Below are positions 1 to 41,121 of a stretch of DNA of 41,121 nucleotides, one piece after another (position 1 is the stretch's first letter; each line of letters begins with the position of its first letter). The position numbers were made by a program, and so were the translations under genes. The notes under the pieces are model-generated. The model was given only the letters and a program-made list of their open reading frames with translations. It was not told the origin of the DNA and did not search any database. Source of the stretch: Candidatus Absconditabacteria bacterium (GTDB lineage: Bacteria > Patescibacteriota > Gracilibacteria > Absconditabacterales > Absconditicoccaceae); NCBI GenBank assembly GCA_028685875.1, contig JAQUDD010000004.1, positions 1 to 41,121 on the forward strand, written 5' to 3'.

Positions 1-993
1 CTTCTCATTATTCCACTAGGAGTTCTTCTTTTTCAGATTGAGCGAGGGGAAGGATATACTTCTCAAGTACAAGAGGAAGTTTTTATCGCAGAAGATTTTT
101 TCACCTCCCTTCAGTCAATTTCTGGTGAAGTACTGATCTGACCGGATGAAGAAGTTCAAAGGCGCTATCTTGATTCTGTTGCTCAGACAAGAGATACACT
201 CAAAATACAAACCTATGAATTTACTCATCAGCTTTTTAAAGAACTTTTTTCTAGGCTTGCTGGTTCATGAACTCAAGTTCAGATCATCATTGAAGATCAA
301 AAGTATCAACAATTTCAAAATACCCTCAAACAGCTCCAAGACTTTTTCTCTGGACTGCAAAATATTGAGATAAAGTCTGATCAGCAGATGGGGACGACCT
401 ATGTTCATAGTAAGATTACTCTGTTGGATAATGCTTTTTGGATACAGTCAGCGAATCTGACTAAATCAAGTTTTGAATCCAATCGTGAACATTTCTTTTA
501 TTCTGAAGATGAGGAGGTGTTCAGGAGTTTACAACAGATCTTTGAGAAAGATTGGGAGGGAGTTACTTTAATGATAGGAGATCTTCATAGTAATCTCGTT
601 GTCTGTCCTGTCAACTGTAGAGGGGGTATTGAAGCCTTACTTTCTGGAGCTCAAGAGTCCATTATTATCCAGACACAATATATTATGGATGAGGAAATTT
701 TAAAGATTTTACGTAAAAAATCTGAAGAGATCAATCTCAAGATTATTGTCGCCGATACCATAGATAATGCAAATTTGACGAACTATTTTTGACCTGGCGT
801 AGCAAGAGCCTTGAAGGCTCATTATAATCATACTAAAATGATTTTAGTAGATGAAAAATATCTCCTCCTTGGATCAATGAATCTCTCCGATAATTCACTG
901 GATAACAATAGAGAAATCTGAATTATCCTGTTGGAGGAAAAGCAGATTCAGACGTTTCTTTCAGGATTTTGGGCAGATTGGAGAAATTCCTAA
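1..993 (+). CDS. Phospholipase D-like (cardiolipin synthase-type) protein, 5' partial
   Basis: The gene enters from the left edge; 330 residues are visible. A hydrophobic stretch at residues 1-12 (LLIIPLGVLLFQ) may be the end of an N-terminal membrane anchor. Two HKD-type motifs follow: VHSKITLLD near residue 135, followed by SANL and SNRE, and HTKMILVDE near residue 277, followed by GSMNLSDNS and NNRE. Two HxK(x)4D motifs define the PLD superfamily, which includes cardiolipin synthases, transphosphatidylases and some nucleases. A membrane phospholipid-modifying enzyme is the likeliest role, but substrate cannot be read from sequence. Four TGA codons in frame must be glycine (for example NNRE-G-IILL). 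The stop is TAA. Confidence is high for the family, low for substrate. Confidence 0.85.
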
Positions 994-1034
994 GAACGGT
1001 GGGATTTAGATTAAAAAATCTCTTGAAATCGTAT

Positions 1035-1148
1035 GACTAAACTATAGAAGTGGTTTGTTTGTAACCTTTTTCTGTAGAAGAAAAACAGCATATCCTAAGA
1101 AAATGCTGCTTATTCCCGCCAATGAAGGCTCATAAGGTTCTACCACAC
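1035..1148 (-). ncRNA. Structured small RNA candidate
   Basis: On the minus strand a near-perfect promoter (see 1155-1182) would start a transcript near 1148. The RNA can close on itself: GUGGU and GAACC near its 5' end pair with GGUU and ACCAC about 90 nt later. An internal hairpin has CAGCAU/AUGCUG arms (about 1085-1107). No reading frame of note lies here. I could not match it to SRP RNA (no GGAAGGAAGCAGCC core), RNase P or tmRNA. A shortened 6S-like RNA is possible but unproven. The 3' end is uncertain; a weak A/T-rich hairpin lies near 1008-1028. Confidence 0.4.
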
Positions 1149-1154
1149 AACAAT

Positions 1155-1182
1155 ATTATACATCTATTTTTTTGAATGTCAA
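1155..1182 (-). promoter_or_regulatory. Consensus sigma-70 promoter (minus strand)
   Basis: Read on the minus strand: TTGACA (1182-1177), 16-nt spacer, TATAAT (1160-1155). Both hexamers match consensus exactly. No protein gene lies immediately downstream on this strand, which supports a non-coding transcript. Confidence 0.65.
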
Positions 1183-1205
1183 ATTTTTATATGAGAAAGT
1201 GTAGA

Positions 1206-1224
1206 GAATTAGTAATCCTAATTC
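1206..1224. promoter_or_regulatory. Inverted repeat upstream of the sigma factor gene
   Basis: GAATTAG, 5-nt loop, CTAATTC: a perfect 7-bp inverted repeat 30 nt before the sigma factor start codon. It could be an operator or a leader hairpin. It is short and A/T rich, so chance is possible. Confidence 0.3.
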
Positions 1225-1254
1225 AGCTTTAATTTTTTAAGCAAGGATATCTCT

Positions 1255-2517
1255 ATGGATAAAGTTAAAAAGCAAATTTGGGAGCAGTATAAAGATGAAA
1301 TCTTGGAATTGGGAGAAAATCTCCAAACCCTATTGATTCAAGGAGCCGAAAAAGGAAGTATTCAGGAAGAAGAAATCATCTCAGAGATCGATGATATGGA
1401 AGGGAATATTAAAATTTTAGAAAAGTTCTACGATCTTACAGAGAAGCTTGGAATCAAAATCATTACTATTGAAGAAGTCTTGGAGGTGGAACTTAAGGAA
1501 ATTAAAAAGGAATCAAAACTTGGAAAAATTCACCTCTATGGGAAGGGAGAAAATCCTGTAGGAGAAAATCAGCATAAAGACTTTATTAAGTTGTATTTTA
1601 ACGATATTTCTAAGATTCCCCTCTTGACGGCAGATGAAGAAAAGGAGGTAGCAAGAAAAATTAAGAAAGGAGACGAAGCCGCAAAACAAAGACTCGTAGA
1701 GTCGAATCTCAGACTTGTGATTTCTATTGCTAAGAGATATTTTGGAGGGAGGCTTTCCTTTGCCGATTTGATTCAGGAAGGGAATATTGGGCTTATTAAG
1801 GCAATTGAAAAATTTGATCCTGATAAGGAATTCAAGTTTTCAACGTATGCAACTTGGTGGATTAAACAATCCATTACTAAAGCGATTGCTGATATGAGTA
1901 AGCATGTGAGAATTCCTGTACATCTGATTGATGAGATCAACTCCTATAACAAGACCTATCAGCTCCTCTTTCAGAAACTTGGAAGGGAGCCAACCAGTAA
2001 GGAAATTTGACAGAAACTTGGGTTTCCGATTAAGAAGATAAAAAAACTTGAAGAAGTGATTTTTGGTAATGTATCGCTCGACAGAGAAGTAGGAGACGAA
2101 GGGAGAGATACCCTCGCGGATCTTTTGGAAGATGGAAACACCCTCAGACCTGATCAGCTTGCCGAAAGAAATGCTCTAAGAAGTAATCTTGATGCGATTC
2201 TGGCGATGTTGGATGATAGAGAAGCAAAAATTGTGAAGATGAGATATGGAATTGATGGACCGAAATATACCTTGGAACAAGTGGGAGAAGAATTTGAGGT
2301 AACGAGAGAAAGAGTCAGACAAATTGAACAAAAGGTAATCCAGAAGCTTCAAGAGCATGCAGGACTTCAGAAAATGTTAGGGATTGAAGATGACATTGAG
2401 AAGCTCGAAGTAGAAGAAGCTCAAAAGAAGAGAAAGAAAAAATCTGCGCCAAAAATTGAAGAAAAAGAAGACTTCTTTGATGATGAGGATGATTTTGACA
2501 TAGATGATGTAGAATAA
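1255..2517 (+). CDS. rpoD: Primary sigma factor (sigma-70 family)
   Basis: Encodes a 420-residue housekeeping sigma factor that directs RNA polymerase to -35/-10 promoters. A region 1.1-like N terminus (about 1-75) is followed by region 1.2, region 2 with the -10-recognition helix [12 protein letters not shown] near residue 194, region 3 (HVRIPVH), and region 4.2 with the -35 helix [11 protein letters not shown] near 349. A single TGA at 2008-2010 in region 3 (SKEI-G-QKLG) is glycine. The protein continues about 55 residues past region 4, where most sigma factors end, with a Lys-rich segment and then an Asp/Glu-rich tail ([14 protein letters not shown]). That tail is unusual. AAGGAT lies 9 nt before ATG as a plausible ribosome site. 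Arg codons are almost all AGA/AGG. Confidence 0.95.
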
Positions 2518-2586
2518 TTTTTATAACGTAAGAATATCTAATAGAGAAAATAGATATTTTCCTACTTTTATTTGTGCAGAAAGGGG

Positions 2587-3582
2587 ATGCTGATTAGCTA
2601 TACCGGAGAGTCTGAGAGAATTGATACTTGGCTAAGTAAGGAGTTTTCTTATAGCAGAAATTTTTTTCATCATATTATTGGAAGATGAGGCGTTCAAGTA
2701 AATGGAAAGACGGTAAAAAAGTCCCAAAAACTCAAAGAAGGAGATCAGATTTTTATTGATAATTTAGAAAGATATCTCTCCCCCATTATTTTGGAAGAGG
2801 CGCCTGAGATTGATATCCCTATCTTGCTTGAAGAAGAAAATTATCTCATCATCAATAAACCTAAAGGAGTACTTTCTCATCCCAATAGCGTGCGAGATGC
2901 AAATAAACCTTCGGTGGTGGGATTTCTCTATCATCATTTCAAAGACTTGCCCAGTTATGGAAATTTTATCAGAGCAGGGCTTATTCATAGATTAGATAAA
3001 GATACCGATGGGATTATGGTCATTGCCAAGACGGAGAAGGGATTAGAACATTTCAAAGCACTCTTTCAGCAGAAATCTGAAAATGCAAGTATTGAAGAAA
3101 AAGAAGCTGTTCCTTTGCAGAAATTTTATAGAGCAACTTGTGAAATAAGCGAGGAAGGAGCAACCTTTTTGGAAAGCATCCAAGACCAGCTTCCCTATTA
3201 TATCTCTGAAGAGGTAATCGCAAAAGCTCCCAATACCGCTCCAAAACTCTGAATAACGAAGATTGAATCCATACTCCCCCTTATGAAGGGGGATAAAGGG
3301 GGTTCAAATAGCTGATGAACCTCCCCTCTTGATACGATTTCATCGGATACCCCTTCCCGCAGTTTGTGCGGGACAGGCTCTTCAGAAGGAGGGCAAGTGC
3401 AGATTTTTCTCCAGATCCTCACCTGAAGGACGCATCAGATTAGATATCACCTTTCGAATAAAGGACTTCCTATTCTCTGAGATTATCTCTACGGAAAGGA
3501 AAGTGATGAAGCAATGCAACTTACTGCCTACAAACTTCTCTATCAAGACTTGGATGGAGAAATAAGAACGATTGAGATATAA
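2587..3582 (+). CDS. RluA-family 23S rRNA pseudouridine synthase with in-frame repeat insertion
   Basis: Encodes a 331-residue pseudouridine synthase that isomerises uridine in rRNA. An S4 RNA-binding domain (about 10-57) precedes the catalytic domain. The HRLDKDTDG motif carries the catalytic Asp near residue 137, and TGRTHQIR near residue 279 is followed by LSNKG-P-LGDYLYGK, as in RluA/RluD. The Gly of TGRTHQ and of LGDY are both TGA. Between ITKIESI and QVQIFLQILTG lies about 41 extra codons (3271-3393) made of palindromic repeat DNA, read through in frame with two TGA as Gly. The insertion falls in a loop before the last conserved block, so the enzyme may still fold. ATG at 2587 is preceded by AAAGGGG. 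The stop is TAA. Confidence 0.88.
3271..3393. repeat. Palindromic repeat inserted inside the pseudouridine synthase gene
   Basis: About 123 nt (41 codons) with self-complementary blocks: CTCCCCC-TTAT-GAAGGGGG, AACCTCCCC against AGAAGGAGGG, and a small nested palindrome TCCCGCA/TGCGGGA at 3355-3373. It separates two conserved parts of the enzyme without breaking the frame. The nested TCCCGCA/TGCGGGACAG module recurs at 39904-39921. Confidence 0.7.
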
Positions 3583-3879
3583 TTTTTATCATATTCTATT
3601 CTCTACATTTGTCATTGCGAGTGAAACGAAGCAATCTAAAGGATGTATTATTTCTGAATGATGAAGCATTTCTGGATTGCCGCGTCGCTTTGCTCCTCGC
3701 AATGACGAAGTGTTGATGGATCCTGCACCGTAGGTTGTATCTGGATCCTTCACTTTGTTCAGGATGACGAGATTTTTCTTTTACTATAAAAGAAGACTTA
3801 TCATCTCACTTGCAAGTGAAAAGCAGATTTGTATATTGATAGTTGCGTTTTAACCAACAACTAAGATAAAAATATCATT
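3583..3879. repeat. Intergenic palindromic repeats (GTCATTGCGAG type)
   Basis: Gene-free stretch. A complete inverted-repeat unit spans 3611-3706: it opens with GTCATTGCGAGTGAAACGA and closes with GCTCCTCGCAATGAC. A second, half unit at about 3712-3767 ends in TTCAGGATGAC. These are the same families seen near 5.4, 20.1, 26.4, 36.7, 38.0 and 39.7 kb. No gene or clear promoter is seen. Confidence 0.75.
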
Positions 3880-5085
3880 ATGAACAACCGAAAGAAAACC
3901 TTTGCCATTATCTTTACAGGAGAAACATTTTCCCTTATCACCTCAAGTTTAGTGCAGTTTGCACTCATTCGATACCTTACTGATACTACGGGATCAGCAA
4001 CCGTGCTCGCTATCGCAACTATTTTGGGATTTCTTCCACAAATCTTGCTTGGGCCCTTTATTGGAGTCTTTGTAGATAGACGAGATAGGAAAAAGATTCT
4101 GATTTTTTCTGATATTTGAATTGCCCTAGCAACACTTCTCTTGGCATTGGCATTTTTTGTTGCTCCAGAGACGCCGATCTTCCTCATCTATATCGCGCTC
4201 ACAATAAGATCCTTTGGGAATGCCTTCTATCAACCTGCTATGCAAGCATCGGTTCCGCTTTTGGTGCCGGAAGAAAAGATCGTAACGATTGGAGGGATTT
4301 CTCAGAGCATTATCTCGCTTTCTGCAATTATTGGAACAATCCTAGGAGGGATCCTGTATGCAATCTGGAGCATTGAAGCGATTGTGCTCTTGGATGTGGT
4401 GGGAGCAGTGATAGGAGTGATTTCGCTCTGCTTAGTCAAAATCCCTAGTCCCAAAAAAGTTAGTACGGAAAATCCGAATATTCTGAGAGAAATGAAAGAG
4501 GGACTTGTCGCACTGAGAGAAAATAAGATTATATTCTTGATAACCAAGGTCATCTTTATCGGACTGATTATCGTGATGCCGATGTCAGCTTTGTTTCCTT
4601 TGATGACCAAAAATTATTTTGGACTTGGGTCAGTAGAGGCGAGTATGGTGGAGATGGCGTTTGGAATTGGGATGTTTCTCGGAGGTCTGCTCTTAAGTAT
4701 TTGGTGAGGATTTAAGAAAAAACAATATACTATTTTTATAGCATGGGGACTTGCGGGGCTCTTTACCTTCCTTTGTGGACTGGTGCCGGTTTCGCGATTT
4801 ATCGCCTATGTGATTGGATGTGGGCTGATGGGAGCGATGATGCCGCTGCTCAATACGCCGTATATGGCGATTTTACAGACGAGTATCGCGCCAGAAAAGC
4901 TAGGAAGAGTGATGTCGCTGATTAGTAGTGCGTTTCTGGTAGCGATGCCGCTAGGATTGGTCGTTGCTACACCGGTGAGTAATACGCTCGGAGTTGAATA
5001 TCGATTTATCATGTCTGGACTTGGGGTAATTGCGCTGAGTGTCTATGCACTTTTCAATCCAAAGATCAAAAAAGCTGAGCTGTAA
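3880..5085 (+). CDS. Major facilitator superfamily exporter
   Basis: Encodes a 401-residue integral membrane protein with about 12 hydrophobic segments in two halves. Between helices 2 and 3 the sequence GVFVDRRDRKKIL is the classic MFS loop (G-x-x-x-D-R-x-x-R-K). Overall layout matches the MFS_3/EntS-like or macrolide-efflux-type exporters, which use the proton gradient to expel small molecules; the substrate is unknown. TGA codons at 4117-4119 (FSDI-G-IALA) and 4705-4707 (LSIW-G-GFKK) are glycine. Under the standard code it would look like three fragments. It is followed by its own terminator and stands alone as a transcription unit. Confidence 0.88.
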
Positions 5086-5099
5086 TGCTCAGTTTTTTT
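5071..5099. terminator. Bidirectional Rho-independent terminator
   Basis: CTGAGC, 6-nt loop, GCTCAG, then seven T on the plus strand. Upstream A residues give a U run on the minus strand as well. It serves the MFS gene and the convergent glycosyltransferase gene. Confidence 0.85.
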
Positions 5100-5129
5100 G
5101 AAGAAAAGTTTTTGTTTGATATGGAGTTA

Positions 5130-6377
5130 TTATTTCTGAATAAAGTGATTGAATGCTTTCACTTTCTTTTCGCTGAGCTTGTAGCTCTTGGAGACAATTT
5201 CTCTCATGAATTCCGAAGGAACGAGATGCAAATCGATCTGCTTTTTGAGCACTTTTACTAAAGGATACATCAAGAGATATTTTCCTCGGATAACGACTTT
5301 CTGCAAAAAAGAATAAGGTTTTTTTCTCCAGAGAAAATTTTTTAAGGTGAGCGGAGTTTTGCAGTCTTCTACAAAATTGAGCTGGCTGGGATAGGGATAA
5401 AAGTATCCAAAATCATGATACATCATCAATAAGCTTGGTCATTCTGAGTGAAACGAAGAATCCAGTGTATCAGAAGAAATATCTGGATCTTTCGCATTCA
5501 CTCAAGATGACAGTTGTTGATCTTTGTATTTCTTAGCTTTTCTGACTACGCCAGGACCGAGATTACGCAGAAGGGAATTAAACCAAATAAGATCGGGCTG
5601 ATACTCTTTGAGCAGCTTTTCAAAACGATAAGCATCCCAGAAATTCGCCGGAGAAAAAAGAATTCCTGCTAACTTTCTGAGTGTTCAGAGCGGACCTTTG
5701 GGCACGCTTCCTCCTCGGAGAAGGACTTCGTGTCCTTGGCTACGCAAGAGATCTTGCACATCATGGAGATAAGTTTCAATTCCCCCAATTTTATTGATAA
5801 AGTCACTTACAAGAAGCACCTTTTGAGGTTTTCCTTTTGTAAGTTCTATAAAACGCTGATATCGTGCTTCATGAGAATAGTTTTCCAGAAGGAGAGAAAT
5901 CTGTTTTTGGTAGTTCAGCTTTTTCTCTCTTTTTTCTGTTTCATCCAGCTTACAGAGCTTCTTGAGCGCAGAAACAATCCTCTCTGCGGTAGTAGTTCCC
6001 TTGGAAGTGAAAAGATTGCAATCTGCAAAAATGAAGGGCTCCAAACCACCTTTTCTATATCACAGCACTGGAAGTCCTCGAGAAAGCGCATTTAAGGCAG
6101 AAAGTCCAAACGTCTCCAAAAACTCTGAAGGCATCAGACAGTAATCAATATTTGGGAGGTATTGCTGGATTTTTTCGAGTGGTTGCCAACCGAAATAATG
6201 CACCTTTTTACCCACTAAAGGAAGTAATTCTTCTTCTAAGCTCCCCTTTCCAAAGATGAAAAATTCTACTTGTCATTGCGAAAAATCTTCTGAATTTTGC
6301 AACACCTGTATCGCTTTGATAATCGAATCAAATCCTTTTTCTTTTTCTAACCTTCCATAATAGAGAATTCAGAGCAT
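5130..6377 (-). CDS. GT4-like glycosyltransferase with swapped (circularly permuted) halves
   Basis: Encodes 415 residues. Residues 1-170 look like the C-terminal, nucleotide-sugar-binding half of a GT4 (GT-B fold) enzyme: YYGRLEKEKGFDSIIKAI, then FGKGSLEEEL, then PSEFLETFGLSALNAL and GGLEPFI. From about residue 185 the protein continues as a GT4 N-terminal half: KVLLVSDFINKIGGIETYLHDV and SQGHEVLLRGGS, ending in HLVPSEFMREIV and KVKAFNHFIQK. That is where a normal GT4 passes into its C-terminal half, so the two halves are complementary but in reverse order. A TAG lies three codons before the ATG, so there is no upstream half. About 25 codons of palindromic repeat (5438-5511) sit near residues 289-313. 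Several in-frame TGA are glycine. Activity is uncertain. Confidence 0.75.
5438..5511. repeat. Palindromic repeat inserted in frame in the glycosyltransferase gene
   Basis: About 74-75 nt, opening GTCATTCTGAG and closing CTCAAGATGAC, with AAGAATCCA and TGGATCTTTCG as inner arms. On the gene strand it encodes SSGVNAKDPD, then DSS, then SEG. This is the same frame and orientation as the clpB copy (20073-20147). Both TGA codons inside are read as Gly. Confidence 0.85.
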
Positions 6378-6430
6378 TGAAAACTACTTAAGAGTAAATT
6401 CAATGCAAATATATAAATACCGTTAGATCT

Positions 6431-6560
6431 TGCAATCAAAAGATATTGCAATAATATGCTGAATATATAATATGTCAACACACTCAATCTTAGTATTGAG
6501 TGTACATACTGGAGCTCCTATATGGAATAAGTATTACTTATACTCCTAATCAGGAGCTCC
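6431..6560. promoter_or_regulatory. Three consecutive hairpins upstream of the CHC2 gene
   Basis: TGCAAT/ATTGCA (6431-6450); ACACTCAAT, 6-nt loop, ATTGAGTGT (6480-6503); and a long one with GGAGCTCCT (6511-6519) against AGGAGCTCC (6552-6560), whose inside also pairs (ATAAGT/ACTTAT). The last is 22 nt before the start codon. They could act on the leader RNA or be protein or replication binding sites. No poly-U tail follows, so simple termination is unlikely. Confidence 0.5.
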
Positions 6561-6581
6561 TTCCTTTCTTATAAAAGAACG

Positions 6582-7262
6582 ATGGAGAATATAAAAGAAA
6601 CCGCAAAGAATACCCAAGAAGACAAATCAAACCATCTTCCTCAAGATTTGCTTGAGAATTTTCTAGATGATGCTTTTGGATCATATCAAAGATTACAAAC
6701 AAAAAGGAAACTGAAAAATAAAAAAACTGCTCAAAGAAGGAAAGAATTATCTGGAAAAACAAGAAGATGATACAAAAAGAGAATGATTCATAGTTGAGAT
6801 GGATTTCGTTGGGATAAGGAAGTACAAAAAATAGAAGAGAGAATTGATGAGAAACTCTTATCTTTACTGAAAGATTGAAATATCATCAAATTATTTACTA
6901 CATACGGAATTACTTTAAAGGAAACTACATCTGATTATAAATGACTTTGTCCACGACATGAAGAAAAAACCCCTTCATTTGTTATCAGTAAAGCTAAAGC
7001 TATATCTAAATGTTTTTGATGTGGGGGATGACATACATTAGTAAATACTCTATATTTATTAGAATATGGAAAAGGAATTCATAGACTCAAAAGATTTCTA
7101 AAGTTAGAAAAGAAGATAGACCAATTTCTAAATCAGGAAAGCATTTCTAAACACACAGAACTAGTTGCTAAAAAAGAAGCACAAAAAGAAAGAGAACTAG
7201 CAAACAGAAGAGCAAGAGGAGAAATAGAAGATGAACAAGAAGATTTTACACCTCCTTTCTAA
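6582..7262 (+). CDS. Orphan CHC2 (DnaG-type) zinc-finger protein
   Basis: Encodes 226 residues, strongly charged. The centre (about 125-160) is a primase-type CHC2 zinc finger: LCPRHEEKTPSF, then KCFGCGGGH, matching the CPxH(x)nCxxC pattern of DnaG. The rest of DnaG (TOPRIM and helicase-binding domains) is absent. The N terminus is a Lys/Arg-rich helix and the C terminus a charged helix (KKEAQKERELANRRARG). Six TGA codons are glycine, including one inside CFGC, an exceptionally high share. No clear ribosome site precedes ATG. Such stand-alone fingers occur in plasmid, phage and mobilisable elements, so an accessory replication or DNA-binding role is inferred, not shown. Confidence 0.75.
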
Positions 7263-7392
7263 TTGAAAATTTTCTATAAAATCATACAATGAATGGTGAA
7301 AAATGTCCAGTTTTTTTTGTATAAAATTTTCTATCTATTTCTCTCACTAACTATTTATCTATCAAAACTCTTTACCTGTTGATCTATCTTCA

Positions 7393-8073
7393 ATGAACAT
7401 CCATATCATCACGCTTTTCCCTGAAATCTTCACTTCCTTCCTCGAAACCTCTCTCATCAAAAAAGCACAAGAGAAAGGAATTTTGCAATTCTCGCTCATC
7501 AACCCAAGAGATTTTTGCTCAGATAAGCATCAACAGGTCGATGATCAAGTCTATGGAGGCGGTGCGGGCATGCTTATTAAAGCTGAGCCTATTGTCGAGG
7601 CAGTGAAGCATTGTATACGGGAGAGTAAGATCGAGAAGTCTGATTTTAAAATTCTTTTCCCTGCACCAAGCACAGAAGTCTTTAGTCAAAAACAGGCCTA
7701 TCAATATTCCAAGCAAGAGCATTTGATTTTTGTCTGTGGAAGATATGAAGGAATCGATCATCGTTTTGAGCTCTATATGCAAGAGCACTACCCTAGTCAG
7801 TTTCAAAAGATTTCTCTGGGGCAATTTGTTTTGCTGTGAGGAGAGGTGGCAACGATGACGATGATTGAGGCAAGTACGAGACTGATCCCTGGAGTGATAA
7901 AAGAATCAGAAAGCTGGCAAGAAGAGAGCTATTCCCTCAAAGAAGGGATGAAAAACTTAGAACAGGCACAATATACGAGACCTGAGGAGATCTATGGATA
8001 TAAAGTTCCCGAGGTCTTGCTTTCTGGGAATCAGGCAGAGATCAAGAAATGGAGAGATGAAAACACTATTTAG
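7393..8073 (+). CDS. trmD: tRNA (guanine-37-N1)-methyltransferase
   Basis: Encodes 226 residues, the normal TrmD length. TrmD uses S-adenosylmethionine to methylate G37 next to the anticodon, which prevents frameshifting. The start MNIHIITLFPEIF is typical; VYGGGAGMLIKAEPI and FVCGRYEGIDHR are the conserved substrate and SAM motifs; SLGQFVLL-G-GEVATMTMIEA is the trefoil-knot loop, with its first GGE glycine encoded by TGA at 7837-7839. RLIPGV follows. It lacks the usual rimM/rplS/rpsP neighbours. Confidence 0.96.
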
Positions 8074-8103
8074 CAGTAGGAAATTAAAAAAGTCGTCACA
8101 TCT

Positions 8104-8132
8104 TTGACTTGGTTTCGTTATACCGGTATACT
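8104..8132 (+). promoter_or_regulatory. Sigma-70 promoter of the SLH/META protein gene
   Basis: TTGACT (8104-8109), 17-nt spacer, TATACT (8127-8132), 35 nt before the start codon. Confidence 0.7.
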
Positions 8133-8167
8133 GGAACGGTTTTATTTTTATTCTTTTATAATAATCC

Positions 8168-9526
8168 ATGAAAAAATCTTTATTAACAACAGCTGTGCTC
8201 GCTGCAATGGTTGGAGGAAGTTCTTTAGTATCTGCATCAAGTATTCCAGAAGGAGTTGTTGTAGAACCTATTATCAGTGTAAGCACTCAGGCTCAAACAT
8301 TTTTAGATGAATACAGCATCTTTGCAGATGCCTATAGAGTAGGAGGACAGCCTATTACAAGAGTAGAAGCTGCTAACATCTTCGTAGACTATGTGAGCGC
8401 TACTAAAGGAGATAAAATCTTCAATAACAGAATGAACTGCGATTACTATACGGATATCTCAGCACTCAGTGCTAGTGATCAGGATGCTATCAAAAAAGCC
8501 TGTGCTGCTGGACTCTTTAGAGGACATGAAGGAAAATTCTCACCAAATGATAACCTCACTTGGGCGCAAACACTTACCGTGCTAGATAGAATCGCTGAAA
8601 ATACCACAGCAGAAACAAATCCTTGGTGGAATGGATATGCTCAGAATGCTCTTAAAAAAGGATTTATCAAAGCAACTGATCTTATAAAGATGGATTGGAA
8701 TATTACTTCAGAACAATTTGTTCAGCTTCTTGCTGATTTCCATTATGCAAATGAAGGGACAGTAACTACACCAAATCTTGAAGGAGTAACCTGGACTTTG
8801 ACGAAGTATAATGAGGAAGTGGTAGAGGGGGAGTACAAACTCACTTTCACTGATGGGAAAGTAACTACAAAATTCTGTAACTCACTATTTGGAAACTACT
8901 CAACGAGTGGTGATCAGCTTTCTGGACTCTTGGCTGGAACAAAAATGGCTTGTCTAGAGACAGAACCACAAACTCTTGAAAATAATTTCAGCATCGATTG
9001 AGCAAGATTTGTGATCACGAGTACGAGAATGGTAGATAATAATATCGAAAGACTTACCATCACTACTAAAGAAGGGAATACCTATCTCTGGGTAAAGAAT
9101 ACCGAAGAAATTGTAGGAGGAGATAGAGATGAACACGGTTGTATTGGAAGCGCAGGATATTCATGGAATGAAACTACTCAAGCATGTGAAAGACCTCGGG
9201 AAAGAGATGTTCTAGCTGGAAAAGAATTTGGACTTAGAACAATAAATGGAACTGCAGTGAATGGAACCTATCTGATCTCTTTCGCTGAAGGTAGATTCTC
9301 TACACAGTTCTGTAATGTAATTAATGGAGATTATAACATTGAAGGAGAGAAAATTACGGGAACAGCTATTTCAACGTTGATGGCTTGTACTGATGCTGAG
9401 AGAAATGATCTTGAAGCGAAATTTGATATTTCAGGAGGAACTATTAAGGTAGAGGGAGATATTTTCACCCTGACCACTAGGGGAGGAGATGTGTTTGGGT
9501 TCCATGCAATCTATAGATGATGATAA
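8168..9526 (+). CDS. Secreted surface protein with SLH-like repeats and two META domains
   Basis: Encodes 452 residues. A signal peptide (MKKSLLTTAVLAAMVGG, cleaved near SASS) precedes about 180 residues with S-layer-homology-like segments (ITRVEAANIFVDYV, GLFRGHEGKFSPNDNLTWAQ). Two META/HslJ-like domains follow: about 203-312 (LEGVTWTLTKYN) and about 349-450 (LAGKEFGLRTING), each with GxF/KxxTxFCN and MAC cysteines. Between them lies a Cys-containing link (GCIGSAGYSWNETTQACERP). SLH-like repeats suggest attachment at the cell envelope; META domains are small beta-barrels of unclear function. TGA at 8999-9001 is Gly (FSID-G-ARF). At the end two TGA codons are read through to TAA at 9524-9526. 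It has its own promoter and terminator. Confidence 0.85.
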
Positions 9527-9556
9527 CAATCTCTCTCTTTAACATAAAATAAAAGA

Positions 9557-9581
9557 GCGCTGAATCATATCAGCGTTTTTT
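9557..9581 (+). terminator. Rho-independent terminator
   Basis: CGCTGA, 6-nt loop, TCAGCG followed by six T, 31 nt after the SLH/META gene stop. Confidence 0.85.
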
Positions 9582-9617
9582 CATTAGAAGCCTATGGGTA
9601 TACAAGAAGAAGAGAGG

Positions 9618-10505
9618 TTAAAACAATCCTAACTGCTGAGGTTTCTCAGATTCTTTTTTCATTTCTAGAAGTAACTTTTCTAGAGAAGAGAATCCCTGCT
9701 CCTGACAGAGAAGTTGAAAATATTTATCATAGTCCACCTTATAGGAGAGGGAGGTTAAAGGCACAGAAGAAATATCTACCTGCATCAACTGAATCAATTT
9801 TTTGGAAGCTAAAGCTATCTCTTCTTGATCTCTTAGAATACTTGCAAGACCAGCATCCATTTCTTCTAGGTGTGCATACATATTTTCAATCGTATGATAT
9901 TGTCGGACAAGGGAAAGTGCTTTCTTTTCTCAGATTCCTGCGACGCCTTTTATATTATCTGCTGCATCACCAAGTAATGCAAGATAGTCTACAATATAGA
10001 TCGGGTCAAACCCGAATTCCCTGACAAAATCTTTTTTCTGATAAGGTGTATCTTTAACAGGATCAACGACAAAAACATTGTCTTGTAGGACCTGCTTGAG
10101 GTCTTTGTCTCCTGTATAAAGATAGAGAGATAATTCTGGATCAGATTTGTAGGTCTGAATATAACTTGCTAGAATATCGTCTGCTTCATAGCCAGGAATA
10201 GCCAGAGAGGGAATTCCCAAATCCTCAATGATTTGGCGCAGCAAAGGAATTTGTAATTTAAAATCATCTTCCATTTTCTTTCTATTGGCTTTGTAATCCT
10301 CGAATGCCTCGTGACGAAATGTCTTTCCCGGACTATCTCGAGCAATCACAAAATAATCGGGATGTTTAGCAAAGCGCTTCAGCATCATACGGATAAATCC
10401 ATAGACTGCGTTTACGTTCATTCCCTCAGCGTTTCTCATCTCCGGGAACGCATAATATGCTCTATATACAAAGGCAAACCCGTCTATCAAAAAGAAAGTC
10501 TTCAT
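9618..10505 (-). CDS. Stand-alone 5'-3' exonuclease (Pol I N-terminal domain-like)
   Basis: Encodes 295 residues, equal to the 5'-nuclease domain of DNA polymerase I without a polymerase. It would remove RNA primers and cut DNA flaps. The metal-binding acidic motifs are present: LIDGFAFVYRAYYA at the N terminus, EADDILASY, YTGDKDLKQVL, and the helix-hairpin-helix GDAADNIKGVAGIG, whose last Gly is TGA. The C terminus ends in QQLGLF, which resembles a beta-clamp-binding motif (QLxLF) and would recruit it to the replication fork. The upstream kinase gene ends 6 nt before its ATG, so they are probably one operon. Confidence 0.9.
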
Positions 10506-10511
10506 CTTTTT

Positions 10512-11057
10512 CTATCAAATAAAATCATCAATTTGTTGATATAAATCTGCAAAGGTACCATTATTATCTAATATCCTATTTGCTTGTTTCATGCATGCAA
10601 GAATATTTCCTCTAGTTGGGTCCTCATTATCTGCTTCTAAACTCTCTTGTTTCTGGAACTTTTCGAAAGTTACCTGATCAGTTTCATTTCCCCTCGCTAT
10701 AGCTCTCTCATATCTTAACCCTTGATCAGCATCTACCGCCAAGAAGGCAAAATCTGGTTGCTGCTTTAGAAGAGTTACTTCTCCAAGTGCACGTATAGAC
10801 TCTATAATCGAATCCTTCCCTGATTTTCTCGCTTTGAGATATAGCTGTTCAATAATATAGGCTGGATGATATGTAGAACGAAGATCATCTGCTACAATAC
10901 GCATACTATCTCTATCAATAGGCATTCCTCTTCTTTTTATCTCTTCTATCAGAAACTCACGTGCTGAATAATGAACAAATCCTCTTTTCTCAACAAGATA
11001 GTCTACTACCGTTCCTTTCCCACTCGCTTGAGGTCCCGTAATTCCAATCATTTTCAT
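10512..11057 (-). CDS. P-loop nucleotide/cofactor kinase (dephospho-CoA or (d)NMP kinase-like)
   Basis: Encodes 181 residues from ATG at 11057 (MKMIGITGPQ). An in-frame ATG at 11108 would add 17 residues, but the Walker A motif GPQASGKGT normally lies right at the start of such kinases, so the shorter form is chosen. Other blocks are FVHYSAREFLIEEIKRRG, DDLRSTYHPAYIIEQL, and the lid-like RYERAIARGNETDQ. The pattern fits adenylate kinase, dephospho-CoA kinase and UPF0200-like proteins, so the substrate is open. The last codon before TAG is TGA (Gly). It is followed directly by the exonuclease gene. Confidence 0.75.
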
Positions 11058-11193
11058 TGTAAGATGGGAAAGAGATAAAGCTCTTTTATCATAAAAATAT
11101 AGAGACATTTAGCAAACAGAAAATCTTTTTATTTGCATTCAGGAGGGCTATTTTTATAGTGAAAAATACACTTTTTATAAAGTAGTATAAGAT

Positions 11194-12378
11194 ATGCAGA
11201 ATTGGATACAGAGATTTATGATATTGATCTGAATTCTCTTCTTCGGAGGGAGTGTTTTTTTGTTAGCTTCTAGTATTGAAAGAACAGATAGTAGATACTC
11301 TTTTTCAGAGGGAGAAAGTAGAGAGGAAGTGATTGAAGAGAGCGTACAGGATAATAATTCCATGGGTGAAGAGATAAACTATAAAAACTGAACTACATCG
11401 GAGTTTTTTTCTTTCTGCGGATACCTCCAAGAAGGAGATACATACACTGTCAGTGCAGGTTGCATTCTCCAAGGGAAACTTCCTCATCTTGAAATGAAGG
11501 AAGTGGTAGATCTACTTTGGGAAGAAATTATCGGATTTGATGAGGTCTATATGCCTTTTGTGGAGGAGCATGTTTATGATGGAGCAGTTCCTCTCTTTGA
11601 TCAGCCTTTTGATTCTTTGCTTAATGGAAGTACTGATTCTAACAAAAAACTCCTAGAATACGCTAGATGAAATCAAGATATTAGTTTTTCTAAAAAGGAA
11701 CTTGCTCGTGCACTACTTACTACGTATCGTTTCTATGTCAGTGATAAAACGCTCTCTGAATTAGGTCCCTGTACTCGCAATAATTATAAGCTTGCAATGG
11801 ATACTATGGATGGCTATCTTTTCAGATCGGGAGAGTCCTTCAATGCAAATCATGAACTTAGAAAAATTAAAAGCTACTGTACAGGGAGAGGAGAGAATAA
11901 CTTTCTCTTTTATGGTGGAGTCTGTGGTATGACGGCTCAGCTTTTTAGAATCTCTCTTCTTACGCCTGGTATTGAGATCACAAAAAGACATCCTCATAGT
12001 GAATGGTTCGTACAATATTATGGAGAAAATATTGGAGGAGATGATGCAGCAATTTATGAAATGAGTAAACAATTTGAGATTAACAATGCCTCTACATACG
12101 ATATCTACTTTAGAGTAAAATGGGATGGTGATCAAAGCTTCTTGGTAGCAATTAGTCCTACTACTAATCAACGAGTGCAGATTAAGAAAACTCCTATCAG
12201 CGAGCGTTCCATAAAACTCGAAAGAATTGTTTCTGAACATAGCATAAATAGTACCTCATCATTTTTCTTTCAGCAAGACAATCTGTGAAGTCTGATGAAG
12301 AAGGAAGAAGAGACGAACATTGTAAGACATGATGTTTTTGACTCTCGGTATTATAAAAAAAATCATGAATATAGATAA
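11194..12378 (+). CDS. Membrane-anchored VanW-like protein
   Basis: Encodes 394 residues. An N-terminal membrane helix (about 8-27) is followed by an acidic linker and an extracytoplasmic part. Residues about 210-350 carry VanW-family features: LFRSGESFNANHEL, FYGGVCGMTAQLFRISLL, GIEITKRHPHSEW, and NNASTYDIYFRV. These correspond to the family pattern KPGEEFSFN, GGGVCQVSSTLY, ERHPHS and NNT-x-x-PIYI. VanW proteins occur in cell-wall contexts but the reaction is unknown. Cysteines in SFCGYL, SAGCIL, GPCTRN, SYCTG and GGVCG may pair. Four TGA codons are Gly. It ends in TAA at 12376-12378. Confidence 0.72.
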
Positions 12379-12405
12379 TTTTAATTTCCAATATGCAGGG
12401 TCATT

Positions 12406-13896
12406 ATGGATCAACACCCCTTATTTACTAATAAAAAGATCCTTGCTCTCTTGGATCAATATAAGCCTGTTTGGGCACTCTCCTATCTTAAAGAGGTAAG
12501 TGAACGAGATAGAGATACCTATATGCCTATAGATGCTAATCAGTATAGAGCAGAAGCTCTTGCTCAGGTAACTCTTCTTATTCAGCAGATTTTTACGAAA
12601 GGAGCATTTATAAACTCCTATAGAGAAACCTCTCTGGAAAAGGACCTTAATGATTATGAAAAGGGGATTCTTAGAATCACTGAAAATCTACTGAAGGAAT
12701 ATATACAATTATCTCCTGATTTTTTATCGCAGCTTACAGAAAACATTAGTCTATCTAGAAATATCTGGGTAAAAGCAAAGGAAAATAATGATTTTTGAAG
12801 CTTTGCTCCTTACTTAGATAAAATCGTTGTAGATATGAAAAAGAAAGCTGAAATCTTATGATATCAAGAAAATATGTATACTGCATGGATTGACCATTTT
12901 GATTCTCAAACAAACGTTGAGATGTTAACAAAATATTTTGAAGAAATCAGAGAAAAATTACCGCAGTTATTGCAACGTGTTCGTCCTGAATTTTTACAAG
13001 GGAAGAAAAAACTTACCTATGATAAAGAGAAATTAAACACTCTCATCTCCAAGGTACTCCAGTATCTTTGATTTGATGAGAAGGTTTCTAGACAAGATCT
13101 TACCAGCCATCCTTTTGCTACTGCTTTTTGAATCAATAAGGACGTCAGGATTACTACTGCATATAGAGAAGATTTTGATTTTACGTTAAGTTCCAGCATC
13201 CATGAATATGGACATGCAATGTATGATCTACAGAGTGATGATAGGCTAAACACGACTCCACTTCTTTCCGAAGCGAGTATGTCTATTCATGAGTCTCAAT
13301 CTAGATTCTGGGAGAATTTTTTTGGGAGATCTCTTATCGTAGTAGAGTTATTTTTGGAAGATTTTAGAAACTTGTGAGAGGACTTCGCATCACTTTCTGC
13401 TCAAGAAATCTATTATCAGATTAATCAGGTTTCTTACTCTCCTATAAGAATTGAGGCTGATGAGTTAACCTACCATCTTCATATCTTGGTAAGATTTGAA
13501 ATAGAACAAGCACTTGCCTCAGGGGAGCTGGAAACGAAAGATATTCCAGATTATTGGAATACTAAATATAAAGAATATCTGTGAATTGATATTAAGAATG
13601 ATAGTGAGGGATGTTTACAAGATGTACACCGGAGTATTGGATATTTTTGATATTTTCCAAGCTATTCTGTAGGAACAGCATTAAGTGCGATTTGGAAAGA
13701 AATGCTTGAGAAAGATATAGGAGCAATGGGAAAACTTATCCAAAGCACCGAAGGAATATCTCAGATAAAGAAATGGCTTAAAGAGTATATTCACCAATTT
13801 GGATATACCTATACTCTCAAACAATTACTTCAAAAACATAATGTCTCTTTGACAGCAAGCCCTCTTTTAACCTATTTAGAAGAAAAATATTGTTAG
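12406..13896 (+). CDS. M32 family metallocarboxypeptidase (carboxypeptidase Taq-like)
   Basis: Encodes 496 residues, the usual length of the family. These zinc enzymes remove C-terminal residues from peptides. The active site is HEYGH at residues 266-270. It is followed by family signatures HESQSRFWEN-FFGRS, IRIEADELTYHLHILVRFEIE and GCLQDVHRSIGYFGYFPSYSVG, all typical of M32. Seven TGA codons are read as Gly (for example YLG-F, NLG-E, YFG-Y). Under the standard code the gene falls into many pieces. It begins 27 nt after the VanW-like gene on the same strand and may be co-transcribed. A cytoplasmic peptide-recycling role is inferred. Confidence 0.92.
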
Positions 13897-13911
13897 AAAG
13901 TTAGTAAAAAT

Positions 13912-13940
13912 TTGCATTTTTTTATTTTTTGATGTATACT
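13912..13940 (+). promoter_or_regulatory. Promoter with TTGCAT -35
   Basis: TTGCAT (13912-13917), 17-nt spacer, TATACT (13935-13940), upstream of the PETG surface protein gene. The same hexamers and spacing occur at 27652-27680. Confidence 0.6.
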
Positions 13941-13977
13941 GGTATTGTATTAACTTTTATTGTATTACATTTAATCA

Positions 13978-14934
13978 ATGAAAAAATCATTACTTTCCCT
14001 TAGTGCTTTAGTATTGCTTATTTCAGGTGTTACTTTTGCACAAACAACCGTACTTTCTATTACGGAATTATTGCAAGGAGCAGAATTTGGGTATACTGCT
14101 GAACAAAATATTTCTGTTTCTGAAATGACGAGCTCTGAGATTAGCTTTACTTCTCCTATCCTTAAGGATATTGGTGGAGAATATGTACTTGATTATAGAG
14201 TGAGCTATAGTCCCTATCCTATTGAAGATCTTGCATTAGCAGATAACGAGGAGATTCTTAATACTGTGAAGACTAAGAGCTTTACACCAAAGAGTGGAGA
14301 AGATGTGGTAGAATTTAGCTTGGAGGTGGAAGCTGATCAACTTTCTACAGGAAGTACATATTATGTAACAGTTACTCCACTAGATATGTATGAATATCCA
14401 GGATACTCTTCTCAACAACTTTGTTTTAACTTTGAAAAGGGAGATTATGCTCTGGGAGATGCCTGTCTTAGCTATGATACTGTAGAAGAACATGCAGTAG
14501 CTACTACGACTACAGGGGAACATTCAGCAGCAGGAGTTGATTTTACTCTTGCCAATGTAAGCCATACTATAGACGGAAATGATGTTACCTTTAGATGGAC
14601 AGCTCTAGACGGTTCCGATGAGGTAGATATCTTCGTCTTTGATATCAAGGAAGAAATTTGGAAGCGTGTTGCTACAGTGGAGATGAAAGATGAAATATAT
14701 GTCTATAGAATGACTTGGGATGCAGAGCACATCTTTGAGTTTAGGCCGAATAGTGGAGGAAAAGAATACAGATATACTTTTAATGCAATGAGATCGGATC
14801 CTACTACTCCCGCTCCAGAACCTGTTATCCCTGTAACTCCAGAAACATGACCTTTTGAAACAGGGTTACTTGTAGTCATATTGACCATATTAACCTATGC
14901 TGGAGTAAAATACTATAGAAGAAATACTGTTTAG
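13978..14934 (+). CDS. Secreted surface protein with PETG sorting-type C terminus
   Basis: Encodes 318 residues. A signal peptide (MKKSLLSLSALVLLISG, cleaved near TFAQ) precedes a beta-rich extracellular part resembling fibronectin/Ig-like modules. A Thr/Pro-rich linker (TTPAPEPVIPVTPET) leads to a C-terminal tail of PETGP, a hydrophobic helix and the basic end KYYRRN. That order is a sortase-type sorting signal (LPxTG-like) with PETG as core. The Gly of PETG is TGA (14848-14850), so standard translation would stop one residue short and lose the anchor. No sortase gene is in the window. The ligand is unknown. Confidence 0.75.
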
Positions 14935-14956
14935 TATAATAATTAATGGATTGAAA

Positions 14957-14983
14957 AGCCCTCTTAGTTAAGAGAGCTTTTTT
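14957..14983 (+). terminator. Rho-independent terminator
   Basis: AGC-CTCTTA / TAAGAG-GCT hairpin with a 2-nt loop followed by T residues, just after the PETG protein gene. Confidence 0.75.
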
Positions 14984-15005
14984 CTTATTTTACTTTTACA
15001 TAACA

Positions 15006-15034
15006 TAAAAAACTGAACCCATTTCTCAGTTCAG
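15006..15034 (-). terminator. Rho-independent terminator of the secE-rplA operon
   Basis: On the minus strand CTGAAC, 10-nt loop, GTTCAG, then a T run. It lies 30 nt beyond the rplA stop. Confidence 0.8.
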
Positions 15035-15063
15035 CCTTTTATAGTATGTTATTTGATCTTGAG

Positions 15064-15744
15064 TTATGCTATTACATTAATTGCAGGACTCATTGTAGAG
15101 CTGAGGACAATCTTTTTAATCAATTTCCCCTTTACTCCACTTGGTTTATTATCTTCGATTGCTTTAAGTAATGCTTCTACATTTTCTACCAATTTCTTTT
15201 CATCGAAGGAGAGTTTTCCTACTCCAGCATGAATATTCCCTGTCTTATCGAGTCTAAACTCAATTTTACCCTTTTTCACTTCTTCTACTGCTTGTGTAAT
15301 GTCTGCTGCTACTGTTCCCGCTTTTGGACTAGGCATCAACCCTTTAGGTCCAAGCTGTTTTGCAACAGGAGCTAAATCTCTGATATGATCAGGCGTGGTA
15401 ATCAATACGTCAAAATCCATTTTCCCGGCTTTGATATCATTGAGAAGCGTTTCAAATCCAGCAATATCTGCTCCAGCTGATTTAGCTTCTGCAACCTTAT
15501 CTTCACTAACAAACACGGCAACCTTTTTGGTTTTTCCTGTCCCATGAGGAAGGATCGTGGTTGCTCTAATCATTTGGTCGTTATACTTTGGATTTGCATT
15601 GGTTTTGATTGCAATATTGAGTGTTGCATCAAATTTTACATAATTAGTTTTTTTAGCTAATCCTACCGCTTCTTCTAAGCTGTAGAGCTTGAGTGTTTCC
15701 AATGATTTTTTAGCTTCATTGTACTTCTTTCCATGTTTTGCCAT
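15064..15744 (-). CDS. rplA: Ribosomal protein L1
   Basis: Encodes 226 residues, start MAKHGKKYNEAKKS. L1 binds 23S rRNA at the L1 stalk and moves the E-site tRNA; in many bacteria it also represses its own operon. Conserved blocks are LPHGTGKTKKVAVF, DHIRDLAPVAKQLGPKGLMPSPKAG split over 15321-15396, and GNIHAGVGKLSF. An upstream in-frame ATG would add 30 residues that do not look like L1, so 15744 is taken as the start. It is the last gene of the operon, 103 nt after rplK. No TGA codon is used. No clear ribosome site is seen. Confidence 0.97.
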   Translation of the reverse strand: MAKHGKKYNEAKKSLETLKLYSLEEAVGLAKKTNYVKFDATLNIAIKTNANPKYNDQMIRATTILPHGTGKTKKVAVFVSEDKVAEAKSAGADIAGFETLLNDIKAGKMDFDVLITTPDHIRDLAPVAKQLGPKGLMPSPKAGTVAADITQAVEEVKKGKIEFRLDKTGNIHAGVGKLSFDEKKLVENVEALLKAIEDNKPSGVKGKLIKKIVLSSTMSPAINVIA

Positions 15745-15847
15745 AATAATGATAATAATAGTATAAAAGTGGTCTAACGAAAGAAATCTCTTCTTTCTTC
15801 CACAGTATATTTGGGTGCTCAGATGAGCAATCAAAACTTATTGGGGA

Positions 15848-16288
15848 TTATAATTCACATTCAACTCCCATGTTTTTCGCAGTACCAGCAATAATTTTAA
15901 TTCCTGCCTCTACTCCGTGGGCATTGAGATCATTTTTTTTGAGTTCATAGATTTCTTCAAGGTCAGCTCTCGTAAGCTTTCAGACTTTTTTCTTATTTGG
16001 TTCTCCTGATCCTGTAGGGATTTTGAGTTTCCATTTGATAAGACCTGAAGTGATAGGATCTCCGATCTCTAATGTGAAGGTTCTATCTACATAAATCGTG
16101 AGTTTTGCTTTAATTTTTACATCGACTCCTGCAAATTTCTGCATTAGATCCATTGTTTTATCATTGAATTCTTTGATGAACTGTCCAATATTCACTCCAT
16201 TTGCACCAAGCATAGGTCCAAGAGGAGGAGAAGGCTGAGCCTTACCAGCAGGAACTTCGAGATTCAAAATAGTTTGCACTTTTGCCAT
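15848..16288 (-). CDS. rplK: Ribosomal protein L11
   Basis: Encodes 146 residues. L11 forms the GTPase-associated centre of the large subunit. The N-terminal domain has [20 protein letters not shown], with the usual Pro-rich loop, and the C-terminal domain has [10 protein letters not shown] and [15 protein letters not shown] between KKKV and KLTR is Gly, so the true C-terminal domain continues about 43 residues beyond it. It is 103 nt upstream of rplA and 12 nt downstream of an unrecognised membrane protein gene. Confidence 0.97.
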
Positions 16289-16300
16289 TGTTTTTTGCTT

Positions 16301-16981
16301 CTAATAAATAAATAGGGATTTCAGATAGTCTTTGTTATTGTGATACTTAGTAGCATCGACTTGGATAAGTCGTTGTTCACCATCAATCTCTATCACCATA
16401 ATGACTATCTTGTCTTTGAATACTGGCATATTGATAAAGCTAACCTTATCACCAAAGAGTTGATTCTGTAGAATTTCACTCTCTGTCGCCATAGTATAGA
16501 CATTTCCTCAGAGCTGTTGTACAGTCCTAACAAAATCTGTTGTCTGACTTCCTAGCTTTGCCAAGTAATTCCCTTGAGAATCTTGCAAAGTATATTCAGC
16601 CTGGAATCCCAAGATATCAAAGATATCAAGCAATCCAAAGAACTGAGTTGTCCCAGAAAGTAAAGGAACTGATTCTGTAGAAGCAAGGCTGTCGTCTAAT
16701 GCATTAGCATTGCTTCAGCTTGAGAGTAGACCTGTTGAGAGGTCTGAAATATTTCAGGATATTACTCCACTTAGTTGGGTAGCAGATTCAGGAGTATTTC
16801 CTATATCTACCACAGGGATTTGGGTATCTTCAGCATCTTCAAAAGAAGTGAGTATTGATGCTGGAGTGTTTTTTGTTGGTGCGAAGACTTCTGACTTTGC
16901 TATATATGCGAGTGAATACACGATCGCTAAGCTAAGAAAGAGAATAAACATCGACCAAGTGACTATTTTTTTTTGAGGCAT
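16301..16981 (-). CDS. Unrecognised single-pass membrane protein inside the nusG-rplK operon
   Basis: Encodes 226 residues. Residues about 8-28 form one membrane helix (MFILFLSLAIVYSLAYIA), with a short Lys-containing cytoplasmic start, and the rest is predicted outside. The linker is Ser/Thr/Asp rich. A C-terminal folded part (about 120-226) includes FQAEYTLQDSQGNYLAKLGS and IVIMVIEIDGEQRLI. I do not recognise the family. Three TGA codons are Gly. It lies 34 nt after nusG and 12 nt before rplK, a place where most bacteria have nothing, so it is co-transcribed with translation genes. Confidence 0.8.
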
Positions 16982-17015
16982 CTTGTTTGGATTTGGTCAT
17001 AAATCATTGATGAAC

Positions 17016-17591
17016 TTAGAGTAATTCAATCTTATCCACATCAATAATTACTGGGGTCAATCTTCCTAACATTTCTACCTGTACCACTACTTGTCCTTTT
17101 TCAGTATCTATTTCTTTGATTGCTCCTTGCATTCCCTTGAAATCTCCCGTCTTGAGTAAGACTACATCTCAAAGATTGTAAGGAACTTTTAATTCTGATC
17201 TTTCTTGTGACTGATTGATATGTGTGATCATCTGCTGGTACTCATTGTCTGTAAGTGGAACAGGTTTTGTTTCTGCACCTACAATCAATCTTACTCCTGG
17301 AGTATTTCTCACTACATACCAGATCTTATCATTCATTCTAGATTTGAAGAAGAGATATCCTGGATAGAGCTTTTTTTGCTTGATCACTTTTTCTCCTTTT
17401 TTGATAGAGGTCTCGTTTACTTTAGGATTCAGGAATTCAACTACATCTTCTTTGAGTCCTTGTTTGTTTATTCTTTCTTTGAGATTTCCTTCAACAAGTT
17501 CTTCTTGACCAGAAGTTACACTGAGTACATATCGCTTAAAATCTCTATCTTCAATTTGCTTTTTTATTTCTACCGTATTTGTTTCCTGCAT
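17016..17591 (-). CDS. nusG: Transcription elongation/antitermination factor NusG
   Basis: Encodes 191 residues. The NGN domain includes RYVLSVTSGQEELVEGNL, KKLYPGYLFFKSRM and VVRNTPGVRLIVG. The C-terminal KOW domain begins at PYNL-G-DVVLLKTGDFKGMQG, where the Gly before DVV is TGA. NusG binds RNA polymerase and links it to the ribosome or Rho. Standard code would remove the KOW domain. The start is 29 nt after secE. Confidence 0.96.
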
Positions 17592-17620
17592 GAGCTAAAC
17601 ATACGAGTTAAAAGGTGTTT

Positions 17621-17818
17621 TTAGAGTCCTCCTGTCATTGATTGATAGAAGAGCTGATATCCTTCTCCAAAGATTGCATCCGCAAGTACAAAATACAGTC
17701 CAGCAATGATTACTACTACAAAAATAGCGATAGTAAGCTGCACATACATCTTTTTGGTAGGATGTTTGAGGTTTTTTACCGTTTCCCAACTATCATAAAG
17801 AAAATCGAGCATTATCAC
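17621..17818 (-). CDS. secE: Preprotein translocase subunit SecE
   Basis: Encodes 65 residues with the SecE layout: an amphipathic stretch (FLYDSWETVKNLKHPTKK) and one membrane helix (LTIAIFVVVIIAGLYFVLAD). It clamps SecY in the protein-export channel. A second Met two residues in could also be the start. It is the first gene of the secE-nusG-rplK-rplA operon. Confidence 0.92.
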   Translation of the reverse strand: MIMLDFLYDSWETVKNLKHPTKKMYVQLTIAIFVVVIIAGLYFVLADAIFGEGYQLFYQSMTGGL

Positions 17819-17866
17819 AAACTAAGAAGTAAATACTGAATCTACCCATAGGTAGTACAAATGTGA

Positions 17867-17894
17867 AATATAGTAATTTCGTATCTAAATGCAA
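17867..17894 (-). promoter_or_regulatory. Candidate promoter of the secE operon
   Basis: On the minus strand TTGCAT (17894-17889), 16-nt spacer, TATATT (17872-17867), about 50 nt before secE. Confidence 0.5.
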
Positions 17895-17965
17895 GCAAAA
17901 GAGCGAAAAAGCCCTCTGTATAAATCTCTTGATAATTTAGCATAAATGTATACCTTGGAAGGGAA

Positions 17966-18607
17966 ATGTTTTATTTTCTCTCCTCCACTATTATGAAAGA
18001 GAAGTTGATTCGTCTGCAAAAGGGAGCTAAAAAACTCTGGAAAAGATTTTCTAACTATAATAACTCAAAAAAACGATTTGCGCTCTATTTGATTATCTTA
18101 ACCTTGGTATTACTTTTACCTCCGATTGTGAGAATTACGGGACTTAGTGAAATTGCAAGTAGTTCTTATTCGCTCCTCTTCTCTGGATATTATATTAGAT
18201 CTCTCATTGTAATCCTTATCAGCCTTTTATTCCTCTTGGGGTGGAATCTAAGTATTGGATTTAAGGGGTTTGTAGTACACCTTTTTTCGCTCAGAGAAGA
18301 TGAACCTTTAGTTGATTTCGCATTTTTGTGGGTAATTACAAGTGTCTTTATGGGAATCGTAGATACAGTTGGAGTGGCTGGTGTAGTCTCTGAGAGAATC
18401 TCACTTACGGGACGGGCGCTTATCTCTCAGCTCCTTCTCTTGTGAGGACTTATTCGATCATTTATTTCCCTTTGGTTCTCTGCTAAAAAGACCAATAGAA
18501 AGACAAAGATTCTTAACATTGTGGAAGAAGCTCCACAGAGATCTGAATCTCAGAAAGGGAAGAAGCAAGTAAACCGTCTTTTTGATGATCTGGATAGTGA
18601 AGGATAA
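17966..18607 (+). CDS. Small integral membrane protein of unknown function
   Basis: Encodes 213 residues from ATG 17966, or 204 from ATG 17993 (MKEKLIRLQKG), which is an equally plausible start. A basic N terminus is followed by about four membrane helices (ALYLIILTLVLLLPPIV; SLIVILISLLFLLGW; FAFLWVITSVFMGIV; ISQLLLL-G-GLIRSFISL) and a cytoplasmic charged tail (KKTNRKTK and QKGKKQVNRLFDDLD). One TGA is Gly. I recognise no family. A terminator follows directly. Confidence 0.72.
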
Positions 18608-18632
18608 GCATAATTGAATTATGAAGTATATT

Positions 18633-18668
18633 AAAAAAGCTGACTCCGCTAATGGTATCAGCTTTTTT
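18633..18668. terminator. Bidirectional Rho-independent terminator
   Basis: AAAAAAGCTGA, 14-nt loop, TCAGCTTTTTT. It ends the membrane protein gene on the plus strand and can also serve the convergent gene. Confidence 0.8.
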
Positions 18669-18767
18669 CTGGATAGAAACGTATCAGGGGGAAATTAGAT
18701 ACTTTGTACCCAAGGCAATATCTTGGATAGGAGTATTTGTGACTGTATGCATAGGAAACAACACTAC

Positions 18768-19646
18768 TTACAGGGGTGTTTCTTTTCGCGCCCTAAGAAC
18801 GTCGATACTATCGTTTTCAAGAAGATATTTCGTCATTTCATATATCTTTTGGATATTTGCACTATTGCCAGACGCAGAATTATGAGCACAAATGAATGCC
18901 TGAGTATAGAGAGGAAGGAGATTATTTTCTAATACAATATGGGAAATACGATCAGAATTGAAATCTGGAGCAAATCTATATTCTGTTTGATTATCCTTGA
19001 TTCAAAAACCCGTTCGTTCTGTCTTTTTGTCTTTTGACAAAATGATACGATTAAATCCCTCGTTATCTTCACTAAAACGTTCTTTGGCATGAAAATATGT
19101 CATAGCATCTCCCAGAGAGAAAAGGTTTAAGATATCCCCTCTCGTTTGGCTTTCATTAGTTCTTATTTCATTTTCCCAATCTTCTTTGTCAATCTTACTA
19201 AAATCTAGAGTAGGAAGACATCAATATTGTTTATGATATGCCAAGAGTAAATTGATATAGAAATTATATCACTCGTGAGAATAGGGACGATATCAATAGG
19301 TTTCTTCCGTATCCTTATTATATTGGGAAAAGGAGGGATCTCTTCCATGATGAGGAGGAAAAGAAATCAAGGTATGAAAGTTTGAAGTTTCAATAGTAAA
19401 GAATCAGGGATTGGTAATACTGGGACCGGCAGAAACAGCAATAAGAGAGGAAATATTCTCCTTGTAATCTTCTATAACTTTTTTGATAGACTCAGGAAGA
19501 CCTCCCCTTTCTTGTTCTGGATATATTTTTTCTCATTCATTTCTCCAGTAGCACGAAAGTATCGTCATGAATAATGGGCATATAATAAATGCATCATTCT
19601 CATATATAAATAAAATGCTCTTAATGTCAATCAAAGAACCCTCCAT
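18768..19646 (-). CDS. Unknown 292-residue protein, visible only with UGA as Gly
   Basis: A continuous frame from ATG 19646 to TAA 18768 carries six TGA codons, so standard-code gene calling would miss it. Residues 8-30 are hydrophobic (SILFIYENDAFIICPLFMTILSC) and could be a membrane anchor. Later blocks include SSLIAVSAGPSITNPGFF, FHTLISFPPHHGRDP, YSHEGYNFYINLLLAYH and YTQAFICAHNSASGN. I do not recognise the family. Base and codon use resemble neighbouring native genes (AGA for Arg, frequent TGA). It ends just before the clpB region and is convergent with the membrane protein gene. Confidence 0.7.
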
Positions 19647-19683
19647 ATTATATAAAGGCGATATGGGGATCCATCCTTATCTT

Positions 19684-22335
19684 TTACTTTATACTAAATC
19701 TTAGACTATCAGCTTCTTTATCTTCTCCCACTTCTACTTTATTTCCGCTGATTATTTTCCCGTCAATAATCTCCAAGGCAAAGGTATCTAGAAAATATCT
19801 TTGAATAGCTCTCTTCAGTGGTCTCGCTCCAAAGATAGGATCCCAACCCTTTTCTGCCAAGAATTCTTTTGCTTCTTGACTAAAATTAAGTTGGATTCCT
19901 TTTTCTTTAGCGAGCATTGCTTGATATTGCTCAAGTTGAATATCTACGATGTGTTGAAGCATCTCTTTGTCTACTGGATTAAAGAGAATAATATCATCCA
20001 ATCTATTTAAGAATTCTGGTCTAAAGAATTGTTGTAACAAAGGCATGATGTCTTTGTTGAGATCTATAACTTGTCATTCTGAACGCAGTGAAGAATCCAC
20101 GTTCTTTGGGCTGTTGTCTGGATCCTTCGCATTCGCTCAGGATGACGATTGAGATAATTTCTCGATAATGATATCACTTCCGATATTACTTGTCATAATG
20201 ATAATAGTATTTTTGAAATCGACCATCCTTCCTTTACCGTCAGTAAGTCTTCCATCATCAAGAAGCTGAAGCAAAACATTAAACACATCAGGATGCGCCT
20301 TTTCTACTTCGTCAAAAAGGATTACGCTATAAGGCTTTTTTCTCACGACTTCGGTAAGTTGTCCTCCTTCTTCATATCCTACATATCCTGGCGCACTTCC
20401 AATGAGCTTACTTACACTATATTTCTCCATGTATTCAGACATATCAATTCTGACCATCGCCTTGGGATCATTGAAAAGAAAGTTTGCAAGTTGCTTTGCA
20501 AGTTCCGTTTTCCCTACTCCTGTTGGTCAAAGAAAAAGAAAACTTCCAATCGGTCTACTGGGATCTTTGAGTCCAGCTCTTGACCTTCTTACCGCATTTG
20601 CAACAGCTGTTACTGCAGTATCTTGTCCAACTACTTTTTTAGCAAGGTGCTCTTCTAGATGTGTCAATTTCTCCGCTTCCGTTTCTACAAGCTTATTTAC
20701 AGGGATCCCCGTCCACTTACCGATAATTGCAGCAATATCTTCTTCATCTACCACATCCTTCACTATCAGATTTCCCTTCTTCTTTGCAGTTTCAATATTT
20801 TCTTCAATACTCTGTATCTCTTTCTCAAGTTCAGGAATTTCTTTGTAGGTAATCTCCGCCGCTCTGTTATATTCTGCTTGTTTCTCCGCAATCTGTGCCT
20901 GATGAGCAAGAGCACTTCTCTTTTCTTTTGCTTCTTTCAATTTTTCAAAAAGTTTTCTGTCTTCTTCCCAATGAGATTTTGCTACTTCGTAGGCTTCCTT
21001 GGTATCAGAAATTTCTTTATCTACTTCTTTAATTTTTTCTTCGCTCCCTTTTTGCGCTCCGAGAGCATATTTCTGGATTTCAAGTTTAGAAACCTTCTTC
21101 TGTAATTGTTTCAACTCTTCAGGCATGCTCGTCATCCCCATCTTCACACTTGCACAGGCCTCATCCATCAGGTCAATTGCCTTATCAGGTAATCTTCTGT
21201 CGGTGATATATTTCGTTGAAAGATCTACTGCAGTAATCACTGCGGCATTGCTGATGGTTACTCCGTGATGGGTTTCATAGACTCCTTTGATTCCTTTGAG
21301 GATAGCGATCGTATCTTCTTTACTTGGTTCATTTACCATTACTGGCTGGAATCTCCTCTCAAGAGCGGCATCTTTCTCTATGATCTTATATTCATTTAGC
21401 GTTGTTGCCCCAATAACTTTCATCGTTCCTCTAGCAAGTGCAGGCTTAAGCATATTCCCCATATCCATTGACCCTTCCGCCTTTCCAGCTCCCACAACGG
21501 TGTGGATTTCGTCAATAAAGAGAATAATCTGACCTTCTGAGTCTTCAACAGTTTTCAAGATGGCTTTGAGTCTCTCTTCAAAGTCTCCCCTGTACTTACT
21601 TCCTGCCATCAAAGCTCCCATATCCAGTTCTATAATCTTTTTGTTTTTCAAGCTATCGGGGACATTTCATTTCACGATCTGTTGTGCTAAAAGTTCAACA
21701 ATTGCCGTTTTCCCAACGCCCGGTTCTCCAATGAGAACAGGGTTATTTTTAATTCTCCTGCTAAGAATCTGTATTGTTCTTGTTGTTTCTTCATCTCTCC
21801 CAATTACGGGATCAAGTTTTCCTTGCTCTGCAAGGAGGCTGATATCTCTTCCATATTTCTCTAGCACCTCTAAACTTACTTCTGGATCTTCAGAAGTAAT
21901 ATTCTCTCCATTTCTGAGATGCATTACAGCTTTTTCTGCTGCCTTATACTCGACTTCTGAGCAAAGCGATTGGATATTCTTATTATTCTTCACTCCCGCC
22001 AAAAAGACATGCTGGGTGCTGAGATAGCTATCTCCCATCTGCTTCATGAGTTTTTCCGCATCGCTGAGCAAAGTTTGTAAACTCTGAGCGATATTGAGCT
22101 GATAATTTCCCTCGATCTGAGGATATTCGTTCAATTTCAAAATGACCTTATCCTTGATCTCATCGAGCGGGATATTGAGTTGCTTCAAAATATGAGGAAC
22201 ATATCCATCCTTTTGATCAAGCATCGCATAGAGAAAATGCACTTCATCGAGCATATTGTGTTTTCTATTGAGCGCGAGATCATGCGCTGACTGCAGCGCC
22301 TCACTTAGTTTGTGAGTAAAGATATTGTAGTTCAT
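19684..22335 (-). CDS. clpB: ClpB disaggregase with in-frame palindromic-repeat insertion
   Basis: Encodes an 883-residue Hsp100 ATPase that, with DnaK, pulls proteins out of aggregates. Order: Clp N domain (1-145), NBD1 with Walker [10 protein letters not shown] and Walker B ILFIDEIH, coiled-coil M domain (about 400-530), and NBD2 with [24 protein letters not shown] and [11 protein letters not shown]. Glycine at the start of GPTGVGKT is TGA. Between [14 protein letters not shown] and [12 protein letters not shown] about 25 extra codons of palindromic repeat (20073-20147) encode SSGANAKDPD and DSSLRSEG. The equivalent E. coli loop is about 24 residues shorter. The insert lies in a surface loop of NBD2, so function may be kept. 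The stop is TAA. Confidence 0.95.
20073..20147. repeat. Palindromic repeat inserted in frame in clpB
   Basis: Exactly 75 nt: opens GTCATTCTGAACGCAGTGAA and closes CGCTCAGGATGAC, with GAATCCA/TGGATCC arms. On the gene strand both TGA codons (CC-TGA-GCG and GAA-TGA-CAA) become Gly. It is homologous to 5438-5511 and to the intergenic arrays. Confidence 0.88.
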
Positions 22336-22603
22336 GGGTATATAGTGTTAAAATATAAAAGAGCAAAAGAACAAGAGATGAGAAGAATAAAAGTCTGAGA
22401 TATAAACTATTTTCTTCTATTCTGTTTCTCTTTTCTTCCCTTCCACATCCTTAGTTTTATCCTTTTTTTTTCTTATTTCAAGAGAAACATAGCGCGTGTA
22501 ATGTTTTGGTGCTATTTATTTTATCTACTTGATTTTGTAAAATAGATAATTATATAAATGTCAATCTTCAATGTTGGAAGGAAATATAAAGAGATTTTAA
22601 AGT
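22336..22603. other. Divergent intergenic region between clpB and the UGA-free cassette
   Basis: No gene seen. On the plus strand TTGATT (22529-22534), 16-nt spacer, TATATA (22551-22556) is a likely promoter for the cassette. On the minus strand TTGCTC and TATATA (22366-22339) could drive clpB but lie almost on its start codon. No CIRCE heat-shock operator is present. Confidence 0.5.
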
Positions 22604-22735
22604 ATGGCAGAATATGGAAAAGGTGCTCGTCCCAGTACCTATCAAAAACACACGACTCGGGACACAAAAATTGGTAAACAAAAGAAACATGGGAGTAAAG
22701 GTGGTTTTTACAAAAGTTTATTCTGTCATTTTTAA
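22604..22735 (+). CDS. Small basic protein (43 residues)
   Basis: MAEYGKGARPSTY, then a Lys/His-rich KIGKQKKHGSKGGFYKS end. Strongly basic, soluble, no family recognised. Codon use (CGT, CGG, GGT) matches the following SPFH gene rather than the native AGA-rich genes. A promoter-like sequence lies upstream. It is short, so coding status is moderately sure. Confidence 0.5.
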   Translation: MAEYGKGARPSTYQKHTTRDTKIGKQKKHGSKGGFYKSLFCHF

Positions 22736-22747
22736 TTATAATTAATC

Positions 22748-22790
22748 AAACAACAAAATCTATTGACATTGTTGTTTAAATAATTATATT
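22748..22790 (+). promoter_or_regulatory. Promoter with overlapping inverted-repeat operator
   Basis: TTGACA (22763-22768), 16-nt spacer, TATATT (22785-22790). A perfect 9-bp inverted repeat, AAACAACAA (22748-22756) and TTGTTGTTT (22769-22777), brackets the -35 element, as expected for a repressor site. It lies before the two-gene SPFH operon. Confidence 0.5.
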
Positions 22791-22845
22791 CAATATTGTT
22801 AAATTAAAATTATTTCAATAAAAATCATTAAAAAAACAAAAGCCT

Positions 22846-23088
22846 ATGTTTATTCGACTGTGTATTGGTGTCTTGATAGTAGCACTAATTCTCTACTATC
22901 TCTTGATGATGTTAAACCTCTTTAAGGTTATAAAATTAACCGATTCTGAGGAAGAAATGTCTTGGGTCCCTTTTTATTACTTATTCAAAGGTAAGAAGAA
23001 AACTAAAGAAACACAACCACAATCAAAGAATGTGGAAAGTGAAAAGAAAGGAAGGACGGATAAAAAAGCGTCTGGTAAAACAAAATAA
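22846..23088 (+). CDS. Small single-pass membrane protein next to the SPFH gene
   Basis: 80 residues: an N-terminal membrane helix (CIGVLIVALILYYLLMML), then a short segment and a Lys-rich tail (KGKKKTKETQPQSKN). No family recognised. It begins the likely operon and ends 26 nt before the SPFH gene, so it may be its partner. No TGA codon. The start is preceded by A-rich sequence without a clear ribosome site. Confidence 0.65.
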   Translation: MFIRLCIGVLIVALILYYLLMMLNLFKVIKLTDSEEEMSWVPFYYLFKGKKKTKETQPQSKNVESEKKGRTDKKASGKTK

Positions 23089-23114
23089 GTATCACAATTA
23101 AAAAAATTAAAATT

Positions 23115-24317
23115 ATGTTTGAATTAACAAGAAAACAAGTTGTTGGAGGATTTGTAGCATTATTACTTGTCGTTGGGATTGCATCTATCGGTAAATTCAT
23201 TGAATGGGTAGACACAGACAAAACTGTCGTGTGCCAACACCTCAGTGGCAAATTGAGTTACTGGACAGAACCCGGCCCCAAATATCAAGGATGGGGGGAT
23301 GTAATAGCATACGATAAAACGTCCCAATTATGGTTTAGTGATAGTGAAGGAGAAGGCGGAGAGAAAGATTATGACTTAGGGATACCTATCATTTTCAATG
23401 ATGCTGGCAATGGGAAAATCAACGGCTCACTGCGAGTAGTTCTTCCTATTGGAGACGATAAATTGTACAAAATCCGGACTTCTTTCCCATCAATGAAATC
23501 ACTAATGTACGATTTAGTAAGGCCAGCTGTGGTAAAAGTTGTCTATGCTTCGGGTACTTTGATGAGTTCCTTTGAATCGTACGCAGAAAAGAAAACGGAT
23601 TTGATATTTTATATCAATGATCAGCTTGAGAATGGGGTCTATAAGACAAAAATTATAGAAGTCGTTACTCAAGACGAATTAGACCCAACTAAAACAAAAA
23701 CAGTACGTGTCGCTTCATTGATAGAAAACCCAAATGCTCCGGGTGGATATGAACGTCAAGAAAAATCTCCTCTTACAGAGTATGGAATTACAGCAGACAA
23801 TTTAAGTATTTCCTCTATAACTTACGAGGAAAAGATATTAAATCAGATTGCTGATCAACAAAAGGCGCGAATGAATCTTTTAACTGCTCAAGCACAAGCA
23901 GCTGAAGCAAAGCAACAAGCCATTAAAGCAGAAGAACAGGGAAAGGCAAATGCCATGACTGCTAAGTGGGAACAGGAAAAATTAAAGGCAGTGGAAGTCA
24001 CTAGAGCACAGCAGGAATTCGAAGTGGCTCAGTTTGAGGCCAAGAAGGCTAAAGAAGTCGCTGAGAAAATTATTCAAGAAGGGCGTGCTGAAGCTGAGGC
24101 AAATCGCGCTAAGGTTTCTGCCGGACTGACCCCACAAGAAAAAGCAGAGTGGGAATTCAAGACGAAGGTGGGTGTAGCTCAAGCTATCTCTGAAATAAAG
24201 TTACCTAGCATTATTATGGGGGGTGGCCAAGGTCAAAGTGGTAATCAAGCTCTGGACATAATGTCCTTAAAGTTTGCCACAGATCTTGTTGATAAACTAT
24301 CCTCAGAAAAAAAATAG
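23115..24317 (+). CDS. SPFH/band-7 domain membrane protein, probably acquired
   Basis: 400 residues. One N-terminal membrane helix (VGGFVALLLVVGIASIG) is followed by an SPFH-like domain (about 30-245, starting WVDTDKTVVCQHLSGKL with TEPGPKYQGWGDV) and a long Ala/Glu/Lys coiled coil (about 245-335: AQAQAAEAKQQAIKAEEQG) as in stomatin/flotillin proteins. The Cys-Gln/PGPKYQGWG style recalls phage-encoded members, from memory only. Such proteins form oligomeric membrane scaffolds. No TGA codon occurs. Arg uses CGN codons mostly and Gly uses GGC/GGT, unlike neighbouring native genes. This suggests transfer from a standard-code genome. It is followed by its own terminator. Confidence 0.8.
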   Translation: MFELTRKQVVGGFVALLLVVGIASIGKFIEWVDTDKTVVCQHLSGKLSYWTEPGPKYQGWGDVIAYDKTSQLWFSDSEGEGGEKDYDLGIPIIFNDAGNGKINGSLRVVLPIGDDKLYKIRTSFPSMKSLMYDLVRPAVVKVVYASGTLMSSFESYAEKKTDLIFYINDQLENGVYKTKIIEVVTQDELDPTKTKTVRVASLIENPNAPGGYERQEKSPLTEYGITADNLSISSITYEEKILNQIADQQKARMNLLTAQAQAAEAKQQAIKAEEQGKANAMTAKWEQEKLKAVEVTRAQQEFEVAQFEAKKAKEVAEKIIQEGRAEAEANRAKVSAGLTPQEKAEWEFKTKVGVAQAISEIKLPSIIMGGGQGQSGNQALDIMSLKFATDLVDKLSSEKK

Positions 24318-24342
24318 TCCTTTATTTGAGGATTATTGAAAA

Positions 24343-24373
24343 GGCTTTCTATGTGATATAGGAAGTCTTTTTT
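24343..24373 (+). terminator. Rho-independent terminator of the SPFH gene
   Basis: GGCTTTCTAT pairs with ATAGGAAGTC (two G-U pairs), followed by six T. Confidence 0.75.
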
Positions 24374-24572
24374 CTTATCTAAAGAACCTAGTCGTAAATA
24401 GTATAGAACTAAGCTCGTCCGCAATTATGAGAAAAAACTGGATTGCTTCGTAAGCTCGCAATAGCTGATTAAAAAAGAAAAGAACGCTTCTTTTGAAACG
24501 TCCCTTTAAATTCCCTGTCATATTACTTTCAATCTTCCTATTTCTCCTCCTAAGGCACAGGGCAAGACCTAC

Positions 24573-26518
<1,946 letters not shown>

Positions 26519-26529
26519 AACATTCCTAA

Positions 26530-27159
26530 CTACCCCTCTATAATATCTATCAGCTGCTGTAATATAGCATCCATCTCGTCATCACTAGAGGAAGAGGCAG
26601 TTCCTGATGCTGCATCATAGAGAAACATAATTACGTTTCCTCTCGTAGCAGGAGTATCTTTACTCCAGAATTTTGTGAGATCAAGTCAGAGATTCTGAGC
26701 TCTGCTATAGTAGTTATCTGCCCAGTGAGTCACTCAGCTTTCTGATTGAAGTCCCCCATTGTCGAGGATTCTCACTACCGCTGTTACAATTTGTGCGTTG
26801 GTGAGGCTCTGATCTGGCCAAAATTCTCCATTATTTCCTTTGAGAATATTATATTGACAAGAAGTAGCTACATACCCTTTCAAGTCGGGTCGAGACTTTT
26901 CTACATCAGAAAAGCTGCAATTTCTCAGCATATCATCTGTATTCATCCCTACAAGCTCTGCAAATTCCACGAGGAATTTGGAGGCCTCATCTCTTCTGAG
27001 ATTATTATTGGGCATAAAGCTAGTATCCGTATTGAAGGAGGTAAGCCCTTTGTCGTAGGCCCAAGAGATTGCGTCTTGTAGTACTGCTGCCTGAGATACT
27101 CCTGTAATAAGAAGCACGGCACTCATCGCTCAGAGCGCTGATTGTTGTAAGATATTCAT
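26530..27159 (-). CDS. Secreted SLH-domain protein between groES and groEL
   Basis: 209 residues from ATG 27159. Signal peptide MNILQQSALGAMSAVLLITG, cleaved near SQAA; one of its Gly is TGA. It has SLH-type repeats: DAISWAYDKGLTSFNTDTSF with NNNLRRDEASKFLVEF, then NCSFSDV and GYVATSCQYNILKGNNGEFW with QSLTNAQIVTAVVRIL. A Ser/Asp-rich C terminus follows. Likely bound at the cell envelope. It begins 25 nt after groES on the same strand, so it is probably co-transcribed with the chaperonin genes, a strange place for a surface protein. Three TGA codons are Gly; the stop is TAG. Confidence 0.8.
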
Positions 27160-27184
27160 AAGTATGAATGAGAAGAATAAAAAA

Positions 27185-27487
27185 TTATTTTCCTTCTTTT
27201 GCAAGAAGAGAAGAATGTTTAATAACGAGATACTTCACTTTTTCTCCAGCTTCATCTAGTTCAATTTCATCAGGAGCGTATTGTGTGAAATACACTACAT
27301 CTCCTACTGTTACATCAATACTTGATTTTGATCCGTTGTCTAAGGTTTTCCCTGGACCAACACTCACTACTTTCCCTTTATTGGGTTTCTCTTTGCTGTC
27401 TGGAAGAATAATTCCGGATGCTGTGGTGTTTTCGTCTTTGATTGCTTCTATAAGCACGTAATCTTCTAAAGGAATAAGTTTTGCCAT
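27185..27487 (-). CDS. groES: 10-kDa co-chaperonin GroES
   Basis: 100 residues starting MAKLIPLEDYVLIEAI. GroES caps the GroEL ring. The mobile loop region (KDENTTASGIILPDS), KPNKGKVVSVGPG, GDVVYFTQYAPDEI and YLVIKHSSLLA are as in the family. ATG 27487 is chosen over a TTG two codons earlier. A promoter candidate on the minus strand is TTGCAA (27581-27576), 16-nt spacer, TATAAC (27559-27554). No CIRCE element is present. Confidence 0.96.
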   Translation of the reverse strand: MAKLIPLEDYVLIEAIKDENTTASGIILPDSKEKPNKGKVVSVGPGKTLDNGSKSSIDVTVGDVVYFTQYAPDEIELDEAGEKVKYLVIKHSSLLAKEGK

Positions 27488-27651
27488 ATCCAATCTGTTA
27501 AAAACTAAAAATCTACTTTGTATAAAATATCACATACATATTTTACGTGCTATGTTATAGAAAAAAAAATCCGAATTGCAAGAAAAAAAAGCTGATTGGA
27601 GCTACTTATCAGAAAAAGTCTACATCTCCCTCATTTCTTCGCTTAGAAAAT

Positions 27652-27680
27652 TTGCATTTCAGGATTTTTCTGGTTATACT
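27652..27680 (+). promoter_or_regulatory. Promoter of the type IV pilus operon
   Basis: TTGCAT (27652-27657), 17-nt spacer, TATACT (27675-27680), 28 nt before the first gene's start. Identical hexamers to 13912-13940. Confidence 0.65.
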
Positions 27681-27708
27681 TGAGTATGACTCTTTTATTT
27701 TACTCACT

Positions 27709-28266
27709 ATGCCTATGGCAGAAAAAATAACAATGCCCAACTCAAAAAAGCGATTTCTCATCGCTCTGATTGCTGTAATTGGGGCAATTGGATATTATGC
27801 ATATCTCTTTATCAACACTACGATTACGCAAAGACTCGTCATCTCTGAACAAAAGAAGGTAGAAAGGATGAAAAATGAGCTTGCTCAGTATTCAGCTATT
27901 CCAGGATTTGATAAGATCAGCTTTGTAAAGGTGCTTGAAGAAGATAATTATCAAATGCCGTGGTCGGATCATATTGATGCGGTAACCAAGATTTTTGACG
28001 AAGTATTACAAGTTGATGGAGATAATAGCTATAATATTATTCTCTCAGATTTCGAGATTTCCTTAGATGCGATTAAAGTACATGGATATGTAACCAACCT
28101 TCGTTTGCTGTATTATGCTCCAGAGGGGAAACACTCACTTATTGAAGCATTTAAACAGCTCGAGTTTTTGGATGAGATTTCTATTAAAACCTATGAAAAA
28201 GCTGATAGTTTTGGATATAATTTTGTTTTATCTGCTAAAGTAATCAATCAATATGGCACAAAATAA
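27709..28266 (+). CDS. PilN-like pilus assembly membrane protein
   Basis: 185 residues from ATG 27709. This start lies downstream of the promoter; a longer reading frame would begin before it. One membrane helix (about 16-36: FLIALIAVIGAIGYYAYLF) is followed by a coiled coil (EQKKVERMKNELAQ) and an alpha/beta region (about 95-180) with alternating hydrophobic strands. This layout matches PilN/PilO inner-membrane proteins that link the pilus motor to the envelope. Identity as PilN is by position and topology rather than sequence signature. It overlaps the next gene by 14 nt. No TGA. Confidence 0.6.
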   Translation: MPMAEKITMPNSKKRFLIALIAVIGAIGYYAYLFINTTITQRLVISEQKKVERMKNELAQYSAIPGFDKISFVKVLEEDNYQMPWSDHIDAVTKIFDEVLQVDGDNSYNIILSDFEISLDAIKVHGYVTNLRLLYYAPEGKHSLIEAFKQLEFLDEISIKTYEKADSFGYNFVLSAKVINQYGTK

Positions 28267-29170
28267 TGAAATTCTCAATAGAATTATGGGGAATCCTCAG
28301 ATTGAGGGAAGTAGTGAAGAGCAGTTAGCTGCTGCATCAACTCCTGCTACAGCACCAACCCCTATACCTATCAGGGAGGATGAAGCAACACCAAAAGTAA
28401 GAATCGTTACCGCAAGATACAAAATCTATCTTGTTCTTTCTCTCTTACTTTTGTGTTTCCTAGGATTGGATCTTCTTCCTAAACAAACAGATAAACAACG
28501 TCAGACGCATAGTCTTTATGTTTCTAGTCAACAAAGCCTTGTGCAAATACAACAAGATACCATTGAAGCAGAAAAGAAGAAGACCTATCTCTCAGAAATA
28601 ATAGAACACGCGGATATGGTGCAAGAATGTTTGAATCAAGAAAGTGCTCAGGCCTGTAGCAGGATTCCTGAGAATTGGAATAAAGACCTTTCTGTAGCTG
28701 TTTCTTTTTTACAGCTTAATTCACTTCAAAGTAATAAGATGCTGATTGATGAGCAGAAGGTACTTTATAACCTCAATGATTACCTTATTAGGGATCAATT
28801 TATTTTGGATGCAAGTGCAAGGAATGGAGAAATTGAAAGAATCGAAATCTGAGATCCTACCCCTATTCCGAATCAACCTTACTTTTATACCGCTCCTGTA
28901 GACCTAGTGATTCAGTTTCCTAATGTAGATAACCTGAGAGGTTTTGTACATAATGTAGAAAGAAAACTCGTTCCAGATAGCGCTAATCGTATCTTGTATA
29001 AAATTCAAGAAATCTCTTATGATATTATTGCGTCACAAGAACCTCAGACCACAAACATTTCTATGATTGCTTATTATTATCATGATCCTAAGTTTGAAGA
29101 CCTCAATGTCTCTCAAAGTGAAGAGGATGAAAATGAAATAGTACCTACTAATGAAGCAGAGGCAGAGTAA
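28253..29170 (+). CDS. PilO-like pilus assembly membrane protein
   Basis: 305 residues. A disordered Pro/Thr-rich cytoplasmic start (about 20-48) precedes one membrane helix (YLVLSLLLLCFLGLDLL), a coiled coil (about 80-115), two Cys that may pair (QECLNQES and QACSR) and a C-terminal domain with DLVIQFPNVDNLRGFVHNVE, as in PilO ferredoxin-like domains. TGA 28850-28852 is Gly (IEI-G-DPT). The Glu-rich tail is notable. It overlaps the preceding gene and sits before pilC. PilO-like is an inference from order and topology. Confidence 0.6.
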
Positions 29171-29201
29171 TTGCTATCCTGATTTATCTTTCTTTATACG
29201 C

Positions 29202-30335
29202 ATGTTTAAAAAGTTCTTTAGTAAAACCTCTGGATACCAGCACCCATTTATCGATAAATGGATTGCTTCTTTTATGCGTTCTCGCGATACATCAAATTTT
29301 ACAGGAAAGGAAAAAATTTTTTTCTACAAAGAGCTCGTCTATATGCTTAGAGGGGGAGTTTCTCTGATGGAAGCCATGAATATTATTATGAAAAATTCAG
29401 AGAATTTTGCCGTAAAGAGTGTTGCAAAAGAAATTGCTTATTATCTTAATAAAGGTAAGGAACTCTCGTATGCTATCAGCAGACTTCCCGAGTATTTTGA
29501 TGAAGGTGATGCTGCAATTATCAAGACAGGGGAAGCCACAGGAAATCTTCCTGTAGTGGTGCAAGCGCTTGCTGATGAATATGCCTATCTCAGTGAAATT
29601 ACGCAAAAATATATTGGTGCAATGATTTATCCTGTTTCTTTGATTGTCATTGGGCTCGCCGCGGTAATTTATCTCTTTGCCTTTGTGCTTCCTGGGATTT
29701 TTGATACGGTAGCTTCACAAGCATCAGAAATTCCTCCTATTACAGCTATTTTAATGGGTATCTCAGATTTTTTCGTTCATTATCGAACACATATTCTGAT
29801 TTTTGGAGGATTGGGAATTATGCTTTTGGGAGTTTATTTCTCTACAGAATCTGGGAAAAGAAAGGGATATACCGCGCTAATGAAATTGCCTATCGTGGGA
29901 CAGATGACTAAGTCGTATTATCTGATTAAATGGGCAAGATATATGAGACTTATGATTTCTGCGGGAATGGATTATGTAGAAACCTTCAGACTTCTACGTA
30001 ATATTCTCAAAATCCCTCTTTATCAATCAATGATTGAAGAAGTTTTGGCGGATATTACGCTGGGGAAAGGGCTCTATGAACCGCTCAGCAAACACCGCAA
30101 TATCATTCCTTCCAATGTAACGGTATTGATTAAAGTGGGGGAAGAAACTGCAAATCTTGAACATTCGATGACTAATATTATTGAACTCTATCAGGAAGAA
30201 CTTGATAATTCAATTAAGAATTTTTCTAAAGCCATTGAACCTGCTATCCTGATTGTGGTAGGAGGAATGGTAATGCTAATTGCTCTTGGAGTCTTTGGAT
30301 TGATTTTTCAAGTAATGGATAGTGCAGGAATCTAG
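29202..30335 (+). CDS. pilC: Type IV pilus / type II secretion inner-membrane platform protein
   Basis: 377 residues from MFKKFFSK. It has two copies of the T2SF (GspF/PilC) domain. First: FYKELVYMLRGGVSLMEAMNII, SRLPEYFDEGDAAIIKTGEATG. Second: WARYMRLMISAGMDYVETFRLL, VTVLIKVGEETANLEHSM. Three membrane segments lie near 155-175, 205-225 and 350-375. It forms the platform that the assembly ATPase turns to add pilins. No assembly ATPase (PilB) is in the window. No TGA. Confidence 0.92.
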   Translation: MFKKFFSKTSGYQHPFIDKWIASFMRSRDTSNFTGKEKIFFYKELVYMLRGGVSLMEAMNIIMKNSENFAVKSVAKEIAYYLNKGKELSYAISRLPEYFDEGDAAIIKTGEATGNLPVVVQALADEYAYLSEITQKYIGAMIYPVSLIVIGLAAVIYLFAFVLPGIFDTVASQASEIPPITAILMGISDFFVHYRTHILIFGGLGIMLLGVYFSTESGKRKGYTALMKLPIVGQMTKSYYLIKWARYMRLMISAGMDYVETFRLLRNILKIPLYQSMIEEVLADITLGKGLYEPLSKHRNIIPSNVTVLIKVGEETANLEHSMTNIIELYQEELDNSIKNFSKAIEPAILIVVGGMVMLIALGVFGLIFQVMDSAGI

Positions 30336-30390
30336 GGGCAGTAAGAAGGGAAGCTATTGAAACAGACAAAGATTTATGTAAGAAGAGAGT

Positions 30391-30966
30391 ATGAAAAAGC
30401 TTAATACTCAGGCATTTACCTTGATGGAAATGGTAATTGTATTAATTATTATGGGGATCCTTACCATGGCGGTAATGGTTTTTTCTGGTGAACAGATTTC
30501 TAGACTGCAGTGGAAGACAGTAAAAGATAATATTAGTGCTACCTATCAAGATCATTATTCCCAAAATCTGACTTCTTCAAGTTATGCAGGGAAGAATTAT
30601 GAGAGCATGCAACTTAGGTTAACTACAGACGAAGATCGTCTGAAATATCACTACCTGGGGAATAATGGAGATAGCTTATTTGAAGAGACATTTACTGATC
30701 GTTTTGTGGTTAGTCAGCTTATTTCTGATATTGAAGGGCTCTCCCCTACTGCATTCTCTGAAGTCAACATCAGCTATAGTCCTTATGAAATATCTTGCCA
30801 TATAGGTAACTCTGAAGCAAGCATAGAAAAAATAGGTATTGTTTTTGAGATCAAGGAGCAGAAGAAATATTGTTTTGTTATTGAGAGTAAAAACTGTAGA
30901 TTGAGAGAAGTTGACTGTACTAACTACCCTGCCTGGAATAAGGAATTTTGACTTTTAACGCCATAA
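30391..30966 (+). CDS. Type IV prepilin-like protein
   Basis: 191 residues. A short basic leader MKKLNTQA precedes FTLMEMVIVLIIMGILTM, the prepilin peptidase site and hydrophobic helix with the conserved Glu at +5. A globular domain follows with Cys in SCHIGN, KYCFV, KNCRL and VDCTN that may form disulfides. TGA 30949-30951 is Gly; the protein ends GLLTP before TAA. It could be the major pilin or a pseudopilin. Confidence 0.85.
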
Positions 30967-30972
30967 TACGAG

Positions 30973-31602
30973 ATGAAATCATCCAAAGCGTTTACCTTAT
31001 TGGAAATTATCATTGTGATTGCTGTCTTTGGAACAGGGATTTTGACCGTCCTCTATGGAATGGGACAAACCTTGGGGACACAGGATAGAGCAGAAACACA
31101 GATTTCTTCTTCCTTTTTTGCGAGAGAGGGCATTGAGTTGCTGTTTAATCTCAGAGACTCTAATCTTCGTAAAGAGCTTCCCTGGAATTGTATTTTTCAA
31201 GCACGAGAAGGGAATACGGTATTGCCGGAAGATGAAAATCCTTTTTGTGATGGGAAATTTGCTAGCGGAACCGTTGTACTTCTCTCTATGGAAGAAGATG
31301 CGTATGTGAGGGTTATAAAGCTAGATGCATTCCCTGAAGACTTTGAAGAAAGATTCGAAAAGGCACAAATTTTTTATCAGACTTGAGAAGATAGCGCATG
31401 AAATGTATACTTTCGCTATACTCATGACGGAGAAGAGGGAGAAACAACCCGATATGCAAGATATTTGCTTATCAAACCTGTGTATGAAGATAGCGTGGCA
31501 CTACGTGAAGATAAAATTCTAAAGGTAGAATCACGTGTCCTCTTTAGGAAATGAGCATTAACCGGAGAAACGGTTATGGAAAGCTTTATTGGAAGCTACT
31601 AA
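30973..31602 (+). CDS. Prepilin-like protein (minor pilin, PilV/GspI-like)
   Basis: 209 residues. Leader MKSSKA then FTLLEIIIVIAVFGTGILTV, a standard prepilin site with Glu +5. The segment SFFAREGIELLFNLRDSN is typical of PilV-type minor pilins, which sit at the pilus tip. Three TGA codons are Gly (YQT-G-EDSA-G-NVYF and FRK-G-ALTG). It begins 6 nt after the preceding pilin gene. The stop is TAA. Confidence 0.85.
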
Positions 31603-31620
31603 TTTAGTTTATGTATCCTG

Positions 31621-32307
31621 ATGAAGAAAGCATTTACTCTCTTGGAGACTTTGATTGTTGTTGTTATCGTTGGAACCTTGGCTGTGGTCCTTACCCAGTC
31701 GTATTTGACGATTTCTAAACTTGCCTTCAAAGTAGAACAGGAAAAAAATTTGACTGAAGAAGCGCTTCTGCTTACTCAGACTTTACAATCTCTTGCTGAT
31801 ACCGCAACGATTGATTTCGATGCGTATCGTGATGGGGGTAGCAATTTGATAAATGAAAAGGGGTTCACAGATACGCTTTATCTCACAGGAGCATTACGAT
31901 CAGGAGCTTCGCTCTCTAGCACGGAGGAGTGTAGTATTGATTTAGAGGGAAGCTTTGGAGAAAATGAGGAGGGAGTATATGACCCTACACAGGTTATTAC
32001 AAACAATAGCTGATGTCAGCTGATCTTGAAACAAGGAGAAATAGAAATTCCTCTCATTGCAACCAATAAGGTCATTCATTCCAAGGTAGGGTTTAAAGTG
32101 ATTCCTTTTGCATCGGAGCAATATTACTTTAGTGATACAACTAGCGAGGAAAATATTCTTAATAAAATTCAGCAGCCAGCTTTTTGGATCTTTATCCATC
32201 TGTATTCTCCTTATTATCAGCCGACTGGCATGAATAAGGTAGATCGCCCTTTACAACTCTTCTTCAATCTCAATGCACCCACTCCTTCGCTCTTTTGACA
32301 AGATTAG
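31621..32307 (+). CDS. Prepilin-like protein (minor pilin, PilW/GspJ-like)
   Basis: 228 residues. Leader MKKA then FTLLETLIVVVIVGTLAVVL with Glu +5. An alpha-helical spine leads to a beta-rich region with Cys in EECSID and NSGCQL. TGA 31 codons apart from the end and a second TGA at 32296-32298 are Gly, so the frame runs to TAG at 32305-32307 and overlaps the next gene by 35 nt. Placement between other pilins suggests a minor pilin. Confidence 0.82.
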
Positions 32308-33193
32308 TAACCATTTTCCTCACAAAGCACAAGGGAATATTTCTTTGTTGGTAATTTTTGTATTATTGGCATCTGCATTGATTGCGCTCTTGGCAATGAA
32401 CCAGCTTACCCATATTATGAATTATGGATCAACGGTAAATAATTTTTTTAGAGCACATTATCTCGCAAAAGGAGGATTAGAAATTGCCCTCACAGAAGCG
32501 AACCTTCGTGGAGCAGGATTTGAGATGAGCATTGGAAGTGGAGAGAGTATTGTTACTGGAAATATACTAGATAGATATGAAGGGTTTCAGCCCTCTTTCT
32601 CTGTGGATTTAGGGGGAAATTCTACCCTTATTACTAAGAGTATTAAAGATACTGAGTGTACTTCTGAGACTTCCGTGAAATTAGCGATAGGGAATAGTTT
32701 GGTCATTCCCCTCTTTTATGATGTAGGACTTGAGCAAAGTCATAGTGGATATTTGGCCACAGGAGGAAAATTGGTCAATTTTAAGGAAGCAGATGTTCAA
32801 ACTATACGCTTAGATCGGATTCGTCAACGTTCTGAAGAACTTACGTTTTGAGTTTTTGCCTTTTCTGGTGAATATTTGGAAGATTTAGTTGGATTTTTTA
32901 CAAGTGCCGGACGCATAACTTCTCTCTCTCAGCTATGGAATGATCAACATAACAAACTCTTTTTGGATGAACTATTTACTGATACCAACACTCACAAGTA
33001 CCTTATCATCTCTAATCAAGGAGACAAAGAGGCCTCTTTCTGTATAACCTCTACCATTCCACTTCCTCTGGGAGAGAGCCTGATTAGATCGGTTGCCCAG
33101 TATGGAGGAAGAGAAGTTGGACTTGAAGCAGTCTTATCAAAACCTTTTCCCGACTTCTTACAAGGAAGTGTTTGGCGAGATGAAGGCGAATAA
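32273..33193 (+). CDS. PilX-like secreted/pilus-associated protein
   Basis: 306 residues. An N-terminal basic region is followed by a hydrophobic helix (ISLLVIFVLLASALIALLAM) without the prepilin FTLxE site, then NNFFRAHYLAKGGLEIALTEA, a pattern typical of PilX/GspK-type proteins in which a small residue replaces part of the pilin motif. One TGA is Gly (LTF-G-VFAF). It overlaps the previous gene and closes the pilus operon. No terminator of note follows. Confidence 0.72.
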
Positions 33194-33198
33194 TCTTC

Positions 33199-33585
33199 TT
33201 ACATAGTTACTCTAAAGACTTCATAGCTGATGTTTCCTCTGGATAGAACGGATTGGATGCTTCTTTCGTTTCTATTGAGTTGAGAAGATCAGCTTTTTAT
33301 TTCTAGTAAAACAATCTGTCTGAGATTCCCTTCCGCTAATCCGTCAAAGACCAAATAATCAATCCCTTTTCCTATGAAAACCATATCTTTGAAATGGTAA
33401 GGAAAACCTGGAAGAGCGGGAGCAAGTTTTTCGTTTACATCTCCTAGGAGAACGCTACGAGATTGTTTGGTGGCGTGTCTTCTGGCATCTTTGATATGGG
33501 AGTGGAGAGCTATTTTGGCGAAGAGGTAGCCTACGACTGCTCAAATGGCGATTCCGATGATGAGGGGAAAGAGTTGTTGTTCCAT
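33199..33585 (-). CDS. Endonuc_Holl-family (Holliday junction resolvase-related) membrane-tethered endonuclease
   Basis: 128 residues. An N-terminal helix (LFPLIIGIAIGAVVGYLFA) with a TGA-coded Gly anchors a nuclease domain: SRSVLLGDVNEKLAPALPGF, IGKGIDYLVFDGL, and IVLLEIKSGSSQLNRNERSI. The D...ExK pattern is the PD-(D/E)xK active site of the family (PF10107-type). The Gly of KSG is TGA too. Standard code hides the gene completely. It converges with the pilus operon. Confidence 0.8.
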
Positions 33586-33651
33586 TGGTTCTTGAAAGCT
33601 AAAATACCATCAATTGCCGGTAAGTGTAGGGATGTCCCTTTTGAAGTAAAG

Positions 33652-33682
33652 AAAAAAGCTCCCTACAACATGTAGGGAGTCT
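33652..33682 (-). terminator. Rho-independent terminator of the DksA-type operon
   Basis: CTCCCTACA, 3-nt loop, TGTAGGGAG; on the minus strand it is followed by a T run. It lies 14 nt past the stop of the last operon gene. Confidence 0.8.
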
Positions 33683-33692
33683 TAATTTAACA

Positions 33693-33953
33693 TTAAATTT
33701 CAACAATGGCCGAATATAATTGGCCATCTTTTTGTTTAAATGCCTTGACAAAATTCTGATTTTTTTTCTTTACTACAATCCTGCCTTTATTTAACGAGTC
33801 CCAATCGCACCTCTTAAGGGAAGACCCTTCTGCGAGAGTAGGATTTTTTATTGGAGTTACATCAAACCAAGAACAACATCTTTGGAATAATTGAGATATT
33901 GGAGCAGGTACTTGTACTTCGGAGGAAGTCCCCCTTTCTTTTTGTTCGTTCAT
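33693..33953 (-). CDS. Unrecognised small protein, last gene of DksA-type operon
   Basis: 86 residues from ATG 33953. A longer frame exists upstream but overlaps the preceding gene, so the shorter start is chosen. It contains LFQRCCSWFDVTPI and a Lys-rich stretch (RIVVKKKNQNFVKAFKQK). No family recognised. No TGA; the stop is TAA. Spaced 34 nt after the preceding gene. Confidence 0.55.
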   Translation of the reverse strand: MNEQKERGTSSEVQVPAPISQLFQRCCSWFDVTPIKNPTLAEGSSLKRCDWDSLNKGRIVVKKKNQNFVKAFKQKDGQLYSAIVEI

Positions 33954-33987
33954 AACTGTACATTTTTGATATTCTTTTTTTTTATTT

Positions 33988-34302
33988 TTAAGAGACTTTT
34001 TGCATCTCTGCACATCTACAGAAACAAGAGACTTTGAAGATCTTACCATACGCTGACACAAAAATTGTTTTTTGTTCTTCATTGCCTCTGATGTAGAAAC
34101 ATCTTTCAGAATTTTCTTCCCAGGGATTTGCCAAGAGGTTTGTTTTGGCTCCTGAGGGGAGACAATCGCCGTTGGTTATGGAGACTTGCTGGATCGAAGT
34201 TACTTCTATTCCTCTACTTGCAATAATAGAGTTAACTAACTCCTTATTTAACTCCTCTCTGAACCGTTTCATAGAGTCCTTTTTTTTTCTTTGTTCTGTC
34301 AT
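33988..34302 (-). CDS. Unrecognised small protein in DksA-type operon
   Basis: 104 residues, basic start (MTEQRKKKDSMKRFREEL) and a Cys-rich end (ERCFYIRG, KVSCFCRCAEM). The VSCFCRC cluster could bind metal. No family recognised. No TGA; the stop is TAA. It follows the previous gene by 30 nt. Confidence 0.6.
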   Translation of the reverse strand: MTEQRKKKDSMKRFREELNKELVNSIIASRGIEVTSIQQVSITNGDCLPSGAKTNLLANPWEENSERCFYIRGNEEQKTIFVSAYGKIFKVSCFCRCAEMQKVS

Positions 34303-34332
34303 TTCCTTAGATTTTTTGTTACTAATTTTTTT

Positions 34333-34668
34333 TTAATTAACTATTTGGAGGAAAGCTATTCCTCCCGATTCTCTGATTTTGGCAATTACCATACTTTCCT
34401 TTGCTGGGATGTGGACTACTTCGTATTGTAGCAGGTATATCTCTCCTGCTATTAATCCGAGAATATTCAGCGTAGCACCCTCAAAGTAGGCTTTATACTT
34501 CCAAGGGGCAAGATTGAGTTTTTTCGCTCTCCCGTCTGAAAGAGATAAAGTATGTTTGCTAAGGGGCAGTAAAGAGCCCGATTTCTCATATACTGTATCC
34601 TTATAGAGAAGCAAAATTGGTAATTGTGTTAGGCTCTCAAAGCCCATAAGTCTTTTATCTACCTCCAT
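34333..34668 (-). CDS. Unrecognised protein in DksA-type operon
   Basis: 111 residues, soluble, mostly beta by pattern (LPILLLYKDTVYEKSG, LAPWKYKAYFEGATLNILG, YEVVHIPAKESMVIAKI). No family recognised. No TGA among about 8 Gly. It starts 12 nt after the DksA-type gene. Confidence 0.62.
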   Translation of the reverse strand: MEVDKRLMGFESLTQLPILLLYKDTVYEKSGSLLPLSKHTLSLSDGRAKKLNLAPWKYKAYFEGATLNILGLIAGEIYLLQYEVVHIPAKESMVIAKIRESGGIAFLQIVN

Positions 34669-34680
34669 TTTTTTTGTTTT

Positions 34681-35058
34681 TTAATTTTTTTGATTCTTGA
34701 CTTCGATACACTTAGTTGTAGTAGGCGTTGCCATGAGCCTCTCCTTCGGTATCAAAGTACCCGTAATACAACACTTTCCATACGTCCTGTTTTCAATCCG
34801 CAGGAGTGCATACCCAAGCTGATTAACATACCCCTCTAACCTTCGAAGAATTCTCAGATTTTCCGTTGTATGAATGTATGGAACAACCTGATCATCTAAT
34901 GAGAGGTCATCTTGATTATCACGGATATCAAGAGAGATTCTCTTGATCTCTGATTTATTTTCCTCTATCTTCTTCGTAATAATCTGTCTGAATTCTTCTA
35001 GCTCAGCAGCAGAATAGCTGTCTTTTTCCGTTTTTACTTCCACGCTCATAATGTTCAT
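34681..35058 (-). CDS. TraR/DksA-family protein
   Basis: 125 residues (or 122 from a second ATG at 35049). A helical hairpin (SYSAAELEEFRQIITKKIEE) and the end GYALLRIENRTYGKC-CITGTLIPKERLMATP are as in TraR/DksA proteins, which bind the RNA polymerase secondary channel and alter promoter choice. Only part of the four-Cys zinc finger is present (KCC, TKC). The wording of RIENxTYGxCxxTGxLIPKERL is close to the Bacteroidetes type, as far as I recall. No TGA. A promoter on the minus strand is TTGACT (35213-35208), 16-nt spacer, TATTTT (35191-35186). First gene of a four-gene operon. Confidence 0.82.
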   Translation of the reverse strand: MNIMSVEVKTEKDSYSAAELEEFRQIITKKIEENKSEIKRISLDIRDNQDDLSLDDQVVPYIHTTENLRILRRLEGYVNQLGYALLRIENRTYGKCCITGTLIPKERLMATPTTTKCIEVKNQKN

Positions 35059-35385
35059 AATTTTTTTAATTTTTTTTTGCTACCTTCATTTTGATCTTTT
35101 CTCTCTTATAGCTTTGGGAGGAGATCGATTCTTTTCTTTTTGTTTTTCCATTCTTTATTGTTTTTTTTATTTTAGGGTAATAATAAAAATACTCAATCTA
35201 TATAAAAAGTCAAGTCTAGTTATCATAGAATCTTCTTTTGTGAGTGTTGAACCTTCTTTACTGGGAAAAGGAGTATTAGCATATCTACTATTTCCTTTTA
35301 GATTTCCCCTATGTTCTCTTGTCGTCAGTTTTGATTGAAATTCCTCTTACCATCACTATATTCTGTGGTAGATTTATTTTTCTGA
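35059..35385. other. Divergent intergenic region between DksA-type operon and serS
   Basis: Contains the minus-strand promoter above and a tiny minus-strand frame (35151-35080) encoding a Lys/Arg-rich peptide of 21-23 residues that may be a chance reading frame or a leader peptide. No ribosome site or terminator is clear. Very T rich. Confidence 0.45.
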
Positions 35386-36624
35386 ATGACCATGATTGAT
35401 CTCAAAAAAGTGCGTGAACAGCTTGATATGTATAAACAAGACTGCATGAAGAAGGGAAGCAGGATTGATGTAGATGCAATTCTCTCTCTAGATGAGGAGA
35501 GAAAAACCCTACAACAGCAAATCGATGCACTCAAAAACCAACAAAAGCAGCTGGCTGCTCAGCAGGACTATGAAGGAGCAAAAGCACTCAAGACAGAAAT
35601 CCAATCACTCGATGAACACTACTCAGAACTACTAATAAGACTGAATGCTGATCTCCTCACGATGCCCGGATTTATTTCTCCAAAGGTGCCTACTGGGAAA
35701 GATGAGAGCGAAAATGTAATAATCAAGACTGTGGGAGAAACTCCAGCTTTTGATTTTGAAGTGCAGGATCATATCACCCTGATGAAGAAGCACGATATGG
35801 TAGATATCGAAAGAGGAGTGAAACTCGCAGGAGCGCGTTCCTATTTCCTCAAAAATGATGGGATGCTCCTTGAGCAAGCCGTACTGCAATATGCACTAAG
35901 TAAGATGGTCAAAAAAGGATTTTCTCCGATGCAGGTACCCAATATGGTAAATCCAGAAGCACTGGTAGGAACGGGATATTTTCCTGGAGGAGAAGAAGAT
36001 GCGTATTGGCTAGAGAGAGATAATCAATGGCTGATCGCTACTGCAGAGATTCCGCTTACCTCCTATCATAGCGGAGAGCTTCTGACAGAGGCGGAATTAC
36101 CAAAAAAATATGTAGGACTCAGCCCTTGTTATCGTCGCGAAGCAGGAAGCTATGGAAAAGACACTTCCGGACTCTATAGAGTGCATCAGTTCATGAAGGT
36201 GGAACAGGTAGTCATCATCCCAGAGGATGTGAAAATGTCTGACCAGTATCATGCTCAAATTTTGGCAAATAGTGAAGAGCTGGTAGCGGATTTAGGACTG
36301 CCCTATCGTATCTTACAGCTCTGTAGTGGAGACTTAGCACTGGGGAAATATGATTCTCATGATATTGAATGCTGGATGCCTTCACGTAATAGCTACGGTG
36401 AGACGCATTCTGCTACGTCCTTTCTTGATTTTCAATCAAGGAGACTTAATCTGCGTTACCGCGCAGAAGATGGAAGCATAAAATACGCGTATACACTCAA
36501 TAATACCGTAGCAGCCACTCCGAGGTTATTGATAGCAATCATTGAAAATAATCAGACTGCTGATGGGAAAATTAGAATTCCTGAAGTATTACAGCCGTAT
36601 ATGGGGAAGGAGGTGATTGGGTAA
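35386..36624 (+). CDS. serS: Seryl-tRNA synthetase
   Basis: 412 residues (second ATG at 35392 is equally possible). It charges tRNA-Ser with serine. An N-terminal coiled-coil arm (about 5-95) binds the long variable arm of tRNA-Ser. The catalytic core has LIATAEIPLT, motif 2 CYRREAGSYGKDTSGLYRVH, EQ/MKVEQVV, FLDFQSRRLNLRYR, and motif 3 NNTVAATPRLLIAIIEN. None of its 27 Gly is TGA. Arg is a mix of AGA and CGT, unlike neighbouring native genes. A terminator follows. Confidence 0.96.
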   Translation: MTMIDLKKVREQLDMYKQDCMKKGSRIDVDAILSLDEERKTLQQQIDALKNQQKQLAAQQDYEGAKALKTEIQSLDEHYSELLIRLNADLLTMPGFISPKVPTGKDESENVIIKTVGETPAFDFEVQDHITLMKKHDMVDIERGVKLAGARSYFLKNDGMLLEQAVLQYALSKMVKKGFSPMQVPNMVNPEALVGTGYFPGGEEDAYWLERDNQWLIATAEIPLTSYHSGELLTEAELPKKYVGLSPCYRREAGSYGKDTSGLYRVHQFMKVEQVVIIPEDVKMSDQYHAQILANSEELVADLGLPYRILQLCSGDLALGKYDSHDIECWMPSRNSYGETHSATSFLDFQSRRLNLRYRAEDGSIKYAYTLNNTVAATPRLLIAIIENNQTADGKIRIPEVLQPYMGKEVIG

Positions 36625-36683
36625 GAAAGAAGAAAAGAGAAAAAGAAGAAAAGAGAAAAAGTAGAAAAGAGCAAAGAAGTAGA
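36625..36683 (+). repeat. Polypurine A/G tract
   Basis: About 45 nt of AGAAAAGAGAAAAAG-like imperfect tandem units right after the serS stop. Could be slippage-prone; no function seen. Confidence 0.6.
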
Positions 36684-36708
36684 GACAGAGTCAGCTCTGT
36701 CTTTTTTT
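36684..36708 (+). terminator. Rho-independent terminator of serS
   Basis: GACAGAG, 4-nt loop, CTCTGTC, then seven T. Confidence 0.85.
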
Positions 36709-36890
36709 GTCATCCTGAGTGCAACGCTGCGCCACGCACAAAGCTGCGTGGAAGGATCCAGATTTATAAGGATTCCTTTTTTACTGGATTCTTCACTCTG
36801 TTCAGAATGACAGGAGTTTTATCTGGATTGCTTCACTTCGTTCGCAATGACGGAAGTGCTAAGCAACACCATACCTAGGCACCCGGGTGG
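36709..36890. repeat. Palindromic repeats with nested module
   Basis: 36709-36812 opens GTCATCCTGAGTGCAACG and closes CTGTTCAGAATGAC. A nested 27-nt palindromic module lies at 36725-36751; its inverted copy is at 40010-40036. A GGATTGCTTCACTTCGTTCG unit ends at 36852. 36857-36890 (GCTAAGCAAC ... AGGCACCCG) recurs at 37826-37860. Confidence 0.75.
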
Positions 36891-36923
36891 ATGTTGGGCA
36901 AGCACCCGTATGATTATTTTATG

Positions 36924-36951
36924 TTGACTTTATATATAAAATATATAGACT
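36924..36951 (+). promoter_or_regulatory. Promoter of the lipoprotein-like gene
   Basis: TTGACT (36924-36929), 16-nt spacer, TAGACT (36946-36951). Confidence 0.45.
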
Positions 36952-36996
36952 ACATGTCTATAAAACGAAAATAAAACCAACTTAAAAAAAATTCAT

Positions 36997-37716
36997 ATGG
37001 AAAAGATTAAATTATTTCTGCTAGCAACACTAGCTATTGTACTTTTCACGAGATGTGAAAAAGATGAGCCGAAGTTTTTCCTTCCGGATTTGGAATATAG
37101 CCTTCTTAATGAGAATCTTACTCCAAAAAAAGATAGACTTGTAAAAGTCTCTTCTGGGAAAACTACAACACTGTTCCTGGTGATTGATGGGATGAAATAT
37201 ACCCAGACGATAAAACTCTATCAGAGAAATATTACTCTGAAAGAGACAGTTCTTTCTCAGCAACACATTCACAACCTGACTAGGAAAAACGACACCATCC
37301 CGATCTCATTTAGAGATTTGGGAAAGGGGAACTATAATTCTCAAATTATAGGGATATCCTCAGGGATTGATGAAATGATGCTTACCACCTTCGCGGTGGA
37401 AATTGAGGGATCTGGGAACCAAACAGATCCTGACCCGGAAGAATATGGAATCATTTGTTATCTAGGAGACAACATTGCAGGGAGTACAGTCTATCTGAAC
37501 TCGAACCAAGGGAATATGTACCTTAAGGTTCGGGGAGACTTTCCCAATTATACCCTTGTGAAGTATCTTTGGGAAGATGAAGTGAATGCACAGTCCACGG
37601 CGATGTATGGGAAGCAAGCAAATATAACGCTCCCCTACATTCCTAACAGTACTCGATATGTACGTGTATGGATTGATGGGTACAAAATTCAGAAATTCAA
37701 GGTTGTGGGGCAATAA
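36997..37716 (+). CDS. Lipoprotein-like secreted protein
   Basis: 239 residues. N terminus MEKIKLFLLATLAIVLFTRC with Cys at 20 resembles a lipoprotein signal, although Arg at -1 is unusual. Then acidic CEKDEPKF and two beta-rich parts (about 45-135 and 150-239), like tandem Ig-type domains. The CEKDE start and TAA-A-rich start context are common in Bacteroidetes surface lipoproteins, but this is impression only. No TGA among about 16 Gly. It has its own promoter and terminator. Function unknown. Confidence 0.68.
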   Translation: MEKIKLFLLATLAIVLFTRCEKDEPKFFLPDLEYSLLNENLTPKKDRLVKVSSGKTTTLFLVIDGMKYTQTIKLYQRNITLKETVLSQQHIHNLTRKNDTIPISFRDLGKGNYNSQIIGISSGIDEMMLTTFAVEIEGSGNQTDPDPEEYGIICYLGDNIAGSTVYLNSNQGNMYLKVRGDFPNYTLVKYLWEDEVNAQSTAMYGKQANITLPYIPNSTRYVRVWIDGYKIQKFKVVGQ

Positions 37717-37732
37717 GGAAAAAAATTCTTAT

Positions 37733-37766
37733 AAAAATCCGAGCTATATGTGAGTTCGGATTTTTT
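37733..37766 (+). terminator. Rho-independent terminator
   Basis: ATCCGA ... TCGGAT hairpin with imperfect inner pairing, then T6. Confidence 0.75.
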
Positions 37767-38396
37767 GTTTGGGGAGAAAGACTCTGTTATCAAGCCCCTC
37801 CCCGACTTTGTCGTGCACCACCCGGGTGCTAAGCAACTTCACATTCAGGCACCCGAGTGGTTGCTATTGATATCTCCAGTCGAATGGTGTAACACGGACG
37901 CATTGACGATGCGTCCCTACCCATGTGCCTGTAGGGACGGTTCGTTAAACCGTCTTGTTTTTTTGTCATTCTGAATGCAGCGAAGCGAAATGAATAATCC
38001 AGATAGCATTCACTGGATCCTTCGTTTCACTCAGGATGACACAAAATTGTCATTCTGAATGCAGCGAAGAATCCCGTCTACAGACAGTGGATTGCCACGC
38101 TTCGCTCGCAATGACAATGAAGAATCCAGATAGCATTCACTGGATCCTTCGTTTCACTCAGGATGACGGTCGGCAAGTATAGAAACTGAAGAATCCAGCC
38201 CACAGACAGTGGATTGCCACGCTTCGCTCGCAATGACAAGACCCCGGGGTTCTGCAAATCATGCAGATCTAACCCCGAAGTCTTGAGGCAAAAGAAAAAC
38301 CCTCCTTACGAAGGAGGATTGGGGAAGTTTTCACATTCAGTGGATTGCCACGTCGCTTCGTTCCTCGCAATGACCACATAAGACACAAATTATACT
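37767..38396. repeat. Repeat array downstream of the YadA-head-like gene
   Basis: Gene-free. 37826-37860 is a second copy of the GCTAAGCAAC/AGGCACCCG repeat. 37888-37937 has ACGCATTGACGATGCGT and GTAGGGACG arms. From 37966 to 38258 alternating units of GAATCCA...TGGATCCTTCG...CAGGATGAC and CAGTGGATTGCCACGCTTCG...CGCAATGACA are chained. 38246-38281 is a strong hairpin (CGGGGTT, CTGCA / TGCAG, AACCCCG). 38308-38325 holds CCTCCTTACGAAGGAGG. No gene recognised. Confidence 0.8.
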
Positions 38397-39542
38397 CTAT
38401 CCTTGAAAATAATTTTGGAAGCAGGCTACATATTGGTAGCTAGGATTAGTCCATGTTCCATCAGGATTACAAGTGATAGTAGCCTTATGATTATTACAAT
38501 TTTGTGCAGTTTGAGCGTTGTAAGCAGTGAGTTGGGATCCTGCTGCTCGGTATTTACCTCCCCAAGAACAACTTTGGGAGATTCCATGATCTGCTCGGTT
38601 ACCACAAGCCTCTCTGAGATTATCTCCTTGGAAGTTTACATTGAGAGGGTGTCGGTATTTACCATCACAGACGTAGAGACAAGCTCCATACTCTGCAGAT
38701 GCAGCAAAGACTTTGAGTGTCCCTGCGATCGTGCTGGTACAAGCGTTGCTTCCCTTGAGATTTGATGCAGCAGTCTGTCCAAGGGCGACTGCTCCTGCGA
38801 CATTCACATTGAGACCATCGACAGAAGTGGCAGTGTTGATTCCCATACCGTTGAGAGATCTGACTACAAAACTATTAGCCTGAGTTGCCTCAAAGGATTT
38901 TCCTTCATACTCAAAGTCATCATAATCACTCCATGCGAAGACATTAGGAGCAGTAATTGCAACCTCTTGTCCCATGGCGAGGGAGTAGTCTCCTGCTACA
39001 CTATTACGAGATCCGAGGATACTCGCATAGTTAGCAGAGATCGTATTATCTGCTCCTCCTGCAATGGCAGAGTAAGACCCTGCAATGGTATTTCTTCCTC
39101 AACCAGCAATCATACTATACGACGAGTTGGGTTGAACAGTATTATATCTTCCCCCTCCGATGCTACTGTAATCTGATTGAGATTGTATTTCATTAAATCC
39201 TCCTCCTGCAATCGTTGCATAATCTGCCTGAATGACATTTCCACTTCCTCCTGCAATCATAGATCATATTCCTTCATTACTATTTCCTTCTGATCAAATC
39301 GTCAGTCCTCCTTCAATAGTCAGAATGTGGCTTTCACTCGCAGACTGGGTAATGGCAAGTCCTGGAGTCGTAGAAGTTGCTCCGATTCTAAGTTCGCTCA
39401 GATAAGGGACATCTAGCTCCGATGTAGTGAGACTGGTCGGGATTCTGAGCGTAGCGGCTCCGAGGAATAAGGCACCAAAAGAAAGGGTGATAGATGCCGA
39501 GAGGAGTAGCGTTTTACTCCAGAATTTTTGTTGTTGTTTCAT
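38397..39542 (-). CDS. YadA-head-like (Hep/Hag repeat) surface protein
   Basis: 381 residues. N-terminal signal or anchor (KTLLLSASITLSFGALFLGAA), then a short domain, then about seven head repeats (about 90-200) of the pattern DYATIAGGGFNEIQ, DYSSIGGGRYNTVQ, SYSAIAGGADNTIS, YASILGSRNSVAGDYSLAMG. These are the left-handed parallel beta-roll of YadA-type adhesins. The C-terminal part (about 260-381) is Cys-rich (ACLYVCDGKYRHP, EACGNRA, SQSCSWGG, CFQNYFQG). No outer-membrane anchor barrel is present. Three TGA codons are Gly. Adhesion to a host cell is a fair inference. Direct repeat arrays flank it. Confidence 0.85.
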
Positions 39543-39595
39543 AGGGTAAGCTCTTTAGATAAAAAAGATGCTACATTTAGTCATAGTCGAGATTA

Positions 39596-39624
39596 AGTAT
39601 AGTTATTATGCATGGATTTGTCAA
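39596..39624 (-). promoter_or_regulatory. Strong promoter of the YadA-head-like gene
   Basis: On the minus strand TTGACA (39624-39619), 17-nt spacer, TATACT (39601-39596), 54 nt before the start codon. Nearly perfect consensus. Confidence 0.75.
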
Positions 39625-39650
39625 CAAAATGCAAGGGATTTTTTTGTGTA

Positions 39651-40133
39651 TCGTCATTCTGAACGCAGTGAAGCGAAATGAAGAATCCAGATAGCATTTA
39701 GTTCACATTCACTGGATCCTTCGTTTCACTCAGGATGACGGACTATTGTTATCCTGAATGCAGTGGAGAATCCAGTCTACAGACAGTGGATTGCCACGCT
39801 TCGCTCGCAATGACAATGAAGAATCCAGATAGCATTCAGTGCACATTCACTGGATCCTCCGTTTCACTCAGAATGACACAAAATTGTCATTCTGAATAGT
39901 TTATCCCGCAGAACTGCGGGACAGTGAAGAATCCAGTCTACAGACAGTGGATTGCCACGCTTCGCTCGCAATGACAATGAAGAATCTAGCTCACATTCAC
40001 TGGATCCTTCCCCGCAGCTTTGTGCGCGGCGCAGCGTTTCACTCAGGATGACGGAGTATTGTCATTCTGAACGCAGTGAAGAATTCAGCCCACAGACAGT
40101 GGATTGCCACGCTTCGCTCGCAATGACGGTGAA
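39651..40133. repeat. Large array of chained and nested palindromic repeats
   Basis: At least seven units. Type 1: TCATTCTGAACGCAGTGAAG ... TGGATCCTTCGTTTCACTCA. Type 2: AGACAGTGGATTGCC ... CTCGCAATGAC. Nested modules interrupt some units: TCCCGCAGAACTGCGGGA (39904-39921) and a 27-nt module (40010-40036). Uninterrupted versions are in the same array. There are no regular spacers, so this is not CRISPR. Confidence 0.85.
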
Positions 40134-40309
40134 GGAACAAACCCCCTCTCTCCCCCTTCATAAGAGAGATAAAAATGAGCTTACATTTTACTTGACTTTT
40201 TTTACTAAAAACATATAAGAATAGTATAAAGTTTTGCATTTCCTAGGGTAATGCTTAGCCTTGCAAAAAAAAGAACTAAAATAAATAACAATAAAAAGCT
40301 GAACACATT
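40134..40309 (+). promoter_or_regulatory. Upstream region of the Big_2 protein gene
   Basis: TTGACT (40192-40197), 16-nt spacer, TATAAG (40214-40219) gives a leader of about 84 nt. No terminator or riboswitch seen in it. Confidence 0.45.
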
Positions 40310-41121
40310 ATGAAAACAAAAATTTTTGGGGTACTGTTAGGTATCCTGTTCATCGCTCAAGGAGTGACTGGACAAACATATGTAAACCATGTTGTAACAG
40401 GAAACGTAAATATCCAAGAAGCTTGGACAAATGCGGCTGGAACAACTGGTTCTGCTCAAATCAGGGTCAGACTGGCTTACAATATAGATTTGATTGGATA
40501 CAATAATATCGGATCTATTCAAGTCGGTCATCCTGCATGGACAAGTGGGAATAGTTGGAGCACATCTAATGGAGCACAATTGAATGGATCACCAACTGAC
40601 CAATATGTAGGGTTTAAGTCTACAGGAACGTATGAAAATGCTAATTATTCTACCGGTAAGATCGCGATCCTTGAACCTTGGCTCGTGGGGGATCACCTCC
40701 TGACTATTGGAAGTACTACTCAGCGGATTTCTGTGTGGAAACAACAGTATCCAAACGGAAAGTTTCCTGTTCCTATTGGAGCAACAGTAAGCGTTAGTCT
40801 GAATGGATATTTTGTCTCTCCCGGAAGTAATAGAACTTATGTTAATGGGAATGAAATTACTCCTGCTCGGCAACAGAGTTACACATTAAGTAACTATGCT
40901 AGTAGCGGTGAAGTGAATATTTCCGTAACTACTCGGGATGGATTTGCAAGTAATCCGACACATACGACAGATTTTGTTTTAGACTATCAGGCTCCTGCAA
41001 CTATTCCCGTCACCGGGGTAACACTTAATAAGAGTGCTACTACCCTAACTGTCGGAGCTGATGAAACCCTTGTTGCTACTGTGAATCCTTCCAACGCTAC
41101 TGACAAATCGGTATCTTGGAG
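40310..41121 (+). CDS. Secreted protein with Ig-like Big_2 domain, 3' partial
   Basis: At least 270 residues; it runs off the right edge. Signal peptide MKTKIFGVLLGILFIAQG, cleaved near VTGQ. An N-terminal beta-rich part (about 20-215) is rich in Gly, Asn, Ser and Thr. Then PVTGVTLNKSATTLTVGADE and VATVNPSNATDKSVSW, which is the start of a bacterial Ig-like (Big_2) domain of the kind found in adhesins. No TGA codon among about 25 Gly in the visible part. Function is probably surface or secreted adhesion; no catalytic motif is seen. Confidence 0.82.
   Translation, partial: MKTKIFGVLLGILFIAQGVTGQTYVNHVVTGNVNIQEAWTNAAGTTGSAQIRVRLAYNIDLIGYNNIGSIQVGHPAWTSGNSWSTSNGAQLNGSPTDQYVGFKSTGTYENANYSTGKIAILEPWLVGDHLLTIGSTTQRISVWKQQYPNGKFPVPIGATVSVSLNGYFVSPGSNRTYVNGNEITPARQQSYTLSNYASSGEVNISVTTRDGFASNPTHTTDFVLDYQAPATIPVTGVTLNKSATTLTVGADETLVATVNPSNATDKSVSW

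Follow-up and report, generated by a model that had tools for sequence, protein, structure and literature searches.

According to Di Nocera et al. (2013, PMC3733652), no transposase is dedicated to CGTC REPs, a family that includes dRS3 of Neisseria and RPE-4/RPE-6 of Rickettsia. The origin, diversification, and spread of REPs are an open question, above all for the CGTC REPs, for which no transposase is known. The current study concerns a window of 41,121 nucleotides (contig C6, positions 1 to 41121) of a draft genome (1.03 Mb, 16 contigs, 99% complete) and the palindromic units dispersed in it. These units resemble CGTC REPs (PMC3733652) in their (C/T)GTC tag, present in 127 of 141 sampled units (43 CGTC and 84 TGTC, with CCTC left out of the count), in a stem starting with AT, in a CCA tail (138/141), and in the formation of dimers and clusters without a dedicated transposase; the AT..AT arms were imposed by the search pattern, and the CCA tail is the only independent part of the stem/tail comparison. 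They differ in their outer stem of 5 bp, the GA/GA dinucleotides, a variable interior X, and interior hairpins that were very probably gained in place and are shared with an unrelated palindrome family. The contiguous stem of 8 to 9 bp with a loop of 4 to 5 nt, by which CGTC REPs are defined, is absent here, and the units are therefore CGTC-like REPs rather than members of the full CGTC class.

Further likenesses extend to other systems. Some GTAG REPs, e.g., GTAG-3 and GTAG-14, have large self-complementary loops, and variants whose loops contain nested complementary regions occur side by side in one family. These elements, however, carry a GTAG tag and are mostly linked to RAYTs, and the text consulted (PMC3733652) describes no filled/empty pairs. 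The REPINs described by Bertels and Rainey (2011, PMC3116915) are likewise short palindromes scattered in intergenic positions, but they have another tag and go together with a RAYT gene that they flank, a gene type that was not found in the present genome (0 matches to PF01797). The tiny GC-rich palindromes known as GC clusters of yeast mitochondria spread, merge, and shuffle, with small units merging into larger ones (Wu and Hao 2015, PMC4478555). They differ in residing in organelle DNA, in their AG target duplications, and in the turnover that population data reveal for them. The small dispersed repeats (SDRs) of cyanobacteria attributed to Elhai and colleagues in 2008 are reportedly gene-less units of about 20 to 27 nt that insert into other repeats and move as wholes. 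The 25-nt unit in four REPs described below is of comparable size, but it was not found outside REPs, and sequences and hosts differ.

With genetic code 25, in which TGA is read as glycine, the window genes for RpoD (1255-2517) and for a pseudouridine synthase (2572-3582) both stay open. This points to a genome of the SR1/Gracilibacteria group, in agreement with the public names of two relatives with a hairpin in common, which are SR1 MAGs. The host units have the layout GTC-arm-GA-X-GA-arm-CCA, in which X is a mini-hairpin whose loop is often GNA or GNNA, so that the stem consists of 5 outer bp, a GA/GA mismatch, and then at least 2 bp closed by a loop of 3 to 4 nt. Throughout the genome, GTCATYCTGA-N(4-34)-GRATYC matched 130 times and GTCATTGCGA-N(4-34)-GCAATCC 42 times, with no match to the reversed pattern in either case. 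Whereas CGTC REPs form mostly dimers with outward tags and only rarely the HT arrangement, pairs of the present REPs within 100 bp have their tags outside (37 pairs), inside (20 pairs), or pointing in the same direction (23 pairs). Examples in the window are a unit whose X is extended in the manner of a ladder, ACGCAGTGAAGCGAAAT (39653-39688, plus strand), and an ATTGC-arm unit, GTCATTGCGAGGAACGAAGCGACGTGGCAATCC (38342-38374, minus strand), which is the partner of a degenerate filled unit at C11:127758 (stretch L004). Ladder growth of X was also observed in relatives G002, G003, and G008, where NN-GNA-NN repeats are nested in one to three levels, e.g., ATGAAGCGTAGCATAATGAAGCATAGCATAAT in G003. 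On contig C11 (stretch L087, 25630-26790 and 34016-35500), ATTCT and ATCCT REPs alternate in long tandem arrays with a period of about 77 to 97 bp.

At least two complementary end pairs were present in 57 of 69 distinct X taken from the source genome and related genomes; with shuffled ends the number averaged 11.6 and never exceeded 26 (5000 permutations). The X slot covaries, and, judging from the sequences, the interior between the two GA dinucleotides would hold a small DNA hairpin. GNA accounts for 14 of 25 distinct triloops (46 of 54 copies in the sample) and GNNA for 5 of 10 distinct tetraloops. Loops of these two types give rise to extraordinarily stable DNA mini-hairpins, e.g., GCGAAGC (PMC4686876), and the match to this rule is a hint at folding of the DNA strand itself. 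Energy prediction nevertheless gave an empty unit only weak folding (-1.9 kcal/mol, z -0.3), although the energy model may omit the GNA bonus.

Five tandem composite repeats located between positions 37991 and 40130 (plus strand) align closely, namely R1a (37991-38117), R1b (38118-38240), R2a (39678-39817), R2b (39818-39977), and R2c (39978-40130), and two separate hairpin indels distinguish them; the assembly is a draft, and tandem repeats are easily misassembled. Unfiltered scans for gapped repeats returned mostly tandem duplications. R2c alone carries a 25-nt insert, the hairpin module GCTGCGCCGCGCACAAAGCTGCGGG (40011-40035, minus strand), which is placed between CTGGATCCTT and CGTTTCACTCAGGATGAC, i.e., between X and the 3' GA of a filled REP unit with ATCCT arms and X = GTGAAAC (40002-40052, minus strand). 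Its flanks (16 plus 16 nt) agree at 32 of 32 positions with those of the empty copies 38007-38038 and 39706-39737, and at 29 of 32 with the empty copy at C11:46551. The empty twins lie on the minus strand at 39714-39739 (GTCATCCTGAGTGAAACGAAGGATCC), 38015-38040, and 38142-38167. A second copy of the module, GCTGCGCCACGCACAAAGCTGCGTG (36726-36750, plus strand), occupies the filled unit 36709-36759 (plus strand; ATCCT arms, X = GTGCAAC), and its change of the consensus pair C9-G24 to A-T is a paired one that keeps the inner hairpin. R2b alone carries the TCCCGCAGAACTGCGGGA hairpin (39904-39921), and it does so in a different REP, an ATTCT-arm unit at 39886-39934 (plus strand) whose empty twin with X = ACGCAGT is found at 40061-40086 (plus strand).

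These pairs had been noticed in a preliminary description of the window, whose quoted strings were located where it had placed them. It described nested palindromes with filled and empty sites, which are indeed present, and gave the splitting module 27 nt. As it had reported, one 27-mer agrees with the reverse complement of the other at 25 of 27 positions, but the net insert comprises 25 nt at both loci, with a placement that is ambiguous by one base and no junction repeat or target duplication beyond one base. Its "inverted copy" at 36725-36751 does contain the module, but the host unit 36709-36759 is itself inverted, so that site and orientation are the same as in 40002-40052. The interruption of another unit by TCCCGCA/TGCGGGA is a hairpin indel, as claimed, but not a clean one of 18 nt, since the filled copy exceeds its empty twins by 23 nt and also differs from them at a few positions next to the hairpin.

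The collection of genome copies and the filled/empty alignment proposed in that description yielded four copies of the module at one fixed joint. A search with the 25-mer at up to three mismatches found exactly C6:40011, C6:36726, C11:124191, and C12:34363, with none for the reversed control and none outside REPs in the genome. All four copies lie within REP units, which make up 1.8% of the sampled sequence, and all occupy the joint of X with the 3' GA in a single relative orientation, which gives no support to a module moving independently in both orientations. When the hosts are read in the direction of their REPs, three have the arms and X ATCCT/GTGAAAC, ATCCT/GTGCAAC, and ATTGC/GCTTAC, and the fourth is a degenerate ATTCT unit whose X is GCGAAGC. 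This makes three arm types and four different X, and for each of them the genome contains empty units that agree in arms and X, except that those of the third host have X = GCTTGC. This third host, the unit at C11:124181, has GCTTAC instead of GCTTGC, with an AC ending as in GTGAAAC, such as would remain if an ATCCT donor had converted a short tract; the case is a single one and only suggestive. GC-rich hairpins inside REP units were about 7-fold over-represented (6 seen versus 0.85 expected) in a 243-kb sample of stretches around matches, which underlies the REP statistics and is biased to REP-rich regions. The counts across the genome against the reversed controls ruled out chance.

Among 24 relatives, the 25-mer search detected no filled unit in any REP; the sole match, with three mismatches in G009, lies at a locus without a REP unit. 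The identical empty unit GTCATCCTGAGTGAAACGAAGGATCC (GTGAAAC) is present in G003 and G023. An orthologous filled/empty comparison downstream of serS gave no information, as seven congeners have no REPs at this place and differ in the neighborhood. The module's presence as an indel, its constant site and orientation, the differing hosts, the empty twins, the absence of filled units from the relatives searched, and the occurrence of other cassettes in an unrelated palindrome family rich in C/T are observations. Since none of the relatives searched has a REP-borne module while two have the identical empty unit, the comparison of sequences indicates that the 25-nt module was very probably gained in place, within REP copies that already existed. 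The broader proposal that small palindromes were moved or copied into others is supported by the two hairpin indels in paralogous tandem copies and by a module in four differing hosts with empty twins.

Other hairpins behave in a comparable manner. ACCCGCTAAAGCGGGT has four copies in the genome, of which two lie in ATCCT REPs, one in an ATTGC REP, and one in a C/T-rich palindrome, and the CCCGCA..TGCGGG hairpin is also common to REPs and this unrelated C/T-rich family. The latter has the structure A(A/T)CCCCC-[slot]-TCCCCC-loop-GGGGGA, with a short spacer in the slot of some copies and GCTTCGC, GCCTTCGGC, GTCACTCCGTGAC, or TGTCCTCCGGACG in that of others; the C/T-rich palindromes are a second family with REP-like slot behavior. 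At C11:134762, an insert of 22 nt bears a hairpin, and its flanks agree with those of an empty copy at 32 of 32 positions. In relatives, hairpin inserts were found at other points of these REPs (G023:C42, G008:C49, and G008:C71), and in G005 the X slot itself is filled by CCCCGCAGTCCTGCGGGG.

A phylum-wide family of the form CCCGCA-N6-TGCGGG was considered and rejected: other loops dominate elsewhere and the CAAAGC loop was confined to this genome in the sample, so that the stem alone is not diagnostic. CCCGCACAAAGCTGCGGG recurs across phyla, with a raw count of 66 stretches that hold the exact 18-mer; because many of these matches come from one Planctomyces MAG or from coding-like DNA, the sharing across phyla is only suggestive. 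The contigs of Planctomyces sp. DS3.3.33 (L125-L190), a single MAG, contain the repeat ACATGCCCGCACAAAGCTGCGGGGCATGCCACCC in many copies. In Bacteroidetes MAGs (L144, L157, L161, L175, L178, and L186), CCCGCACAAAGCTGCGGG is nested in other palindromes, e.g., GTTGTTGGTG..CACCAACAAC and CCCCTT..AAGGGG. Partial tRNA copies adjoin an intact tRNA-Thr on the minus strand of an SR1 MAG (L152, JAPLUV010000023.1, 7440-7690); their D loop contains inserted GC hairpins (TTTCCCGCTAAAGCGGGATAAAGTCC and CTCCCCGCAGCTTTGTGCGGGGCTCACTTCGTTCGGTCC), and a T-arm copy contains another. A tRNA-like match of 34.5 bits in Bacteroidota KLAP35 (L145, 3269-3334) has the TCCCGCACAAAGCTGCGGGA hairpin as its anticodon arm, and ARAGORN reported no tRNA there.

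An orthologous comparison for a whole composite is provided by the pseudouridine synthase gene, which carries an insert at 3271-3394 (plus strand) that is absent from seven congeners. The proteins of all seven can be aligned up to and again beyond residues ~234 to 274, which they lack, and the net length of the insert is 102 to 105 nt as measured from those congeners in which both sides align without overlap. The insert is a real in-frame gain and contains C/T palindromes and a nested hairpin, TCCCGCAGTTTGTGCGGGA (3355-3373, plus strand). The preliminary description had taken this hairpin for the same module as that at 39904-39921; both indeed have a TCCCGCA/TGCGGGA stem with GGGACAG after it, but the loop differs, and the hairpin is thus a related, different module. 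A palindromic element in frame within a protein gene is a trait of RPE-like intragenic palindromes and is found here.

With moderate confidence, we explain the whole by small hairpin cassettes that were gained in place within existing CGTC-like REPs through copying at the DNA level. Hairpins would become single-stranded during replication or repair, and a cassette would be copied between hairpin loops by template switching or short-tract conversion, a route to which we assign roughly even chances and whose mechanism is inferred. Such copying would account for the constancy of site and orientation, for target duplications that do not exceed one base, and for the probable tract at C11:124181. 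The module may insert by itself or be exchanged along with a portion of the loop. Four copies are few, and one site and orientation also fit one founding filled unit followed by arm exchange: a single REP would have been filled once and the filled unit spread whole, its arms and X diverging by point change and exchange, while the module never moved alone. The uniform placement of the four copies, the ATCCT arms and the X only one base apart of the two window copies, and the dispersal of REPs themselves in more than 100 copies are compatible with this history. It is nevertheless rather improbable in light of three arm types and four X that each also exist empty, and of the outer flanks of 40002-40052, which are those of its tandem neighbors and identify a locus that was changed in place. 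Replication slippage can delete hairpins precisely, and the modules could in principle be parts of an ancestral loop that most copies no longer have, a reading that the preliminary description had set against its own. Precise losses would then be required in four of five tandem copies for each of two modules, the empty form is common to other genera while the filled form was found in 0 of 24 relatives, and the junction repeat amounts to one base only; an ancestral origin is accordingly very improbable.

An IS200/IS605-like Y1 transposase of the RAYT type, now lost or acting in trans, might have integrated the hairpins in single-stranded form and left no target duplication, and the preliminary description had proposed to look for a TnpA-REP transposase. 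The hairpin-bounded units, the absence of duplications beyond one base, and the PF01797 genes of some relatives would suit such an enzyme. However, PF01797 had no match in the genome, while positive controls were matched, and the REP load of the relatives does not track the gene: G003 has 38 REP matches and no PF01797, many genomes bearing PF01797 have no REP matches, and none of four Y1 loci examined in relatives is flanked by these REPs. As CGTC REPs have also been reported without a dedicated transposase (PMC3733652), enzymatic insertion appears unlikely, and copying from hairpin to hairpin is favored over enzymatic transposition. A far wider extension is conceivable but doubtful, namely that unrelated bacterial palindromes share a pool of interchangeable mini-hairpin cassettes, which would be swapped or nested as single-stranded DNA is copied, with no transposase involved, and would recur in distant phyla and even in tRNA-derived arms.

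For the biology of REPs, the filled/empty pairs, the fixed site in four backgrounds, and the GNA/GNNA loop rule point to a copying process at the level of DNA, in which hairpins of 16 to 25 nt act as separate units of inheritance. In one case, a palindromic composite has entered a protein gene in frame. These findings suggest that very small DNA elements may be copied into one another without a visible transposase.
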